Of a DNA stretch of 64,000 nucleotides, positions 1 through 64,000 are shown piece by piece (within the stretch, counting starts at the first letter, position 1; the number at the start of each line of letters is the position of its first letter). The notes beneath the pieces were generated by a model. It was not told the origin of the DNA and did not search any database. It saw only the letters and a list, made by a program, of their open reading frames with translations. The translations under genes and the position numbers were made by a program. Where the stretch lies: contig JAPVXR010000002.1 in the NCBI GenBank assembly GCA_027214385.1, positions 1 through 64,000 on the forward strand, written 5' to 3'. This stretch comes from Cryomorphaceae bacterium 1068 (GTDB taxonomy: Bacteria > Bacteroidota > Bacteroidia > Flavobacteriales_D > Cryomorphaceae).

Positions 1-1421
1 TCGGCATATCCGTTGGTCATCCACAGGTTATTGTCATCGTCTTTTACGACATCCGCAACGCCAACGAAACCTTCGCCTTCGGGAAGAGTGAATTCTTCTC
101 GAACCTCAAGACTACTGTTGTTTTCGTCGTAAACGGTTAGAATTTCTCCTCCTTCTGCGGTAAGCATTCCACCCAGCCAACTTCCAACATAGGCCAGATC
201 AGGATTATCAGGATCCGGATAGGCCACGGTGACATCAGAGATTCTTTCTTCTGAAAAAACAGGAAAATCTTTCGGCATGTAGTTCTCCCATTCTCCGTTA
301 TAAAATTTATAGAACCCTGCCTGAAGAAAAGTGTTGTTCCAGTTTCCGGGATGCTGAGGGAAGCCACTCGCCACCCAAAGTCTTCCATCAGCTAATTCGA
401 GTTTAAATGCACTATTGGTTCCGGGGCCGGATACTCTGATAAATTCAAAGCCGCTATCCTGATTGTACCTGATAAGTCCTGAACGCGAATCTGCAATCCA
501 GAGATCTCCCATCTCATCATAAATAGCTTGAGACGCAAACATTGACACATCGTCTCCGTAATTGCTAATTCGATACAATATAGACCCATCCGGATTTTTT
601 ACATCGATAAAATAACTTGTATTGAGGGTCAATCCTGCAGGAGATTCGGTGAGCTCAACAATATCGTCGATAGGATTAATGTTCATCCAACCTTCTTCTT
701 GACGCGCATAAACTCCTTGCTCCTCACCTTCACGGATATTGATGTACAATAAGTCTGCAACTGCAGAAACGTTCTTAACCGGACCAAAAGGAACCGGGAT
801 AGAAAGATCTTGGATCCAATTGGCGAAAACGGTTAAGTCTGTATTTAGCGAGCCCCTGAAAAGACCATCATCCGTGGCAGCAAACATGGAGTCATTGAGC
901 ACGGTCACTTCATTTATCGAAGGAGTCCCCGTAGCAAGAAGCTGATAGGTATCACTCACCTCAAGTCGATCGAGGTTAAAAGAAATGATTCCCACTCCTG
1001 TTGAAATGTACGCTTGACTTCCAAAAAAGTAGATGTGTCGAATGGACTTATCCCCTATTACGGAACTATTCTTAACTGCAGGAAAATTAGTGATCGTTTT
1101 GTTTTGGATGATGTCCAAATTGCCATTTTCATAACCCACTATCACTAAACCTCTCTCCTCATCGGCTTTAACCGCCGTGATACCTATATCAGATAAGCCA
1201 TTGACCTTGCTTATGCGGGTAATATCATTGTTGACTTTGTTATACACGAAAACCGCGTTATCACACCCGACGAATACCTCATTGCCTAAGAGGTCGATAT
1301 GAAGGGCATTATTGTAGTTCAGGTGGTCTCTCCATGTACCTATTTGGGCAACAGCGGTGAGGGAAATAATTGAAATCAAAAGGGATAATCCTAATCGGGG
1401 AAGCATCAAATAAACATTCAT
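1..1421 (-). CDS. porZ: PorZ, type IX secretion system beta-propeller protein (5' part)
   Basis: Continuous minus-strand reading frame from ATG at 1421 that runs off the left edge, so the C-terminal part is missing (about 473 codons seen; the family is usually near 780-800). Residues 1-24 form a signal peptide ending in TAVAQ. The mature start, IGTWRDHLNYNNALHI, followed by repeated short beta strands such as GNEVFVGCDNAVFVYNK, matches the two-component-regulator-like propeller of PorZ. In Porphyromonas PorZ is a surface part of the T9SS attachment complex that helps deliver anionic LPS; the role here is inferred from the family. The frame was read by hand through the region; a small frameshift would have gone unnoticed only in stretches not checked codon by codon. 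Confidence 0.85.
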   Translation of the reverse strand, partial: MNVYLMLPRLGLSLLISIISLTAVAQIGTWRDHLNYNNALHIDLLGNEVFVGCDNAVFVYNKVNNDITRISKVNGLSDIGITAVKADEERGLVIVGYENGNLDIIQNKTITNFPAVKNSSVIGDKSIRHIYFFGSQAYISTGVGIISFNLDRLEVSDTYQLLATGTPSINEVTVLNDSMFAATDDGLFRGSLNTDLTVFANWIQDLSIPVPFGPVKNVSAVADLLYINIREGEEQGVYARQEEGWMNINPIDDIVELTESPAGLTLNTSYFIDVKNPDGSILYRISNYGDDVSMFASQAIYDEMGDLWIADSRSGLIRYNQDSGFEFIRVSGPGTNSAFKLELADGRLWVASGFPQHPGNWNNTFLQAGFYKFYNGEWENYMPKDFPVFSEERISDVTVAYPDPDNPDLAYVGSWLGGMLTAEGGEILTVYDENNSSLEVREEFTLPEGEGFVGVADVVKDDDNNLWMTNGYA

Positions 1422-1531
1422 CAAAAACCGGTTGAGTCAACTAAACGTGAAAATTATCAAAATCATACACAGAAAAGGCTTGTTATTCATTAATTGTTGG
1501 ACTCAAGATGCGCCAAGTTCAGTAAACCCAT

Positions 1532-1539
1532 TAAATTTG
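1532..1539 (+). promoter_or_regulatory. -7 box of tRNA-Arg promoter
   Basis: TAAATTTG fits the Bacteroidota -7 consensus TAnnTTTG and ends 4 bases before the tRNA 5' end. No clear TTG is seen at the -33 position. Confidence 0.55.
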
Positions 1540-1543
1540 CAAC

Positions 1544-1617
1544 GGCCCGGTAGTTCAACTGGATAGAATATCAGATTTCGGCTCTGATGGTTGGGGGTTC
1601 GAATCCCTTCCGGGTCA
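1544..1617 (+). tRNA. tRNA-Arg (anticodon TCG)
   Basis: Cloverleaf folds by eye: acceptor GGCCCGG with CCGGGTC (one G-T pair), anticodon stem TCAGA/TCTGA with loop TTTCGGC giving anticodon TCG, and a T arm GGGGG-TTCGAAT-CCCTT. Discriminator base A at 1617. The CCA end is not encoded, as is common in this phylum. Confidence 0.93.
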
Positions 1618-1622
1618 CAAGC

Positions 1623-1656
1623 AAAACCTCTCTGAATATTTCAGAGGGGTTTTTTT
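1623..1656 (+). terminator. Rho-independent terminator after tRNA-Arg
   Basis: Hairpin with arms around CTCTGAA / TTCAGAG, extended by AAAACC / GGTTTT, followed by a run of T. It begins 6 bases after the tRNA. Confidence 0.85.
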
Positions 1657-1752
1657 ATCCCAAGCTTTTTTCAATAAGGTGATTGCCGATTATCACAATT
1701 CAACGTGCCTCCTGCATTTAGTTCTCTATTTTGGGGCTTAAAATCTAATACT

Positions 1753-2016
1753 ATGATAGATCAACCTGAAAAAACTGAGAATCCTCAGTCCGTTACAGAC
1801 TGGGTTATTACCCTATTAATCACTTATATTCCATTGGTCAATATTATAATGCTACTTATTTGGGCCTTTGATTCTGAGACTCCTTTGAGTAAGAAGAATT
1901 GGGCTAAAGCACGATTGATTTGGGTATTGATCGGAATCGCAATTTCTACGATTTTCTTCACGATTTTCGGAGCAGCCATGCTTGCCTCAGGAGTTTTTGA
2001 TGCTGCGAATTACTAA
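1753..2016 (+). CDS. Small two-helix membrane protein, unknown function
   Basis: 87-residue protein if started at ATG 1753 (MIDQPEKTENPQSV); the frame is open further upstream to 1705, but the 16 extra residues look like non-coding read-through and their first part follows no promoter. Two hydrophobic segments: about residues 15-38 (VITLLITYIPLVNIIMLLIW) and 56-78 (LIWVLIGIAISTIFFTIFG), separated by a short charged loop with KKNWAKA. Similar short proteins with the LITYIPLVNIIMLL segment are common in Bacteroidota, but I know of no function. It stands alone between two tRNA genes. Confidence 0.7.
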   Translation: MIDQPEKTENPQSVTDWVITLLITYIPLVNIIMLLIWAFDSETPLSKKNWAKARLIWVLIGIAISTIFFTIFGAAMLASGVFDAANY

Positions 2017-2105
2017 GCAGGAGAAGTTTATTATGTCCTCTTTTTGAGTTGATTATGACATTTACGAAAAAAGCTCGCTAAGAAATGATCTTTGGGTTTT
2101 TTGAG

Positions 2106-2210
2106 TTTGTGAGCGGATTACTCATTTTCGTATTGGCTTTCAGCGGAAATTCGTGAGTTCCTCCCTACCGGTCGTCGGTTCGAACAGGTTCTCATACGTT
2201 CGCTCACAAA
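2106..2210. repeat. Inverted repeat in intergenic region
   Basis: TTTGTGAGCG (2106-2115) and its exact complement CGCTCACAAA (2201-2210) enclose an 85-base loop. The stretch 2017-2271 has no credible gene. The arms are too far apart for a terminator; the region may be a small repeat element or the remains of a gene. Confidence 0.5.
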
Positions 2211-2233
2211 TACGCGGTGAACGAAAAATACGG

Positions 2234-2269
2234 CAAAAAGAAAACCCTGCTGATGCTCAACAGGGTTTC
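2234..2269 (-). terminator. Rho-independent terminator after tRNA-Cys
   Basis: On the minus strand AAACCCTG and CAGGGTTT form an 8-bp stem around an 11-base loop, followed by TTTTCTTTTT. It lies directly downstream of tRNA-Cys. Confidence 0.85.
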
Positions 2270-2271
2270 AG

Positions 2272-2342
2272 AGGTCGCGAGCGGATTTGAACCGCTGTAC
2301 GAGGTTTTGCAGACCTCTGCCTAACCGCTCGGCCACGCGACC
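2272..2342 (-). tRNA. tRNA-Cys (anticodon GCA)
   Basis: Minus-strand cloverleaf: acceptor GGTCGCG/CGCGACC, anticodon stem GAGGT/ACCTC with loop CTGCAAA giving anticodon GCA, T arm with GGTTCAAATCC. Discriminator T at 2272, and no encoded CCA. 71 nt. Confidence 0.94.
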
Positions 2343-2358
2343 ATTTTTAATGGGTTGC

Positions 2359-2366
2359 CAAAAGTA
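2359..2366 (-). promoter_or_regulatory. -7 box of tRNA-Cys promoter
   Basis: Minus-strand TACTTTTG (TAnnTTTG) 17 bases upstream of the tRNA 5' end. A TTG 21 bases further upstream could serve as the -33 element. Confidence 0.5.
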
Positions 2367-2409
2367 TGCATTTCATACGCCAATTACCAAGAAGAGGTTG
2401 CTCTTTTCG

Positions 2410-2772
2410 TCAACCTTCTATTCGGAAGGTAACTTCCGCCACATCTCCGTTGATTGGCGGGGCAATTTTACGGACGCATACCCCCGCTTTTTTTATCCTG
2501 GAATCCGATTCCTTTATTCTGGTGTGAATGCGGTGAGCTACCTGCTCAATCAACTTTGAGCGAACAGCCATCTCCTCTTTCACAATTCGATTCAAAAGAA
2601 CGTAATCAACCGTATCAACCAAATGATCAGTTTCGAAAGAACCGGATACATCGGCATCAACAAAGAGATCGACAATGTAGTTCCCCCCTATTCTTTCTTC
2701 CTCAGCCAAGCAGCCGTGGTATCCGTACACTTTTATTTCACGAACCTCAATTCGCTGCAGATCCCAACTCAC
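2410..2772 (-). CDS. folB: Dihydroneopterin aldolase FolB
   Basis: 120 residues, the normal length for the family. Cleaves 7,8-dihydroneopterin to 6-hydroxymethyl-7,8-dihydropterin in cytosolic folate synthesis. The N-terminal motif VYGYHGCLAEEERIGG is the classic FolB signature containing the pterin-binding region, followed by the VDYVLL segment and the C-terminal ICVRKIAPPI-type strand (here VCVRKIAPPINGDVAEVTF). The start codon lies inside the end of gltX (26-bp overlap on the same strand), so the two are probably co-transcribed and translationally coupled. tRNA-Cys follows downstream but has its own promoter. Confidence 0.93.
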   Translation of the reverse strand: MSWDLQRIEVREIKVYGYHGCLAEEERIGGNYIVDLFVDADVSGSFETDHLVDTVDYVLLNRIVKEEMAVRSKLIEQVAHRIHTRIKESDSRIKKAGVCVRKIAPPINGDVAEVTFRIEG

Positions 2773-4273
2773 TGATTCCTTTTTTGATTCGGTTCAAACA
2801 CTCCTCTTTTCCCAAAAGCGCCATAATGTCAAACATGGATGGGCCCATTCCTTGCCCTGTAATCGCTAAACGAAGGTTTGGCAACACACGTCCCATTCCT
2901 AGTTCAGTTTTTTCCAAGTAATTTTTAAAAGCAGCCTCGCAATTTTCAGCGTTCCAGTCGCTAATAGCACTGAAATCTGCCATCAAATTCGCCATCACTT
3001 CAGGTGTATCCTCTTTCCACTTTTTTCTAGCCGTTTTCTCGTCATATTCAGCTGGGGCTTCAAAAAGATAGCTTCCATTTTCTACTATTTCCGGTAAAAA
3101 AGAGGCTCTCTCCTTCATCAATCGACTCACTTCCGAGAGATATTTCAGGTCCACATCGTATCCCTTCTCTTTCGCCAGTGGCGCTATTAACTCACCAAGC
3201 TCCTCGTCGCTTTTCGCCCGTAGGTATTGCTGATTGAACCATTTCGTTTTGTTTGGATCAAATTTGGCTCCTGCTTTTCCCACTCGTTCTAAGCTGAAGG
3301 CTTCGATCAATTCGTTCATGGAGAAAATTTCTTGAGGGGTCCCCGGATTCCAACCAAGCATCGCAAGCATATTCACAAATGACTCTGAGAAGTATCCATT
3401 TTGTTTGTACCCGCTCGCCTTCTCACCCGTTTTGGGATCAGTCCACTTCAGTGGAAAGACCGGGAATCCTAATCGATCCCCATCGCGTTTGCTGAGTTTT
3501 CCATTTCCATCAGGTCGTAAAAGCAACGGTAAGTGGGCAAACTGCGGTGCTTCCCAACCAAATGCATCATATAGTAACACATGAAGCGGAGCCGAAGGAA
3601 GCCACTCTTCACCACGAATCACGTGTGTAATTTCCATCTTATGGTCATCCACAATGTTGGCCAAATGATATGTAGGCATTCCATCACTCTTGAAAAGCAC
3701 TTTGTCATCCAGTTGTGTGGTATTTACTACCACCCATCCACGAATAAGGTCGTTGACGCGCACATCTTCTTTTCGCGGCATCTTGAACCGAATTACATAC
3801 GGATGTCCTTCTTCCAAAAGCTTCGCCACGTCTTCCTCACTCAAGGTGAGAGAGTTGCGCATCGATTCTCTGGTAATGGCATTGTATTGAGGAGAAGCGA
3901 CTTTCGCTTTTTTCAGCCTTTCGCGCATTGCATCCAACTCATCAGGCGTATCAAAAGCATAATATGCATTGCCTGATTTTAACAATTGGTCTGCGTATTC
4001 GCGATACATGGCTTTTCGCTCACTCTGACGATAAGGGCCAAAATCACCACCAAATCCAGGACCTTCATCGGGAGTCATCCCGCACCAAGCCAAGGCTTCT
4101 TTGATATAGTTTTCAGCACCTGCAACGTATCGGTTTTGGTCTGTGTCTTCAATTCGAAGAATAAAGCTTCCACCATTTTTCTTGGCGAAAAGATAATTGT
4201 ACAAGGCCGTGCGAACACCCCCCATGTGTAATGGGCCGGTAGGGCTAGGCGCAAATCGAACGCGAACTTTCAT
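2747..4273 (-). CDS. gltX: Glutamyl-tRNA synthetase
   Basis: Class I aminoacyl-tRNA synthetase that charges tRNA-Glu. I start at ATG 4273 (MKVRVRFAPSPTGPLHMGG), giving 508 residues; an in-frame ATG at 4309 exists, but the -7 box at 4296-4303 lies between them. HIGH-type motif PTGPLHMGG near residues 9-17 and KMSKS-type motif KLSKRDG near 260 are both present. C-terminal anticodon-binding part is intact. First gene of a gltX-folB operon and divergent from a methyltransferase gene with a 74-bp gap between the two ATGs. Glu-only versus Glu/Gln specificity cannot be decided from sequence; GatCAB genes are not in the window. Confidence 0.96.
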   Translation of the reverse strand: MKVRVRFAPSPTGPLHMGGVRTALYNYLFAKKNGGSFILRIEDTDQNRYVAGAENYIKEALAWCGMTPDEGPGFGGDFGPYRQSERKAMYREYADQLLKSGNAYYAFDTPDELDAMRERLKKAKVASPQYNAITRESMRNSLTLSEEDVAKLLEEGHPYVIRFKMPRKEDVRVNDLIRGWVVVNTTQLDDKVLFKSDGMPTYHLANIVDDHKMEITHVIRGEEWLPSAPLHVLLYDAFGWEAPQFAHLPLLLRPDGNGKLSKRDGDRLGFPVFPLKWTDPKTGEKASGYKQNGYFSESFVNMLAMLGWNPGTPQEIFSMNELIEAFSLERVGKAGAKFDPNKTKWFNQQYLRAKSDEELGELIAPLAKEKGYDVDLKYLSEVSRLMKERASFLPEIVENGSYLFEAPAEYDEKTARKKWKEDTPEVMANLMADFSAISDWNAENCEAAFKNYLEKTELGMGRVLPNLRLAITGQGMGPSMFDIMALLGKEECLNRIKKGISELGSAAN

Positions 4274-4295
4274 GCGTGGTTTCTTAATTTGGCCG

Positions 4296-4303
4296 CAAAG
4301 ATA
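4296..4303 (-). promoter_or_regulatory. -7 box of gltX-folB promoter
   Basis: Minus-strand TATCTTTG matches TAnnTTTG and lies 22 bases upstream of the ATG at 4273. It supports that start over the upstream in-frame ATG at 4309. Confidence 0.6.
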
Positions 4304-4309
4304 GGCCAA

Positions 4310-4339
4310 TTGACCGGATTGGAATTGAAACTACCTTTG
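4310..4339 (+). promoter_or_regulatory. Complete Bacteroidota promoter of the methyltransferase gene
   Basis: -33 TTG at 4310-4312 and -7 TACCTTTG at 4332-4339, separated by 19 bp, the spacing typical of the phylum. The ATG at 4348 starts only 8 bases after the -7 box, so the mRNA leader would be nearly absent. It is back to back with the gltX promoter. Confidence 0.7.
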
Positions 4340-4347
4340 TTGCCTTC

Positions 4348-5178
4348 ATGACTTCAGACTACGAATTAATCGATTTTGGAAACGGCCGAAAACTCGAGCG
4401 TTTTGGCGCCATAATTCTGGATAGGCCGGAAATCCAAGCTACGGGTTCGCCTGTCCTAAATTCAAGTCAATGGCAAGAGTTGGCTTCCGCCAAATTCGCA
4501 GAGACCACAAAAACAAAAGGGAAATGGATAAAGCAAGGCTCCGTTCCCGATTCTTGGGAGTTCTCATTTAAGAATGGAAAAAAATCATGGAAGGCCTTGT
4601 TGGGATTAAGCCCCTTCAAGCACATTGGTTTATTTCCAGAACAGGCGGAGCATTGGAAGTATTTAATGAACAGTATAATACCCGGAAATCGCGTGTTGAA
4701 TCTCTTTGGTTATACGGGAGCCGCCAGTCTATGCGCTGCTTCAGCCGGTGGCAACGTATTTCACGTAGACTCTTCCAAGTCAATCGTCAACAAAGCGGCT
4801 GAAAATGCCGGTGCGAGCGATATCGGTGGAATTCATTGGGTAGTTGAAGATGCGCTGGCTTTCGCCAAAAAAGAAGTGAAACGCGGAAACAAATACGACT
4901 TTATCATCATGGACCCTCCCGTTTATGGAAGAGGTAAAAAAGGGGAGCATTGGAAGCTGGAAGATTTATTGCCTGATTTGGTAAATACTGCTTCGATGCT
5001 TCTTTCGAGAAAAGGAATTTTGATTCTGAATACCTACTCACCAAAAATCGAAATTGACGATATGGTTAAACTTGTGAGTGATTCTAAATTAAGGGTAATT
5101 AGGAAAGGGTGGCTTTCCGTTTCAACACGAACACGAAAGCTCAATCTTAGCCGTTTTGTGATGTGCGCTTCTGCTTAA
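4348..5178 (+). CDS. Class I SAM-dependent methyltransferase, RlmI-like
   Basis: 276 residues. The N-terminal segment FGNGRKLERFGAIILDRP is typical of the small RlmI/RlmK-related proteins lacking a PUA domain. The SAM-binding core begins with NLFGYTGAASLCAASAGG near residue 116, continues with an acidic strand end (VFHVDSS), and has the catalytic-type motif IIMDPPVYGRG near 188. Such proteins usually methylate 23S rRNA cytosines, but the target here is inferred, not shown. No PUA domain is present, so it is shorter than RlmI (about 400). It is divergent from gltX and about 60 bp upstream of the DUF4175 gene. Confidence 0.85.
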   Translation: MTSDYELIDFGNGRKLERFGAIILDRPEIQATGSPVLNSSQWQELASAKFAETTKTKGKWIKQGSVPDSWEFSFKNGKKSWKALLGLSPFKHIGLFPEQAEHWKYLMNSIIPGNRVLNLFGYTGAASLCAASAGGNVFHVDSSKSIVNKAAENAGASDIGGIHWVVEDALAFAKKEVKRGNKYDFIIMDPPVYGRGKKGEHWKLEDLLPDLVNTASMLLSRKGILILNTYSPKIEIDDMVKLVSDSKLRVIRKGWLSVSTRTRKLNLSRFVMCASA

Positions 5179-5237
5179 CAATCCTTAACTTGCTCGATTA
5201 TCACTTTGGATAGTTCAAAGCGTTTATTGTAATAATC

Positions 5238-8200
5238 ATGGCAGATTCATACAAGAGTTTGATAGAGAAGTTGGACGCGTTTATTCGCAGGTACTACCTG
5301 AACGAGATGATTCGCGGTGGATTGTACTTTCTAGCAATTGGTATTAGCGCTGTTCTTGTGGCATCAGCGCTCGAGTATTTTGGCCGGTTTTCAGGCGCCG
5401 TTCGCGCAGTGCTTTTCTTTACACTGCTGACGGGTTTTCTGATATTACTCGTTCGAAACCTGATTATTCCAGGGCTTAAGCTATTTCGACTTGGTTCCAT
5501 CATTACACATGAACAAGCGTCTTCAATCATTGGAAAGCACTTTCCTGAAGTCAAGGATAAATTGCTCAATACACTTCAACTTCACCGACAAGCTGAAAAG
5601 TCAGGAATTGATAATTCACTGTTAATAGCTGGTATTGAGCAAAAAACCTCAGAGTTAAAGCCCGTTTCGTTTCAGTCGGCTATCAACTTATCGGACAATA
5701 AAAAATATTTGAAATATGTCCTTCCCCCTGTTGGATTGGCCATCATTCTTCTGGTGATTTCGCCAGCCATTCTGACCGAAGGAACACAGCGAATCGTCAC
5801 TTACAATCAAGATTATGCTCCAAAGGCGCCATTTGAATTTAGCGTGCTGAATGAGTCTCTTGCTGTTCCGGGAAATAAGGATTTCACCCTCGAAGCTACA
5901 GTGGACGGAGACTACATACCTCAAACCGTAAAAATAGAATTGGGTGGAAAAGCCTTTCGGCTGAATCACGAAGGTGGCGGTCGTTTTTCATACACGTTCA
6001 GAAATGTGCGAAACGATGTCCCATTTCGATTTTTCGCCGATGGTTTTTATTCCTCTGATTATTTGATTTCGGTGCTACCACCTCCTGTGGTTCGACAGAT
6101 GAAGATTGAGGTGAGCTATCCGGATTACCTCAAAACAGAAGATGAAACCTTCACGAATCGCGGAAATATCCAAGTCCCCGAAGGAAGTCAAGTTGCTTGG
6201 AAGTTCAATACTGAGAATACTGAAAAACTCTACTTTTCCATTGGCGATTCAGCAATGACTCCACAGGTTGGTGAAGAGGGTGTTTTCATCTTTTCAGATC
6301 GAATGTTTCGATCTGAACCCTATGCCATCAGTGCGTACAACGCGAAAGCAGGGTCTGCAGATACCGTGACTTATAGACTCGATGTCGTAAAAGATGCCTT
6401 CCCGAAAATTAATGTTGATGAGACGGTAGATTCCACAGATGAACGCCGAATTTTCTTCGGAGGGTCTGTTTCAGATGATCATGGGATCAAACGTTTGTTA
6501 TTCCACTATCAAGTGATTTCGGCTGAAGGGGAGCGAAAATCTCATCAAGAGGCGCTACAAATCAATGCTTCTGAAACACAAGAATTCTTCCATTACAAGG
6601 ATTTTAGCGAGTCTATCAAAGCAGCAGGGGAGTCGGTTGAGTACTATTTTGAAGTCTGGGACAATGATGGCGTTAACGGAAGTAAATCAAGCCGTACAAC
6701 CAAAAAAACATATCAAGCCCCGACTGAGAATGAGCTTGATGATGCTCGCAAGAAGAGTTCTGAAAGTGTCAAAGAACAGCTGGAAAAAAATATAGAGATG
6801 GCTTCTGAACTCCAAGATGAATTGGAGGAACTGAACAAAGAGCTACTCAAAGACAAGGAGCTTGATTGGCAGGACAAGAAACGAATAGAGGATTTGCTCG
6901 ATAAACAGAAAAAGCTCGAAAACAATATCGAGTCTATGCGCAACGAGCGCAAACAAATGCAGCAGAAACAGGAGAATTACCTTGAGACCAACGAACAAAT
7001 ATTGGAAAAGCAGCGGCAGCTGGAGAAGATGTTTGACGAACTAATGAGCGAGGAGATGAAGGAGATGTACAAGAAGATGGAGGAGATGATGCAAGAGCTC
7101 GATCAAGAAAAATTGATGGAACAGCTTGAAAACATGGAGATGAGCGCAGAAGAGTTGGAGAAGGAACTGGATAGAAATTTGGAAATTTTCAAGCAACTCG
7201 AAGTGGAACAAGAGTTTGAACGTTCCATGGAAAAACTCAAGGATTTAGCTGAAAAGCAAAAGGATTTAAGTGAAAAATCGAAGGATAAAAACGAGGACAG
7301 CGAAAAGCTAAAAGAAGAACAAGAAAAACTTAACGAGGAATTTGACGAGCTACAAAACGACTTGGAAGAGCTCAAAGAAAAGAACGAAGAACTAGAGCAG
7401 CCATTTGAGCTACCTGATACGGACAGTCAGGAAGAGAGTATAGAAGAAAAGATGGAGGAAGCCTCTGAAAAGCTAAATGAAGGGAAAAAGAACAAAGCTT
7501 CGGAATCTCAAGAGGGGGCTTCTGAGGAGATGGAAGATTTAGCGAATCAAATGGAGGGCGCCATGCAGTCAGCTCAGGCTCAGTCGGCTCAAGAAAACAT
7601 GGAAGATCTTCGTGCACTTCTGGAAAACGTGATTCAATTGAGTTTTGATCAGGAAAGCGTTATGGAAAATCTCAAAGTTCTCGAAAGAGATGATCCCGCT
7701 TATGTTGAAGCAGGAAGAAAGCAACGAAAGATAAAAGATGATAGCCAGATGGTAGAGGATTCCTTATTTGCCTTGAGCAAAAGGGTGCCTCAAATAGAAT
7801 CAATAGTAAATGAAGAAATTTCTTCGATCAATCAAAATATCGGCAAGGCTCTGGAAGATATTGGTGAGAGGAGAACCGCAAATGCTACCAGTCGTCAGCA
7901 ATATGTAATGACTTCCTACAATAATCTGGCTCTTCTACTCGACGAGGCATTGAAACAAATGCAGATGGCTATGGCCAATCAAATGCCTGGAAAAGGAAAT
8001 TGCGAAAACCCCGGAGGAAAAGGAAAAACTCCTTCACCAGGAAAAATGGGTAAGATGCAAGACGAAATGGGCAAGAAATTGGAGGAGATGATGAAGCAAA
8101 TGGAGAAAGGCCAACAGAAGGGTGGGCAAAAACCAGGAGCTAAACCAGGCATGGGAAATCAAGGAATGAGCAAGGAAATTGCAAAAATGGCTGCAGAACA

Positions 8201-8597
8201 AGCAGCCATAAGAAGAGAAGTAGAGCGTATGGCCCAAGAACTTAACCAAAAAGGAACGGGAGAAGGAAAAGGTCTTCAAGATATTGCTCAGGAGATGGAA
8301 GAACTCGAGAAAGACTTGGTTAATCAAGAGCTTACACGGGAGTCTCTCAAGCGTCAAGAGGATATAATGACCCGACTTTTAGAATCAGAAAAAGCCATGA
8401 GGGAAAGGGAATACGACGATAAGCGAGAAAGCAACACTCCGGGTGCATACGAACCTAGTAACCCCGAGAAGTATTTAGAGTATAAGAGGCAGAAATCACG
8501 TGAGGTTGAACTACTGCGAACGGTTCCGGCAGATTTGAAGCCATATTACCGAGACAAGGTGAATGATTATTTTCTTAATTTTGAGATTGACAATTGA
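5238..8597 (+). CDS. DUF4175-family large membrane protein
   Basis: 1119 residues. Two transmembrane segments near the N-terminus (about 27-46 and 53-73) and a third near 157-180, then a region of beta-strand-like sequence (about 200-500) that probably lies outside the cytoplasm. From about 500 to 900 the protein is extremely rich in Glu, Lys, Gln and Met with heptad character, a long coiled coil. A Gly/Lys/Met-rich low-complexity stretch follows around 915-975, and another helix-rich end. The domain family is characteristic of Bacteroidota and has no established function. The order DUF4175 / RsbW-like / ybeY / mnmG is a recurrent neighbourhood in the phylum, and here the first four genes touch or overlap, so this is likely the first gene of an operon. 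Confidence 0.85.
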   Translation: MADSYKSLIEKLDAFIRRYYLNEMIRGGLYFLAIGISAVLVASALEYFGRFSGAVRAVLFFTLLTGFLILLVRNLIIPGLKLFRLGSIITHEQASSIIGKHFPEVKDKLLNTLQLHRQAEKSGIDNSLLIAGIEQKTSELKPVSFQSAINLSDNKKYLKYVLPPVGLAIILLVISPAILTEGTQRIVTYNQDYAPKAPFEFSVLNESLAVPGNKDFTLEATVDGDYIPQTVKIELGGKAFRLNHEGGGRFSYTFRNVRNDVPFRFFADGFYSSDYLISVLPPPVVRQMKIEVSYPDYLKTEDETFTNRGNIQVPEGSQVAWKFNTENTEKLYFSIGDSAMTPQVGEEGVFIFSDRMFRSEPYAISAYNAKAGSADTVTYRLDVVKDAFPKINVDETVDSTDERRIFFGGSVSDDHGIKRLLFHYQVISAEGERKSHQEALQINASETQEFFHYKDFSESIKAAGESVEYYFEVWDNDGVNGSKSSRTTKKTYQAPTENELDDARKKSSESVKEQLEKNIEMASELQDELEELNKELLKDKELDWQDKKRIEDLLDKQKKLENNIESMRNERKQMQQKQENYLETNEQILEKQRQLEKMFDELMSEEMKEMYKKMEEMMQELDQEKLMEQLENMEMSAEELEKELDRNLEIFKQLEVEQEFERSMEKLKDLAEKQKDLSEKSKDKNEDSEKLKEEQEKLNEEFDELQNDLEELKEKNEELEQPFELPDTDSQEESIEEKMEEASEKLNEGKKNKASESQEGASEEMEDLANQMEGAMQSAQAQSAQENMEDLRALLENVIQLSFDQESVMENLKVLERDDPAYVEAGRKQRKIKDDSQMVEDSLFALSKRVPQIESIVNEEISSINQNIGKALEDIGERRTANATSRQQYVMTSYNNLALLLDEALKQMQMAMANQMPGKGNCENPGGKGKTPSPGKMGKMQDEMGKKLEEMMKQMEKGQQKGGQKPGAKPGMGNQGMSKEIAKMAAEQAAIRREVERMAQELNQKGTGEGKGLQDIAQEMEELEKDLVNQELTRESLKRQEDIMTRLLESEKAMREREYDDKRESNTPGAYEPSNPEKYLEYKRQKSREVELLRTVPADLKPYYRDKVNDYFLNFEIDN

Positions 8598-9040
8598 TGA
8601 CTACTACCGAATCAGCTAAAATGGAAACCATAGAGTTTGTTTCAAAAGGTGAGAATATCACCATAATCGAGCGCCTAGTCGATGACTTGTGTGAGAAATA
8701 CCATATTCAGGAAGAACACTATGGAAACATATTGATCGCCCTCACAGAGGCAGTCAATAATGCCATTTATCATGGGAATAAGCAAGATCCCGATAAAAAG
8801 GTAGTTGTGAAATACAGAGCTGACGAAGATCAATTCAGTTTTATCATCGAAGATGAGGGGCCTGGATTTGATTTTGAAAACGTTCCTGATCCAACTTCAC
8901 CTGAAAACATCGAAAAGCCAAATGGCCGAGGAGTCTTTCTTATGCGCCACCTCTCTGATGACATTAGTTTCGACGATGACGGGCGCATTGTAAAAATGGA
9001 TTTTAAATCCCTTTCAAAGCCTGTTTCGATAGATGCTTAA
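8597..9040 (+). CDS. RsbW-like ATP-binding protein (anti-sigma / serine kinase family)
   Basis: 147 residues of GHKL-type ATPase. N box EAVNNAIYHGNK, G1 box DEGPGFDF and G2 box NGRGVFLMRHL are intact, so it should bind ATP. This is the HATPase_c_2 family that contains RsbW and SpoIIAB, which phosphorylate STAS anti-anti-sigma proteins. I choose ATG 8597, which overlaps the upstream stop by one base (TGATG); a TTG at 8594 is less likely. No STAS partner or cognate sigma gene is adjacent; the PP2C phosphatase at 25382 is a possible but unproven functional partner. Whether it truly regulates a sigma factor in this organism is unknown. Confidence 0.85.
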   Translation: MTTTESAKMETIEFVSKGENITIIERLVDDLCEKYHIQEEHYGNILIALTEAVNNAIYHGNKQDPDKKVVVKYRADEDQFSFIIEDEGPGFDFENVPDPTSPENIEKPNGRGVFLMRHLSDDISFDDDGRIVKMDFKSLSKPVSIDA

Positions 9041-9462
9041 TGGCACCCGTCCATTTCCATGCTGAACACCCTGATTACCATTTTGATCGCCAAGACGACA
9101 TAAGCGAATGGATTCGTTTGTCCTGTAGCAAGGAAAATGTTCAAATCGAACAACTCGATTTTATTTTCTGTACAGATGACGACCTCTTGGAGATTAACAA
9201 CAAGCACCTGAATCACAATTACTTAACTGATGTTATTACTTTTCCTTATTCGGAAGGAGAGCTGATAGCAGGTGATATTTTCATCAGTATTGATCGAGTT
9301 AAGGATAACTCCTCGGACTTAAATACGGATTCGTTTGATGAGCTCTGCCGAGTGATGATTCATGGAGTTTTACATCTTTGCGGATACCACGATAAGACCG
9401 AGCAAGAGCAAGCCATAATGCGCAATAAAGAGGATTATTACTTATCTTTGCGCTCCTTTTAA
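9040..9462 (+). CDS. ybeY: Endoribonuclease YbeY
   Basis: 140 residues. Single-strand endoribonuclease that acts in 16S rRNA 3' maturation and ribosome quality control. The metal-binding signature HGVLHLCGYHDKTEQE, with three histidines in H-x3-H-x5-H spacing, is intact near the C-terminus, and the LNHNYLTDVITFPY segment upstream is typical of the family. The ATG overlaps the stop of the preceding gene (TAATG). A TATCTTTG sequence near its 3' end may drive mnmG. Confidence 0.94.
   Translation: MAPVHFHAEHPDYHFDRQDDISEWIRLSCSKENVQIEQLDFIFCTDDDLLEINNKHLNHNYLTDVITFPYSEGELIAGDIFISIDRVKDNSSDLNTDSFDELCRVMIHGVLHLCGYHDKTEQEQAIMRNKEDYYLSLRSF
9443..9450 (+). promoter_or_regulatory. Possible internal -7 box upstream of mnmG
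   Basis: TATCTTTG inside the end of ybeY, 33 bases before the mnmG ATG. It fits TAnnTTTG, but no TTG is found at -33, so it may be chance. Confidence 0.35.
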
Positions 9463-9483
9463 TTTTTTGATTTCTACCAACTT

Positions 9484-11373
9484 ATGCTTCAGAAATACGA
9501 TGTAATTGTCGTGGGCGCAGGACATGCAGGAAACGAAGCAGCCGCGGCAGCAGCCAATTTAGGATCCAAGGTCCTGATGGTGACGATGAATATGAACACC
9601 ATTGGGCAGATGAGTTGCAACCCTGCCATGGGTGGAATTGCAAAGGGCCAGATCATACGTGAGATTGATGCTCTTGGCGGTTACTCAGGAATTGTGAGTG
9701 ACAGAAGCGCTATCCAATTTCGAATGCTGAATCTTTCCAAAGGTCCGGCCATGTGGAGCCCGCGGACTCAAAATGACCGCATGCTTTTCGCTTCAGAATG
9801 GCGGCAAATGCTCGAACAAACTCCTAACGTAGATTTCTTCCAAGATATGGTCCAGGAAGTCTTAATCGACGAAAATGGGAACATCAAAGGTGTAAGGACA
9901 GGCTTAGGAATTGAAATAGAAGGGAAGTCAGTGATCCTTACAAGTGGTACCTTCTTGAATGGGTTGATTCATATAGGCGACAAAAATTTCGGTGGAGGTA
10001 GAGCAGGAGAGAAAGCCTCTTTTGGAATAACAGAGCAATTAGTGAAATTAGGTTTTGAGCACGGAAGAATGAAAACGGGCACCCCCCCAAGACTCGACGG
10101 TAGGAGCCTGGATTATTCCAAAATGGAGCTTCAGCCAGGGGATGATATTCCTGGTAAGTTTTCTTTTAGCAATACAAAGCCGATAACAACTCAGCGACCC
10201 TGCCATATTACTTACACGAATCCTGAAGTTCACGATATATTACGATCAGGGTTTGATAAATCACCCATGTTCAATGGTCGAATAACAGCTGTTGGACCTC
10301 GATATTGTCCTTCGATTGAAGACAAGATAGACCGGTTTGCAGAGCGCGACAGGCATCAGCTTTTTGTCGAGCCCGAAGGTTGGGATACTGTAGAGATCTA
10401 TTTGAACGGATTCAGCTCAAGTCTGCCAGAGGAGGTCCAGCTAAATGCACTGCATAAAATACCGGGATTGGAGAATGCTAAGATTTTCCGACCTGGATAT
10501 GCGATCGAATACGACTACTTTCCACCTACGCAGCTTAAGCATACACTGGAAACTAAGCTTGTGAAGAACCTTTTCTTCGCTGGTCAAATAAACGGAACAA
10601 CTGGTTACGAAGAAGCGGCTTGTCAAGGATTAATGGCAGGTATAAATGCGCATCAAAACGTACAGGAAAAAAATCCTTTCATTCTAAATAGGAGTGAGGC
10701 GTATATCGGAGTGCTCATTGACGACCTTATCACCAAAGGTACTAAAGAGCCCTATCGTATGTTTACTAGTCGAGCGGAATACCGCATACTTTTAAGACAG
10801 GATAATGCCGACATGCGTTTAACCCCAAAATCTCATGAGCTCGGATTAGCTTCTGCAGAGCGCATGAACGAACTCGAAAAGAAGCAGACAGAATACCACA
10901 CTTTCTCGAAGTTGATGGAGAAAACAAGCATTTCACCTCAACAGGCAAACAAGATTTTAGTAGAAAACAATTCTGCCGGTTTAAAGCAGAAGGTTAAAAT
11001 CAAGTCGCTCTTGTCTCGTCCAAATATTACTCTTTCACATCTTTTACTCATGTCAGAAGAACTGAGAAAGCATGAAGAGAAAAGAATAGGTGAGGTGGGA
11101 GTTTCGATCTGGAATGAGGTAAAAGAAAGTCTGGAAATTGCCGTTAAGTACGAAGGATATATTGCTAAAGAAGAAGAGATGGCAAACCGAATGAATCGCC
11201 TTGAAGACATCCATCTTTATGCGGACTTTGATTATTCTTCTATCAATTCACTCTCGGCTGAAGCCAAAGAGAAACTCGCGAAAATAAAACCTGAAACAAT
11301 AGGTCAAGCCTCAAGAATTAGTGGGGTATCACCCAGTGATATCTCTGTCATCATGATTCATTTGGGCCGCTAG
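9484..11373 (+). CDS. mnmG: tRNA uridine-5-carboxymethylaminomethyl modification enzyme MnmG
   Basis: 629 residues, full length for MnmG/GidA. FAD-dependent subunit of the MnmEG complex that modifies U34 of several tRNAs. The dinucleotide-binding motif [11 protein letters not shown] is at residues 10-20, followed by the family signature [13 protein letters not shown] and [13 protein letters not shown]. The C-terminal helical tRNA/MnmE-binding region ends with [21 protein letters not shown]-type sequence. It sits 21 bp after ybeY. Its stop codon overlaps a parS-like palindrome. In many bacteria mnmG lies close to the replication origin. Confidence 0.97.
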
Positions 11374-11387
11374 TTCCACGTGGAACA
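11372..11387. promoter_or_regulatory. parS-like palindrome 1
   Basis: AGTTCCACGTGGAACA contains a perfect 14-bp palindrome (11373-11386). It differs at three positions from the general parS consensus TGTTTCACGTGAAACA and at one from its symmetric form TGTTCCACGTGGAACA. It begins in the stop codon of mnmG. ParB binding is inferred from similarity only. Confidence 0.6.
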
Positions 11388-11405
11388 AAACACTTCAAAC
11401 TAAAA

Positions 11406-12293
11406 ATGTCTCAAACTCTTTTAACCACTTGTCCGATTTGTAGAAGCGATAAGCTTTCGGAAAAAGAGACGATTGTTGATCATTCCATATCACACGAAAG
11501 CTTTCAATTATACCAGTGCGGAGCATGCAAGTTTCTATTTACAAATCCCCAACCTGATAAAGAAAGTCTTTGGAAATATTATGAAAGCGAAGACTACGTT
11601 TCCCATAGCAGGACTACTAAGGGATTCATAAACTTCTGGTATCGCCGAGTTCAACAGCTCAATTTGCATCTTAAATATAAAGCAGTATTCCCAAATGCTC
11701 CACGTGGAACATGGTTAGATTATGGAGCCGGGGCGGGGGATTTCGTTAAGTATATTGAAAACAAAGGTCTCGCTATTGAAGGACTTGAACCAAGTCAAAC
11801 AGCTCGCGATAATGCTCTATCTAATTCCGTAAAACTGCACGACACCTCATACGTTCATGAGGTGATTAACGAGAGCATAGCTTGCATTACTTTATGGCAT
11901 GTTTTGGAGCATATTCCAAATTTCATGGAAGTAATTCAAGACCTTTCCAAATTGATAATTCCCCGCGGCATACTCGTTCTTGCTCTTCCAAACTATCAAT
12001 CACTGGACGCAAAAATCTACAAGACCCGATGGGCAGGTTATGACGTACCAAGACATCTATGGCACTTCACTAAAACAGATATTGAGAACCTTGCTGAATC
12101 ATTCGATCTTGAATTAATTAATACGAAAGGGATGATCTTCGATAGCACATACGTTTCTCTTCTAAGTGAAAAATACCAAAACGGAAATAGACTATCAGGA
12201 ATTTTAAACGGTATGAAGTCTAATGTCTCTGCGATGAGAAAATCCACTCCATACTCCAGTCAAATTTATATTTTGAGGAAGAAAGGCGTTTAA
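11406..12293 (+). CDS. Class I SAM-dependent methyltransferase with N-terminal zinc ribbon
   Basis: 295 residues. The N-terminus carries a CPIC...CGAC cysteine pair (TCPICRSDKLSEKE, YQCGACKFLF), the zinc-ribbon-like start seen in many methyltransferases of the Methyltransf_23 type. The SAM-binding motif is WLDYGAGAGDFVKYIENKG, with the downstream LWHVLEHIPN motif also typical of that group. These enzymes often act on small molecules, sugars or quinone-like lipids; the substrate here is unknown. It follows mnmG by 32 bp and contains a second parS-like site at 11696-11711, which encodes part of the APRGTW segment just before the SAM motif. Confidence 0.85.
   Translation: MSQTLLTTCPICRSDKLSEKETIVDHSISHESFQLYQCGACKFLFTNPQPDKESLWKYYESEDYVSHSRTTKGFINFWYRRVQQLNLHLKYKAVFPNAPRGTWLDYGAGAGDFVKYIENKGLAIEGLEPSQTARDNALSNSVKLHDTSYVHEVINESIACITLWHVLEHIPNFMEVIQDLSKLIIPRGILVLALPNYQSLDAKIYKTRWAGYDVPRHLWHFTKTDIENLAESFDLELINTKGMIFDSTYVSLLSEKYQNGNRLSGILNGMKSNVSAMRKSTPYSSQIYILRKKGV
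11696..11711. promoter_or_regulatory. parS-like palindrome 2
   Basis: TGCTCCACGTGGAACA differs at one base from the symmetric TGTTCCACGTGGAACA. It lies 324 bp from the first site, inside a coding region, where parS sites are often found. Confidence 0.55.
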
Positions 12294-12390
12294 ACAGCCA
12301 ATTTTCATTTATCACCTCCAGGTAGTCTCTTACCCTTCAGAAATCTAAATCATCTCTCTATTAAGAGATAAATATATCTCATTGATATTC

Positions 12391-12408
12391 AATACTTTAA
12401 AAAGTATT
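12391..12408. promoter_or_regulatory. Palindromic operator candidate upstream of the aldehyde dehydrogenase
   Basis: AATACTTT-AA-AAAGTATT is a perfect 8-bp-arm palindrome. Its right end lies 19 bp before a -7 box (12428-12435), so it covers the expected -33 region. The regulator is unknown. Confidence 0.5.
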
Positions 12409-12427
12409 TAATTTCGACAAGACTCAC

Positions 12428-12435
12428 TACCTTTG
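12428..12435 (+). promoter_or_regulatory. -7 box of the aldehyde dehydrogenase promoter
   Basis: TACCTTTG matches TAnnTTTG, and the ATG at 12451 follows 15 bases later. This placement excludes the upstream in-frame TTG start at 12433. Confidence 0.6.
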
Positions 12436-12450
12436 CAAAAAACAAACATC

Positions 12451-13998
12451 ATGTCATCTACAACACTTACTGACACCAATATTAAAGACATATTAAAAAC
12501 GCTCGGAGTCGAAGAAACCAATCATGGATGTTCTACCGGACGAAATAGTTTTGGTTCAGGACCTACGATTAATTCAATCTCTCCAGTCGACGGACAACTC
12601 ATTGGCCAAACTACTTCAGGTACCAATGAAGATTACCACGAAGTAGTGAACACAGCCAAAGCCGCATTTAGCGAATGGCGTATGAAGCCTGCCCCCCTTC
12701 GTGGTGAGATAGTTCGGCAATATGGAAACAAGCTCAGAGAGTATAAGCAAGAACTTGGAACTTTGGTCTCATATGAAATGGGAAAATCACTTCAAGAAGG
12801 CTTGGGAGAAGTCCAAGAAATGATCGATATATGTGATTTCGCTGTTGGTCTCTCACGTCAACTCCATGGACTTACCATGCATAGCGAGCGATTTAAACAC
12901 CGGATGTACGAACAATATCATCCTCTGGGAATCGTAGGAGTTATTTCTGCATTCAACTTCCCCGTTGCTGTATGGTGCTGGAATTCTGCACTAGCTTGGG
13001 TTTGTGGAGATGTCTGCATTTGGAAACCATCTGAAAAAACTCCACTATGTTCTATTGCTTGCCAAAATATATTTGCTGAGGTAGCCAGTGAAAACGACCT
13101 TCCTGAAGGTTTGAGTTGTATAATCAATGGGGACTATAAGGTTGGGGAATACATGACAGCTGACAAAAACGTTCCTCTTGTCTCAGCAACCGGTTCTATT
13201 AGAATGGGGAAAATCGTTGCACAGGCAGTAGCTGCACGCTTAGGTAAATCACTTCTTGAACTAGGTGGAAATAACGCCATGATCATTACTCCAAATGCAG
13301 ATCTAAAAATCGCCATCCCCGGTATCGTATTCGGTGCAGTAGGAACAGCCGGTCAGAGATGCACCAGTACTCGAAGGTTAATCATCCATGAATCAATGTA
13401 TGATAAGCTAAAGAATACATTGGTAAAAGCCTACGAACAAGTCAAAATTGGTAATCCCTTGGATGAAAAAAATCATATGGGCCCACTAATCGATTCAGAT
13501 GCGGTTAATGCTTATGAAGAAGCTCTGGCTAAGGTTAAAGAAGAGGGCGGAAACGTTATTGTTGAAGGAGGAATTCTTGATGATTTAGGAAGTGATTGCT
13601 ACGTAAAACCAGCAATAGCAGAGGTCGAAAATCACTTTGAAATCGTTCAGCACGAAACATTTGCTCCTATACTTTACATTATGAAATACAGTACTATAGA
13701 AGAGGCAATAGCCCTACAAAATGGTGTTGTACAAGGACTATCATCCGCTATAATGACTACAAATATGAGAGAAATGGAAGCCTTCCTTTCTCATGAAGGT
13801 TCTGACTGTGGAATTGCCAATGTGAACATTGGAACCTCCGGGGCTGAAATAGGTGGAGCATTTGGTGGTGAAAAGGAAACAGGCGGTGGACGCGAGTCAG
13901 GCAGTGATGCTTGGAAAGTTTATATGCGTCGTCAAACCAACACCATCAACTACAGTGATAGTCTACCTTTAGCTCAAGGCATCAAATTCGATTTTTAA
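12451..13998 (+). CDS. Aldehyde dehydrogenase, ALDH7 / aminoadipate-semialdehyde type
   Basis: 515 residues from ATG 12451 (MSSTTLTDTN). The whole chain looks like the antiquitin family (ALDH7), whose members oxidise alpha-aminoadipate semialdehyde in lysine catabolism. Catalytic glutamate lies in LLELGGNNAM, catalytic cysteine in GTAGQRCTST, and the cofactor region contains WKPSEKTP. The C-terminal segment GAFGGEKETGGGRESGSD is also typical of this family. It is a single-gene unit with its own promoter, a palindrome in the -33 region and a terminator after it. No other lysine-degradation gene is nearby, so a more general semialdehyde dehydrogenase role remains possible. Confidence 0.88.
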   Translation: MSSTTLTDTNIKDILKTLGVEETNHGCSTGRNSFGSGPTINSISPVDGQLIGQTTSGTNEDYHEVVNTAKAAFSEWRMKPAPLRGEIVRQYGNKLREYKQELGTLVSYEMGKSLQEGLGEVQEMIDICDFAVGLSRQLHGLTMHSERFKHRMYEQYHPLGIVGVISAFNFPVAVWCWNSALAWVCGDVCIWKPSEKTPLCSIACQNIFAEVASENDLPEGLSCIINGDYKVGEYMTADKNVPLVSATGSIRMGKIVAQAVAARLGKSLLELGGNNAMIITPNADLKIAIPGIVFGAVGTAGQRCTSTRRLIIHESMYDKLKNTLVKAYEQVKIGNPLDEKNHMGPLIDSDAVNAYEEALAKVKEEGGNVIVEGGILDDLGSDCYVKPAIAEVENHFEIVQHETFAPILYIMKYSTIEEAIALQNGVVQGLSSAIMTTNMREMEAFLSHEGSDCGIANVNIGTSGAEIGGAFGGEKETGGGRESGSDAWKVYMRRQTNTINYSDSLPLAQGIKFDF

Positions 13999-14023
13999 AA
14001 ACAGATTGAATTAAATTTAAGTT

Positions 14024-14050
14024 AAAAGGCTCCTAAGTGGAGCCTTTTTT
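14024..14050 (+). terminator. Rho-independent terminator after the aldehyde dehydrogenase
   Basis: Stem AAAAGGCTCC / GGAGCCTTTT with loop TAAGT and a T run. The T run merges with TATCTTTA (14050-14057), a near match to the -7 box of the next gene. Confidence 0.88.
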
Positions 14051-14063
14051 ATCTTTAGCTCGA

Positions 14064-15299
14064 ATGAAAAAAATTCTAACACTCGGACTAATACTATTCT
14101 TTCTTTCCTGCGGAAAGAAACATCCTAATGTTGCTAAAAATCGAATAAACCTCCCTGCAACATCATGGCGATTTACATTGGATCTGAATGGAGATTTACT
14201 CCCATTCAATGGTACCTTTTCTGATATAAAGGATTATTCAGCAACGTTGACTCTTATTAATGCGGATGAAGAAATAGTTATTGATGATGTTCAACTTCAA
14301 AATGATTCAGTTATCGTTCCATTGCCATTCTTTAATACAGAGATGAAATTGAGTATTGAATCTCCATATATGCTATCTGGCGTATGGACCAATAATGATA
14401 AAGAGAATTACCATATTCCGCTGAATGCCGAAGAAGGACAGAATTTCAGATTTACTCCAACAGGGTCTGACCGAAACGTGCCATCAAAGTATTTCGCTAG
14501 ATTCGAATTAGGCACTGAGACAGAATATCCCGCCATTCTTATTTTAGAGAATAATAGAGGAAACTTGACCGGAACTTTTCTAACTGAAACCGGCGACTAT
14601 CGTTACTTGGAAGGAAATGTAATGAATGGGTCAATTCATTTAAGCACTTTCGATGGGAGTCATGCATTCTATTTCAGAGCAGATATCAGCGGAGATTCAC
14701 TCATTAACGGCCTTTTTAAGTCAGGTAGACATTATCAAACCAATTGGGAGGCTGTTGCTGATTCAGCTTCCGAGTTGAAGAATCCTGACGAAATATCTTT
14801 TGTTATAGAGGATCAACTATTCGATTTCGAACTACCCAATCAGGACGGTGAAATAGTAAACTGGGATAAGTCACACCTAAACGGAAAAGTGGTGGTTCTA
14901 GATATTATGGGTACCTGGTGCCCTAATTGTATGGATGCATCGAGGGCTTTAAAAGAATTATCTAAGCCATATTCTGAAGATGATTTGGTTGTTCTTCCCG
15001 TCTTATTCGAATACCAAGACGATTTAGCGAAAGCAAAAAATGCGTTTTCAAAATACTCTGAAGAACTAAATATTCCTGAAAAATTTCTTTTTGGAGGTCG
15101 AGCCAGCAAAAAAATTGCGAACGAAAAGTTTCCTATGCTAAATTCAATTAGCTCCTTTCCTACTTTGGTTTTCATAGGAAGAGATAGACACGTAGCCCAA
15201 GTATATACAGGCTTTTATGGACCGGGAACAGGAGACTACTACACCGATTTCATAGAGAGTAAGCAAGATCTCCTTCAGACATTAGTGAACAACAAATAA
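14064..15299 (+). CDS. TlpA-like thioredoxin-fold lipoprotein
   Basis: 411 residues from ATG 14064 (MKKILTLGLILFFLSCGKK). The signal peptide ends in a lipobox (FLSC), so the protein should be lipid-anchored in the envelope. The N-terminal half is beta-rich without a recognised domain, similar to the DUF-type half of other Bacteroidota TlpA proteins. The C-terminal redoxin domain (about 255-410) has LDIMGTWCPNCMDASRAL with the CxxC pair and a later SSFPTLVFIG segment containing the cis-proline. Likely a periplasmic disulfide oxidoreductase. The open frame extends to ATG 14037, but that start lies within the terminator. Confidence 0.85.
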   Translation: MKKILTLGLILFFLSCGKKHPNVAKNRINLPATSWRFTLDLNGDLLPFNGTFSDIKDYSATLTLINADEEIVIDDVQLQNDSVIVPLPFFNTEMKLSIESPYMLSGVWTNNDKENYHIPLNAEEGQNFRFTPTGSDRNVPSKYFARFELGTETEYPAILILENNRGNLTGTFLTETGDYRYLEGNVMNGSIHLSTFDGSHAFYFRADISGDSLINGLFKSGRHYQTNWEAVADSASELKNPDEISFVIEDQLFDFELPNQDGEIVNWDKSHLNGKVVVLDIMGTWCPNCMDASRALKELSKPYSEDDLVVLPVLFEYQDDLAKAKNAFSKYSEELNIPEKFLFGGRASKKIANEKFPMLNSISSFPTLVFIGRDRHVAQVYTGFYGPGTGDYYTDFIESKQDLLQTLVNNK

Positions 15300-15305
15300 T
15301 TCTTG

Positions 15306-15737
15306 TTAAGTACAAGGAATTTGGTCTACTCTCCTTTTGTGGCGGCCTCCTTCGAATTCTGTACTTAAAAAAGCATCAACTATTTCGAGCCCTTTTTCAT
15401 CAGAAATAAATCGAGCTGGTAAGGCTACTATATTAGCGTCGTTATGAGCTCTGGCTAATTCTGCCAATTCAGTATCCCAACAAATAGCGCACCTTATATC
15501 ACTGTGCTTATTCGCTGTCATTGCTACACCATTTGCACTTCCACATATTAGTATTCCCAGTTCAACAATGCGTTCAGATACAGCATCAGACACTGCGTGA
15601 GCAAACGGGGGATAATCCGTGCTCTCGTCGCTGTAAGGACCCATATCCTCGACTTTATGATCCTGATTTTCTAAATGCGAAATCAAGACCTTTTTCAGAT
15701 CATATCCTGCATGATCACCACCGATTGCAATATTCAT
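15306..15737 (-). CDS. rpiB: Ribose-5-phosphate isomerase B
   Basis: 143 residues from ATG 15737 (MNIAIGGDHAGYDLKK). Interconverts ribose 5-phosphate and ribulose 5-phosphate in the pentose phosphate pathway. IGGDHAGYDLK is the phosphate-binding start, and ILICGSANGVAMTANK carries the catalytic cysteine. The C-terminal segment GGRHKRRVDQI is typical. The frame is open upstream to 15755, but a -7 box at 15753-15760 argues for the shorter form. It converges with the TlpA-like gene, with only 6 bp between the two stop codons. Confidence 0.93.
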   Translation of the reverse strand: MNIAIGGDHAGYDLKKVLISHLENQDHKVEDMGPYSDESTDYPPFAHAVSDAVSERIVELGILICGSANGVAMTANKHSDIRCAICWDTELAELARAHNDANIVALPARFISDEKGLEIVDAFLSTEFEGGRHKRRVDQIPCT

Positions 15738-15752
15738 TAATGTAGTTTTGCT

Positions 15753-15760
15753 CAAAGATA
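15753..15760 (-). promoter_or_regulatory. -7 box of rpiB promoter
   Basis: Minus-strand TATCTTTG (TAnnTTTG), 15 bases before the ATG at 15737. No clear -33 TTG at standard spacing. Confidence 0.5.
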
Positions 15761-16126
15761 ATCATCGGAAGCGTGGTTCGTTTTTCAACAATGAAGAATT
15801 TATGATTATACATTCACTAGTAAATACTGACTTCTATAAAATCACTTTTCACCGGTGGAGCTGTGAATAGAGCTCATATGATGTGAATAGATTTCAGTAA
15901 GTTTTTTGACTTCGTAATTCAATTTGACTAATGCAGATTGTTATTCTCATATCCAAGAAAAAGATGCAAGAGAATTTCACTACCGGAAGGTGAACTCATC
16001 AACACTAAAATCAATGATCAACAGTGTGAAGTATGAAGAGGGAATACAGCGAGCAAATTGTTAATTAATATGTAATGCCTTCTATTCAAACATATTCCGT
16101 TATTAAAAACGTTAACCAGCTGTTAT

Positions 16127-16134
16127 TAACTTTG
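16127..16134 (+). promoter_or_regulatory. -7 box of the MORN-repeat gene
   Basis: TAACTTTG fits TAnnTTTG and ends 24 bases before the ATG at 16159, which supports that start over the in-frame ATG at 16075. Confidence 0.5.
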
Positions 16135-16158
16135 GAAAAGTTACTTATCCTACTAAAT

Positions 16159-17751
16159 ATGAAATTCAATTTCAACAAGACTAACAGCTATAATACATAT
16201 GCTTTCTTTTCAATTAATAAAACAATAGTAATAGTATGGAGTCTGATTTTGACAATGGTTCAAATTTCAGACCTTAGTGCTCAAGATGGCGAATATACTA
16301 CGTACTACTACGACGATGGAAGCGTTTCCTCAGAGGGCCATTTGTTGGATGGGAAACCAAATGGATATTGGACCACTTACTATCCGTCAGGACAAGTCAA
16401 AAGTGAGGGAAACAGAGCGAACTTTCAACTCGATAGCATTTGGGTATTTTACAATGAAGAGGGAGAACTTTCGTCTAAAATCACTTACGATCAAGGTATT
16501 AAGAATGGTGAGGTCTTGACGTATCAAAACGGTGTTTTGTATGAACGTGCTTTCCTGAAAAATGAAAAAAGGGTAGAAGTTGCCGAAATTTACTTTCCCA
16601 CAGGAGAAATTCAGAAGCGAATTCCGTACGAAAATGACCTCGAAGAAGGAGAAGGCTTTGAATATGCCAGAGATGGACGAGTGATTACACTTTTGAAGTA
16701 CAGGGAAGGATATTTAAAAACAGCGGAAAGAATCAATCGATTTGACAATAAAGGTAAGCGTCGTGGAAAGTGGATTACCTTTCATCCGAATGGAGGAATT
16801 CATGTAGAAGGTACTTACATGAACGACAAGAAGAACGGCATTTTTAAAACATTTGATAAACGCGGAGATTTGCTCACTCTGGAAAAATACCGTGACGACC
16901 GATTGGTAGTCGACTCGGAAGAATCTGTTATTCTCGATTTGCGAAATAGTTATTATCCCGATGGAACGATCAAATCTACCGGAGGCTATGTAGATGGGAT
17001 GAAAGAAGGTACCCATCGGTACTATGACAATGAAGGAAATATTGAAGGAGCTGAAATATATAGCCGTGGCGAAAAGACAGCTGAGGGGATAATTGATGAA
17101 AAAGGCGATTACCAAGGAATATGGAAGCTCTATTATGAAACGGGAGAGCTTAAAGCGGAGGGAGAGTTTGAAAACAGTGATCGAATAGGAGAGTGGACTT
17201 TTTACCATAAGAATAGTGAAATCCAGCATCGGGCAAAGTATCTAGAAGGTCTGCCACAGGGCAGATGGACTTGGTATTTTGAGAATGGGAATCTACGTCG
17301 TGAGGAGTATTACAGACGAGGAAAAGAAGATGGAGAGTCTATCGAGTACGACATTGAAGGGAATGAAATTTCCAGGGGAGAATATGTCAGTGGATACAAA
17401 GAGGGTGAGTGGTTTTACCATGTGGGAGATCATACGGAAAAAGGCTCATACCTGGATGGAGAGCGCAATGGAGAGTGGATATACGAATATCCCGAGGGTG
17501 AGCTCAATTATGAAGGAGAGTACGCTGTTGGCCTTCCCATTGGAAAACATAAATGGTACTATCCAAACGGACAACTTAAAAAAGAAGGTAAGTATTCCAG
17601 TGGTGTGAGAGTAGGTACATGGAAGACCTATGATGAGGATGGACTAACGGAATTAATTGTGAAGTACAAAAATGGCCAAGAAGTAAAAATCAATGGCCGA
17701 AATGTCTTTAATGAGTCTTCACTCGAAAGTGAAGAAGAACTTTCAAATTGA
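16159..17751 (+). CDS. MORN-repeat (YwqK-type) secreted protein
   Basis: 530 residues from ATG 16159. A signal peptide covers about residues 1-41 (IVIVWSLILTMVQISDLSAQ). The rest is a chain of some twenty short repeats of the form G-x-W-x-x-Y-x-x-x-G-x-L-x-x-E-G-x-Y, the MORN_2 family often labelled toxin-antitoxin YwqK antitoxin in databases. That label should not be taken as function: no toxin gene is adjacent, and such proteins are common in Bacteroidota envelopes. Repeats occupy almost the whole mature protein and are separated by an acidic tail (ESSLESEEELSN). It is followed by a sensor kinase and regulator, but with a 66-bp gap. Confidence 0.8.
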   Translation: MKFNFNKTNSYNTYAFFSINKTIVIVWSLILTMVQISDLSAQDGEYTTYYYDDGSVSSEGHLLDGKPNGYWTTYYPSGQVKSEGNRANFQLDSIWVFYNEEGELSSKITYDQGIKNGEVLTYQNGVLYERAFLKNEKRVEVAEIYFPTGEIQKRIPYENDLEEGEGFEYARDGRVITLLKYREGYLKTAERINRFDNKGKRRGKWITFHPNGGIHVEGTYMNDKKNGIFKTFDKRGDLLTLEKYRDDRLVVDSEESVILDLRNSYYPDGTIKSTGGYVDGMKEGTHRYYDNEGNIEGAEIYSRGEKTAEGIIDEKGDYQGIWKLYYETGELKAEGEFENSDRIGEWTFYHKNSEIQHRAKYLEGLPQGRWTWYFENGNLRREEYYRRGKEDGESIEYDIEGNEISRGEYVSGYKEGEWFYHVGDHTEKGSYLDGERNGEWIYEYPEGELNYEGEYAVGLPIGKHKWYYPNGQLKKEGKYSSGVRVGTWKTYDEDGLTELIVKYKNGQEVKINGRNVFNESSLESEEELSN

Positions 17752-17817
17752 TCTTTATATAACGACATTTGAAGGAGTTCATTGTTTGAACTACTTTCTT
17801 CTTTATAACTTTCAACC

Positions 17818-20274
17818 TTGGATAGAATACTCACTACAAATGCAGATAATGATTTGGTGATTTTTCAGAGTGTTCTGGAATTGAATAAGGATGGTATTGT
17901 ACAGCAATGTTTAGGTAAGAATTGCAAGTGCAAAGGAAAAAGAGGTGAATTCGTTTTAGATACAGATGATCCAAGTGTATTTAAAGAGTTTTTTAACCAT
18001 CTGAAAAACAGCGAAGAAATTGGTTTAGAGTCTTATTTCACAGGTAAAAAAGGAAATTTCATAAAACTCACCTTCATGGGAAGGCGAGAGGATAACTATA
18101 TCCTTATCCAGTCAGAATTTGATAAAGATCAATCAGGTTTTTTATCAGATCATAGCTCTGATTTGGTTCACATAATTGATAGAGAAGGATATATAATATT
18201 TAAAAATGGCAAATGGAAGGAGAAGTTCGGGTATGAATCTCAGAAAATAAATATCAGGGACATATTACTTCTTGAATACAAAGATTCATACGCTTCTTAT
18301 CTCGCGAATAAAGATAAGTCTGATTCAAATGAGCCAAAAGTATTGGGTTTTAAAACAGAATCAGGCGACAACATATTTGTAGAGTCCAAGAGTCAGATAA
18401 AAATTGTTAATGGGAAAACTGCACTTGTTTGCGTTATGCGAGACGTTACTCATGATGTATCTAACCTGCAGCAAGTGAATGATCAATCGGCACGTATTAA
18501 GGCTATTTTCCAAACCAGGAATATTCTCTTCTGGAGTGTAAATAAAAATAAGGCCTTAACGTCATTTAATGAAGCCTATTCAAAAACGATTCAGAAGCAT
18601 TACGGAATAACACCTGAAGTCAATCCTGATTTAGATTTACCAAAGAAAAAGTTTGCCTCCGATGACTATCATTCCTTTTGGGATAAAAAATACGAACAGG
18701 TATTTAACAGCGGTGAGGGAATCAATTTTCTAACAAAAACAAGTGATAAAGGTGGTAAGTATTTTTACAGGGATATTTATCTGAATCCAATCATTTCTCA
18801 AGGAAAAATAAGAGAAGTTGCAGGATTAGCAATGGATGTAACTGATCAAAAGCTAACCACGAAGAAGAATTATGAGCAATCAAAAAAGATTAATACAATC
18901 TTTAATGCAGCTAATCATATGATATGGTCAGTGAACGATTCATACGAATTAACATACTTCAACGAATTTTACAATAAACAAGTCAATAAGCGTTTTGAAA
19001 CGAAGATTGAGTTGGGTCATAAGGTATATGAGTTGGGAGAACAAGTTGATTCGGAAACCCGTGAGTTATGGATAGATCGCTACAAAAGAGCTTTTAAAGG
19101 AGAGCAAATAAGGTTTGAAACAGAGTACACTAATACTGCGGGAAATGAGCAGACTGCAGAGATATCCCTCAATCCTATTTTTGACGATGAGGGACATATA
19201 ATTGAAGTAGCCGGAATATCTCAAGTAGTAACTTATAAAAAGGCAGCTGAAAAAAGGCTCAAAGCACAAGCTGCAAAAATTCAAGCGATTTTTGACAGTA
19301 CGGCCATGCTTATTTGGACGGTGGATAAGGATTATCACATTGTATCGTACAACAAAATTTTCGCTGATCAACACTTCAAACTACTAGGAAGAGAAGTGAG
19401 TATAGGTAGTAACTTCTTAGAGTTATTGAAAAAGCATTTAAGAGAAGATGCTTACGAAGATCTGTGTGATTATTTCAAGGGATCATTTAAGGGTGAAAAA
19501 CAGCAATTCGAAGGAAGACTCTTCGATAAGGATGGAAATAAAGTATGGATGGAGACCTTTTTCAGTCCTATTTACGGGGATGACAATAAGATCAAGGAAA
19601 TATCATGTTTGTCATACAATGTGACTGATAAGAAGATCATTGAACATCAAATGCAGGAATCCATAAATGAAAAGGAAATCTTGCTGCAAGAAGTTCATCA
19701 TAGAGTAAAGAATAATCTTCAAGTAATCAGCAGTATCTTAAACCTTCAGACTTCTTATGTCAAGGATGAGAATACCTTGAATATTCTTAGAGAGAGTCAA
19801 AACAGGATAAAGTCTATGAGTTTTATCCATGAATCATTGTATCAAACTAAGGATTTTTCAGGGATAGAATTTGGAGGTTATTTACTCTCATTGGCCAATA
19901 ACTTAGTACATTCATACAGTTTGGAGGTAGGTTTGGTAAACTTGAGAACAGAATTTGATGATACATATCTCTCTCTCGATCAAGCTATACCGTGTGGACT
20001 TATTGCCAACGAGCTTATTTCAAATTCTCTGAAGTATGCTTTTAATAAAGGTCAACAAGGAGAAATATTCGTCTCAGCAACACAAAAAGGATCGAAAGTA
20101 ACCCTGATTATTTCTGACAATGGAAAGGGACTTCCTGAAGGGTTTGATTACGAGAATAGCGACTCATTAGGTCTGCAGCTTGTATACACACTTAAAGACC
20201 AGCTAGATGCTTCTATTCAGGTATCTACAAATAAGGGTACCAAATATTTAATTACTTTTGATAAACAGTCTTGA
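17818..20274 (+). CDS. Multi-PAS sensor histidine kinase, HisKA_2 type
   Basis: 818 residues from TTG 17818; no ATG exists in frame until about residue 88, so the start is uncertain. No transmembrane segment is visible, so this is a cytoplasmic sensor. After a poorly conserved N-terminus come a PAS-like unit (about 118-225) and three tandem, mutually similar PAS units (about 225-345, 355-475, 485-610) sharing the pattern I-x2-IF-x5-L-x-W-x-V-x5-L-x2-FN. The kinase part has LLQEVHHRVKNNLQVISSIL (His627/628, phospho-acceptor region) and a GHKL ATPase with N box ANELISNSLKYAF and G box SDNGKGLPEG. It pairs with the LytTR regulator 11 bp downstream. Confidence 0.88.
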   Translation: MDRILTTNADNDLVIFQSVLELNKDGIVQQCLGKNCKCKGKRGEFVLDTDDPSVFKEFFNHLKNSEEIGLESYFTGKKGNFIKLTFMGRREDNYILIQSEFDKDQSGFLSDHSSDLVHIIDREGYIIFKNGKWKEKFGYESQKINIRDILLLEYKDSYASYLANKDKSDSNEPKVLGFKTESGDNIFVESKSQIKIVNGKTALVCVMRDVTHDVSNLQQVNDQSARIKAIFQTRNILFWSVNKNKALTSFNEAYSKTIQKHYGITPEVNPDLDLPKKKFASDDYHSFWDKKYEQVFNSGEGINFLTKTSDKGGKYFYRDIYLNPIISQGKIREVAGLAMDVTDQKLTTKKNYEQSKKINTIFNAANHMIWSVNDSYELTYFNEFYNKQVNKRFETKIELGHKVYELGEQVDSETRELWIDRYKRAFKGEQIRFETEYTNTAGNEQTAEISLNPIFDDEGHIIEVAGISQVVTYKKAAEKRLKAQAAKIQAIFDSTAMLIWTVDKDYHIVSYNKIFADQHFKLLGREVSIGSNFLELLKKHLREDAYEDLCDYFKGSFKGEKQQFEGRLFDKDGNKVWMETFFSPIYGDDNKIKEISCLSYNVTDKKIIEHQMQESINEKEILLQEVHHRVKNNLQVISSILNLQTSYVKDENTLNILRESQNRIKSMSFIHESLYQTKDFSGIEFGGYLLSLANNLVHSYSLEVGLVNLRTEFDDTYLSLDQAIPCGLIANELISNSLKYAFNKGQQGEIFVSATQKGSKVTLIISDNGKGLPEGFDYENSDSLGLQLVYTLKDQLDASIQVSTNKGTKYLITFDKQS

Positions 20275-20285
20275 ATTAACACATT

Positions 20286-21044
20286 ATGGCCAAAACGAAC
20301 ATTCTTGTAGTAGAAGATGAAAGTATCGTTTCCAAAGATATTCAGCATAGCTTAAAGAAGCTGGGCTATAACGTCTTGGGTGCTTCTTCTACCGGAGAAA
20401 AGGCCATTGAACTTGCTCTCGAGTTAAAACCTGATCTGGTTTTAATGGATATTATGTTGAAAGGAAAGCTTACCGGAATAGAAGCGGCTGAAAAGATAAA
20501 AGAGTCACTCAACATACCGGTTATTTTCTTAACAGCTTACGCAGACGAAGGTACCCTTGCCAAAGCGAAAGTGACTGAACCATACGGTTACATCATTAAG
20601 CCTTTCAAAGAGATTGATATCCACACCTCTATCGAGATGGCTATCTACAAGCATCAGAAAGAGAAAGAATTAAGAAACGAAAGAGACCTCCTCTATTCAA
20701 TCGTTGAAAACAAGGAGAAAGATGCGGATGACTTCATTTTCGTAAAATCAAATTCGAGACTGGTACGGTTAAAAACAGCCGATATTTATTTTGTCGAGGC
20801 ATTGAAAGATTATGTTGTTATCAATGCATTAAATAGCCGATACACCATTCACTCTACGATGAAAGACATAGAAAAGAAATTGTCTTCTGAAGAATTCATC
20901 AGAGTGCACCGCTCTTTCATCGTTAGGATGGATAAGATTGCTGCCATTGAGCAGCCTAATTTGATTCTCGAAAACGATAAAAAAGTAATTCCCATCGGTG
21001 GCTCATATAAGGATGAGCTGCAACGACGGATCAACTTGGTTTAA
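20286..21044 (+). CDS. LytTR-family response regulator
   Basis: 252 residues. N-terminal receiver domain (about 5-120) with the acidic pair E10-D11, phospho-acceptor Asp55 in LVLMDIML, and conserved Thr/Ala-Tyr and Lys residues (FLTAYADEG, IIKPFKEID). C-terminal LytTR DNA-binding domain (about 150-250) with FIFVKSNSRLVRLKTADIYFVEA and EFIRVHRSFIVRMDKI. Forms a two-component system with the upstream kinase. The target genes are unknown; LytTR sites are direct repeats that I did not locate. Its last 4 bp overlap the convergent rnr stop. Confidence 0.92.
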   Translation: MAKTNILVVEDESIVSKDIQHSLKKLGYNVLGASSTGEKAIELALELKPDLVLMDIMLKGKLTGIEAAEKIKESLNIPVIFLTAYADEGTLAKAKVTEPYGYIIKPFKEIDIHTSIEMAIYKHQKEKELRNERDLLYSIVENKEKDADDFIFVKSNSRLVRLKTADIYFVEALKDYVVINALNSRYTIHSTMKDIEKKLSSEEFIRVHRSFIVRMDKIAAIEQPNLILENDKKVIPIGGSYKDELQRRINLV

Positions 21045-23194
21045 ATCATTCTGAAGTCGAGCTGTTTCTGAATCAGATCTGCCCCGTGTACTTTCACATT
21101 CACCTTATCACCAAATTCAAAAACCTCTTTGTAGCGCTGACCTATTATCTGGTTTTTTCTGTCGTCAAATCGGTAGATATCATCATCCATAGAACTTAGA
21201 GGAATCATTCCTTCTACTTTAGTGCCTTCCAGTTCCACATAAATTCCCCATCGGGCTATACCACTGATATGGCCTTGAAAGTTTTCTCCTATTTTATCAA
21301 GCATAAACTCCACTTGCTTGTATTTGATCGATGCCCTTTCTGCTTCCGTCGCTTTCTTTTCTCTCTCAGATGAGTGCTTGCATTTTTTTTCCAAATCATC
21401 TTTTTTCGCCGAGGTTGCACCATTGGAATAGGCCTCTAGCAGACGGTGTACCATTACATCAGGATATCGTCTAATCGGTGAAGTAAAATGGGTATAATAA
21501 TCAAAAGCCAACCCATAGTGTCCAATATTCTCTGTCGTGTAAACGGCTTTTGCCATCGTGCGAATTGCCATAATTTTGATGGCATCTTCTTCGGGTTGAT
21601 CTTTAACTTGATGCAAAAGATCGTTCAATGCGAAAGAAGCGTTTTCAGGCTTGGTACTTTTTAATTTGTAACCAAGCCTTGAAACAAATTCTTTGAGTTT
21701 AAAAAGCTTTTCAGGATCGGGTGTGTCATGTACTCGATATACAAAAGTTTTAACCGATTTGTTTTTATCAGGTTTACCTATGAAAGCAGCTACTCGTTTA
21801 TTAGCCATCAGCATAAACTCTTCAATGAGCTTATTGGCCTCACGCATTTTCTTTTCAAAGACACCTACAGGCTTACCTGATTCATCCAATTGGAACTTTA
21901 CTTCCACCCCACTGAATTCAAGTGCCCCGCTTGAAATTCGAGCTTTGCGGTATCTTGATGCCCATTTTTGAAAAAGAAGGATATCTTCTTTTAGAGGATG
22001 TGTCGTATCAGCACCTTCAATTATCGCTTGTGCATCTTCATAAGTGAAGCGATGATCACTTTCGATGATGGTTTTTCCAAACCATTCATCCATGATTTTT
22101 CCGTCTTCAGAAATCTGAAAAACAGCCGACATACAAAGCTTCTCCTCGTTAGGTCTCAAGGAGCAAACATAATTTGACAACACCTCTGGAAGCATTGGTA
22201 CTACTCGGTCTACTAAGTACACGGAAGTGGCTCTTTTTAGCGCTTCTTCTTCCAGTTCTGATCCGGGTTTTACATAGTGAGAGACATCCGCAATATGAAT
22301 TCCCACTTCGTACGTGCCGTCTTCGTTTGAATTGATGCTCAAGGCATCGTCAAAATCCTTTGCATCGTCAGGATCAATGGTAAAAGTCGTATGTTTTCTG
22401 AAGTCGCGCCTTCTCTTTATTTCTTCTTCGGAGATAGTGACATCTACCTTTTCGGCGGCATTGAGCACAGAGTCAGGAAACTCGAAGGGGAGATCGAATT
22501 CTACCAGAATAGCATGCATCTCCACCTCATTTACTCCTGGATCTCCCAATACGCTGATGACCTCGGCTTTTGGAGACTTTTCTCCGTCTTCCCAATCAAC
22601 TAATTGGACAATGACCTTTTGACCATTGCGCGCATTTTTTGTTTTTGATTTGTCAATAAAGAAATCGACGTGAATTCTGGAATTGGTAGGAACAAAAAAA
22701 GCATGATTCTTTGAAAGCTCGATGATACCTACATAATTCTCCGCTTTTCGCTGCAAAATATTTATCACCTTTCCTTCAGCTTGCCCGCGATTTAAGCCGA
22801 TAATAGCAATTTCTACTAAGTCTCCATGGAGCGCCTTACCAGTATTCTTCTCCGATATAAAAATGTCTTTTTCATCTGTCTCAGGTATGGCATAAGCTGA
22901 TCCTGATTTAGTGAAGTCAAGAGTAGCTCTTAACTGAGCCATCTGGGATGGATGAACTTGGAACTTTCCTTGAGATACCTGCATCAGGAGGTCTGATTTT
23001 ACGAGCTCATCTAAGAGCTGTACGACAGATCTTCTATCATTGGAATTTTCAATTCCAAGTCGGGCAGAGATTTGTTTATAGTTGAGGTTTTTTTCAGGCA
23101 TCCCACGGAGGAGGGCCATTATGTTTCCCCTTAGTTCACTTTTAGAAAATGAACGACCCTTCTTAGGTATGAATTTTTTCTTCTTTTTTCCCAT
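21041..23194 (-). CDS. rnr: Ribonuclease R
   Basis: 717 residues. Processive 3'-5' exoribonuclease that degrades structured RNA. Order: N-terminal winged-helix RNase-B-OB region (about 15-75), cold-shock-like OB domains, catalytic RNB domain (about 260-590) with the metal-binding TIDPDDAKDFDDALSI motif, VHRLLEAY and HFTSPIRRYPDVMVH, and a C-terminal S1 domain (about 635-715). The N-terminus is unusually basic (MGKKKKKFIPKKGRSFSK). The C-terminus lacks the long Lys-rich tail of the E. coli enzyme. It converges with the LytTR gene with a 4-bp overlap. Confidence 0.95.
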   Translation of the reverse strand: MGKKKKKFIPKKGRSFSKSELRGNIMALLRGMPEKNLNYKQISARLGIENSNDRRSVVQLLDELVKSDLLMQVSQGKFQVHPSQMAQLRATLDFTKSGSAYAIPETDEKDIFISEKNTGKALHGDLVEIAIIGLNRGQAEGKVINILQRKAENYVGIIELSKNHAFFVPTNSRIHVDFFIDKSKTKNARNGQKVIVQLVDWEDGEKSPKAEVISVLGDPGVNEVEMHAILVEFDLPFEFPDSVLNAAEKVDVTISEEEIKRRRDFRKHTTFTIDPDDAKDFDDALSINSNEDGTYEVGIHIADVSHYVKPGSELEEEALKRATSVYLVDRVVPMLPEVLSNYVCSLRPNEEKLCMSAVFQISEDGKIMDEWFGKTIIESDHRFTYEDAQAIIEGADTTHPLKEDILLFQKWASRYRKARISSGALEFSGVEVKFQLDESGKPVGVFEKKMREANKLIEEFMLMANKRVAAFIGKPDKNKSVKTFVYRVHDTPDPEKLFKLKEFVSRLGYKLKSTKPENASFALNDLLHQVKDQPEEDAIKIMAIRTMAKAVYTTENIGHYGLAFDYYTHFTSPIRRYPDVMVHRLLEAYSNGATSAKKDDLEKKCKHSSEREKKATEAERASIKYKQVEFMLDKIGENFQGHISGIARWGIYVELEGTKVEGMIPLSSMDDDIYRFDDRKNQIIGQRYKEVFEFGDKVNVKVHGADLIQKQLDFRMI

Positions 23195-23272
23195 TGAGTT
23201 GGTGAAGATAGATATTATTAAAGCTTATCATTTCCGCAAGCACCCGAATGGATCAACTGCATACTATTCGAT

Positions 23273-23280
23273 TATATTTG
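23273..23280 (+). promoter_or_regulatory. -7 box of the ferritin promoter
   Basis: TATATTTG fits TAnnTTTG and ends 17 bases before the ferritin ATG at 23298. Confidence 0.55.
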
Positions 23281-23297
23281 CTAAAAAGTACAAAAGT

Positions 23298-23795
23298 ATG
23301 TTGTCAGAAAAGATCCAAAAAGCACTGAACGGTCAAGTAGAAGTAGAAGCTTCATCCTCTCAATTTTATCTAGCCATGGCATCATGGGCAGAGACGAACG
23401 GTTTAAACGGTGTTGCTAAGTTCTTGTACATGCACAGCGATGAAGAGAGACAGCATATGATGAAGCTCATTAAATACATTAATGAGCGCGGTGGAAAGGC
23501 TATCGTTCCACAATTGTCTAAACCACCTGAAGACTTCGAATCAATCAATTTTATATTTCAAACCCTCTTTGATCACGAGGTAAAAGTTACTGGCGAGATT
23601 AACGCGGTTGTGGAACTGTGTCTGACAGAAAAAGATTATACCACTCATCATTTTATGCAGTGGTATGTCGCAGAGCAGATAGAAGAAGAAGCTTTGGCAG
23701 CAGATTTGCTAGACAAGTTAAGACTTATTGGTGGAGATAAAGGTGGGTTGTACCTGTTTGATCGAGATCTGGATTCTATGAGCCCTGTTGAATAA
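23298..23795 (+). CDS. ftnA: Ferritin
   Basis: 165 residues from ATG 23298 (MLSEKIQKALNGQVEVEA). Iron-storage 24-mer subunit with ferroxidase activity. The ferroxidase ligands lie in EVEASSSQFYLAMASWAE and DEERQHMMKLIKYINERGG, with later Glu residues in EIDAV-type segment (here GEINAVVELC) and EQIEEEALAADLLDKL. No haem-binding bacterioferritin methionine is evident. The frame is open upstream to 23082, overlapping the start of rnr on the other strand, but the promoter and homology place the start at 23298. Confidence 0.93.
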   Translation: MLSEKIQKALNGQVEVEASSSQFYLAMASWAETNGLNGVAKFLYMHSDEERQHMMKLIKYINERGGKAIVPQLSKPPEDFESINFIFQTLFDHEVKVTGEINAVVELCLTEKDYTTHHFMQWYVAEQIEEEALAADLLDKLRLIGGDKGGLYLFDRDLDSMSPVE

Positions 23796-23937
23796 GTCTT
23801 TTGAATTAGAACAAAATCAGTTGATTTACGTAGAGTGAATCGTAGTAAACGCTTAATACTTGAAAACTCCTTAAACATCCTTCCAAAAAGCGTGATTTTT
23901 AAGGCTATACTTCGCCATTCTTTGGCAAAGAGTTAAT

Positions 23938-24462
23938 ATGAAGAAATTTACCCTGTTTCTTTCAGTCATTATGTCTCTCGTTATTCAGGACCCTCAACTC
24001 CCTGAAATGAACGAGAAGGATGCAGGTGCAGCTATAAAGGCGAGTTATCTCTACAATTTTGGAAAATACATTGACTGGCCTGAACAAGAGAAAACAGGAA
24101 ACTTCATAATTTCTGTGATGGGTGGTGATAATCTATATCAAGAGTTGGTGAAGAATTACAACTCTAAACAGATTGGACTACAACAAATTGAAATAAGAAA
24201 ACTTTCAAAAACACTTAAAATCAGTGATTGCCATATAATTTATGTTGGTAAAGAGAGCCAAGATTTGCTTCCCGAGATCGCTGAAAAATTCAAGAATACA
24301 CCAACTCTTATAGTGAGTGATGGAGAAGTTACATTGGCAAGGGGATCTGCCATAGCATTCATTTGGAACGAAAACAATTGGCTCTTTGATCTTAAAACGT
24401 CAAATGCACAATCCCTTTATATTGGTTCAACCCTTAAAAGCCTGGCCAGAAAGGTCGAATGA
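23938..24462 (+). CDS. YfiR-family periplasmic protein (DUF4154)
   Basis: 174 residues. A short signal peptide (about residues 1-16, MKKFTLFLSVIMSLVI) precedes the YfiR signature AAIKASYLYNFGKYIDWPE. The family end segment with SDGEVTLARGSAIAFIWNENN and LYIGSTLKSLARKVE is present. In Pseudomonas, YfiR represses the membrane diguanylate cyclase YfiN from the periplasm. No cyclase is nearby here. The next gene overlaps by 4 bp (ATGA) and the third encodes a HAMP-PP2C phosphatase, so the inhibitor may act on that instead. This role is an inference from gene order. Confidence 0.85.
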   Translation: MKKFTLFLSVIMSLVIQDPQLPEMNEKDAGAAIKASYLYNFGKYIDWPEQEKTGNFIISVMGGDNLYQELVKNYNSKQIGLQQIEIRKLSKTLKISDCHIIYVGKESQDLLPEIAEKFKNTPTLIVSDGEVTLARGSAIAFIWNENNWLFDLKTSNAQSLYIGSTLKSLARKVE

Positions 24463-25364
24463 TAATTATGATTCGTTTTTTCACAATATTGTTCCTTTCT
24501 TTTATACTGCAAGCTCAGTCTTTCGGTCAGTCGGTCGATGACTTGGTACAAACAGCCTATAAACTCCAAGTAGCCAAAAATCATGAAGAGGCTATGGACG
24601 TCATCAATAAGGCTCTTGAGGCTGATGGTGGTGAAAAGAGCGAACTCGTTTGGCACGTACGTGGCTTCGTATACAAAGACTTATTTGTCAAATATCGTTC
24701 TGAAGTAGAGGGCTCAAACTACAGAACGGAAGCTGTTAGCTCATTCTTGAACTCAATTAAATACGACAAGGATGGCAGACTCACTGATCAAAATGAAAAA
24801 GCACTTAAGTATTTAGCTGTGTCTTATTTTAACGACGCCTCTGATGTGATAAAAGAACACTCATCAGAGAGGATTGATTTAGCTGACAAGTATTATCAAG
24901 ACTACCGCGATATTATTCTTGAACTAAACTCTGATACATCTTTGGTTGAAAAAGATGTTGAGTATTATTTGGCTATGTCCACTGCGCATAGAAAAATTTA
25001 TGAATCGGATAGAGTCGAAAATGACGCCCATTGGGAAATGTCAAACGAATACATGAACAAAGTGTTGGATCTGGATCCTAACAGTTTTGAAGCATGGTTT
25101 TCTAAAGGAGTATCTTATTACAATCGGGGTGCGTATAATCTTGAAAGATTGCCATACGTCGATATTTATGATTTGTATCAGATCCAATCAGAAAGTATGA
25201 GAAGTATTGAGATGGCCTTGCCTTTTATGTATAGGGCTTATGAGATTGACTCCACCAAGATTGATGTGATCAGAGCACTCAAGATCATTACTTTTAATTT
25301 GAATAAAGAAGAGGAAAGCGATCGCTTTCAACAGTTGATCGAAGAATACGGTAACGATAAGTAG
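24459..25364 (+). CDS. TPR-like secreted protein of the YfiR cassette
   Basis: 301 residues. Start ATG 24459 overlaps the upstream stop; a second in-frame ATG lies three codons later. Signal peptide about residues 1-23 (IRFFTILFLSFILQAQSFGQ). The mature part is helical with tetratricopeptide-like units at about 25-60 (VDDLVQTAYKLQVAKNHEEAMDVINKAL) and 190-225 (MNKVLDLDPNSFEAWFSKGVSYYNRGAY). No catalytic motif. Position between yfiR-like and phosphatase genes suggests a periplasmic adaptor or an accessory in the same signalling unit. Confidence 0.75.
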   Translation: MIIMIRFFTILFLSFILQAQSFGQSVDDLVQTAYKLQVAKNHEEAMDVINKALEADGGEKSELVWHVRGFVYKDLFVKYRSEVEGSNYRTEAVSSFLNSIKYDKDGRLTDQNEKALKYLAVSYFNDASDVIKEHSSERIDLADKYYQDYRDIILELNSDTSLVEKDVEYYLAMSTAHRKIYESDRVENDAHWEMSNEYMNKVLDLDPNSFEAWFSKGVSYYNRGAYNLERLPYVDIYDLYQIQSESMRSIEMALPFMYRAYEIDSTKIDVIRALKIITFNLNKEEESDRFQQLIEEYGNDK

Positions 25365-25381
25365 AACTAGCTTTTAAATTT

Positions 25382-27184
25382 ATGGGTTTCCGTTTTACCA
25401 TTAGTCGAAAAATCGGGGTTGGTTTCGCTATTCTTATCCTCACCACTCTTGTCTTGGTATTTCTCACCTATCGGACGTTGTCTACAGGAAGGGAAATGAA
25501 TGACAATATCAATGACATATACAACCCTTCAGTTTCTTCATTAGAGAAGCTCAAAAGTGATGTTCTCAGGTCAAAAACATTGATCTCTATGTGGGCAGGA
25601 GTTCAGTCCAGAGAAGATACGAAAGAAAAGATTTCGTTGAAGAAGCTTCTACAAGATGAAATTCCGGGAGTAAAACAAAACATCGATTCCTTAAGCTTTC
25701 ACTGGAGCGAGGACGAGCGAAGACAGAAGGAGAAAATCTATTCAGAACTCGATGCACTTTTTGTTCTATATGGCAAAGTTCAGAGAACGCTGGTAGATAT
25801 GGAGAGCTATGATATGCCTTATGCCCGATTTGCCATGGGAGAACTGGTAGAAGAAGGTGGAAGTATTGACCAGAAATCTCAAAAAGTAATTGAGGAACTC
25901 AGTTTGCTAATCAGCGATCAGAGGGTCAACATAACCAAGGATAGTGTGACTATGATCAACTCCTTTACTAAACTCGAGGCCTATCTTACTATCCTAGGTT
26001 TCGGTTTATTTATTGCAGGATTGGTTATCGCGTATTTCACTGTTCAAAGTATTGTTGTCCCTGTGAGGAGCTTGAGAGAAACGCTGCTAATTCTCGGAAA
26101 AGGAAAATTTCCCGAGAAGGCAACGGTAGATACGGGAGATGAAATCGGTGAAATGAGTCTTGCATTGGAGCAACTGGTTCAAGGTTTAAAAAGAACTACA
26201 GAATTTTCTAATAATGTGGGAGAGGGTCATTATGATACTGAATTTCAGCCATTATCAAATGAGGATACCCTAGGCCATGCCTTACTTCTGATGAGAACTG
26301 AGCTGAAAAAGCGGGATGAAGATTATCAAAGGCAGGTTAATGAAAGAACAAGAGAAATAAGCGAACAAAAAGATAAGATTGAAGAGCAAAATGAGCAGCG
26401 CAAGGAACTTCTGGAGAGTATTACCGCCTCCATAAAGTATGCGCGCAGGCTGCAGGAGAACATCCTTCCTTCTGAAAGTAGAATAAATGCATTGCTTCCG
26501 AAGAGTACCATCTTTTTCAAACCAAAGGATATCGTATCAGGAGACTTCTACTTCGTGAATGAATATAACGGAAAAGTTGTGTTTGCTTCTGTAGATTGCA
26601 CAGGCCACGGAGTGCCCGGAGCATTTATGAGCTTGGTTGGCCACAACGCACTCAATAGCGCAATTAGGTTGAACCCCGGGCTTAACCCTGCAGATATTCT
26701 CCGAGATCTAAATCGCTTGTCTTCTAAAGCCCTTAATTCGGATCAAAATTCCGAATATGGAATGAGGGACGGAATGGACTTAGCTCTTTGCGTGCTGGAT
26801 CGCGAGAACTCCACACTAGAATATTCAGGAGCGCATAATCCGCTGTATTTAATTCGCGATCAAAACATCGAAATTTACAAAGCCGACAAAATTAGTATCG
26901 GTTCTACTGAGTTCATGAATGAGGAATTCACCAGATACAAAATCAACCTTCAGAAAAATGATATGATCTTCATTTTCAGTGACGGTTATGTAGATCAGTT
27001 CGGAGGAGAACAAGGCAGAAAGTTCATGTATGAGCCTTTTAGACAGCTCCTGCTATCCATAGCCAATGAAGATGCCGACACCCAATTTAAAGTCCTTGAC
27101 GAAACCTTGGATGCTTGGCTTAATGCGGGAAAAACGCCTCAAGAACAGATTGATGACATTCTGGTAATGGGGGTTAAAATCTAG
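25382..27184 (+). CDS. Membrane HAMP-PP2C (SpoIIE-type) serine phosphatase
   Basis: 600 residues. Transmembrane helices near 11-31 (GVGFAILILTTLVLVFLTY) and 200-222 flank a mostly helical extracytoplasmic sensor of about 170 residues. Then a HAMP domain (about 222-277), a coiled coil (about 310-350, RQVNERTREISEQKDKIEEQ), and a SpoIIE/PP2C phosphatase domain from about 375 with metal-binding motifs FKPKDIVSGDFYFV, VDCTGHGVPGAFMS, EYSGAHNPLYLI and FIFSDGYVDQFGG. Predicted to dephosphorylate STAS-type or other Ser/Thr phosphoproteins. It is the third gene of the yfiR-like cassette, 17 bp after the TPR gene. The architecture parallels YfiN but with phosphatase output. Confidence 0.88.
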   Translation: MGFRFTISRKIGVGFAILILTTLVLVFLTYRTLSTGREMNDNINDIYNPSVSSLEKLKSDVLRSKTLISMWAGVQSREDTKEKISLKKLLQDEIPGVKQNIDSLSFHWSEDERRQKEKIYSELDALFVLYGKVQRTLVDMESYDMPYARFAMGELVEEGGSIDQKSQKVIEELSLLISDQRVNITKDSVTMINSFTKLEAYLTILGFGLFIAGLVIAYFTVQSIVVPVRSLRETLLILGKGKFPEKATVDTGDEIGEMSLALEQLVQGLKRTTEFSNNVGEGHYDTEFQPLSNEDTLGHALLLMRTELKKRDEDYQRQVNERTREISEQKDKIEEQNEQRKELLESITASIKYARRLQENILPSESRINALLPKSTIFFKPKDIVSGDFYFVNEYNGKVVFASVDCTGHGVPGAFMSLVGHNALNSAIRLNPGLNPADILRDLNRLSSKALNSDQNSEYGMRDGMDLALCVLDRENSTLEYSGAHNPLYLIRDQNIEIYKADKISIGSTEFMNEEFTRYKINLQKNDMIFIFSDGYVDQFGGEQGRKFMYEPFRQLLLSIANEDADTQFKVLDETLDAWLNAGKTPQEQIDDILVMGVKI

Positions 27185-27193
27185 GTGTTAAAC

Positions 27194-28033
27194 TTATCCC
27201 GCTCCTGTGTAAGCTCCGAAAATACTAATGTTTGAAACCTGTCTTGGATTCATCAATAGAACAGGGATATGATGCTTATTGGTAATGATGTTTTGGACGT
27301 AATTACCACCAATTAGATTTGACAGACTTATTTCAGGAAGATTCATCAAAGAGATCAAGTCAGCACCAATTTCGTTAGCATATCCAATGATCATATCATC
27401 GAAGTCTTTCTTTCCTGTTCCAATTCTGGAAGTGTATGGAATATCCATTTCAGCGAAGAAACTTTCAGCATAATTCAGGTTTCTAGATATCTGATTTCTC
27501 AAAAACTCGTCAGATTCTCCCGGAACTATAAGATGCACGCGCGAATCAAAGTATTTGGCCATATCTGCCACCAGAGATAGCTTTTGCTTTGTTTCTTTAT
27601 GAAGGTCGAGTGGAACTACGATGTCATCATAACCGTTTTCTTCAATCTCTTTTTCTTGGACGATTATGAAAGGAGTGGGGGCGCTGGTGACGATTTTTAA
27701 AGCTCTGCTACCCGTAATAAACTGCATACCCCTCAATCCATGTGTACCCATAATGACCATTGTAGCCTGCAACTCTTCCGCCAGATCTCCGATATCCTCA
27801 TAGATCGATCCTACCCTTGCAATCGTATTTACTTCAAAATTATACTCTTTAAGCGTCCGTTCCTTCGCTAGCTTCAACTTCATCCGCGCATCTTCAAGCA
27901 TTTCTTGCTTACCGACTACGTGTAGTAAAGTGATGGTAGCTTTAGTTTTCTCAGCAACTTTAACTGCATGATTTAGTGCACAATCACCCACTTTACTAAA
28001 ATCGGTAGGCACTAGAAAGAGTTTATTTTCCAT
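27194..28033 (-). CDS. Tandem universal stress protein
   Basis: 279 residues with two Usp domains. The first (about 1-140) has FLVPTDFSKVGDCALNHAVKVAEK and the ATP-binding loop-like MVIMGTHGLRGMQFITGSRA; the second (about 150-265) is more divergent and has LISLMNLPEISLSNLIGGNYVQNIITN. The GTHG-x9-GS motif implies nucleotide binding in domain 1 only. Cytosolic stress-response protein of unknown detailed action. Converges on the phosphatase gene with 9 bp between stops. Confidence 0.9.
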   Translation of the reverse strand: MENKLFLVPTDFSKVGDCALNHAVKVAEKTKATITLLHVVGKQEMLEDARMKLKLAKERTLKEYNFEVNTIARVGSIYEDIGDLAEELQATMVIMGTHGLRGMQFITGSRALKIVTSAPTPFIIVQEKEIEENGYDDIVVPLDLHKETKQKLSLVADMAKYFDSRVHLIVPGESDEFLRNQISRNLNYAESFFAEMDIPYTSRIGTGKKDFDDMIIGYANEIGADLISLMNLPEISLSNLIGGNYVQNIITNKHHIPVLLMNPRQVSNISIFGAYTGAG

Positions 28034-28164
28034 TTGAGATCGTGTTGATGGTGTGAAGTTTCAGAGCATAAATATAGAGGATTCGAAAAGACCTGCATTG
28101 GGATTTAGTCCTTCAAAGTCGATTGATGAAAAAGATGCTAAGGGAAATGACGGTTTTCTTCAAA

Positions 28165-28194
28165 CAAAAAAGGGGCAGCTTTCGCTACCCCTTT
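28165..28194 (-). terminator. Rho-independent terminator after tRNA-Asn
   Basis: Minus-strand stem AAAGGGGTAGC / GCTGCCCCTTT (one mismatch) with GAAA loop, followed by a T run. It lies directly downstream of tRNA-Asn. Confidence 0.85.
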
Positions 28195-28197
28195 CTG

Positions 28198-28271
28198 CTC
28201 CCCCTCTTGGACTCGAACCAAGGACCCTCTGATTAACAGTCAGATGCTCTAACCAGCTGAGCTAAGGAGGA
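28198..28271 (-). tRNA. tRNA-Asn (anticodon GTT)
   Basis: Minus-strand cloverleaf: acceptor TCCTCCT/AGGGGGA (one T-G pair), D arm with AGCTCAGCTGGTTAGAGC, anticodon stem TCTGA/TCAGA with loop CTGTTAA giving GTT, and T arm TTGGTTCGAGTCCAA. Discriminator G, no encoded CCA. Confidence 0.95.
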
Positions 28272-28373
28272 ATAAATGTTTTCTTCTACGATTTTTTATA
28301 AGTAAACCTCTATCACTTTAGAGAGTTTTAAAAATCGGAGTGCAAGATTACAGCAAAAGTTGTGAATTACCAA

Positions 28374-28381
28374 TATCTTTG
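28374..28381 (+). promoter_or_regulatory. -7 box of the PfkB-kinase promoter
   Basis: TATCTTTG fits TAnnTTTG and ends 20 bases before the ATG at 28402. Confidence 0.5.
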
Positions 28382-28401
28382 CGCAAAATTTTCAACACAA
28401 A

Positions 28402-29331
28402 ATGAGTCTCATCGTAGTAGGCACAGTGGCCTTTGACCAAATTGCAACACCATTCGGTAATTCTGATAAAATTGTGGGAGGTGCAGCGTCCTATATCAGT
28501 CTTGCCGCGTCGTACCTTACCCGCAGTAATATTAACTTGGTTTCCGTAATTGGAGATGATTTTCCAGAGGAGTTTTTGAAAAAACTTGAAGGTCGAGGAA
28601 TAAACCAAGAAGGCTTGCAAATAAAGAAAGGAGAGAAGTCATTCTTTTGGTCAGGGAAGTATCACTACGACATGAACTCTCGTGACACTTTAGACACTCA
28701 ACTTAATGTATTGGCCGATTTTAAGCCTGTACTTCCTGAGAGCTACCAAGACTGTGAGTATTTAATGCTGGGCAATCTTGACCCTGCAGTTCAGCTGAGT
28801 GTAATTGACCAGTTGGCAAACAGACCAAAACTTATCGTGCTTGACACCATGAATTTTTGGATGGACATAGCCATGGATAAGCTCAAAGAGGTTATAGCTA
28901 AAATTGACGTTCTTACCATTAATGACGAAGAGGCTAGACAACTAAGCGGAGAATATTCTTTGGTTAAAGCCGCTCATAAGATCCTCGAAATGGGTCCTAA
29001 ACACCTCGTTATAAAAAAGGGTGAGAACGGAGCACTTCTCGTAAATGAAGAAGGGATGTTCTATTCTCCTGCGCTTCCTTTGGAAGAGGTAAAAGACCCA
29101 ACCGGAGCAGGCGACACTTTTGCGGGTGGTTTCATAGGGTATTTAGCTCAATCAGGAGATCTATCTTTTGAAAACATGAAAAGAGCCGTTGTTCTTGGTT
29201 CTGCCATGGCTAGTTTTACTGTTGAAGAATTTGGAACGGAACGACTCTTGGATTTGGATGAACCTGAGATTGATCTGAGAATTCAGCGTTTCGTCGACCT
29301 TGTCGATTTTGATATACTACTCACTCAGTAG
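28402..29331 (+). CDS. PfkB-family carbohydrate or nucleoside kinase
   Basis: 309 residues. The C-terminal signature DPTGAGDTFAGGFIGYLA contains the catalytic Asp and anion hole of the ribokinase fold; the N-terminus has VGTVAFDQIATPFG and the substrate-binding GGAASYISLAASYL. Phosphoryl transfer from ATP to a sugar or nucleoside hydroxyl is expected. The acceptor cannot be assigned; the GxGGAA-type start resembles adenosine-kinase-like members found widely in Bacteroidota. The 3' end overlaps the convergent rnhA by 11 bp. Confidence 0.87.
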   Translation: MSLIVVGTVAFDQIATPFGNSDKIVGGAASYISLAASYLTRSNINLVSVIGDDFPEEFLKKLEGRGINQEGLQIKKGEKSFFWSGKYHYDMNSRDTLDTQLNVLADFKPVLPESYQDCEYLMLGNLDPAVQLSVIDQLANRPKLIVLDTMNFWMDIAMDKLKEVIAKIDVLTINDEEARQLSGEYSLVKAAHKILEMGPKHLVIKKGENGALLVNEEGMFYSPALPLEEVKDPTGAGDTFAGGFIGYLAQSGDLSFENMKRAVVLGSAMASFTVEEFGTERLLDLDEPEIDLRIQRFVDLVDFDILLTQ

Positions 29332-29803
29332 GAAACATACCATTTTCAGCAGCTAACTCTTCGTAACCTTCGTCAGGTGGTAGATTGGGTTTTTGCGCTG
29401 CAGCCACAGCGAGCTTATCGCAGATTTCGTTGTACTTGTTTCCGTCATGACCCTTCACCCATTCGAACTTTACACGGTGATTCCGGGCGATGTTCAGATA
29501 TCTCTTCCATAGATCGGGATTCTTCTTTTTCGCAAAACCTTTCTTTTGCCAGGAGTAGACCCACCCTTTTTCTACAGAGTCAACCACATATTTGCTATCA
29601 CTGAAAACAAGAACCTCACAGGGTTTTTTCAGCGCTTCCAGCGCTTTTATCACGCTCAGTAGCTCCATTCTGTTATTGGTAGTTTTTCTAAATCCTTCTG
29701 ATAGTTTCTTCTCGTGTCCTTTTTCAGAAAGTAACACTGCGCCATAACCTCCTGGGCCTGGGTTGCCTCTGGAAGATCCGTCTGTATAGATTACCACTTT
29801 CAC
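29321..29803 (-). CDS. rnhA: Ribonuclease HI
   Basis: 160 residues. Cleaves RNA in RNA-DNA hybrids. The catalytic carboxylates are in YTDGSSRGNPGPGGYGAVL (Asp), NRMELLSVIKALE (Glu), FSDSKYVVDSV (Asp) and the C-terminal region (WVKGHDGNKYNEICDKLA). The basic handle WVYSWQKKGFAKKKNPDLW is present, so this is a full type 1 enzyme. Start overlaps the purN stop by 4 bp, so the two genes form an operon. Confidence 0.95.
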   Translation of the reverse strand: MKVVIYTDGSSRGNPGPGGYGAVLLSEKGHEKKLSEGFRKTTNNRMELLSVIKALEALKKPCEVLVFSDSKYVVDSVEKGWVYSWQKKGFAKKKNPDLWKRYLNIARNHRVKFEWVKGHDGNKYNEICDKLAVAAAQKPNLPPDEGYEELAAENGMFPTE

Positions 29804-30378
29804 TTCGCAAGCTTCTTTATTTCTGATTCGATCACTCGGGGAAAGTTCGTATGCTCCAATACCTGAATCTTCTTTTTCAAGGAATCCAACGTTTCACTTT
29901 CACTTATCGTCACCTCTTCTTGAAAGACGATTTCACCTCGATCGTACTCATTGTTCACTTGGTGAATGGTAATACCGGTTTTCGATTTTCCAGCCTCCAA
30001 AACCGCTTTATGCACATTGTCACCGTACATACCTTTACCGCCAAAATCAGGAAGAAGAGACGGGTGTATGTTTAGTATTCGTCCTTCATAAGATGAAACC
30101 AAGACTTCGGGCAGTTTAAGCAGGAAACCTGCTAATACAAGGAAATCTATTTTTCTGGTGCGAAGAATTTCCAAAATGCTATTCGCACCATTTAAAAACT
30201 GATCTCGTGAGAAAACCACAGAGTCTATAGAATTTTCTCTGGCGATTTCAAGAACACCAGCGTCTGATTTATTACTTATTACCAAATCCACTGAAATGTC
30301 GGCTCGACTGCTGAAAAAGTCAATGATTTTTGCGGCATTCGTGCCACCACCAGATGCGAAAATGGCTATCTTGAACAT
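29800..30378 (-). CDS. purN: Phosphoribosylglycinamide formyltransferase PurN
   Basis: 192 residues from ATG 30378 (MFKIAIFASGGGTNA). Transfers formyl from 10-formyl-tetrahydrofolate to GAR in purine synthesis. The phosphate-binding FASGGGTNAAKII start, the folate/catalytic segment NIHPSLLPDFGGKGMYG with catalytic Asn-His, and KTGITIHQVNNEYDRGEIVFQ with the catalytic Asp are all intact. Two further in-frame ATGs (30387 and 30420) lie upstream; 30420 would overlap the divergent nitroreductase gene, so a shorter start is preferred. Confidence 0.94.
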   Translation of the reverse strand: MFKIAIFASGGGTNAAKIIDFFSSRADISVDLVISNKSDAGVLEIARENSIDSVVFSRDQFLNGANSILEILRTRKIDFLVLAGFLLKLPEVLVSSYEGRILNIHPSLLPDFGGKGMYGDNVHKAVLEAGKSKTGITIHQVNNEYDRGEIVFQEEVTISESETLDSLKKKIQVLEHTNFPRVIESEIKKLAK

Positions 30379-30410
30379 TCGACTCATAATATAACTGCCA
30401 AAGCTAATCC

Positions 30411-31109
30411 ATGCCGACAAATGAACCTAAAGTAGATCCATCAAATCACGCTCACGACTTTATAAAGTACGATTACAAAAAAGTGGAGAGTGAAGAAATG
30501 GCGAAACGATCCAAGAGTTTTAAATCGCTAATAGAAAAGCGCAGAAGTATTCGTGATTTTAGTTCAGAGGATGTTTCTCTTGAAGCAATTAAGAATGCGA
30601 TCATGACGGCATGCTCAGCACCCTCAGGTGCCAACAAGCAGCCTTGGCACTTTTGCCTTGTTAGTAATCCTAGCATGAAGTCCGAGATCAGAAAAAGCGC
30701 AGAAGCCGAGGAGTTTAAAAGCTACCAAAAAAGAATGAGCGATCAATGGCTAAAAGATTTGGAGCCACTGGGTACTGATCACAATAAGCCTTTTCTTGTG
30801 GAGGCGCCTTATTTAATTGTCATTTTTAAAAAGCCTTATGATATTGTGGATGGTAAGAAGATTCCTAACTATTACGTGAACGAAAGCGTCGGTATCGCGA
30901 CAGGTATTTTGATTGCAGCTTTGCAAAATATGGGTTTGGCAACCTTAACTCATACGCCAAGCCCCATGAATTTCTTGCAAGAATTATTAAATAGACCTGA
31001 AAATGAAAGGGCTTATCTCCTTCTGCCCGTGGGATATCCAAAGAAAAATGCCGAAGTACCACAGATTTATCGAAAGCAACCTACTGAGGTGTTGACTGAA
31101 TATTTTTAA
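30411..31109 (+). CDS. Nitroreductase-fold flavoprotein, iodotyrosine deiodinase-like
   Basis: 232 residues. FMN-binding nitroreductase fold with KRRSIRDFSSEDV (FMN phosphate contacts) and ACSAPSGANKQPWHF. The middle of the chain aligns by eye with mammalian iodotyrosine deiodinase: EEFKSYQKRMSDQWLKDL, then YYVNESVGIATGILIAALQN, then LLLPVGYPKKNAEVP. The three residues that clamp the iodotyrosine zwitterion in the known enzyme (Glu, Tyr four residues later, Lys 21 residues after the Tyr) are present as Glu101, Tyr105 and Lys126. Bacterial homologues with deiodinase activity are known. The real substrate here is untested. Divergent from purN. Confidence 0.85.
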   Translation: MPTNEPKVDPSNHAHDFIKYDYKKVESEEMAKRSKSFKSLIEKRRSIRDFSSEDVSLEAIKNAIMTACSAPSGANKQPWHFCLVSNPSMKSEIRKSAEAEEFKSYQKRMSDQWLKDLEPLGTDHNKPFLVEAPYLIVIFKKPYDIVDGKKIPNYYVNESVGIATGILIAALQNMGLATLTHTPSPMNFLQELLNRPENERAYLLLPVGYPKKNAEVPQIYRKQPTEVLTEYF

Positions 31110-31177
31110 CTATTTTGCCAATAGGATCATTATTCATTTATTTGCACTCTTAAAATTCTAAACTAAACTGCACTGAA

Positions 31178-31414
31178 ATGTCGGACATTAAGTCAAAAGT
31201 AACCAAGATAATCGTTGACAAACTCGGAGTTGACGAGTCTGAAGTAACCACAGAAGCCAGCTTCACAAATGATTTGGGTGCTGACTCATTGGATACAGTA
31301 GAACTCATCATGGAATTCGAAAAAGAATTTAACATTGCTATTCCTGACGATCAAGCAGAGCAGATCGGAACTGTGGGACAGGCGGTTGAGTACATCGAAA
31401 AGAACACCAACTAG
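31178..31414 (+). CDS. acpP: Acyl carrier protein
   Basis: 78 residues, strongly acidic. Carries growing acyl chains on 4'-phosphopantetheine attached to Ser37 in the [11 protein letters not shown] motif. First gene of a fatty-acid and RNA-processing run acpP-fabF-rnc, an order widely conserved in bacteria. fabF starts 15 bp after its stop. Confidence 0.97.
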
Positions 31415-31429
31415 ATCCATTCGTCTATT

Positions 31430-32683
31430 ATGGATTTTAGACGGGTTGTAATTACAGGTTTTGATGCACTTACTCCAATAGGAAATTCGGCTGAAGAGTA
31501 TTTTAGCTCTTTGAAAGAAGGAAAAAGCGGAGCAGGTCCCATCACCAAATTTGACGCGTCAAAATTTAAAACTCACTTCGGTTGCGAAGTGATTGGTTTT
31601 AATCCTGAAGAAGTCATTGAGCGTAAAGAGATTCGAAAAATGGATCTCTTTACGCAATATGCTATGTATTCTGCTCAAAAAGCAGTTGATCACTCAGGGT
31701 TAGACACGACATCTATCGACCCTACCAAAGCCGGAGTGGTCTTGGGGTCAGGTATCGGTGGGATGAACACTACTATGGAGCAGATCACTGAATTTGCTCA
31801 GGGCGATGGCACACCGCGCTTCAATCCTTTTTTTATACCCAAGTCTATTATTGATATTGCTCCAGGATTAATTTCCATGCGTTTTGGTATGCGTGGACCA
31901 AATTATTCCACGGTTTCTGCGTGCGCCTCATCTACCAATGCTTTGATAGATGCAATGATGCTCATTCAAACAGGGCGCGCTGATGTCATGATCACGGGAG
32001 GTTCGGAGGCAATAATGAATCAAGCAGGAATTGGAGGTTTCAATGCGCTTCATGCACTGTCCAAAAGAAATGACAGCCCCGAAACTGCGTCCAGACCATT
32101 TGATGCTAATCGAGATGGATTTGTGATGGGTGAAGGAGCGGGGATGTTTATTTTGGAAAGTTATGATCACGCTAAAAAGCGCGGGGCAAAAATCTACGCA
32201 GAGATTATTGGCGGAGGGATGTCAGCGGATGCACACCATATGACAGCTCCTCACCCTGATGGATTGGGAGCGATTGAAGTGATGCAGAAGGCTCTTAATG
32301 ATGCCAATATTAACCCGGAAGATGTGGACTATGTGAATGTACACGGCACATCAACTCCTTTGGGTGATATAGCTGAAACGAAGGCAATTCTAAAAACCTT
32401 TGGCGAACATGCGTACAACTTGAATATTTCCTCTACTAAGTCAATGACAGGCCATTTACTTGGGGCTGCCGGCGCTATTGAAGGTTTGGCTTGTGTTATG
32501 GCAATTAGAGACGGGGTAATACCACCAACTATCAATCACTCAGAGTTTGACCCTGAGATTGATAATAGATTGAATCTTACCCTTAATGTTGCACAAGAAC
32601 GGAATGTGAAGATTGCCATGAGCAACACCTTCGGATTTGGTGGTCACAATGCCTCTTTGGTGTTCAAAAAGTTCGAGGAGTAA
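31430..32683 (+). CDS. fabF: 3-oxoacyl-ACP synthase II (FabF)
   Basis: 417 residues. Condensing enzyme of fatty-acid elongation. The catalytic Cys is in YSTVSACASSTNAL, and the two His are in VNVHGTSTPLGD and STKSMTGHLLGAAGAIEG, the Cys-His-His triad of KAS I/II enzymes. The C-terminal SNTFGFGGHNASLVF is canonical. Adjacent acpP upstream and rnc downstream. Confidence 0.97.
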   Translation: MDFRRVVITGFDALTPIGNSAEEYFSSLKEGKSGAGPITKFDASKFKTHFGCEVIGFNPEEVIERKEIRKMDLFTQYAMYSAQKAVDHSGLDTTSIDPTKAGVVLGSGIGGMNTTMEQITEFAQGDGTPRFNPFFIPKSIIDIAPGLISMRFGMRGPNYSTVSACASSTNALIDAMMLIQTGRADVMITGGSEAIMNQAGIGGFNALHALSKRNDSPETASRPFDANRDGFVMGEGAGMFILESYDHAKKRGAKIYAEIIGGGMSADAHHMTAPHPDGLGAIEVMQKALNDANINPEDVDYVNVHGTSTPLGDIAETKAILKTFGEHAYNLNISSTKSMTGHLLGAAGAIEGLACVMAIRDGVIPPTINHSEFDPEIDNRLNLTLNVAQERNVKIAMSNTFGFGGHNASLVFKKFEE

Positions 32684-32694
32684 ATCTTTTCCTC

Positions 32695-33423
32695 GTGGAT
32701 TTCAGATCAATATTTTCTCGTTCAAAATCTACAAGAGAGAAGGAAATAATCCATCTTTTAGTCAATTCTTTTGGGGTTAGACCTAAGAAAATTTCTTATT
32801 ACTGTCAGGCATTTTGTCATAAATCCGCTGCGAGAAACATTCACAATGACAGGAAGCTGAGCAATGAGAGACTTGAGTTCCTTGGTGACGCCATTATTGA
32901 TTCGGTTGTGGCTGAATACTTATACCGCGCACATCCCTCAGCTGAAGAAGGAGAGATGACGAAAATGAAAAGTAGAATAGTAAGTCGTATCAATTTAAAT
33001 AAGACCGCGGTTGAAATGGGAATCCATTTACTTATTGAAACCGATTTACAAGCTACTAATTCAAGAGAGTCTATTTCAGGAAATGCCTTTGAAGCGGTGG
33101 TTGGAGCGATCTATTTGGATAGAGGATATGCGAAAGCAAAGATCTCTGTTCTTAATGTCCTGAAGCGCTATGCAAACTTGGGGCGAATACAGAATATGGA
33201 GAATGATTTTAAAAGCCGCTTGTACGAGGAAGCTCATCGGTTAGGGGCAAAGGTGTATTTTAAGACCATTCCCGTGACTTCAGAAAAAGGGGCTCATCAA
33301 TTTTTATCCAAAGTAATTTGGAATAACGATGAATTGGGCAATGGGAAAGGGAGCTCCAAAAAAAGGGCGGAGCAAAAAGCATCGGAGCAAGCTTTAATCA
33401 AGATATCAGAAATAGCTGATTAA
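32695..33423 (+). CDS. rnc: Ribonuclease III
   Basis: 242 residues from a GTG start at 32695. Double-strand-specific endoribonuclease that processes rRNA precursors. Catalytic signature NERLEFLGDAIIDSV (about residues 61-75), second metal-binding segment GNAFEAVVGAIYLD, and a C-terminal dsRNA-binding domain (about 165-238) ending with KGSSKKRAEQKASEQAL. 11 bp after fabF. No in-frame ATG precedes the conserved region, so GTG is the best start. Confidence 0.95.
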   Translation: MDFRSIFSRSKSTREKEIIHLLVNSFGVRPKKISYYCQAFCHKSAARNIHNDRKLSNERLEFLGDAIIDSVVAEYLYRAHPSAEEGEMTKMKSRIVSRINLNKTAVEMGIHLLIETDLQATNSRESISGNAFEAVVGAIYLDRGYAKAKISVLNVLKRYANLGRIQNMENDFKSRLYEEAHRLGAKVYFKTIPVTSEKGAHQFLSKVIWNNDELGNGKGSSKKRAEQKASEQALIKISEIAD

Positions 33424-33457
33424 TATTTCATAGCTTCGTGTTAATTTGACAACAACT

Positions 33458-33877
33458 ATGGCCAAGCTGACCCTGGAAATAGAAGACGAATATGCCTTTA
33501 TGGCGTTCGGTATAGTTTCTACCTCGAGAAGTCATCGGGTATGTTGGATGTTAAACAAGTCTTTGGACTTGGAGTTGAAAAGAGACCCAGACATAGAAAT
33601 CTTTTCAAAGAATAAAACCTCCAGGCATCATGCATTTTTTAGTTTTTTTTATGAGAACCTTCAAATCAGGTACAGACTCATTGAAAATAAGAAGGGGATA
33701 AGCCTCTTTTTACCGGAAGTAAAAAATGCGGACTATTTATTGGTGATTGATTTATCAGAAGAGGTAGATCGAATCACCCTTATAGAGAAGTTAAGAGCCA
33801 CCGGAACTGTCCTTATGGCTTTTGAAATAGACTTAGAACCATTGAAATTGAAACAAAACATTTTGCTAGCAGCATGA
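33458..33877 (+). CDS. IPExxxVDY-family protein
   Basis: 139 residues from ATG 33458 (MAKLTLEIEDEYAF). Named after a short C-terminal-half motif, seen here as LPEVKNADYLLVI. The position between rnc and pyk is the usual one in Bacteroidota. No enzymatic motif or membrane segment; function is unknown. A TTG at 33446 would add four residues. The stop overlaps the pyk start by 4 bp, implying translational coupling. Confidence 0.85.
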   Translation: MAKLTLEIEDEYAFMAFGIVSTSRSHRVCWMLNKSLDLELKRDPDIEIFSKNKTSRHHAFFSFFYENLQIRYRLIENKKGISLFLPEVKNADYLLVIDLSEEVDRITLIEKLRATGTVLMAFEIDLEPLKLKQNILLAA

Positions 33878-35292
33878 AAAATAAGAGAACCAAGATCGTG
33901 GCAACCATGGGCCCGGCTTCTGATAGTCAGGAAACCATCGAGAAAATGATCAAGCAGGGCCTTGATGTATGCCGAATTAATTTTTCGCATGGATCGCATA
34001 AGGACCACGCTGTGACTATCGAGAATATTCGAAAGGCAGACCAAGCGCTTGGAACCCATACTGCTATACTAGCAGACCTTCAAGGCCCGAAGCTCAGGGT
34101 AGGTGAATTTGATGGCGATGGACTCATGCTCAACAATGGGGATGAGATTACTTTTACTACTAAGGAAGGAGACTCGGGTAAAATATACATCACTTACCCT
34201 CAATTTGCTGAGGATGTGAAAGCTGGTGAGAGAATACTTTTAGATGATGGGAAACTAGAGCTAGAAGTTGTTTCTACAAATGGCAGCGATGAGGTAGTGA
34301 CTAAAGTAAAACACGGAGGTTTGCTCAAGAATCGAAAAGGGGTTAATCTTCCAAATACCAAGATTTCTTTGCCTTGTCTGACGGATAAGGATCTTAAGGA
34401 CTTGGATTTTGTTCTCGATATGGATGTTGACTGGGTAGGACTTTCTTTTGTTCGTTCTGCCAGAGATATCATAGAACTCAAGCATATTATTCGTTCTAGA
34501 GAAAAGCACGCTCGAGTTGTAGCGAAGATTGAAAAACCAGAGGCCATTCAAGACATTGATGATATTGTTCGGGAAACAGATGCATTGATGGTGGCTCGTG
34601 GAGATTTGGGAGTAGAAATTCCCCTTCAAAACGTTCCGCTGGTGCAGAAAATGTTGGTCACTAAAGCGCTCAAGAGCAGTAAGCCCGTTATCGTTGCTAC
34701 CCAAATGATGGAAAGCATGATCAATGACAATACTCCTACACGAGCTGAGGTAAACGATGTGGCTAATGCGGTCTTGGATGGCGCTGATGCTGTAATGCTA
34801 AGTGCCGAGACTTCGGTAGGTAAGCACCCGGTCAGAGTAATCGAGGTGATGTCAGCTATCGTAAGAGAGGTGGAGACTTCTGATGAGATATACCACCATG
34901 AGGAGCCACCTGTAGAAAGCAGAGAGGATCGTTACATTACAGACTCCATCTGTTTCAACGCAACCAGACTTTCAAATAGGGTAAAGGCATCGGCAATTAT
35001 CACTATGACTTTTAGTGGTTACACAGGATTTAAGATATCGAGTCAAAGGCCGAAAGCTGAAATTTTCGTGTTCACTGGGAATAAGAATATCCTGACTCAA
35101 ATGAGTTTGGTCTGGGGTGTCAAATCATTCTATTATGACAAGATGGTGAGCACCGATCACACCATTGCTGATATCAAGTATATTCTTAAAAAGAAGAAGT
35201 TGGTAAGCACTGGCGAAACAATCATTCACTTGGCGAGTATGCCAATGAATGAACAAGGGATGACGAACATGTTGAAATTGGGTAAGGTTTAA
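33874..35292 (+). CDS. pyk: Pyruvate kinase
   Basis: 472 residues. Final ATP-forming step of glycolysis. N-terminal KNKRTKIVATMGPAS, the substrate/metal region VVAKIEKPEAIQDI with the catalytic Lys, MVARGDLGVEIP and PVIVATQMMESMINDNTPTRAEV are all intact. The C-terminal domain (from about 345) is somewhat short and lacks an obvious fructose-1,6-bisphosphate-type loop, so allosteric control is uncertain. Convergent with pheS, with the two stops directly abutting. Confidence 0.97.
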   Translation: MKNKRTKIVATMGPASDSQETIEKMIKQGLDVCRINFSHGSHKDHAVTIENIRKADQALGTHTAILADLQGPKLRVGEFDGDGLMLNNGDEITFTTKEGDSGKIYITYPQFAEDVKAGERILLDDGKLELEVVSTNGSDEVVTKVKHGGLLKNRKGVNLPNTKISLPCLTDKDLKDLDFVLDMDVDWVGLSFVRSARDIIELKHIIRSREKHARVVAKIEKPEAIQDIDDIVRETDALMVARGDLGVEIPLQNVPLVQKMLVTKALKSSKPVIVATQMMESMINDNTPTRAEVNDVANAVLDGADAVMLSAETSVGKHPVRVIEVMSAIVREVETSDEIYHHEEPPVESREDRYITDSICFNATRLSNRVKASAIITMTFSGYTGFKISSQRPKAEIFVFTGNKNILTQMSLVWGVKSFYYDKMVSTDHTIADIKYILKKKKLVSTGETIIHLASMPMNEQGMTNMLKLGKV

Positions 35293-36312
35293 TTACCAAG
35301 CCCCTTTAAGCTGATTGAGAAACCGTACGTCGTTTTCGAACAACATGCGAATATCACCTATTTGGTAGCGGTTCATAGCAATGCGCTCTATTCCCATTCC
35401 AAAGGCATAACCTGAATATTCGTTAGGATCAATCCCAGAGGCTTTGAGTACATCAGGGTCTACCATACCGCAGCCCATAATTTCAAGCCAACCCGTGCCT
35501 TTTGTGATGCGGTAATCAGTTTCGTTTTCCAATCCCCAATACACATCTACCTCTGCACTTGGCTCGGTAAATGGGAAATAGGACGGCCGAAGCCTAATCT
35601 TCGCCTTGCCAAAAAAGGCCTGAGCAAAGTACTTAATGGTTTGAACCATATCGGCAAAGGTGACACCCTTATCTATATACAATCCCTCCACTTGATGAAA
35701 TATACAGTGCGATCTGGATGAAATGGCCTCATTTCGATATACTCGTCCCGGGGCAATAATTCGTATGGGGGGTGAATTGTTCTCCATCACTCTTACTTGC
35801 ACACTGCTCGTATGTGTTCTTAAGGCTATATCAGGATCTTGTTCAATGAAAAACGTGTCCTGCATATCACGGGCCGGGTGATTTTCGGGGAAATTCAGCG
35901 CAGAGAAATTGTGCCAATCGTCTTCGATTTCGGGTCCTGAAGCAATGGTGAAGCCAATGCGCTGGAAAATTTCTTCGATTTCCCTTCGCACCAAACTCAC
36001 GGGGTGTCTGGAGCCGATATTCTCTCCACCTGAGGGTCGAGTCGTGTCTTCCTGAGAAGAACCAGCACCCGAGTCTTCAGACAGTGCTGATTTGATCTTT
36101 TCAATTCGATCAGCAACTGCAGTTTTTATTTCATTTAAAGACTGCCCGAAGTCCTTTCTGTGTTCAGGGGCTATGTCTTTAATTTTTGAGGAAATGTCTT
36201 TTATAATCCCTTTCTTTCCCAAATACTTTATGCGGAATGCCTCAACTTCTTCAAGAGTGGTCGCTGAGAAAGCGGAAATCTCACTGAGAATCTTTTCTGT
36301 TTCTACTGCCAT
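35293..36312 (-). CDS. pheS: Phenylalanyl-tRNA synthetase alpha subunit
   Basis: 339 residues. Catalytic subunit of the (alpha-beta)2 synthetase. N-terminal coiled coil (about 1-85), then the class II core: motif 2 [22 protein letters not shown], phenylalanine-pocket segment [30 protein letters not shown], and motif 3 [18 protein letters not shown]. pheT is not in the window. It overlaps the upstream cyclophilin gene by 10 bp on the same strand. Confidence 0.97.
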
Positions 36313-37034
36313 TTCCTCTTGGTGATTTTCATTGACATCGTAATGTTTTCGACAGGTCTGGCGCGGCCATCCGTTTTTACCGCAGCAATCGAATCTATGA
36401 TATTCAAACCTTCGATTACTTCACCAAATACGGTGTATTGCCCATCCAAATGAGGCGTACCGCCAAGTTCGGCATAAGCTTTCTTTTGCCCTTCGCTGTA
36501 AGCAAAAGCATCTTCACCTGGTTTTGGCTTTTTCTGAGCGGCCATTCTCATGAGCGTGTTTTCGTCGACCGTTTTTCCTTGCACAATGTAAAATTGTGAT
36601 CCGGATGATTCTCGTTCGGGGTTTACAGCGTCTCCCTGTCTTGCTGCAGATAGGGCACCCTTTTTGTGTATGTAACGCGGATTGAACTCAGCAGGAATAG
36701 TATATCCAGGGCCTCCTGTTCCCAAAGCGGCGCCATCTTTTGCATCGAGGGAATTGGGATCACCACCCTGAATCATGAATGATTGGATCACTCGGTGAAA
36801 TAATAATCCATCATAGAATCCATCTTGGGCGAGTTTCAGAAAATTCTCTTTGTGAAGAGGAGTATCGTCGTAAAGTCGAACGATCATGTCACCATATTTG
36901 GTTGAAATGATAACCATTTCTTCCTTCTTTGCGTTTTTATCAAGTACGAAGGAAAGACTCAATATGCAGGTTGCCATTACTATAATGGGCAATAGGTAAC
37001 CGCTAAAAAACTTATCTCTATTTATAAAATTCAT
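36303..37034 (-). CDS. Cyclophilin-type peptidyl-prolyl isomerase, membrane-anchored or secreted
   Basis: 243 residues from ATG 37034 ([15 protein letters not shown]). A hydrophobic segment at about 11-29 ([19 protein letters not shown]) is a signal anchor or signal peptide. The cyclophilin domain follows, with [15 protein letters not shown] (Arg and Phe of the active site), [10 protein letters not shown] and [15 protein letters not shown]. An insertion of about 30 residues ([20 protein letters not shown]) lies before the HLDGQYT motif, as in other Bacteroidota members. Likely assists proline isomerisation in periplasmic proteins. Confidence 0.9.
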
Positions 37035-37041
37035 ACATTTG
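37034..37041 (+). promoter_or_regulatory. -7 box of the lipoprotein gene at 37078
   Basis: TACATTTG fits TAnnTTTG, with a 36-base leader to the ATG. It overlaps the start codon of the divergent cyclophilin gene by one base. Confidence 0.45.
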
Positions 37042-37077
37042 GCTGTCGTGGTAATCTGCGAAAATAACAAAGAACAA

Positions 37078-37467
37078 ATGAAAACCCGTCTTACTTACTT
37101 ATTTACCATTGTACTCTTAGGTTTTACTGCTATCTCTTGCAACCCCGAAGAGGACACCATCGCTGAAATAATTGTGGTCACTCCTGAAGGCTCAAGAGTA
37201 CCGGGAGCTGAGGTGAGAATGTTTGGACAAGGAACCATTGATGACGATCAGGTAGGAGACATCGCAATTGACAGGACTCAGTTTACCAATTCAAATGGAG
37301 TGGCGGAGTTTGATTATACAGACCAATACGAGCCGGGACAAAGTGGATTCGCCATTCTGGATGTAGAAATCACTTTCGAAACTCCTGACAGTACTGCTTT
37401 TGTAAATGGGATTATGAAAGTCGTTGAGGAAGAGACTACGACTAAAACGTTTGTTCTGGGTTCATAA
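37078..37467 (+). CDS. Small lipoprotein with a carboxypeptidase-regulatory-like fold
   Basis: 129 residues from ATG 37078 ([21 protein letters not shown]). Lipobox AISC after a clear signal peptide. The mature domain reads as a single beta-sandwich: [19 protein letters not shown], then [17 protein letters not shown], then [14 protein letters not shown], the pattern of CarboxypepD_reg-like or Ig-like adhesive domains. Function unknown. The 3' end overlaps the convergent 37442-37804 gene by 26 bp. Confidence 0.75.
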
Positions 37468-37804
37468 ACAAACCTTCCTTCTCAAAGTATTCCACCACGG
37501 CTCTTCTCATTAGCTCTTTTTGATCCTTGTCGGATAGAAAAGGCAGGTTTTTAACCTTTTCAAAGTGAGGCCAACCTTCCTTATCGAGATGCGAAAATTC
37601 GTAATAGCCAAATGGTTCAAGCACCGTACAAATGGCAATGTGCATTAAATTGAGCTTCTCATCCTTCGAGAATTTTTCCACTCCCTTTCCCAGCTCTTGG
37701 ACGCCGATCAAGAATAGAATTGCTTCCAGATCTATTTCCTCACCAAAGCTATTCTCCAACTGAGAAACCACTTCTCTCCATCTTTTTTCGAATTCAAAAT
37801 CCAT
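37442..37804 (-). CDS. Conserved hypothetical protein
   Basis: 120 residues, acidic and helical, without a signal peptide or membrane segment. Recognisable features are an LFLIGVQELGKG segment near residues 30-41 and an HIAICTVLEPFGYYE segment near 55-69, followed by DKEGWPHFEKV. I recall the same kind of protein as an unnamed conserved protein across Bacteroidota; no function is known. It overlaps the neighbouring lipoprotein gene tail to tail and is divergent from the exonuclease gene with a 54-bp gap. Confidence 0.75.
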   Translation of the reverse strand: MDFEFEKRWREVVSQLENSFGEEIDLEAILFLIGVQELGKGVEKFSKDEKLNLMHIAICTVLEPFGYYEFSHLDKEGWPHFEKVKNLPFLSDKDQKELMRRAVVEYFEKEGLFMNPEQTF

Positions 37805-37858
37805 GCAACAAAGTTAGGGAATGACCCGGGGTTTTCACGAAAGTCTTAAATTAGACTT

Positions 37859-38578
37859 ATGCTAACTGAAATAGACCTTGAGAACATTCTTTTTTTGGAT
37901 ATAGAAACGGTACCTGCCGTCTATAACTTTAATGAGCTCGATGAATCGTGGCAAGAGCTGTGGTCAGGCAAAACGAGGTTTTTACAAGAAAGAGAATCCA
38001 AAAGCGCAGCCGAACTTTACGAAAGAGCAGGTATTTATGCCGAATTCGGAAAGATCATTTGCATCTCTACCGCTTTGTTTTATCAATCGGGTAGCGAGCA
38101 GAAACTCAGAGTGACGAGCTTTTATGGCAAAGACGAAAAAGCACTTTTGAGCGAATTTTTGGAAATGCTAAATAGATTCGACCGTGGTGGCGAAAAGTTT
38201 TTGTGTGGACATAATTCTAAGGAATTCGATATACCGTACATTGCAAGGCGATCTTTGATCAATGGATTAAAGCTGCCGAGACTAATTGATTTGGCAGGTA
38301 AAAAGCCATGGGAAGTGAAGCACTTGGATACGATGGATTTGTGGAAGTTCGGCGACTATAAGCACTTCACATCATTGAATCTCCTGGCCAAGCTATTTGA
38401 TGTTCCCACCCCAAAAGGAGACATTTCCGGCGCTGACGTCGGACGCGTGTTTTGGGAAGAGGACGACGACGAGCGAATTAGAGTCTATTGCGAAAAAGAT
38501 ACGGTGACTGTTGCCCGTTTAATGCAACGCTTCAGAAATATGGAGATCATTCACGATGACTACATTGAAATGGTTTAG
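37859..38578 (+). CDS. Predicted 3'-5' exonuclease, PolB-like DEDD family
   Basis: 239 residues. DEDD-type exonuclease fold: LFLDIETVPA (Asp-x-Glu, motif I) near residues 12-21, GHNSKEFDIPYIARRSL (motif II) near 120, and YCEKDTVTVARLMQRF (motif III) near 214. Belongs to the stand-alone PolB-exonuclease-like group (DNA_pol_B_exo2). The nucleic-acid substrate in the cell is not known; a DNA-repair role is plausible. Its last 23 bp overlap the start of the next gene. Confidence 0.88.
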   Translation: MLTEIDLENILFLDIETVPAVYNFNELDESWQELWSGKTRFLQERESKSAAELYERAGIYAEFGKIICISTALFYQSGSEQKLRVTSFYGKDEKALLSEFLEMLNRFDRGGEKFLCGHNSKEFDIPYIARRSLINGLKLPRLIDLAGKKPWEVKHLDTMDLWKFGDYKHFTSLNLLAKLFDVPTPKGDISGADVGRVFWEEDDDERIRVYCEKDTVTVARLMQRFRNMEIIHDDYIEMV

Positions 38579-39083
38579 TCTTTCGATTGCCCTATTCTTC
38601 CTAGCTTCTTGCGCTCAGGTGGAAGAGAACATGGAAAAGAACAGTGAAGAAGTTCTTATTGAAAGCTCCGGATTCTTTCGTGGGTATAAAATGGGCTGGA
38701 CTACAGATAGCCTACAGGCCAATGAAAAATGGAATCCGGTGGTTTCTAATGATAGCACCATCGAGTACAAGGAGGAAGTGGTGATAATGGATGACACCGT
38801 TATACTGCAATCCTATTTAGCCTTTGATGCTTATGGTCTCTTCGAGGTACAAGTCGATGTTTTTATCGATGATGACACCCTATCTGATGACATAATAGAC
38901 CAATGGTCAACGATATTATCCAGACCATTTGGAGAAGCCGAAAACCTTCTTTCCTCCAAGCGATGGACGACTTTTAGCAAGTCCAACAATACGGTGGAAA
39001 TCACGTTGAGCCAAGAGCGAAATAGAGAGAACCGAAAATTTATTAGCTTAAATTATCTCGAGCCACTGGATGACGAATACTGA
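38556..39083 (+). CDS. Hypothetical lipoprotein
   Basis: 175 residues. Signal peptide with lipobox (LFFLASC at about 13-19), then an acidic mature part with no recognised domain. The RGYKMGWTTDSLQANEKW segment and alternating short strands suggest a compact beta-rich fold. Overlaps both neighbours on the same strand, by 23 bp upstream and 14 bp downstream, so all three genes are probably one transcript. No function assigned. Confidence 0.75.
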   Translation: MTTLKWFSLSIALFFLASCAQVEENMEKNSEEVLIESSGFFRGYKMGWTTDSLQANEKWNPVVSNDSTIEYKEEVVIMDDTVILQSYLAFDAYGLFEVQVDVFIDDDTLSDDIIDQWSTILSRPFGEAENLLSSKRWTTFSKSNNTVEITLSQERNRENRKFISLNYLEPLDDEY

Positions 39084-40755
39084 CAATCTTCTTGATATTC
39101 GCAATCTGGAAGTGGCCTTCCCTGATGAAGAGCGAAATTTCAATACCGTACTTAAAGGCATCAATCTTTCTCTTCGAAAGGGTGAAACACTTGGTATTGT
39201 GGGTGAATCAGGTTCAGGAAAAAGTCTGACCTCATTAGCCATTATGGGCTTACTGCCTTCAAATGCAAGAGTCCAAAAGGGTGAAATTCTTTTCGGAGTG
39301 CCCAATAAGAGAGTAGACTTACTCCATCTTAAGTCAGAAAAAGAATTTCAAAAGATTCGCGGAAATAGGATTTCGATGATCTTTCAAGAACCAATGACCT
39401 CTCTCAATCCGGTTCAAAGATGTGGAGATCAAGTGGCTGAAGTGATTCTTTTGCATCGAAATTGCTCGAAAAAAGAAGCACACCAATCAGTTATTGCGCT
39501 ATTTGAGCGAGTAGAGTTACCTCGACCCGAAGAGATTTTTAATAGCTACCCACATCAAATTTCAGGAGGACAAAAACAGCGTGTCATGATAGCCATGGCA
39601 GTGGCCTGCGAACCCGAACTGATCATAGCAGATGAACCAACCACCGCTTTGGACGTAACCGTTCAAAAACGAATTTTGGAATTGCTCAGGGAGCTCTGTT
39701 CCGAGAACAATAGCGGGTTGATTTTTATCACCCATGACTTGGGCGTTGTAAGTGAGATTGCCGATCGAGTTTTGGTCATGTATCAGGGTGAAGTAGTGGA
39801 AGAAGGAGAGGTCAAAACAATTTTAAATTCACCTAAAGAGTCATACACCAAAGCGCTTTTGGCTTGTCGGCCCAAGTTGAGCAATAATCCCAAGCGATTA
39901 CCTGTGGTCTCAGATTTTTTGGGAGATAGCGCCAAACGTGAGACTCCTCAAAAACAGCAGACAAGTTCTCATGAAATAATTTTGATAGCCGACAATCTTG
40001 GTGTTCATTTTCCTTTAAAACAAAGTGGCAAAAATGCCCCCGCCTATTTAAAGGCGGTGGACAACGTCAGCTTTGAGGTGAAGCTTGGAGAAACGCTCGG
40101 ACTTGTGGGCGAATCAGGTTGCGGAAAGAGCACTCTAGGGAGAACTTTGGTGGGATTGCAAGAGGCGCATTTGGGAGAAGCCATTTATGAGGAAGTCCAA
40201 ATAGCAGGAAGGGGAATAAAGTTCCCTTCTAGGTTTCGAAGAAAGATTCAAATCATTTTTCAAGATCCTTACTCCTCACTCAACCCTGGTAAAACAGTTG
40301 AAGAGGCCCTTACTGAGCCGCTCATGGTGCACGGCTTAGTCAAGTCAAAATCTGACCGAAGCAAAAGGATATATGATATTCTTGACAAAGTTGGCTTACC
40401 ATCAACAGCAGCTAAAAAATACCCGCACCAATTTTCCGGTGGTCAGCGGCAACGCATATGTATCGCACGAACGCTGATGGTGGAGCCTGAGTTTATTATC
40501 TGCGATGAGAGTGTCTCAGCTTTAGATGTTTCGGTGCAAGCAAAGGTGCTCAACCTGCTTAATGACTTGAAAGAAGAATTGAATTTAACCTACATTTTCA
40601 TCTCCCATGATCTTTCTGTGGTGAAGTATATGTCGGATAGGATTATCGTCATGAAGCATGGAAAAATTGAAGAAATGGGAGTTTCGGAACTGGTATATTC
40701 CAATCCAAAGTCAGCCTATACACGCTCACTAATTGAATCAATTCCACAATTGTAA
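39070..40755 (+). CDS. Fused oligopeptide/dipeptide ABC transporter ATPase (DppD-DppF type)
   Basis: 561 residues with two ABC domains in tandem. Domain 1 (about 6-270): Walker A GESGSGKS at 45-52, signature ISGGQKQR, Walker B LIIADEPTTALD. Domain 2 (about 300-560): Walker A GESGCGKS near 347-354, signature FSGGQRQR, Walker B FIICDESVSALD. Each domain looks catalytically complete. The order and the segment after each signature resemble YejF and DppD/DppF of peptide importers. No permease or binding-protein genes are adjacent, so partners are encoded elsewhere. Confidence 0.92.
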   Translation: MTNTDNLLDIRNLEVAFPDEERNFNTVLKGINLSLRKGETLGIVGESGSGKSLTSLAIMGLLPSNARVQKGEILFGVPNKRVDLLHLKSEKEFQKIRGNRISMIFQEPMTSLNPVQRCGDQVAEVILLHRNCSKKEAHQSVIALFERVELPRPEEIFNSYPHQISGGQKQRVMIAMAVACEPELIIADEPTTALDVTVQKRILELLRELCSENNSGLIFITHDLGVVSEIADRVLVMYQGEVVEEGEVKTILNSPKESYTKALLACRPKLSNNPKRLPVVSDFLGDSAKRETPQKQQTSSHEIILIADNLGVHFPLKQSGKNAPAYLKAVDNVSFEVKLGETLGLVGESGCGKSTLGRTLVGLQEAHLGEAIYEEVQIAGRGIKFPSRFRRKIQIIFQDPYSSLNPGKTVEEALTEPLMVHGLVKSKSDRSKRIYDILDKVGLPSTAAKKYPHQFSGGQRQRICIARTLMVEPEFIICDESVSALDVSVQAKVLNLLNDLKEELNLTYIFISHDLSVVKYMSDRIIVMKHGKIEEMGVSELVYSNPKSAYTRSLIESIPQL

Positions 40756-40824
40756 ATTGCGAAAAAAGCGGAATAGGACTTCGATAAAACCAAAATCAAT
40801 CCATTCATTTAGTCAAGGATATCA

Positions 40825-41562
40825 ATGGCCAAATTTGAGTTTAAAGAAATTGACCAAGAAGGCGAAGAGACATTAAAGTCTATAGGAGAAGCCAAGCTCT
40901 TTAATAGATGGATGTTCCATGAAATCGAGCCTTTCAACCGAGGAAAGGTGATGGAGATCGGCAGCGGCGTAGGAAATATATCTGAGTTTTTTCTGGAAGG
41001 CGGATATGATATCACTCTGTCTGATATCCGCGAAAACTATTGCGGCTACTTAGAGGGCAAGTTCATGAAGTACGACAATCTCAGTGGAATAGTCAAAATG
41101 GACGCCGAGCGACAGGACTTTGATGAGGTATACAAAGAACATATTGGTAAGTACGATTCTGTATTTTCTCTGAATGTGGTGGAGCATATTGCAGATGATC
41201 AATTAGCTATAATCAACGCGGCTAAGCTTTTAAAAAAGGGTGGTACGCTGACAATTTTAGTTCCTGCATATCAAACCCTTTTTAACAGTATAGACAAGGG
41301 CTTGGACCATTACCGCCGCTACAATAAAAAATCGCTGACTGAGCTGATGTTGAATGCCAATCTCCATATAGAACACAATCAATATTTCAATTTTATGGGA
41401 ATTCCGGGGTGGTATATATCAGGGTTGATCACCAAACAAAGAACCGTTGGCAGCGGCCAAATGAAGTTGTACAACTTAGGCGTACCCCTTTTTAAGGTTT
41501 TGGATAAAGTCCTGCTAAAGCGAATAGGCCTTTCAGTCATTGCCGTCGGTAGGAAAGTCTAG
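40825..41562 (+). CDS. Class I SAM-dependent methyltransferase
   Basis: 245 residues. SAM-binding motif VMEIGSGVGNISEFFLEGG at about 47-65, acidic strand end DIRENY, and the post-motif SLNVVEHIADDQLAI. C-terminal part has LTILVPAYQTLFNSIDKGLDHYRRYNKKSL, typical of methyltransferases next to polysaccharide or glycolipid genes in this phylum. The substrate is unknown. A decayed family 2 glycosyltransferase lies tail to tail, and its residual stop codon overlaps this gene's stop, which suggests the two once belonged to one locus. Confidence 0.87.
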   Translation: MAKFEFKEIDQEGEETLKSIGEAKLFNRWMFHEIEPFNRGKVMEIGSGVGNISEFFLEGGYDITLSDIRENYCGYLEGKFMKYDNLSGIVKMDAERQDFDEVYKEHIGKYDSVFSLNVVEHIADDQLAIINAAKLLKKGGTLTILVPAYQTLFNSIDKGLDHYRRYNKKSLTELMLNANLHIEHNQYFNFMGIPGWYISGLITKQRTVGSGQMKLYNLGVPLFKVLDKVLLKRIGLSVIAVGRKV

Positions 41563-41769
41563 CTAAAAAGATTGTATTTCAGAATACAATAGATAGCCCT
41601 CATCCCGTCTTTCCAGCTTATTTTCATGCCTTCCTCAAAGGTTTTGCCATAAAGCGCGAACCAGATACTAATACTGCTCTGCCCTCTGCGACGGACTTTA
41701 GGATTTTATTTGATCTAAAATCAGTTCAATAGTCTTGCCTTCGTTGTAGTCAGGGATGCCGAAATTCAT
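41559..41769 (-). pseudogene. Remnant of a family 2 glycosyltransferase (DPM1-like)
   Basis: Two fragments of one gene, both on the minus strand. 41769-41698 encodes MNFGIPDYNEGKTIELILDQ and ends in a stop, resembling the start of GT2 enzymes (I-x-P-x-YNEGKTI-x2-IL). 41702-41559, in another frame, encodes a tail with ALYGKTFEEGMKISWKDG followed by MRAIYCILKYNLF, resembling the C-terminal end of dolichyl-phosphate-mannose-synthase-like GT2 proteins. About 150-200 central codons are missing, so the gene is dead. It lies downstream of scoB and tail to tail with the methyltransferase gene. Confidence 0.6.
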
Positions 41770-41782
41770 AAAATGATCGGCT

Positions 41783-42439
41783 CTAGCTAATGATCTTTAC
41801 GTCTTCCGGAACGATAAGCTTGCCTTCGGTTTTTGCTTGGACCTCTTCTACTGTGACTCCAGGCGCTAATTCTCGCAAAATAAAGCCACCATCGGGATCG
41901 ATGTCCAAAACAGCTAAATCTGTCATTATTCGTTTTACGCACTTTACACCTGTCAGCGGGAGGGAGCAATTTTTGAGAAGTTTACTTTCACCAGCTTTAT
42001 TGGTGTGAGTCATGGCTACAATGATGTTTTCAGCAGAAGCCACCAAATCCATCGCACCGCCCATCCCTTTTACCATTTTGCCCGGTATTTTCCAGTTGGC
42101 GATGTCCCCGTTTTGAGAAACTTCCATTGCACCAAGCACGGTGAGCTGGACGTGTTGGCCACGGATCATCGCAAAGCTGGTAGCAGAGTCAAAGAAAGAA
42201 GCACCCTTTTGAGCAGTGATGGTTTGCTTTCCGGCATTGATGAGGTCAGCGTCTTCTTCTCCCTCGATGGGAAAAGGGCCCATCCCGAGAATGCCGTTCT
42301 CTGATTGAAACTCAACCGAAATTCCATCGGGAACATAGTTTGCAACGAGAGTAGGAATACCTATTCCAAGGTTAACATAGAATCCATCTTCCAGTTCCTG
42401 AGCAATTCGTTTTGCAATACCGATTTTATCGAGAGCCAT
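41783..42439 (-). CDS. scoB: 3-oxoacid CoA-transferase subunit B
   Basis: 218 residues. With ScoA forms the succinyl-CoA:3-ketoacid CoA-transferase that activates acetoacetate. The catalytic glutamate is in [11 protein letters not shown] (about residues 40-50); the [13 protein letters not shown] start and [17 protein letters not shown] are typical. Follows scoA by 2 bp, a clear two-gene operon. Succinyl-CoA as the donor is inferred from the family. Confidence 0.94.
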
Positions 42440-42441
42440 GG

Positions 42442-43143
42442 TTAATTTGATTTTGGTGTCACCGTTCTTTGTTCAATGCGCTTTTCGAATTTCTCCCCTT
42501 GGAAGATACGTTGGACGAAAATTCCCGGAGTATGAATTTCATTGGGATCCAATTCGCCGGCAGGCACCAATTCTTCCACTTCAGCTATAGTGATCTTTCC
42601 CGCCATAGCCATCATGGGATTGAAATTGCGAGCTGTAGCCTTAAAGATCAGATTTCCTTCGGTATCTCCTTTCCAAGCTTTTACGATGGCAAAGTCAGGG
42701 TCGAAGCTGTGCTCGAGAATATGCATCTTGCCGTTAAATTCACGAACCTCTTTTCCTTCAGCTACTTCAGTCCCGTAGCCGGCAGGGGTAAAAAATGCCG
42801 GAATTCCAGCACCTGTTGCGCGGCATCTTTCAGCCAAGGTTCCCTGAGGAATCAACTCTACCTCTAGCTCACCACTGAGCATTTGCCTTTCAAATTCCTT
42901 GTTTTCTCCTACGTAAGAAGAGATCATTTTCTTGATCTGCTTTTTCTTTAAAAGGAGCCCCAAACCGAAGTCATCTACACCCGCGTTATTCGAGATACAA
43001 GTGAGGCCATTTATAGAAGTCTCAGAGAGTGCACCAATGCAGTTTTCGGGAATACCGCACAGGCCAAAACCGCCGAGCATAATAGTCATATCTGAGGCAA
43101 TGCCTTCAATAGCTTCCTCAGCATTTTTAACCACTTTATTCAT
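42442..43143 (-). CDS. scoA: 3-oxoacid CoA-transferase subunit A
   Basis: 233 residues. The CoA-binding signature [15 protein letters not shown] is at about residues 22-36, followed by [14 protein letters not shown] and [18 protein letters not shown]. Normal length for the A subunit. The downstream scoB has the catalytic glutamate. Upstream lies PBP1A with only a 16-bp gap, but the functions are unrelated and a promoter was not recognised. Confidence 0.94.
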
Positions 43144-43159
43144 GGAAATTTAATTTTGG

Positions 43160-45580
43160 CTACCAAGATAAGCCTTCTGATGAATCGAATATATTCTGCT
43201 TTCGCGCATACTTTTCGCAATCGAGTTCTATACTGATACCTTCGGGCTTATCAAAGTCTCCTTGAGAGATATCCAAACTTTCATCGGCATAAACAGCTTT
43301 CATATAAAAGCCCCAAATCGGCAAAGCCATATTCGTACCCATTCCCAGAGTTAAACTTCGAAAGTGGACACTACGGTCTTCAGCACCGACCCATACACCT
43401 GTTACTAAATCTGGAGTTAACCCAATAAACCAACCATCAGATTGGTTTTGAGTGGTACCTGTTTTACCTGCAATTTTTAAATCACGATCAAGCCCGTCAT
43501 AATCTCTGCCTGGCAAGTCCATTTTTAATCGGACGGCCGTACCTAAGCTCCTTCCTTCGTGCTCATTGTATACACCATCAACTGTTCCTTCCATCAAGCT
43601 TAGCATGGTATAGGCTGTTTTTTCATCCAGTGCTTCATTGGTTTCTGGCTCCATGCTGTATACGGTTTTCCCATTCTTGTCTTCAATCCGCATAATGTAG
43701 ATTGGTTTTACATGTACGCCCATATTGGCGAATGTGGCATTGGCCGATGTGATTTCCATCAATGAAAGATCCGCTACACCAAAGCACTGAGAAACTACCG
43801 GCTTCATTTCGCTTTCAATTCCCAGGTCTCGCGCGAGTTTAATGACTGCTTCCGGCCCGAATTGCTTCATTACCCAAGCCGTAACGGTATTTACCGAGTT
43901 GGCCAGACCCCATTTTAAGGAAACCAAATAACCATAATCTCTTCCGGGGTCATGCGGGGTATAATCTTCTTGGAGGTTGAAAGTCCCTTTTCGGAAAGTC
44001 GTTGGCACTTTCGGAATTTCATAACACGGGGAGTAGCCTTCACGAATAGCTGTGGCGTAAACGAAGGGTTTAAAGGTAGAGCCCACCTGTCGTTTACCTT
44101 GCTTAACGTGATCGTATTGGAAGTGTTTGTAGTCGTTTCCACCCACCCAGGCTTTCACAAAACCGGTCTTTGGATCAATGCTCACCAATCCCGCCTGCAA
44201 AATGCTTTTGTAGTAAAGTACACTATCCATAGGGGTCATCACGGTGTCGATTTCTCCTTGCCAGGAGAATACCTTCATTGGAAACTCTTTATTCCTGAAA
44301 ATTACTTCAACACTGTCTTTTGGTACGGCTTTCCACATCTCTTCACAGTCTGCAGACGTGCAGTGATAGTGAGCGTGACCTTCAAATTCGGTTTCTTCAA
44401 TATTGACTCTTCGGTGGCAATTCGGACATTCTTTACCGCTCATTATGCGATAGCGCTCGGTTCTTCTCATGGCCGCTCGCTCAATTCGGTCTATTTCGTC
44501 AGAGGTCAGGTCATTTGAGAAAGGAGGATTTCGGTATTTGGCAATGTCATTCCAAAAATCATCCTGAAGCTCTCCTCCAAGGTGTTTTTCCACCGCCTCT
44601 TCAGCATAGGTCTGCATTCTTGAGTCGATGGTTGTATAGATCTTCAATCCGTCACGATAGATGCTGTAAGGGGTTCCATCCGCTTTGGAATAAATCAAGT
44701 TTCCTTTATCGTCTTTTTCAGACAGAAGAGTTTTTAGCTCTCCTCGCAAAACTTCACGGAAGTATGGTGCGAGACCTTCTTGGTGATCGATACTCTGTAC
44801 ATCAAGGTTAAGGGGAAGTGCAGAGAGTGAGTCGTATTCTGTACGGGTTAAAAATTCATTTCGAACCATCTGACTCAATACGACATTTCTTCTGTCGAGG
44901 GTTAACTCGGGCCGACGCAGTGGATTGTAAAGAGCAGGGTTTTTTGCCATTCCTACCAGCATTGCAGCTTCTTCAATTTGAAGCGAATCAGGGGTCCTAT
45001 TGAAATAGACATTCGCAGCTGAGCGGATACCAACAGCTTGGTTGATCCAATCGAACTTGTTTAAATAGAGTGTGAGAATCTCTTGTTTCGTGTACCGCTT
45101 CTCCAGTTCTACAGCTATGATCCATTCCTGAAATTTCTGGAATACTCGTTTGATTCCATTGCCGGGTTCTTCGGTAAAGAGCATTTTGGCCAGCTGCTGA
45201 GTAATGGTACTGGCGCCACCTTTTGAACCGAGGTAGACACCCGCTCGGGCGGTACCTTTGAGGTCGATACCCGAATGCTCGTAAAATCGCTCATCTTCTG
45301 TGGCGATCAAGGCTTTGACCAAAGCGGGTGTGAGCTCTTCAAATTCTGCATTCGTTCGGTTTTCTAAATAGAAACGCCCAAGGATCTCGCCGTCTGCAGA
45401 AAGAACTTGGGTTGCTAGATTCGTCTTGGGATTTGCCAAAGCGGTAGTGTCGGGCAAGTCACTATTCGCCGCAAAATAGAGGAGAGCAGCCAAGATGATT
45501 ATTGGCGAAAGCCCAAGAAGCCAAAGCAAAAAAACCGCGCGTTTCCGCACTTTTTCATTTTCCGGATGAGTCTCTGTCAT
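43160..45580 (-). CDS. Penicillin-binding protein 1A (bifunctional peptidoglycan synthase)
   Basis: 806 residues. One membrane anchor (about 14-37), glycosyltransferase family 51 domain (about 55-235; EDERFYEHSGID, STITQQLAK), and transpeptidase domain (about 310-740; STFK with nucleophile Ser501, NSVNTVTAW, AGKTGTTQNQSDGWFIG). The oddity is a four-cysteine segment between the two domains, CPNCHRRVNIEE through HYHCTSADC, Cys385, Cys388, Cys407 and Cys412, looking like a zinc ribbon in a protein that lies mostly in the periplasm. I do not remember it in typical flavobacterial PBP1A. The operon continues from holB, ricT-like and gldH. Confidence 0.93.
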   Translation of the reverse strand: MTETHPENEKVRKRAVFLLWLLGLSPIIILAALLYFAANSDLPDTTALANPKTNLATQVLSADGEILGRFYLENRTNAEFEELTPALVKALIATEDERFYEHSGIDLKGTARAGVYLGSKGGASTITQQLAKMLFTEEPGNGIKRVFQKFQEWIIAVELEKRYTKQEILTLYLNKFDWINQAVGIRSAANVYFNRTPDSLQIEEAAMLVGMAKNPALYNPLRRPELTLDRRNVVLSQMVRNEFLTRTEYDSLSALPLNLDVQSIDHQEGLAPYFREVLRGELKTLLSEKDDKGNLIYSKADGTPYSIYRDGLKIYTTIDSRMQTYAEEAVEKHLGGELQDDFWNDIAKYRNPPFSNDLTSDEIDRIERAAMRRTERYRIMSGKECPNCHRRVNIEETEFEGHAHYHCTSADCEEMWKAVPKDSVEVIFRNKEFPMKVFSWQGEIDTVMTPMDSVLYYKSILQAGLVSIDPKTGFVKAWVGGNDYKHFQYDHVKQGKRQVGSTFKPFVYATAIREGYSPCYEIPKVPTTFRKGTFNLQEDYTPHDPGRDYGYLVSLKWGLANSVNTVTAWVMKQFGPEAVIKLARDLGIESEMKPVVSQCFGVADLSLMEITSANATFANMGVHVKPIYIMRIEDKNGKTVYSMEPETNEALDEKTAYTMLSLMEGTVDGVYNEHEGRSLGTAVRLKMDLPGRDYDGLDRDLKIAGKTGTTQNQSDGWFIGLTPDLVTGVWVGAEDRSVHFRSLTLGMGTNMALPIWGFYMKAVYADESLDISQGDFDKPEGISIELDCEKYARKQNIFDSSEGLSW

Positions 45581-45634
45581 CAGATTTAATTTGGGATTAA
45601 AACGTAGTTGTAGACATTACCTTGCCTAAAGGTC

Positions 45635-46123
45635 TTATTTGTCGGTCTTCTCGATCCTCAAACCGATATTTTTTATCCCCACCAGAGTGTCAGTCCTCAT
45701 GGCCTGTTCTATTTCGAATCGATAGGTGCCCGTAAGCGGAAATCTACGGTTGTAACGGTACATGATCGTGTTTGACAAGTGGCTACTACTATTCAAATAT
45801 CCGCCTCCACTGCCCAGCCAGCGTCCCGTGGCATCAGCCAAAACGATGCCTACCGTATCCTTACTCGACTTCCCGTTAGGGAAGATGGTTTTAACGAAAA
45901 CGTACAGATTTCGGTATGGGTAACGCTCGGTATTGCGCACATTGATCAAAAAGTTGTGGCTACTAATGGTGTCGTTTATTTCAGCTTCCAAAATGGCTTT
46001 TTCTGAGACCGTCCACTTCTCGTTAGGGATTTCGACGTTTTCTTCAAATACTCGATTTTCATCGGTACATGAAACCAGAATCAAAGAGCTCACCAGAAAA
46101 CATCCGAAGAGAAATTTTTGCAT
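45635..46123 (-). CDS. gldH: Gliding motility lipoprotein GldH
   Basis: 162 residues with a signal peptide and lipobox (LILVSC, about 14-19). The mature sequence NEKWTVSEKAILEAEINDT, LINVRNTERYPYRNLYVFV and ATGRWLGSGGGYLNSSSHLSN match GldH. GldH is needed for gliding in Flavobacterium and is linked to the type IX system, but non-gliding Bacteroidota also carry it. Starts one base into the end of the RicT-like gene; the order holB / PSP1 / gldH / PBP1A is the familiar one. Confidence 0.92.
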   Translation of the reverse strand: MQKFLFGCFLVSSLILVSCTDENRVFEENVEIPNEKWTVSEKAILEAEINDTISSHNFLINVRNTERYPYRNLYVFVKTIFPNGKSSKDTVGIVLADATGRWLGSGGGYLNSSSHLSNTIMYRYNRRFPLTGTYRFEIEQAMRTDTLVGIKNIGLRIEKTDK

Positions 46124-47418
46124 TACTTCTTATTGCTGTTGCCTTTATTAGAAGGAGGTCTGCGATTTCCGCTTTTTGGTTTTCCCGAGTTTTGGGGTGT
46201 ATTGCCACCTCGACTTTTGTTCCTTGAGCGATTCTTGTTTCCCGAATTTGGCCTACCGCCGCTTTTTGCATTGGCTTGTGGAGGTTTATTTCCACGGGGT
46301 TTTCTTTTCTTTTTCCGTTTGGATCTTTTATTGTCGAATCGAGTAAGGCTGTCTTGGCCTACCACATTGGAGTAAGCCTCCTCTTTTGGAGCTTCCACCT
46401 CAGCAAAATCTTTGAGATCTTCCGGAAACTTCTTCGCCTCATTCATCGCGATGATTTCCTTCACCCTCTCTGCTGCTAAAGGTATCGGACCGCCCGATGT
46501 TCCTTCTTCGTAGACATACCACATGATACCTTTGAAAATATCTGTCTTTATGTGAAAGGCAATCCCCTTTTTCGTTCGAAGCTTAGTGTTGCTTTTTGGC
46601 AAATGCTTGATCGCATCGAGGTAAGAATCCAACTCGTAGTTGAGGCAGCATTTTAACTTACCGCATTGGCCAGCCAGTTTTTGCGTATTCAGCGAAAGCT
46701 GCTGGTAACGGGCGGCGCTGGTAGAAACCGATCTGAAATCGGTGAGCCATGTGCTGCAGCAAAGCTCTCTTCCGCAAGAGCCAATTCCACCGAGACGCGC
46801 AGCTTCTTGTCGCGCGCCGATTTGTTTCATTTCAATTCTTACGCGAAAAGCGTCAGCATACTTTCGAATCAACTCGCGAAAGTCTACTCTGCCTTCAGCA
46901 GTATAATAGAATGTTGCTTTGGTTTTATCTCCTTGATACTCTACGTCTGAGATTTTCATCTCTAGCCCGAGTGAAGAGGAAATCTCCCGAGCCTTAAACA
47001 TCGATTCTTCTTCAAGCGATCTTGCTTCTCGCCAAAGGGCCAAGTCGTCAGCGGTAGCTTTGCGCAAAATTCGCTTGATATCGCGTGTGTTTTTGCTCAA
47101 CTTTTTCTTGTTCATCTGAAGTCGAGCTAACTCTCCTTCGGCAGATACCACTCCAACATCATATCCGGGACTTCCTTCTACTACTATGCAGTCTCCGGGA
47201 TTTAAGCTAAGGGATGAAGTGTTTTCAAAAAAGTCTTTTCGGCTGCTCTTGAATCTTACCTCCACATATGCAAAGCGCTTCATATTGCCGGGAAGCTCCA
47301 TATTGCTCAGCCAATCATATACGGCTAACTTACTGCACCCACCGCTGGAACAAGTTCCATTGTTCTTGCATCCTGCCGGCGTTCCGTTACTTCCGTTCGT
47401 ACAACTCTCACATCCCAT
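46123..47418 (-). CDS. PSP1-domain protein (RicT-like)
   Basis: 431 residues. The N-terminus is cysteine-rich with CxxC-type pairs (MGCESCTNGSNG, CSSGGCSKL), then a PSP1 domain (about 90-320) containing KQIGARQEAARLGGIGSCGRELCCSTWL and GQCGKLKCCLNYELDSY, the conserved cysteine clusters of this family. In Bacillus RicT acts with RicA and RicF in RNA processing and carries an Fe-S cluster; those partners are not adjacent. The last 70 residues are a basic Asn/Lys/Arg/Gly-rich tail (KRSKRKKKRKPRGNKPP), probably unstructured and possibly RNA-binding. Confidence 0.9.
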   Translation of the reverse strand: MGCESCTNGSNGTPAGCKNNGTCSSGGCSKLAVYDWLSNMELPGNMKRFAYVEVRFKSSRKDFFENTSSLSLNPGDCIVVEGSPGYDVGVVSAEGELARLQMNKKKLSKNTRDIKRILRKATADDLALWREARSLEEESMFKAREISSSLGLEMKISDVEYQGDKTKATFYYTAEGRVDFRELIRKYADAFRVRIEMKQIGARQEAARLGGIGSCGRELCCSTWLTDFRSVSTSAARYQQLSLNTQKLAGQCGKLKCCLNYELDSYLDAIKHLPKSNTKLRTKKGIAFHIKTDIFKGIMWYVYEEGTSGGPIPLAAERVKEIIAMNEAKKFPEDLKDFAEVEAPKEEAYSNVVGQDSLTRFDNKRSKRKKKRKPRGNKPPQANAKSGGRPNSGNKNRSRNKSRGGNTPQNSGKPKSGNRRPPSNKGNSNKK

Positions 47419-47443
47419 TAGCGTGCTATTCTTTTGTTCAAAG

Positions 47444-48583
47444 TTAAGAAATCGGTTCAGGCCTTTTACCCATGAAAATTCGAATCATCTCGGCACTCAA
47501 TTTCATATAGAGCAATCGAGGGTTTGCATTCCGCTCTACCAGGCGATGCCCTTTGCTCAGCGTATCGTGGAATGCCCCTAAATCTTTGCCTGCCATATAT
47601 GGAGCAAATTTTTCGGCAAATTCAGCCGAGGCTCCCATGTATCGGGCCTTATCCTTTCCCAGATAAGCATAGATTACAGCCTCGTGGAGAAAGTTGAGGC
47701 AATAGTCCAAGAAATAACCTTGTTGATCTCTACTTAACGCAGCGATCTTTTCAGTTACCTCAACTATATCGTGATTTTTAGGCGCGACACAAGTTCGCAT
47801 CCAATCGCGAAACAGAGCGAAGTACGCATTTTCTGCATCGGGATCTTTTGCGGTTTTCAAAGCGATGTTGAAATTGCCTTCGGCCATCTGGGTAGCTTTT
47901 TCAGCCACCTCTTGATTCACGCCAAATTTTTCTATCAAACCGGTGCGGATCTCTTCGTCTCTCAAAGGACGACATCTTACCATTTGTGCTCGCGAAATAA
48001 TGGTTGGAAGTAAATCTTCGGGTTTAGCAGGTACCAGAAGAATTAGCGTTCTCGGCGAGGGTTCCTCCAGTGTTTTCAGTAATTTGTTTTCAGCCGCCTG
48101 ATTTAGTTTTTCAGGCATCCATATGATCATAACCTTGTAGCCTCCGGCAAATGATTTGAGCGATAGCTTTTTCACTATTTGACTGCTTTCATCTACCGGG
48201 ATAATCGATTGCTTGTTCTCCCCCGCAATTTTAATCTCCCAATCTTTTAAGGACAGATAGGGGTTCTCCTTCACTTGAATTTTGAAGTCGCGCTGAAAAA
48301 CTTCTGAAATCTCAATTTTATCCTTTTTTACAAAGGGAAAAGAAAAATGTAGATCGGGATGCCCCAGTTGGTCGAGCTGTTTGCAGTTAGGGCATACTCC
48401 GCAGCGCTCGTTGGCTCCCCTGTTTTTGCAAAGCAAATAAGCAGAAAAGGCAATGGCCAAGGCCAAATTGCCACTTCCCTCGGGCCCTGCAAACATGAGA
48501 GCATGACTCACATGATCATCTTTGACTATTTGAGTCAAGGAATTTTTCAAGTCGGAATGTCCTACGATATCTTTAAAATACAC
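47444..48583 (-). CDS. holB: DNA polymerase III subunit delta'
   Basis: 379 residues. Clamp-loader subunit of the replication holoenzyme. AAA+ fold with a degenerate P-loop (MFAGPEGSGNLALAIA, no Walker lysine), as expected for delta'. A zinc-binding cluster CGVCPNCKQLDQLGHPDLH is present, and the SRC-type sensor region reads as IISRAQMVRCRPL. C-terminal helical oligomerisation domain is complete. First gene of the holB / PSP1 / gldH / PBP1A series and divergent from pgk. Confidence 0.93.
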   Translation of the reverse strand: MYFKDIVGHSDLKNSLTQIVKDDHVSHALMFAGPEGSGNLALAIAFSAYLLCKNRGANERCGVCPNCKQLDQLGHPDLHFSFPFVKKDKIEISEVFQRDFKIQVKENPYLSLKDWEIKIAGENKQSIIPVDESSQIVKKLSLKSFAGGYKVMIIWMPEKLNQAAENKLLKTLEEPSPRTLILLVPAKPEDLLPTIISRAQMVRCRPLRDEEIRTGLIEKFGVNQEVAEKATQMAEGNFNIALKTAKDPDAENAYFALFRDWMRTCVAPKNHDIVEVTEKIAALSRDQQGYFLDYCLNFLHEAVIYAYLGKDKARYMGASAEFAEKFAPYMAGKDLGAFHDTLSKGHRLVERNANPRLLYMKLSAEMIRIFMGKRPEPIS

Positions 48584-48655
48584 TTCAATTTTCTAAGGCG
48601 ATCAAAGGTAGAAATATTCATGCCTCTTATCGATGCATTGGGGAGCGAAGATTCT

Positions 48656-48663
48656 TAATTTTG
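48656..48663 (+). promoter_or_regulatory. -7 box of the pgk promoter
   Basis: TAATTTTG fits TAnnTTTG and ends 17 bases before the pgk ATG. A TTG lies 15 bp upstream, which is shorter than the usual spacing. Confidence 0.5.
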
Positions 48664-48680
48664 CGTCAAAGCCAATTCAA

Positions 48681-49871
48681 ATGATTCGAATAGACGACTA
48701 CGATTTTAAAGATAAAAGAGCCTTGATTCGCGTGGACTTTAATGTGCCACTCAATGAAAAGATGGAAGTAACTGATGCTACCCGAATTGAGGCGGCATTG
48801 CCTACCATTCATAAGGTCTTGGACGGAGGTGGTTCCGTGGTGCTTATGTCACACTTGGGAAGACCAAAAGGTGAGCCCAACGAAAAGTATTCTCTTGAGC
48901 ACATTCTCGGAACCCTGAAAGAAAAGTTAGGAAAAGAGGTGGATTTCGCTTCTGATTGTATAGGCGATGAAGCCAAAAGCCAATCGTCGAATCTGAAGCC
49001 CGGTCAAGTATTGATTTTGGAAAACCTCAGATTTCACAAAGAAGAAACCGAATGGGACGAGTTCTTTGCAGGTCAATTGGCAGAGCATGGCGACTGCTAT
49101 GTGAACGATGCTTTCGGTACAGCGCATAGGGCTCATGCCTCTACAACGACCGTGGCCAAGTTTTTTCCTACGGATAAGATGTTTGGCCTGTTGCTACAAA
49201 GTGAGATTGAGAATATGGATCGAGCGCTTTACAGCGAAAACAAACCGGTTTTAGCGATCATCGGCGGAGCCAAGATCAGTACCAAAATCACTGTGGTAGA
49301 GAATCTACTCGATAAGGTGAATGATATCATCATAGGTGGTGGAATGGCCTACACCATGGCCAAAGCAAAAGGAGGAAAGATAGGTGACTCTCTCTACGAA
49401 GAAGAGTTTTTAGAAACAGCTAAAGGCCTGTACAAAAGGGCTGCGGAGAAGAATGTGAACATTCACATACCTTCGGATACGGTGATTGCTGATGAATTTC
49501 GAAACGACGCGAGTTCAGATATTTGCCCAACGACCGAAATTCCTGATGGTTGGATGGGCCTTGACATCGGGCCGATGACCATTGAGGCTTTTGATGAGTT
49601 AATCATGCGTTCCAAGGTTATTCTTTGGAATGGACCAATGGGCGTTTTTGAGATGGAAAATTTTGCCAAAGGAACTGTGCAAGTGGCCAAGTCTTTGGCA
49701 GCAGCCACTAAGAATGGAGCATTCACACTCGTAGGTGGTGGAGACTCAGTAGCAGCGATCAACAAGTTTGGCCTGAGCGATCAAGTGAGTTATGTATCTA
49801 CCGGTGGGGGAGCTATGCTGGAATACCTTGAAGGAAAAACGCTACCTGGAATTGCAGCAATCAGAGACTAG
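48681..49871 (+). CDS. pgk: Phosphoglycerate kinase
   Basis: 396 residues from ATG 48681 (MIRIDDYDFKDKRALIRVDFNVPL). ATP-forming glycolytic step. The RVDFNVPLNEK motif, LMSHLGRPKG, NDAFGTAHRAHAST and the ATP-binding GPMGVFEMENFAKGT followed by LVGGGDSVAAINKFG are all intact. The frame is open to 48633, but the -7 box lies between, so the shorter form is chosen. The end overlaps the convergent cvpA by 4 bp. Confidence 0.97.
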   Translation: MIRIDDYDFKDKRALIRVDFNVPLNEKMEVTDATRIEAALPTIHKVLDGGGSVVLMSHLGRPKGEPNEKYSLEHILGTLKEKLGKEVDFASDCIGDEAKSQSSNLKPGQVLILENLRFHKEETEWDEFFAGQLAEHGDCYVNDAFGTAHRAHASTTTVAKFFPTDKMFGLLLQSEIENMDRALYSENKPVLAIIGGAKISTKITVVENLLDKVNDIIIGGGMAYTMAKAKGGKIGDSLYEEEFLETAKGLYKRAAEKNVNIHIPSDTVIADEFRNDASSDICPTTEIPDGWMGLDIGPMTIEAFDELIMRSKVILWNGPMGVFEMENFAKGTVQVAKSLAAATKNGAFTLVGGGDSVAAINKFGLSDQVSYVSTGGGAMLEYLEGKTLPGIAAIRD

Positions 49872-50407
49872 TTAAAATCGATACCCTCTTTAATGTCATC
49901 GAGGGTATCTTCAAGTTGTTCTTTCCATTTGGCTTGAGCCAAAGTCGGATAAATCGAGGGAAGTAATTCAGAAGCCGGTTCATAGAGATATGAATCGGCT
50001 TTTTCTTTTGCTGGAATTAAATCTTCGGTGAGGGGAAAGCCATTGATCAAGTAAAGGAGGCCGCTCACAATCAGTAAAAACTTCAACCCACCGAAAAGCA
50101 GTCCAAAGAGTTTGTTGACCAGACCAAGCGCTACTAGTTTGATTAGTCCTTCAAGAATTTTTCCGAACACGAAAACCAAGACTACGATAACGATGAAGAG
50201 TAGTGCGAAGCCCAGTACACCACTCACTCTTGGGTCAGTATTGAAAGTTTCACGCAGGTAATCACTTCCCATTTCACCGAAGGTAGCTGCTCCGTATACG
50301 CCCAATATCAAGGCCATCAGCGTGCACAACTCGATGATTAGTCCGCGCTTAAAGCCTTTGAACATTCCCCATAAAACGGGTAGAAGAATACAGATATCGA
50401 GGATCAT
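49868..50407 (-). CDS. CvpA-family membrane protein
   Basis: 179 residues with four predicted transmembrane segments (about 2-20, 26-44, 62-84 and 100-118), the usual CvpA topology. The start ILDICILLPVLWGMFKGFKRGLI is the family signature. In E. coli CvpA is needed for colicin V export; in other bacteria it acts in envelope stress tolerance. The C-terminal 60 residues are soluble and rich in Lys and Glu. Overlaps the next gene upstream by 4 bp. Confidence 0.87.
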   Translation of the reverse strand: MILDICILLPVLWGMFKGFKRGLIIELCTLMALILGVYGAATFGEMGSDYLRETFNTDPRVSGVLGFALLFIVIVVLVFVFGKILEGLIKLVALGLVNKLFGLLFGGLKFLLIVSGLLYLINGFPLTEDLIPAKEKADSYLYEPASELLPSIYPTLAQAKWKEQLEDTLDDIKEGIDFN

Positions 50408-50811
50408 TTCAGCAAGACTCCTTTTCGACCCATCAATGGAACTTCAGTGGTATTCTCTTTCTGGATGGTCTCCGCTAAGAAAACGTATTTCTTGTCGAAT
50501 ATTTCACTATCGATGTAAAAACTGACCCAATATTGGTTGTTCAACTTGAACAGGTCTTCCATTATCGGCTCGATCTTTACGTAGCTTTTCGGCGGAATAG
50601 TTTCCACCAAATGCCGCAATTGGGAAGTCTCAACCTTCTCCTTTTCTATCAGGCCGTATCCTCTTGAAGCTACAATCACGTTTGTAATTTCAACTTCTTT
50701 AAGATTGATGAGGTAGATGTACCATTCGTCTACTCCCGTCTCTGGATTGCTTTCAGGGACGGCCGCCAAGGCAATGTCTTCTACTTTCGGCGGGTCAATG
50801 TCTTTTATCAC
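50404..50811 (-). CDS. Conserved hypothetical protein of Bacteroidota
   Basis: 135 residues with no signal peptide or membrane segment. Reads as mixed alpha/beta: VDEWYIYLINLKEVEITNVIV, YGLIEKEKVETSQLRHLVETIPPKSYVKIEP, NNQYWVSFYIDSEIFDKKYVFLAET. It lies between lipB and cvpA, overlapping the latter by 4 bp. I recall this family as unnamed and confined to the phylum; function unknown. Confidence 0.75.
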   Translation of the reverse strand: MIKDIDPPKVEDIALAAVPESNPETGVDEWYIYLINLKEVEITNVIVASRGYGLIEKEKVETSQLRHLVETIPPKSYVKIEPIMEDLFKLNNQYWVSFYIDSEIFDKKYVFLAETIQKENTTEVPLMGRKGVLLK

Positions 50812-50833
50812 TAAATCAGATTTGGGCGTAAAA

Positions 50834-51547
50834 TTAGGAAATAAGCTCCCACTCGAATAATTCAGTGAGGTGGTTTCGAAGCTTTTCTTTCACTTCGTCC
50901 ATATCGAGCTTTCGACCCAATTCCTTTTCCATTGAAGTCACCGCTTTATCATCGATTCCACAAGGAATAATATTGTTGAAGTATTCCAACTGAGAATTCA
51001 CATTGAAGGCGAGCCCGTGCATCGTAACCCAGCGACTGCAACGTACACCTAAGGCACAGATTTTTCTGGCCCTTTCGGGATTATCAGGGTTGAGCCAAAC
51101 GCCGGTAAGTCCTTCGTAGCGTTCTCCCTTAATGCCGTATTCGGCCAAAGTGAGAATAACCGCTTCTTCCAGATAGCGCAGGTATTTGTGGATATCGGTA
51201 AAGAATTGATCCAAATCGATAATGGGATAAGCTACGATCTGACCAGGGCCGTGGTAGGTGATGTCGCCACCGCGATTGATTTTGAAATACTCAATCCCCT
51301 TTTCTGCCAGCTCTTCTTTACTCAGCAGAAGGTTTTCGACTTTACCGCTTTTGCCGAGAGTATAGACATGCGGGTGCTCAACAAAAACCAGGTAGTTGCC
51401 GGGAACAGGCTCTGATTCGCCTGTTTTTCGCATTTCGATCTTGCGCTGAACAACACCCGAAAAAAGCTCTTCTTGATAATCCCAAGTATCCTGATAGCCT
51501 TTTAGTCCGACTTCAATTAATTGAACCTTTGGTAGTTGCTTTTTCAA
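50834..51547 (-). CDS. lipB: Octanoyltransferase LipB
   Basis: 237 residues. Moves octanoyl from ACP to lipoyl domains, the first step of lipoate assembly. Family motifs: RGGDITYHGPGQIVAYPIIDL, TGVWLNPDN and KICALGVRCSRWVTMHGLAFNVN; the catalytic Cys lies in NNIIPCGIDDKAV, and the Lys partner in ARKICALGV. Overlaps the upstream isomerase gene by 4 bp. LipA is not in the window. Confidence 0.95.
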   Translation of the reverse strand: MKKQLPKVQLIEVGLKGYQDTWDYQEELFSGVVQRKIEMRKTGESEPVPGNYLVFVEHPHVYTLGKSGKVENLLLSKEELAEKGIEYFKINRGGDITYHGPGQIVAYPIIDLDQFFTDIHKYLRYLEEAVILTLAEYGIKGERYEGLTGVWLNPDNPERARKICALGVRCSRWVTMHGLAFNVNSQLEYFNNIIPCGIDDKAVTSMEKELGRKLDMDEVKEKLRNHLTELFEWELIS

Positions 51548-52554
51548 CCTTTTGCCAGCTCGGCTTTGAAATAATCAATGACATCAATTTCGACAGGGTC
51601 CACATCCTTTTCTACAGCCATGTAGAAAGAGATCCAGTCAGCAAGATGAATGAGGTAATAAACCATCTCAATTCTGGTAGCACCTTTTGGCTTTAGCTCA
51701 ATAATGACATCAGTGTAGCGTGAAATGATTTCCTTGCTCAACTCCATGCGCTTTACCGTTCCGGGATGATCTTCCGGTGTTCGGATAATCACGACCGCAT
51801 AATCCTTGCTTCCTCCTGCCCATGAAACCAACTCATTGTGGTTCATTTCCGGAAGTGCATGGTGCCAGCATAGGGTCTTTGCGTTCTCATTGATCTGTTG
51901 ACGAAATCGCACCGCTACTGCTTCGAAATAAGTCTCGGAATAGATCACAGGAATTCGGTTTCCTATCTTATTGGCAATCGCCGCAGCTTCTGTTTTTATT
52001 ATTCCCTTTTCATCTTTTAGCAGTTGAGCTGCCGCAGATAAATCTGACACAAAGTCTTTGTCTATCAGGCCATAAGCTGAAAGAATAAAAAGTTGTTGGA
52101 GCGCGTTGTATCCAAAACTGGTACGAGGTGGCTGTCCTGAGGGAATTTTGATCATGTTGAAATCATTCTCTCTCGCCAAAAGCTCCAGCTTCCCACCTGA
52201 TGTCACACAAGAGATGGAAGCTCCTTTTGTCATGGCTTCTGCCAGTGTGCTCAACGTTTCTTCCGTATTTCCACTGTAGCTGCAGGCTACAAACAGGGTG
52301 TCTTCGCCAACCCAAGCAGGAATGCGGTAATCATTTACTACGTGGATGGGAACCGTGCATTGGTCCCAAACGAGTTGAGAGGCAAATTTCCCACCTATAC
52401 CTGAACCACCTAAGCCCGAAACCAAGACATTCTTTACAGGACGAGGCTTAAAGTTTTCTACTGCTTTTTTACCGATCTCAATCGCCTCGACCATATTGTC
52501 AGGAAAGGCATCGATCAACCTTTCCATTTCTTTAATTGCTTCTTGCTTTGTCAT
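51544..52554 (-). CDS. Bifunctional phosphoglucose/phosphomannose isomerase (SIS domain)
   Basis: 336 residues from ATG 52554 (MTKQEAIKEMERLIDAFPDN). Two SIS domains: GLGGSGIGGKFASQLVWDQ and FVACSYSGNTEETLSTLAEA in the first, with sugar-phosphate binding; the second covers about 175-330 and includes HALPEMNHNELVSWAGG, the conserved Glu and His region of this isomerase type. It likely links glucose-6-phosphate and mannose-6-phosphate with fructose-6-phosphate. The frame is open to 52890, but that extension would overlap lysS and its promoter. Confidence 0.9.
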   Translation of the reverse strand: MTKQEAIKEMERLIDAFPDNMVEAIEIGKKAVENFKPRPVKNVLVSGLGGSGIGGKFASQLVWDQCTVPIHVVNDYRIPAWVGEDTLFVACSYSGNTEETLSTLAEAMTKGASISCVTSGGKLELLARENDFNMIKIPSGQPPRTSFGYNALQQLFILSAYGLIDKDFVSDLSAAAQLLKDEKGIIKTEAAAIANKIGNRIPVIYSETYFEAVAVRFRQQINENAKTLCWHHALPEMNHNELVSWAGGSKDYAVVIIRTPEDHPGTVKRMELSKEIISRYTDVIIELKPKGATRIEMVYYLIHLADWISFYMAVEKDVDPVEIDVIDYFKAELAKG

Positions 52555-52625
52555 TGGAATCCCTTTTGGGTTGTTTTTCTTTAAACGGCCCGAAGATACC
52601 AATGTTACGCAGTAAGTCAATTGAT

Positions 52626-52633
52626 TATCTTTG
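52626..52633 (+). promoter_or_regulatory. -7 box of the lysS promoter
   Basis: TATCTTTG fits TAnnTTTG and ends 17 bases before the ATG at 52651. It overlaps the TTG start that would otherwise be used in this frame. Confidence 0.55.
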
Positions 52634-52650
52634 CCCAAATTTTTTTGGAG

Positions 52651-54381
52651 ATGGCTGCACAGCAACTGAACGAGCAAGAAGTAATCCGACGTCAAGCACT
52701 TGATAAGATTCGTCAAATGGGGATCGATCCATATCCACCGCAAGAGGTAAAAGTTACCCATTCGGCAAAGGAGATCAAGGAGAATTTTACTGATGAGAAT
52801 AGTGAGGATTGGCAAGAAGTAAAACTGGCCGGTCGCTTGATGGGAAAGCGAATCATCGGAAAGGCATCGTTTGCTGAGATCCAAGATCAATCAGGAAGAA
52901 TTCAAGCATACTTCAACAGAGACGAAATATGTCCGGGAGAGGATAAGTCACTCTACAATGACCTTTTCAAGAAACTAACCGATCGGGGAGACTACATTGC
53001 AATTGAGGGCCATGTGTTCAAAACTCAAGTAGGTGAAATTTCGCTCCACGTGAAGAAGTTCACATTACTGAGCAAGTCGATTAAACCATTGCCCATTCCA
53101 AAAACGGATGATAAAGGAAATGTATACGATGCTTTCACTGATCCTGAGCAGCGCTACCGTCAGCGTTATGTTGATTTAACGCTTAACCCGAAAGTTCGTG
53201 ACACTTTCGTGAAAAGGACCAAAGTTGTTGACACCATGCGCCGTGCTTTTAACGATGCGGGCTACTTAGAAGTGGAAACCCCGATCTTGCAGCCCATTCC
53301 GGGTGGAGCTTCGGCCAGACCCTTTATTACCCATCACAATGCGCTTGACATTCCCCTCTACCTAAGGATTGCAAATGAGCTTTATCTGAAGAGACTGATA
53401 GTAGGTGGCTTTGAAGGTGTTTACGAGTTTGCCAAAGACTTCAGAAATGAAGGAATGGATCGAACGCACAATCCTGAGTTTACGATCATGGAGATCTATG
53501 TGGCCTACAAGGACTACAAGTGGATGATGGAATTCACAGAGAATACGCTCCAGAAAGTAGCCCAAGAGGTGAATGGAACGACCGACTTGAAGGTAGGGGA
53601 TAAGACGATTTCATTTAAAGCACCTTTCCGAAGGCTGACTATGATTGATGCCATCAAGGAGTATACAGGTGTGGATATTTCCGGGATGGGTGAAGAGGAC
53701 CTCAGAAAAGTATGTGCGGAGATAGGTGTGGAGACAGACCTTTCAATGGGAAAAGGAAAATTGATCGATGAGATTTTTGGGGAGAAATGTGAAGGCAACT
53801 TGATACAGCCGACTTTCATTATCGATTATCCCATTGAAATGTCGCCACTTTGCAAAAAGCACCGAGATAATCCCGAGCTAACGGAGCGATTTGAGCTGAT
53901 CATAAACGGAAAGGAAATTGCCAATGCCTACACGGAGTTGAACGATCCGATCGATCAACGCGAACGATTTGAAGAGCAGTTGAAACTGTCTAAAAAGGGA
54001 GATGACGAGGCAATGTTTATCGACAACGATTTCCTAAGAGCTTTGGAATACGGAATGCCTCCGACATCGGGTTTAGGGATTGGAATCGACCGCTTGGTGA
54101 TGCTTCTAACCGATAATGTATCGATACAGGAAGTGCTGTTTTTCCCGCAAATGCGACCAGAGAAAGTAGCCAAAGTGGATACTGTTGAGGACTTCGAAAA
54201 AGTAGGTTTACCAGCTAACTGGGCGGAAATTGCCATGCAGGCAGGCTATGCCAGTGTGGATAAACTCACTCAAGAGAAATCAACTGTACTACATCAAAAG
54301 CTGAATGGATTCCGCAAAAAGAATAAGCTGGATATTCCTGCTTTGCAGTTGGAAGAGGTAAAAGCTTGGGTGGAGTCTTAA
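52651..54381 (+). CDS. lysS: Lysyl-tRNA synthetase (class II)
   Basis: 576 residues from ATG 52651. N-terminal OB anticodon-binding domain (about 55-150), then class II core with motif 1 around [20 protein letters not shown], motif 2 [27 protein letters not shown] and motif 3 [12 protein letters not shown]. Longer than the E. coli enzyme (505) owing to a C-terminal extension of about 70 residues (from [16 protein letters not shown]-type sequence onward) with a helical, HhH-like character ([22 protein letters not shown]), common in Bacteroidota. The end overlaps the convergent small membrane gene by 4 bp. Confidence 0.96.
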
Positions 54382-54617
54382 TCGGCTGGCTCGGCGCCTA
54401 GTGACAAATTGCGAGTAAGCTGATAATTGTCGTAGAGTGCTAAGCAGGCAATAAAAAAGCCTAGTGATAAGAACATAGTAAGCCATTTGTCCATGAATAA
54501 GCTGTAGTAAAATACAACCAGATCGATGGTAGTCATAATGGCAAAAAAGTAAAGATTCTTCTTGCTTACAATGCGTAGTTCAGAGGGGGAGAGCTTCGTA
54601 AGTTGAGAAATATTCAT
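54378..54617 (-). CDS. Small two-helix membrane protein
   Basis: 79 residues. Two hydrophobic segments at about 24-42 ([19 protein letters not shown]) and 45-63 ([19 protein letters not shown]), with short charged ends. No recognised family. Tail to tail with lysS. The reading is plausible, but with no homologue recalled the call rests on the frame and hydrophobicity alone. Confidence 0.6.
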
Positions 54618-54683
54618 GTATCTATCTTTAATTCATGAGATAGATAAGGGGTAGTTTGTTCAACGGAAAACCCTAAGTTGAGG

Positions 54684-56579
54684 TTACATTTCTACCTTGT
54701 CCTGCTTAATCCGCACTGAATCGATCCGCGCTCCGGTTTCTATGTTTGAAATGTCACTTTGGCTGGCGCCAATAATCGTGTAGCGCCCATCCAGATGAGG
54801 TGTTGGGAGATGGGTGAAGAAGAATTGACAGCTCTCTGTATCTTTTCCTGCGGAGGCTAAACCGACCACGCCCGTTCCGTATTTTAGCGGCGAAAACTCA
54901 GAGCGAAGAATATGATCATCGCTTCCATAGCCATCGCCTCTTGGTCCACCGCCTTGACTTACGAATCCCGGAACGATGCGATGGAAATAAGTGCCGTCAT
55001 AAAATCCCGCCGCGGCCAAATTGGCAATTTGAGAAACGCTCGAGGGAGCATCTTCAGGAACCAAACTGATAAGGTATTCCTCTCCGCTGACGTAAAGAGA
55101 TAGCGCAGGTTTTTGCCCCAATGATTTAACCATATCCCAATCTATTGGAGGATGCTCAATGGAAAGTGGCTCTTTTTCAATTCCGTAGTTTTCTTTCAAT
55201 GTGGCAGCAATGGCCTGATAGCCTTCCACCAACTCAGGTGTGCTAAACTTTTTCAACGCATCGAGAAGCAATTCGGAAGAAATCAATTCTTTTCGTTCAG
55301 GATCTCTGAGGGCTTCCGCGAATAGGTAACTCTGTGAGAGAAGGCCTTGGCTTAAAGCTCTATCAGCATATGCCACAAAATTTTCGTTCCAGTCGGGATA
55401 GTTTTTCAAACCTGCCATGTAGGCCATAGTCGCTGAAGTACCCAATGGCCCATCTTCAAAAAGGTAGTTGTTCAAAGTATCCAAACCTTGTGGAAAATAC
55501 GCCCAGATACTCAGCATCACAGAGCGTTTCACATCATTCCCCATTCTGTTCCAAGCTTGGTCATAGAATTCTCTTCCTTGCTCAGAATCTTCACTGAGTA
55601 GGCCTTTTGATACGATCGCCACTACCTCTGGTATTTCACTCGTTCGAGCTGCTGCAATGGTCGATGCTGAGGGGGTAAACGAGTCAATTTCAGCAATTTT
55701 TCCAGCAGCAGTCATTGCGACCCACGGCGATTCACTAATCAGGGCATCTTCTAAGAGTTGAATATGCGCTTGTGAATTGGGTAAGGCCGATAAACCGACA
55801 GATCGCAGAAGCGGGCTATCATCAGAGCTTAAGACTTCTTCAGCAAACTTTTCTGCGAATTCTGTCCTAGTTAAAGCATATCCCAGTGTGGCTTTTATTT
55901 CGGGACTTTTTTCTGCTGAAGCCCTTTGATAAATTTCTTCAGCGAAAGCGGAAAGGTCAAATTCTTTTTGTCTTGACAAAATATTGGCTGCAGCCAAACG
56001 AGTTTCATCCTCATTTGATTTGAGGTGGGCTACGATTATATCCAGATGCTCTTCTTGTAGCTGTCCGTGTATCATTCCTCGGTAGACTCCCCAAACTTTT
56101 CCCGATTCTTCAATGGCGGTATTCGGGTTATGAGTCACTAAAAATTCCATAGCATTGGCATCAGCACATTTACCGATGGCTTCTAAGAATTCTGCTTTGA
56201 TTTCGGGAATTGTGGCCTTTTTGAATCCTTTCTCTAAAGCGGCAAGAGATTTTTGATTGCCAATTTGACCAATTGCAAAAGCAGCATAGAGCCTCACATA
56301 GGGAATAGGGTCCATTAATAAATTTTCCAATTCTTCAGGTGCTACTTCGGGAAGTACAGACCCCATAAGTCTGGCGTAGGCCATTCGGTAAGCGGCTGTT
56401 TCCGATTCAGCGTATTGATACAGAGTTGCTGTATCGCCTCTGTAAGCCGAGTCGTAGAGGCTAACCATAGTTGCATCATCAAAAACGCTCTGCCTTTCAG
56501 AATCTTCTATTTGGTCGCTGCAAGAGGCAAAACTGAATAAAGACAGGGCGGCCGCAGCCAAAAGTTTAGAGATTTTCAT
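54684..56579 (-). CDS. HEAT-repeat lipoprotein with C-terminal cyclophilin domain
   Basis: 631 residues from ATG 56579 (MKISKLLAAAALSLFSFASC); the lipobox (SFASC) favours this start over ATGs at 56591 and 56615. Residues about 50-430 are helical repeats of the HEAT type (for example ENLLMDPIPYVRLYAAFAIG and AALEKGFKKATIPEIKAEFL). The final 160 residues form a cyclophilin-type isomerase: YFHRIVPGFVSQGGGPRGDG, ESCQFFFTHLPTPHLDGRYTIIG. Likely an outer-membrane-anchored folding factor in the periplasm, with the HEAT part recruiting clients; this is an inference. Confidence 0.87.
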   Translation of the reverse strand: MKISKLLAAAALSLFSFASCSDQIEDSERQSVFDDATMVSLYDSAYRGDTATLYQYAESETAAYRMAYARLMGSVLPEVAPEELENLLMDPIPYVRLYAAFAIGQIGNQKSLAALEKGFKKATIPEIKAEFLEAIGKCADANAMEFLVTHNPNTAIEESGKVWGVYRGMIHGQLQEEHLDIIVAHLKSNEDETRLAAANILSRQKEFDLSAFAEEIYQRASAEKSPEIKATLGYALTRTEFAEKFAEEVLSSDDSPLLRSVGLSALPNSQAHIQLLEDALISESPWVAMTAAGKIAEIDSFTPSASTIAAARTSEIPEVVAIVSKGLLSEDSEQGREFYDQAWNRMGNDVKRSVMLSIWAYFPQGLDTLNNYLFEDGPLGTSATMAYMAGLKNYPDWNENFVAYADRALSQGLLSQSYLFAEALRDPERKELISSELLLDALKKFSTPELVEGYQAIAATLKENYGIEKEPLSIEHPPIDWDMVKSLGQKPALSLYVSGEEYLISLVPEDAPSSVSQIANLAAAGFYDGTYFHRIVPGFVSQGGGPRGDGYGSDDHILRSEFSPLKYGTGVVGLASAGKDTESCQFFFTHLPTPHLDGRYTIIGASQSDISNIETGARIDSVRIKQDKVEM

Positions 56580-56640
56580 AAGCACATTCATTTCAAAATT
56601 CGAATCTAAGAACATTCCTATCTTTATCCATCGCGAAAAA

Positions 56641-57645
56641 ATGATGGCAATCGAGAAACGTATTGGAGTAATAGGAGGAGGCTCATGGGCTACAGCGCTG
56701 GCTAAAGTGCTATCCGAAAAAAACAGTCACCTCAATTGGTGGATGAGAAATCAGGAAGCTGTGAATCACATAAAGCAGTTTAATCACAATCCGAATTACT
56801 TGAGGGCAGTTCAATTTGATGTGGAGAAGCTACACCTCTCGACAGATGTTAAGGAGATCGTTCACAAATCAGATGTGATCATCGTTGCTGTGCCCTCAGC
56901 ATTTGTGCACGATTCACTCAAAGATTTGGATGAGGATGATTTTAACGGAAAGGTGATCTTTTCCGCTATCAAAGGAATTATTCCTGAGATCGAATCTATT
57001 CCAGCCAGATACTTCAACAAACAATTCGGAGTTCCATATGACAATATCGGGGTGATTTGCGGCCCTTGCCATGCTGAAGAGGTGGCGATGGAAAGACTTT
57101 CGTATCTGACCTTGGCGTGCATGGATGAGGGAAATGCGAAAATGATGGCCGAAATGTTGTCTTCACGTGTTATGAAAACCAGTATCAGCGAAGACCTCTT
57201 TGGTGCCGAGATAGCAGCGGTCCTTAAAAATATTTACGCCATCGCTTCAGGAGTGTGCGGTGGCCTTGGTTATGGAGATAATTTTCAAGCCATTTTAATG
57301 TCTACCGCAGCCATAGAAATGGAGCGGTTTCTTGATAAGATCAATCCATTCCACCGAGATGTGAAAGAACCGGCTTACCTCGGTGACCTTTTGGTGACCG
57401 GGTATTCAAAATTCTCACGAAACCGTTCTTTCGGTTATATGCTTGGAAAGGGATATTCTGTAAAGACTGCGCAACTTGAGATGGATATGATTGCTGAAGG
57501 TTACTTTGCTACGAAGAGCGTCTACGAGATCAACCGTAAGATGGAAGTAGATATGCCCATTGCAGAAGCGGTTTACAACATCATCTATCAGAAGATTTCT
57601 CCCGTTGTGGAGATAAGAATTCTCGCCGACCGGCTCGCCCCTTAA
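56641..57645 (+). CDS. gpsA: Glycerol-3-phosphate dehydrogenase [NAD(P)+]
   Basis: 334 residues; ATG 56641 is followed by a second ATG at 56644. Reduces dihydroxyacetone phosphate to glycerol-3-phosphate for phospholipids. NAD-binding GVIGGGSWATALAKVLSEK, VAVPSAFVHDSL, GPCHAEEVAMERLSYLTLA, and the catalytic-domain motif VLKNIYAIASGVCGGLGYGDN with the conserved Lys are intact. Divergent from the HEAT-cyclophilin gene; overlaps uvrC by 4 bp at the tail. Confidence 0.95.
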   Translation: MMAIEKRIGVIGGGSWATALAKVLSEKNSHLNWWMRNQEAVNHIKQFNHNPNYLRAVQFDVEKLHLSTDVKEIVHKSDVIIVAVPSAFVHDSLKDLDEDDFNGKVIFSAIKGIIPEIESIPARYFNKQFGVPYDNIGVICGPCHAEEVAMERLSYLTLACMDEGNAKMMAEMLSSRVMKTSISEDLFGAEIAAVLKNIYAIASGVCGGLGYGDNFQAILMSTAAIEMERFLDKINPFHRDVKEPAYLGDLLVTGYSKFSRNRSFGYMLGKGYSVKTAQLEMDMIAEGYFATKSVYEINRKMEVDMPIAEAVYNIIYQKISPVVEIRILADRLAP

Positions 57646-59435
57646 GCGTCAAACCACGTTCTTATAGCTTTTGCTTTTGAAGGGCCTATTTCACTTGAAA
57701 TATCTTCAAGTGAAGTTTCTTTTATCCGTTTTACGGAAGTAAAGCGCTGGAGTAGTTGTTGCGCCGTGGCTTCTCCAATTCCAGGTATTGATGTGAGCTC
57801 AGTTTGAATGGCTCCTTTGCTTCGCTTATTTCTGTGGTGCGTTATTCCAAAGCGATGGGCCTCATTTCGAGCGTGCTGAATAACCTTCAGTGTTTCACTC
57901 GCTTTGTCAACATATAATGGAGCAGTATCACCCGGGTAGAATATTTCTTCCAGCCTTTTGGCAATGCCAACAATGGCTACTTTTCCTCTGATTCCGAGCT
58001 CATCCAGGCTTTCCAGTGCTGAGCTCAACTGACCTTTTCCGCCATCGACTATGATCAACTGCGGAAGATCCTCTCCCTCATCCAAGAGTCTTTTGTAGCG
58101 TCTATAAACGACCTCTTTCATACTGGCAAAGTCATCAGGCCCTTCTACTGTTTTTATGTTGAAGTGGCGGTACTCCTTCTTGCTGGGCTTTCCATTTCGG
58201 AAGACCACACAGGCTGCCACCGCATTGGTACCTTGGAAATTTGAATTGTCGAAACATTCAAGATGAGTTGGAGCTTCTTGCAGGCGCAAATCTTTTTTCA
58301 TTTGCTCCATGATACGTTCTGTGTGCTTTTCGGGATCGGCAAATTTGGTCTGCTTGTGCCGATCCATCATGTAGTACTTTGCGTTACGTTCTGAAAGTTC
58401 AAGCAGTTTCTTTTTGTCACCGCGTTGAGGGATTATGAATCGATGCTCGTTCATATCGATATCGGGCTTTGCACCAACGATAATGTCTACAAAAAGCGAG
58501 TCATATTCAGCTTTGATTTCGGCGATTCCTTGGGTGATTAATTCCTCGTCGCTCTCATCCAGTCGTTTTTTAAAAGTCATAGTATGGCTTTGAATAATTG
58601 AGCCATCCACCACCTTCATAAAGTTGATATAGGCATTGTGAAGATCAGTTACCAGGCCAAATACATCAACATTTCCTACGGCAGGATTCACAATTGTGCT
58701 CTTGCTTTTATAGGAGTTTAGTTGATCAATCTTGTCTTTGATATCATGCGCCAGTTCGAATTCGAGTTTTTCGGAATAGAACTTCATCCTCGATTCGAGA
58801 TGAGAAATAACCCCGGCCACATTTCCTTTAATGATTTCTCGAATGTCTTTTATTTGGGCCATGTAGTCCTCCTCAGTTTGTTTGCCTTCACAGGGCCCGA
58901 GACAGTTACCGATGTGGTATTCCAAACAGACTTTGAACTTCCCCTGCTCTATGTTCTTTTGACTTAAATCGTATTTACACGTTCTGATTTTATAAATCCT
59001 TCTGATCAATTTCAGAAGTGTTTTCATCGTTTTTACCGAAGCATAAGGACCGAAATATTCAGAACCGTCCTTGATCTTAGTTCGAGTCGGAAAAATACTA
59101 GGGAATCGTTCGTTCTTGATGCAAAGCCAAGGAAAGGTCTTGTCATCTTTCAGAGCAACATTGTAACGTGGATTGTACTTTTTGATGAGATTGTTCTCAA
59201 GAAGGAGTGCATCCAACTCAGATTCTACGACGATAAACGAAAAATCGACGATCCTCTTTATCATTATTCGGGTCTTTCCTGAGTGGCCCCCGTGTTTCAT
59301 GAAATAGGAACTCACTCTACTTCGAAGGCTCTTAGCCTTACCCACATAAATGATAACTCCCTCAGCGTTTTTAAACTGATAAACACCGGGCTTGCGAGGG
59401 AGTAGTTTGATTTTCTCCGTTAAATCCACATTCAA
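57642..59435 (-). CDS. uvrC: Excinuclease ABC subunit C
   Basis: 597 residues from TTG 59435 (a GTG three codons in is an alternative). Makes the two incisions in nucleotide excision repair. GIY-YIG domain at the start (PGVYQFKNAEGVIIYVGKAKS), Cys-rich region with CLEYHIGNCLGPCEGKQTEEDY, UVR motif about 200-235, RNase-H-like 5' nuclease domain (ECFDNSNFQGTNAVAACVVF, LIIVDGGKGQLSSALE), and C-terminal HhH pair (SIPGIGEATAQQLLQRFTSV). Divergent from the B12-dependent regulator gene with a short shared upstream region. Confidence 0.95.
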   Translation of the reverse strand: MNVDLTEKIKLLPRKPGVYQFKNAEGVIIYVGKAKSLRSRVSSYFMKHGGHSGKTRIMIKRIVDFSFIVVESELDALLLENNLIKKYNPRYNVALKDDKTFPWLCIKNERFPSIFPTRTKIKDGSEYFGPYASVKTMKTLLKLIRRIYKIRTCKYDLSQKNIEQGKFKVCLEYHIGNCLGPCEGKQTEEDYMAQIKDIREIIKGNVAGVISHLESRMKFYSEKLEFELAHDIKDKIDQLNSYKSKSTIVNPAVGNVDVFGLVTDLHNAYINFMKVVDGSIIQSHTMTFKKRLDESDEELITQGIAEIKAEYDSLFVDIIVGAKPDIDMNEHRFIIPQRGDKKKLLELSERNAKYYMMDRHKQTKFADPEKHTERIMEQMKKDLRLQEAPTHLECFDNSNFQGTNAVAACVVFRNGKPSKKEYRHFNIKTVEGPDDFASMKEVVYRRYKRLLDEGEDLPQLIIVDGGKGQLSSALESLDELGIRGKVAIVGIAKRLEEIFYPGDTAPLYVDKASETLKVIQHARNEAHRFGITHHRNKRSKGAIQTELTSIPGIGEATAQQLLQRFTSVKRIKETSLEDISSEIGPSKAKAIRTWFDA

Positions 59436-59494
59436 AAGTAGTGATGACTGACATTATAATGAATCGATAACCGGATTATGTAAGATCCCTTTCG

Positions 59495-59502
59495 TAATTT
59501 TG
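59495..59502 (+). promoter_or_regulatory. -7 box of the MerR/B12 regulator promoter
   Basis: TAATTTTG fits TAnnTTTG. Its last three bases are shared with the left half of operator IR-A (59500-59531), so the regulator probably controls its own transcription. Confidence 0.6.
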
Positions 59503-59531
59503 TTTAATATCTATGAAGTATAATTGAACAA
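59500..59531. promoter_or_regulatory. Operator IR-A: TTGTTTAA-N16-TTGAACAA
   Basis: Left half TTGTTTAA at 59500-59507 and right half TTGAACAA at 59524-59531, one mismatch to the exact complement, 16-bp gap. It covers the -7 box and the expected transcription start of the regulator gene. A lone further half-site TTAAACAA lies at 59549-59556 in the leader. Confidence 0.6.
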
Positions 59532-59583
59532 TACTTCAAAGCTCAACGTTAAACAAAACAATACACTAGTTGAAGAATTTGTG

Positions 59584-60465
59584 ATGGGGAACTATTCAAT
59601 AAAAGATATAGAGCGTATTTCGGGCATAAAGGCCCACACCCTTCGCATTTGGGAGAAGAGGTACGGGATAATTGAACCCAGTCGCACCGAAACGAACATT
59701 CGTTACTATACGAATGAGGAGTTGAAGAAGATTCTCAACATTTCGATTCTCAATAATTACGGAATCAAGATTTCCAAAATTGTAGGCTTGTCGGGCGAAG
59801 AGCTACACAAGAAGGTATTGGAGATTTCTACTGAAGAGGTGGAAGAAAACCTCCAAATTGAGAGTCTGGTGATTGCGATGGTTGAAGTTGACGAGTCACG
59901 ATTTGAAAAGATTTTGGCCAACTGTACGCTCCGACTTGGTTTCGAGCAGACCCTCCTCAGTATCATCTATCCTTTTTTTAAGAAGGTCGGTGTGCTTTGG
60001 CAGGCTGGTGCGATTAATCCTGCACAAGAGCATTTTATAAGTAACCTCATTAGACAAAAGCTCATCGTAGCCATAGATAGTCAAGGAATGATGGTCAAAG
60101 AAGGAGCCTCTAAGTTTCTTCTCTTCTTGCCCGAAGGCGAGCTTCATGAATTGGGATTGCTCTTCTACAGCTATTTGATTCAGAAGTCAGGCCATAAGGT
60201 GATCTATTTGGGTCAGTCGGTACCACTGGATGACGTAGTAAAAGTGAATGAGCTAAATCCGGCAGATTATATCATCACGGCCACGCTCAGCATGAGCGCT
60301 CCTGAAAGTGTAAACAAACTTCTTCAAAAATTGCTTGATATATTTCCTTCCCAGAAGGTGATTTTAACCAACCGGTTCGATGATGAGAGCGAGATTCTCG
60401 AGAACGAAAGATTGGTTTTTAATCAATCTTTAAGTGAATTCAAGTCATTTTTAGACCTCCCTTAA
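59584..60465 (+). CDS. MerR-family regulator with cobalamin-binding domain (CarH/LitR-like)
   Basis: 293 residues from ATG 59584 (MGNYSIKDIERISGIKAHTLRIW); the frame is open to a TTG at 59524 that lies inside operator IR-A. Residues 4-72 form a MerR winged helix with HTLRIWEKRYGIIEPSRT and NIRYYTNEEL. The helical B12 cap has W139 and Glu149-His150 (W-x9-EH), and the Rossmann part carries GELHELG with His188 as the expected lower cobalt ligand. Family members bind adenosylcobalamin in the dark and release DNA on light. The position next to Trp139 is Gln140, not the His I recall in Thermus CarH. It lies upstream of an ECF sigma-crt operon. Confidence 0.88.
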   Translation: MGNYSIKDIERISGIKAHTLRIWEKRYGIIEPSRTETNIRYYTNEELKKILNISILNNYGIKISKIVGLSGEELHKKVLEISTEEVEENLQIESLVIAMVEVDESRFEKILANCTLRLGFEQTLLSIIYPFFKKVGVLWQAGAINPAQEHFISNLIRQKLIVAIDSQGMMVKEGASKFLLFLPEGELHELGLLFYSYLIQKSGHKVIYLGQSVPLDDVVKVNELNPADYIITATLSMSAPESVNKLLQKLLDIFPSQKVILTNRFDDESEILENERLVFNQSLSEFKSFLDLP

Positions 60466-60469
60466 GGTT

Positions 60470-60501
60470 TTGTTTAAGGATATTCGTGTATTCTTAAACA
60501 A
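60470..60501. promoter_or_regulatory. Operator IR-B: TTGTTTAA-N16-TTAAACAA
   Basis: Left half at 60470-60477, right half at 60494-60501, exact complements that extend to 9 bp (TTGTTTAAG / CTTAAACAA) around 14 bp. It begins 5 bp after the regulator stop. No T run follows, so a terminator role is unlikely. Confidence 0.6.
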
Positions 60502-60596
60502 GAAATTTACCTCTCATACATCAGATATTCAATAACTTAGCTATAACGTGTCTGTGCGTTTAGCAGCTTTTGGCTCAAATTAACACGTGCTAAAAC

Positions 60597-60626
60597 TTGG
60601 GTTTGTTTAACTAATCACTACATTTG
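60597..60626 (+). promoter_or_regulatory. Promoter of the sigma-crtI-crtB-idi operon
   Basis: -33 TTG at 60597-60599 and -7 TACATTTG at 60619-60626 with a 19-bp spacer, an ideal Bacteroidota promoter. The ATG at 60658 follows after about 25 transcribed bases. Operator IR-C (60603-60634) spans its spacer and -7 box. Confidence 0.75.
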
Positions 60627-60634
60627 TTAAACAA
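60603..60634. promoter_or_regulatory. Operator IR-C: TTGTTTAA-N16-TTAAACAA
   Basis: Left half at 60603-60610 and right half at 60627-60634 are exact complements and extend to 10-bp arms (TTTGTTTAAC / GTTAAACAAA). It lies across the promoter spacer and -7 box, the placement classical for MerR-type regulators, so it could mediate either repression or activation. Confidence 0.68.
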
Positions 60635-60657
60635 ACACGCCTAAAAGACCAAGAGCA

Positions 60658-61164
60658 ATGAGCAATTATGATTTCGATAAGTTACTTATCACCTACCAGA
60701 AGTCCCTTAAGTCGTTTGCCTATGGATTTACAAATGATGACGAGGCTGCCAATGATTTACTACAAGAGACCTATTTAAAGGCCCTGACATATAGAGATAA
60801 ATTTGAGGCTCGTACCAATTTAAAAGCGTGGTTGTATACGATCATGCGAAATACGTTTATCAATAATTACCGCAAGGCGGTAAGAGCTAATACAATTATT
60901 GATAAAACAGATGAACAGTATTACATCAATACTGCTGCCACAACAAAGGGAGACACAAACCCTGAAAGTGTAATTTCCCATGATCAAATCAAAATGGAGA
61001 TTGACAGGCTTGATGATGAGTACCGCGTTCCATTCCAGATGTATAATCGAGGATTTAAGTACAAAGAGATCGCAGAAAAGTTGAATCTACCTATAGGGAC
61101 CATAAAAAGTCGTATATTTCTTGCTCGCAAGAAACTTATGCTTGCACTACCCGATTACCGTTGA
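60658..61164 (+). CDS. ECF-type RNA polymerase sigma factor
   Basis: 168 residues. Sigma-2 domain (about 8-75) with DDEAANDLLQETYLKAL and AWLYTIMRNTFINNYRK; sigma-4 domain (about 108-165) with YKEIAEKLNLPIGTIKSRIFLARKKL. No sigma-1.1 or sigma-3 domain. First gene of the operon and 5 bp upstream of crtI, so it likely works with the carotenoid genes. No anti-sigma gene flanks it, which suggests control at the level of its own transcription by the upstream B12 regulator, as in the litR-litS arrangement of Streptomyces. Confidence 0.9.
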   Translation: MSNYDFDKLLITYQKSLKSFAYGFTNDDEAANDLLQETYLKALTYRDKFEARTNLKAWLYTIMRNTFINNYRKAVRANTIIDKTDEQYYINTAATTKGDTNPESVISHDQIKMEIDRLDDEYRVPFQMYNRGFKYKEIAEKLNLPIGTIKSRIFLARKKLMLALPDYR

Positions 61165-61169
61165 TTTAA

Positions 61170-62642
61170 ATGAAACATAGAGTTATTGTCATTGGGTCCG
61201 GCTTCGCCGGACTTTCTGTTGCTACACATTTGGCTCACGAGGGTTATCATGTAGAAGTCTTTGAGAAGAATGATTCTCTAGGAGGCAGAGCAAGAAAATT
61301 TGAAAAAGACGGATTTACCTTTGATATGGGTCCGAGCTGGTATTGGATGCCTGATGTATTTGAGCAATACTTCAATAAGTTCGGAAAGTCTGTTAAAGAC
61401 TATTATAACTTGATTAGACTCGACCCTTCCTACCGAGTTTATTTTGCCAAGGACCATAAAATGGATCTTCCGGCGTCAATGGAGGGCATGTACGAGCTTT
61501 TTGAAAAGTATGAGCCAGGAAGTAGCAATAACCTGAAAAAATTTCTGGAAGAGGCGGCTTACAAATATGAAGTAGGGATAAACGACCTCGTTTACAAGCC
61601 CGGACAAAGCTTATTGGAATTTTTGGACATGCGCGTAATAAAAGGCGCGATGCGGTTGCAACTCCTGAACTCTCTCTCATCACACGTCAGGAAGTATTTC
61701 AAAAATCCTTACTTGATTGAATTGCTTGAGTTTCCAGTGTTGTTTCTAGGGGCTAAGGCTTCAAAAACTCCTGCGCTTTACAGCTTGATGAACTATGCTG
61801 ATATTGTCTTGGGCACTTGGTACCCCATGGGGGGTATGCATAAGATTGTCGAAGGAATGGTTTCACTGGCAGAGGAGAAGGGAGTGAAATTTCACACCTC
61901 AGCTAATGTCAATGAGATTCTTGTAGAAGGTGGAAAAGCAACAGGGATCAAATTGGAAAACGGCGCTGAATACAAATCTGACTTTGTGGTTTCAGGCGCA
62001 GACTACCACCATACGGAGACAAAAATGTTGAAGGAAAAGTCACGAAATTATTCTGACGATTATTGGGAAAAGCGCACAATGGCCCCTTCGAGCATTCTTT
62101 ATTATGTGGGTTTAAATAAGCGAATTGACGGAATCTTACACCACACATTGTTTTTCGATACAGACTTTGAGAAACACGCAGGACAGATTTATGATAAGCC
62201 CGAGTGGCCTGATGAACCATTGTTTTATGTTTCAGCTACATCAGTGACAGATTCTAGTGTTGCACCTGAAGGATGTGAAAATATTTTTATCTTGATTCCT
62301 ACTGCGCCCGGATTGATGGATGACCAGAAAATTAAGGACCAATATTTTGAAATGGTAATCAAGCGAATGGAGGAAACATTCGAACAAAATATTCGAGATC
62401 ATGTTATTTTCAGACGTGACTTCGCGTGTAGCGATTTTATGCACGACTACAACTCATTTAAAGGTAATGCCTACGGCCTTGCCAATACGTTAAATCAAAC
62501 AGCAGTGCTCAAACCTTCTTTGAAAAACAAGCGAGTGAAGAATCTTTACTATACGGGACAATTGACTGTGCCCGGACCGGGAGTTCCTCCTTCGCTTATT
62601 TCCGGAGCCGTGGTGGCGAAGGAGGTTATGAAAGCCAGCTAA
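61170..62642 (+). CDS. crtI: Phytoene desaturase CrtI
   Basis: 490 residues. FAD-dependent desaturase that converts phytoene towards lycopene. The dinucleotide motif VIVIGSGFAGLSVATHL is at residues 5-21, followed by EKNDSLGGRARKFEKDGFTFDMGPSWYWMP, the CrtI-type N-terminal signature. The C-terminal signature GQLTVPGPGVPPSLISGAVVA is intact. The number of desaturation steps cannot be read from sequence. Followed by crtB after 8 bp. Confidence 0.94.
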   Translation: MKHRVIVIGSGFAGLSVATHLAHEGYHVEVFEKNDSLGGRARKFEKDGFTFDMGPSWYWMPDVFEQYFNKFGKSVKDYYNLIRLDPSYRVYFAKDHKMDLPASMEGMYELFEKYEPGSSNNLKKFLEEAAYKYEVGINDLVYKPGQSLLEFLDMRVIKGAMRLQLLNSLSSHVRKYFKNPYLIELLEFPVLFLGAKASKTPALYSLMNYADIVLGTWYPMGGMHKIVEGMVSLAEEKGVKFHTSANVNEILVEGGKATGIKLENGAEYKSDFVVSGADYHHTETKMLKEKSRNYSDDYWEKRTMAPSSILYYVGLNKRIDGILHHTLFFDTDFEKHAGQIYDKPEWPDEPLFYVSATSVTDSSVAPEGCENIFILIPTAPGLMDDQKIKDQYFEMVIKRMEETFEQNIRDHVIFRRDFACSDFMHDYNSFKGNAYGLANTLNQTAVLKPSLKNKRVKNLYYTGQLTVPGPGVPPSLISGAVVAKEVMKAS

Positions 62643-62650
62643 ACACAACC

Positions 62651-63487
62651 ATGAAACAACTCTTTGACGACGTTTCCGTGCAGTGCAGTAAGCTTACCAC
62701 CAAGGCCTACAGCACCTCGTTTTCTTTGGGAATACGATTCTTGGCTGCCGATCTCCGCGACCCTATTTATTCCATTTATGGCTTCGTTAGGTTTGCTGAC
62801 GAGATCGTAGATACTTTCCATGGGTTTGACAAAAAAGATTTACTCGACAGATTTAAGGCAGACACTTACAGAGCAATAGAAGAAGGGATAAGTTTAAACC
62901 CTATTCTAAATAGCTTTCAGTATGTGGTAAATGAGTATAAGGTAGATCTTGACTGCATCGAGACTTTTCTGAAAAGTATGGAAATGGATCTTTACAAAGA
63001 TTCATACAGTAAAGATGAGTATGACAATTATATTCTTGGATCAGCCGAAGTTGTCGGCCTGATGTGTTTGAGCGTATTCCTGCGTGGCGATGAGAGGCGT
63101 TATGCAGAGCTTAAACCGTTTGCAATGAAATTGGGCTCTGCTTTTCAGAAGATCAATTTCCTTAGAGATCTTCATGCAGATTATAAAGCCCTTGGAAGAA
63201 CATACTTTCCAGGAGTAGATCTTCAGGAATTCGGAGAAGAAGAGCGAAAGGCTATTGAAAAAGATATTGAGGCCGACTTTGCGATGGGTTACGAAGGAAT
63301 AAAGATGCTTCCGAAAGATGCGCGTTTTGGGGTTTTTGTAGCTTATGTTTACTACTTCAAGCTCTTCAAAAAGATTCGAAAGAAAACGACAGAAGACATT
63401 TTATCCAGTAGGGTGAGAATAAGCGACAAACGCAAGTTTGCGTTATTTTTCAGCAGTTATGTGCGCCATAGTTTCAACTTGCTATAA
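62651..63487 (+). CDS. crtB: Phytoene synthase CrtB
   Basis: 278 residues. Condenses two geranylgeranyl diphosphates to phytoene. First Asp-rich motif RFADEIVDTF (Asp50, Asp54) and second NFLRDLHADYKALGRTYFP (Asp173, Asp177) are intact, as is STSFSLGIRFL near the start. No lycopene cyclase is fused; a cyclase may follow beyond the window. Its stop overlaps the next ATG by one base (TAATG). Confidence 0.94.
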   Translation: MKQLFDDVSVQCSKLTTKAYSTSFSLGIRFLAADLRDPIYSIYGFVRFADEIVDTFHGFDKKDLLDRFKADTYRAIEEGISLNPILNSFQYVVNEYKVDLDCIETFLKSMEMDLYKDSYSKDEYDNYILGSAEVVGLMCLSVFLRGDERRYAELKPFAMKLGSAFQKINFLRDLHADYKALGRTYFPGVDLQEFGEEERKAIEKDIEADFAMGYEGIKMLPKDARFGVFVAYVYYFKLFKKIRKKTTEDILSSRVRISDKRKFALFFSSYVRHSFNLL

Positions 63488-64000
63488 TGGTTGAGCTCGT
63501 CATTCTTGTCGATTCTCAAAACAAGCAACTGGGCACCATGGAGAAAATGGAAGCACATCAGAAAGGGTTGCTCCATCGTGCCTTCTCCATCTTTATTTTC
63601 AATTCTGCCGGAGAAATGCTTTTGCACCAACGCGCAGAGGACAAATACCACTGCGGTGGTATGTGGACCAATGCGGTTTGCTCTCACCCCAGACCTGATG
63701 AACATCAAACTCAAGCTCTTCAGAGAAAGATGAAGCAAGAAATGGGGTTCTGCACGGAAGTAGAGAAAGCATTTGACTTTACTTATCGAGCAAAGCTGGA
63801 TAATGGACTCATAGAACATGAGTATGATGAAGTCTTTTATGGATTTTACGAGGGGCAATTGTCTCCTAATCCAGAGGAAGTCAGCACATATCGTTACGTA
63901 TCTATTCGTGAAATAAGAATAGAGATTCAAAAAAAACCTGAGGTTTTCACTCCTTGGTTTAGGCTGCTATTTGAGCGTATGTGTAAGCATTACAGCTCGT
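63487..64000 (+). CDS. idi: Isopentenyl-diphosphate delta-isomerase type 1 (3' end missing)
   Basis: 171 codons from ATG 63487 to the window edge without a stop, close to the full length of type 1 enzymes (about 175-180). Nudix-like fold: the catalytic Cys65 is in NAVCSHP, the metal- and Glu-bearing part in IEHEYDEVF, and ending with FTPWFRLLFERM. Interconverts IPP and DMAPP, feeding GGPP for the carotenoid genes. The overlap with crtB (TAATG) suggests translational coupling. Confidence 0.94.
   Translation, partial: MVELVILVDSQNKQLGTMEKMEAHQKGLLHRAFSIFIFNSAGEMLLHQRAEDKYHCGGMWTNAVCSHPRPDEHQTQALQRKMKQEMGFCTEVEKAFDFTYRAKLDNGLIEHEYDEVFYGFYEGQLSPNPEEVSTYRYVSIREIRIEIQKKPEVFTPWFRLLFERMCKHYSS

Follow-up and report, generated by a model that had tools for sequence, protein, structure and literature searches.

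Classical operators of MerR-type regulators (MerR, SoxR, BmrR) are pseudo-palindromes for two MerR-type domains; their dyads are much shorter than the one described here and lie between the -35 and -10 elements. The CarH operators of Thermus thermophilus and Bacillus megaterium are built from three or four tandem 11-bp direct repeats, nnnnTnnACAn (PMC9304148). For Myxococcus xanthus, inverted repeats were once proposed for CarA, but these are not conserved even among relatives, and the CarA/CarH operator is now read as a series of 11-bp repeats, DR1-dr2-DR3-DR4-dr5 (PMC9304148). The LitR-type operators of Pseudomonas PplR1 and PmlR2 have the form TRTACA-N12-TGTAYA, and PmlR2 senses light via a separate LOV protein (PMC9758184).

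Here we describe a 32-bp inverted repeat, TTGTTYAA-N16-TTRAACAA, that is predicted, with a probability of about 0.85, to be the operator of the B12 photoreceptor CarH and to define a light-response regulon across the class Bacteroidia. The prediction draws on sequence features, namely the motif itself, a fixed N16 (rarely N17) spacing, a place over sigma-A promoters, conservation, joint occurrence with CarH and the genes that follow the repeat. As in T. thermophilus and B. megaterium, a B12-binding MerR-type protein, here a putative repressor, is encoded near light genes, the site holds a TnnACA core and it lies over promoter elements. Unlike in those species, the core occurs as one divergent inverted pair with half-sites 24 bp apart, the two operator regions of the window hold no tandem 11-bp direct repeats, and rhodopsin is among the targets. 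The Pseudomonas operators also combine repressors of the LitR/CarH family, two spaced TnnACA-type hexamers and light-inducible promoters, but their hexamers (TGTACA) are convergent and separated by N12 (18 bp centre to centre), whereas those seen here (TAAACA/TGTTTA) are divergent and 24 bp apart. With M. xanthus, the locus shares a light-controlled crt promoter. The pseudo-palindromic layout for two MerR-type domains is common to the classical MerR operators, from which the present repeat differs in its 32-bp length and its place over the -7 box and start region. A sequence-only reading of this DNA was aware of no published operator of such form; the exact form was indeed not found, but a LitR-family operator with two spaced hexamers of other sequence, spacing and orientation has been described. 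Full-text searches of openly available published articles found no Bacteroidota CarH operator and no regulator of a Bacteroidota rhodopsin. The CarH family is known, and the operator architecture and the link to rhodopsin appear to be new.

The window, which is the whole 64,000-nucleotide stretch analysed, contains the following features.

59500-59531, no strand: predicted operator 1, TTGTTTAA-N16-TTGAACAA; exact pattern, upstream of carH, overlapping the -7-like box TATAATTG
59549-59556, plus strand: isolated half-site TTAAACAA, found in the sequence
59584-60465, plus strand: carH, encoding a MerR-type DNA-binding domain and two B12-binding domains; homologue of B12-dependent photoreceptor-repressors
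60470-60501, no strand: predicted operator 2, TTGTTTAA-N16-TTAAACAA; exact, 133 bp centre to centre from operator 3
60597-60626, plus strand: sigma-A type promoter of the sigma-crt operon, TTG-N19-TACATTTG; good sigma-A match
60603-60634, no strand: predicted operator 3, TTGTTTAA-N16-TTAAACAA; exact, covering the spacer, -7 box and start region of the sigma-crt promoter
60658-61164, plus strand: ECF-type sigma factor gene, first in the light operon; Pfam Sigma70_r2/r4_2, NCBIfam sigma70-ECF
61170-62642, plus strand: crtI, phytoene desaturase (CrtID type); NCBIfam NF058655, 767 bits, above cut-off
62651-63487, plus strand: crtB, phytoene synthase; Pfam SQS_PSY, E=5e-44

Beyond the window the operon continues with idi, QueD-like, folE, short-chain dehydrogenase, flavin reductase-like and photolyase-like genes, and farther downstream lie genes for a fasciclin protein, two more cryptochrome/photolyase-like proteins and a CrtZ-like protein (the last of these names read from translations).

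The three copies that the sequence-only reading had placed at 59500, 60470 and 60603 all match TTGTTTAA-N16-TTRAACAA with 0 mismatches; the single mismatch assigned to the first is one between its arms (TTTAA versus TTGAA). Arms of 9-10 bp had been described: on the inner side every site gains one complementary base, giving 9-bp arms throughout, and two outward complementary bases are present in operator 3 only. With 10 left and 5 right half-sites in the window, about 0.0008 pairs would be expected at any one exact spacing against the three observed, which bears out the view that the identical spacing is unlikely to be due to chance. The isolated half-site at 59549-59556 is likewise real and has no partner with fewer than 2 mismatches at N16 or N17.

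Promoters were called with the -7 consensus TAnnTTTG (PMC9723704). The -7 box of the sigma-crt promoter (60619-60626) falls inside operator 3, which was correctly said to cover spacer and -7 box of a good promoter, and this operator is conserved upstream of sigma orthologues. Operator 1 was said to overlap the -7 box of the regulator gene, and it does contain the -7-like box (59519-59526) of the carH promoter TTG-N16-TATAATTG, which is weaker, being one base off consensus and having a short spacer. Operator 2 begins 4 bp after the carH stop codon, in agreement with its placement just past the gene. It overlaps no evident promoter, yet it is kept, with one mismatch and at 132-133 bp from operator 3, in two other members of the family (L025, L028). 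A location after a stop codon could suggest a role of the repeats in RNA, as hairpins or terminators. We consider this scarcely credible, given that the half-site letters are ~100% conserved, which is more than base pairing alone needs, that A+T-rich arms would enclose a loop of 14-16 nt, and that the remaining sites coincide with promoters, ahead of where transcription starts.

The whole 4.32-Mb genome contains four exact copies, the three in the window and one on another contig, 47 bp upstream of a proteorhodopsin gene. When all spacers from 8 to 24 were counted genome-wide, each of the 4 exact pairs had N16, and the reversed control gave 0. Matches with 2 mismatches occur at roughly 15 places compared to 9 with the reversed pattern and are mostly background. 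By alignment, the rhodopsin behind the fourth copy has D85, T89 and E96, which we take to be the DTE motif of a proton pump, and M93 at what is presumably its green-tuning position. Divergent from this gene, and sharing the operator region, is a gene for a secreted 454-residue PAP2/haloperoxidase-like protein (L014 8624-9988). A one-mismatch copy lies 34 bp upstream of a gene for a 124-residue membrane protein (L005 1501-1532; G000:C6:56167), which has no match in Pfam or NCBIfam and is a candidate light-response protein. The fasciclin and cryptochrome genes of this genome have no operator in front at up to 2 mismatches.

Conservation was analysed in 111 unique CarH loci of the order by counting the pattern TTGTTYAA-N16-TTRAACAA at all spacers from 8 to 24. 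Near these carH genes N16 accounted for 50 exact and 60 one-mismatch copies, most of them (41 exact, 43 one-mismatch) within 400 bp downstream of carH and the others (9 exact, 17 one-mismatch) upstream. N17, a minor variant of the N16 operator, occurred in 2 exact and 2-4 one-mismatch copies, and no remaining spacer gave an exact site or more than two one-mismatch sites per region. In the coding sequences of the same loci (97 kb), N16 sites with 0 or 1 mismatches are absent. The finding was replicated in other families of the class, where 29 CarH loci had 12 exact and 13 one-mismatch copies downstream. Absence of the repeat upstream of orthologous operons had been named as one observation that would refute the reading of it as a regulator site; most carH-sigma-crt and carH-crt loci of the order have the repeat, and it is found in other orders of the class as well. 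A genome-wide histogram of 14 genomes, which were picked for having sites, showed 37 pairs at N16, 3 at N17 and 7 at all other spacers, compared to 6 in the reversed control.

The same geometry emerged when the published core TnnACA alone was used as query in the 111 loci. Divergent pairs at 24 bp numbered 129, against 2.1 expected from shuffles, while 11-bp direct repeats were near background (8 versus 3.9 expected). At 18 bp there were 4 convergent pairs versus 1.4 expected and 1 divergent pair versus 1.8. The symmetrised operator profile approximates TTTGTTTAAYnwTT...AAwnRTTAAACAAA, and the core positions within TTRAACAA (T-RA-ACA) are about 98-100% conserved. Tandem operator pairs are frequent (L041, L049, L157, L167, L170, L195, L200, L282 and others), with centre-to-centre distances of mostly 53 bp and further ones of 42-44, 64, 34-35 and 61 bp, which suggests cooperative binding. 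Helical phasing was considered for the 42-44, 53 and 64 bp distances and dropped, because distances of 34-35 and 61 bp are found as well and the sites share ancestry.

The product of carH shows, in order, the Pfam domains MerR_1, B12-binding_2 and B12-binding (the last below gathering score). Its best NCBIfam match is the CarH equivalog model, at 105 bits compared to a 400-bit cut-off, and its best solved relative is T. thermophilus CarH (TtCarH; 5c8d), with an E value of about 1e-20 over residues 2-236. The AdoCbl motifs W-x9-EH and E/DxH, the latter with the lower-ligand His177, are present. Among 111 orthologues of the order, and in TtCarH numbering, W131 is found in 110, E141 in 111, H142 in 107 and H177 in 111. 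By these sequence criteria the regulator is a CarH homologue of the CarH/LitR family of B12-dependent photoreceptors. The equivalent of His132, by comparison, is Leu or Gln in most orthologues and His in 2 of 111, and the dimer salt bridge is absent, the equivalents of Arg176 and Asp201 being mostly W/I/L and mostly S, respectively. Upper ligation by His132 is reported to be needed for light-driven dissociation of TtCarH, and loss of His132 prevents it (PMC10442372). Many, but not all, myxobacterial CarH proteins keep such a His, and many also a salt-bridge pair (PMC9304148). As His132 is not universal in the family, its absence limits the mechanism and not the membership in CarH/LitR. The photo-switch of Thermus CarH is therefore not simply transferable, and on the evidence of these residues that of the present clade must differ in detail from it. 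A different CarH oligomer would fit the different operator.

Site and CarH track each other across genomes. The exact site is present in 95 of 150 genomes of the order sample (reversed control, 12) and in 88 of 197 of the class sample (reversed control, 8). Among the former it occurs in 93 of 132 genomes with CarH and in 2 of 18 without detected CarH (Fisher p = 1.7e-6), and among the latter in 81 of 125 and 7 of 72 (p = 5.5e-15); these co-occurrence counts follow correction of three fragmentary CarH genes and, having no phylogenetic correction, are inflated by kinship. Even within one genus (g29), two genomes (G103, G117) lack both CarH and site and five (G048, G101, G113, G115, G125) have both. 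Two genomes with rhodopsin and without CarH (G049, G148) have no operator at their rhodopsin promoters. Three apparently CarH-less genomes with a site (G070, G130, G144) have fragmentary or divergent CarH, and in a fourth (G081) the site falls inside a coding sequence. Joint loss of the whole light regulon could partly cause the co-occurrence.

The repeat might be bound by another dimeric regulator of light genes, with CarH merely a neighbour, and carH does stand apart from the operator-bearing operons in some genera (g12, for example). This is improbable, since presence of the site follows that of CarH down to the level of genus g29, the CarH core TnnACA lies inside the half-site, and no other regulator gene was seen recurring beside the sites. 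The proposal of a single binding protein, most simply the MerR/B12 protein encoded between the copies, is instead supported by the co-variation with CarH, the core in the half-site and the predicted CarH homology with its AdoCbl motifs.

The sequence-only reading did not include the minor N17 variant, and it had no view of the rhodopsin and other light genes that the same operator precedes. Genes behind exact sites encode ECF sigma factors, CrtI, rhodopsin, cryptochrome/photolyase, multi-domain fasciclin proteins, glutathione peroxidase, SOUL heme protein, ABA4-like protein, HMG-CoA reductase, TonB-receptor-like protein and DUF2805; carH itself also has sites close upstream. Because the signature recurs beside genes for the B12 light sensor, carotenoid synthesis, DNA photorepair and a proton pump, it is very likely the light-response switch of that sensor. 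An ECF sigma gene is often first downstream, and the repeat could on that account be a promoter element of the adjacent sigma factor. We find this very hard to reconcile with a symmetric motif that is used on both strands, is also present where a carH-crtI locus has no sigma gene beside it (for example L176, L225, L231, L233) and lies at distances from 1 to >100 bp from start codons.

Upstream regions of 70 rhodopsin genes of the order contained N16 sites in 7 cases exactly, 24 at up to 1 mismatch and 35 at up to 2, compared to 0, 0.05 and 0.25 in shuffled regions, and neighbouring spacers were near zero; about half of the sampled rhodopsin genes have no recognisable site. In 80 named rhodopsin loci, at up to 2 mismatches, N16 was found 28 times, N17 16 times and other spacers about 0-6 times. 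Strains with exact N16 sites are Flexithrix dorotheae DSM 6795, Marivirga arenosa and Belliella calami, and those with exact N17 sites are Hymenobacter amundsenii, H. artigasi, Algoriphagus antarcticus and Thermaurantimonas aggregans, among others. CarH was present in 17 of 17 named strains tested, many of which also have the operator at the carH locus.

The -7 box TAnnTTTG takes two fixed places, at operator position -4 or 17. Since the operator thus overlaps the -7 box or sits just downstream of it, we infer dark repression: CarH probably represses in the dark and is released by light. In the dark, AdoCbl-bound CarH oligomers would occupy the TnnACA half-sites, with one DNA-binding domain at each, and obstruct RNA polymerase. 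Light would cleave the Co-C bond and remove CarH from DNA, so that the sigma-crt operon and the rhodopsin gene would be transcribed together, with a concerted rise of retinal precursor, proton pump and photoprotection. Operator 1 would provide self-regulation of carH, and operator 2 may be an auxiliary site that strengthens repression. Binding as an activator or dual regulator, as in classical MerR systems, would suit the MerR-type DNA-binding domain and the absence of a sigma-A -7 box from the operator at most rhodopsin sites. It is nonetheless unlikely, as the crt-operon operator overlaps or directly follows the -7 box, which is a blocking position, and characterised CarH proteins repress (PMC9304148).

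More tentatively, and with slightly less than even confidence, we suggest that Bacteroidia CarH may be a structurally distinct branch that binds a single divergent inverted repeat as a two-fold symmetric oligomer, switches in light without His132 and Arg176-Asp201, and is the missing regulator coupling proteorhodopsin, retinal-precursor synthesis and DNA photorepair to light. Among flavobacteria, proteorhodopsin is light-induced in Dokdonia MED134 and was reported to be constitutive in PRO95 (PMC3380642, PMC3587595). A conserved operator before rhodopsin, carotenoid and photorepair genes, together with a matching B12 photoreceptor gene, points to a specific mechanism and allows the regulon to be traced in genome sequences; if true, this would be the regulator that links proteorhodopsin to light in one major rhodopsin-bearing bacterial group. 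Rhodopsin phototrophy would then hinge on vitamin B12, the supply of which varies in the sea. For CarH biology, the clade would add a new operator geometry in proteins that lack the residues credited with driving the light switch, and for optogenetics a compact 32-bp operator.

Secreted fasciclin-domain genes have the operator close upstream in several families (L022, L059, L072, L082, L244 and probably L235, L239, L242). Downstream of the window, a fasciclin gene lies between photolyase-like genes (L016 11235-14081).
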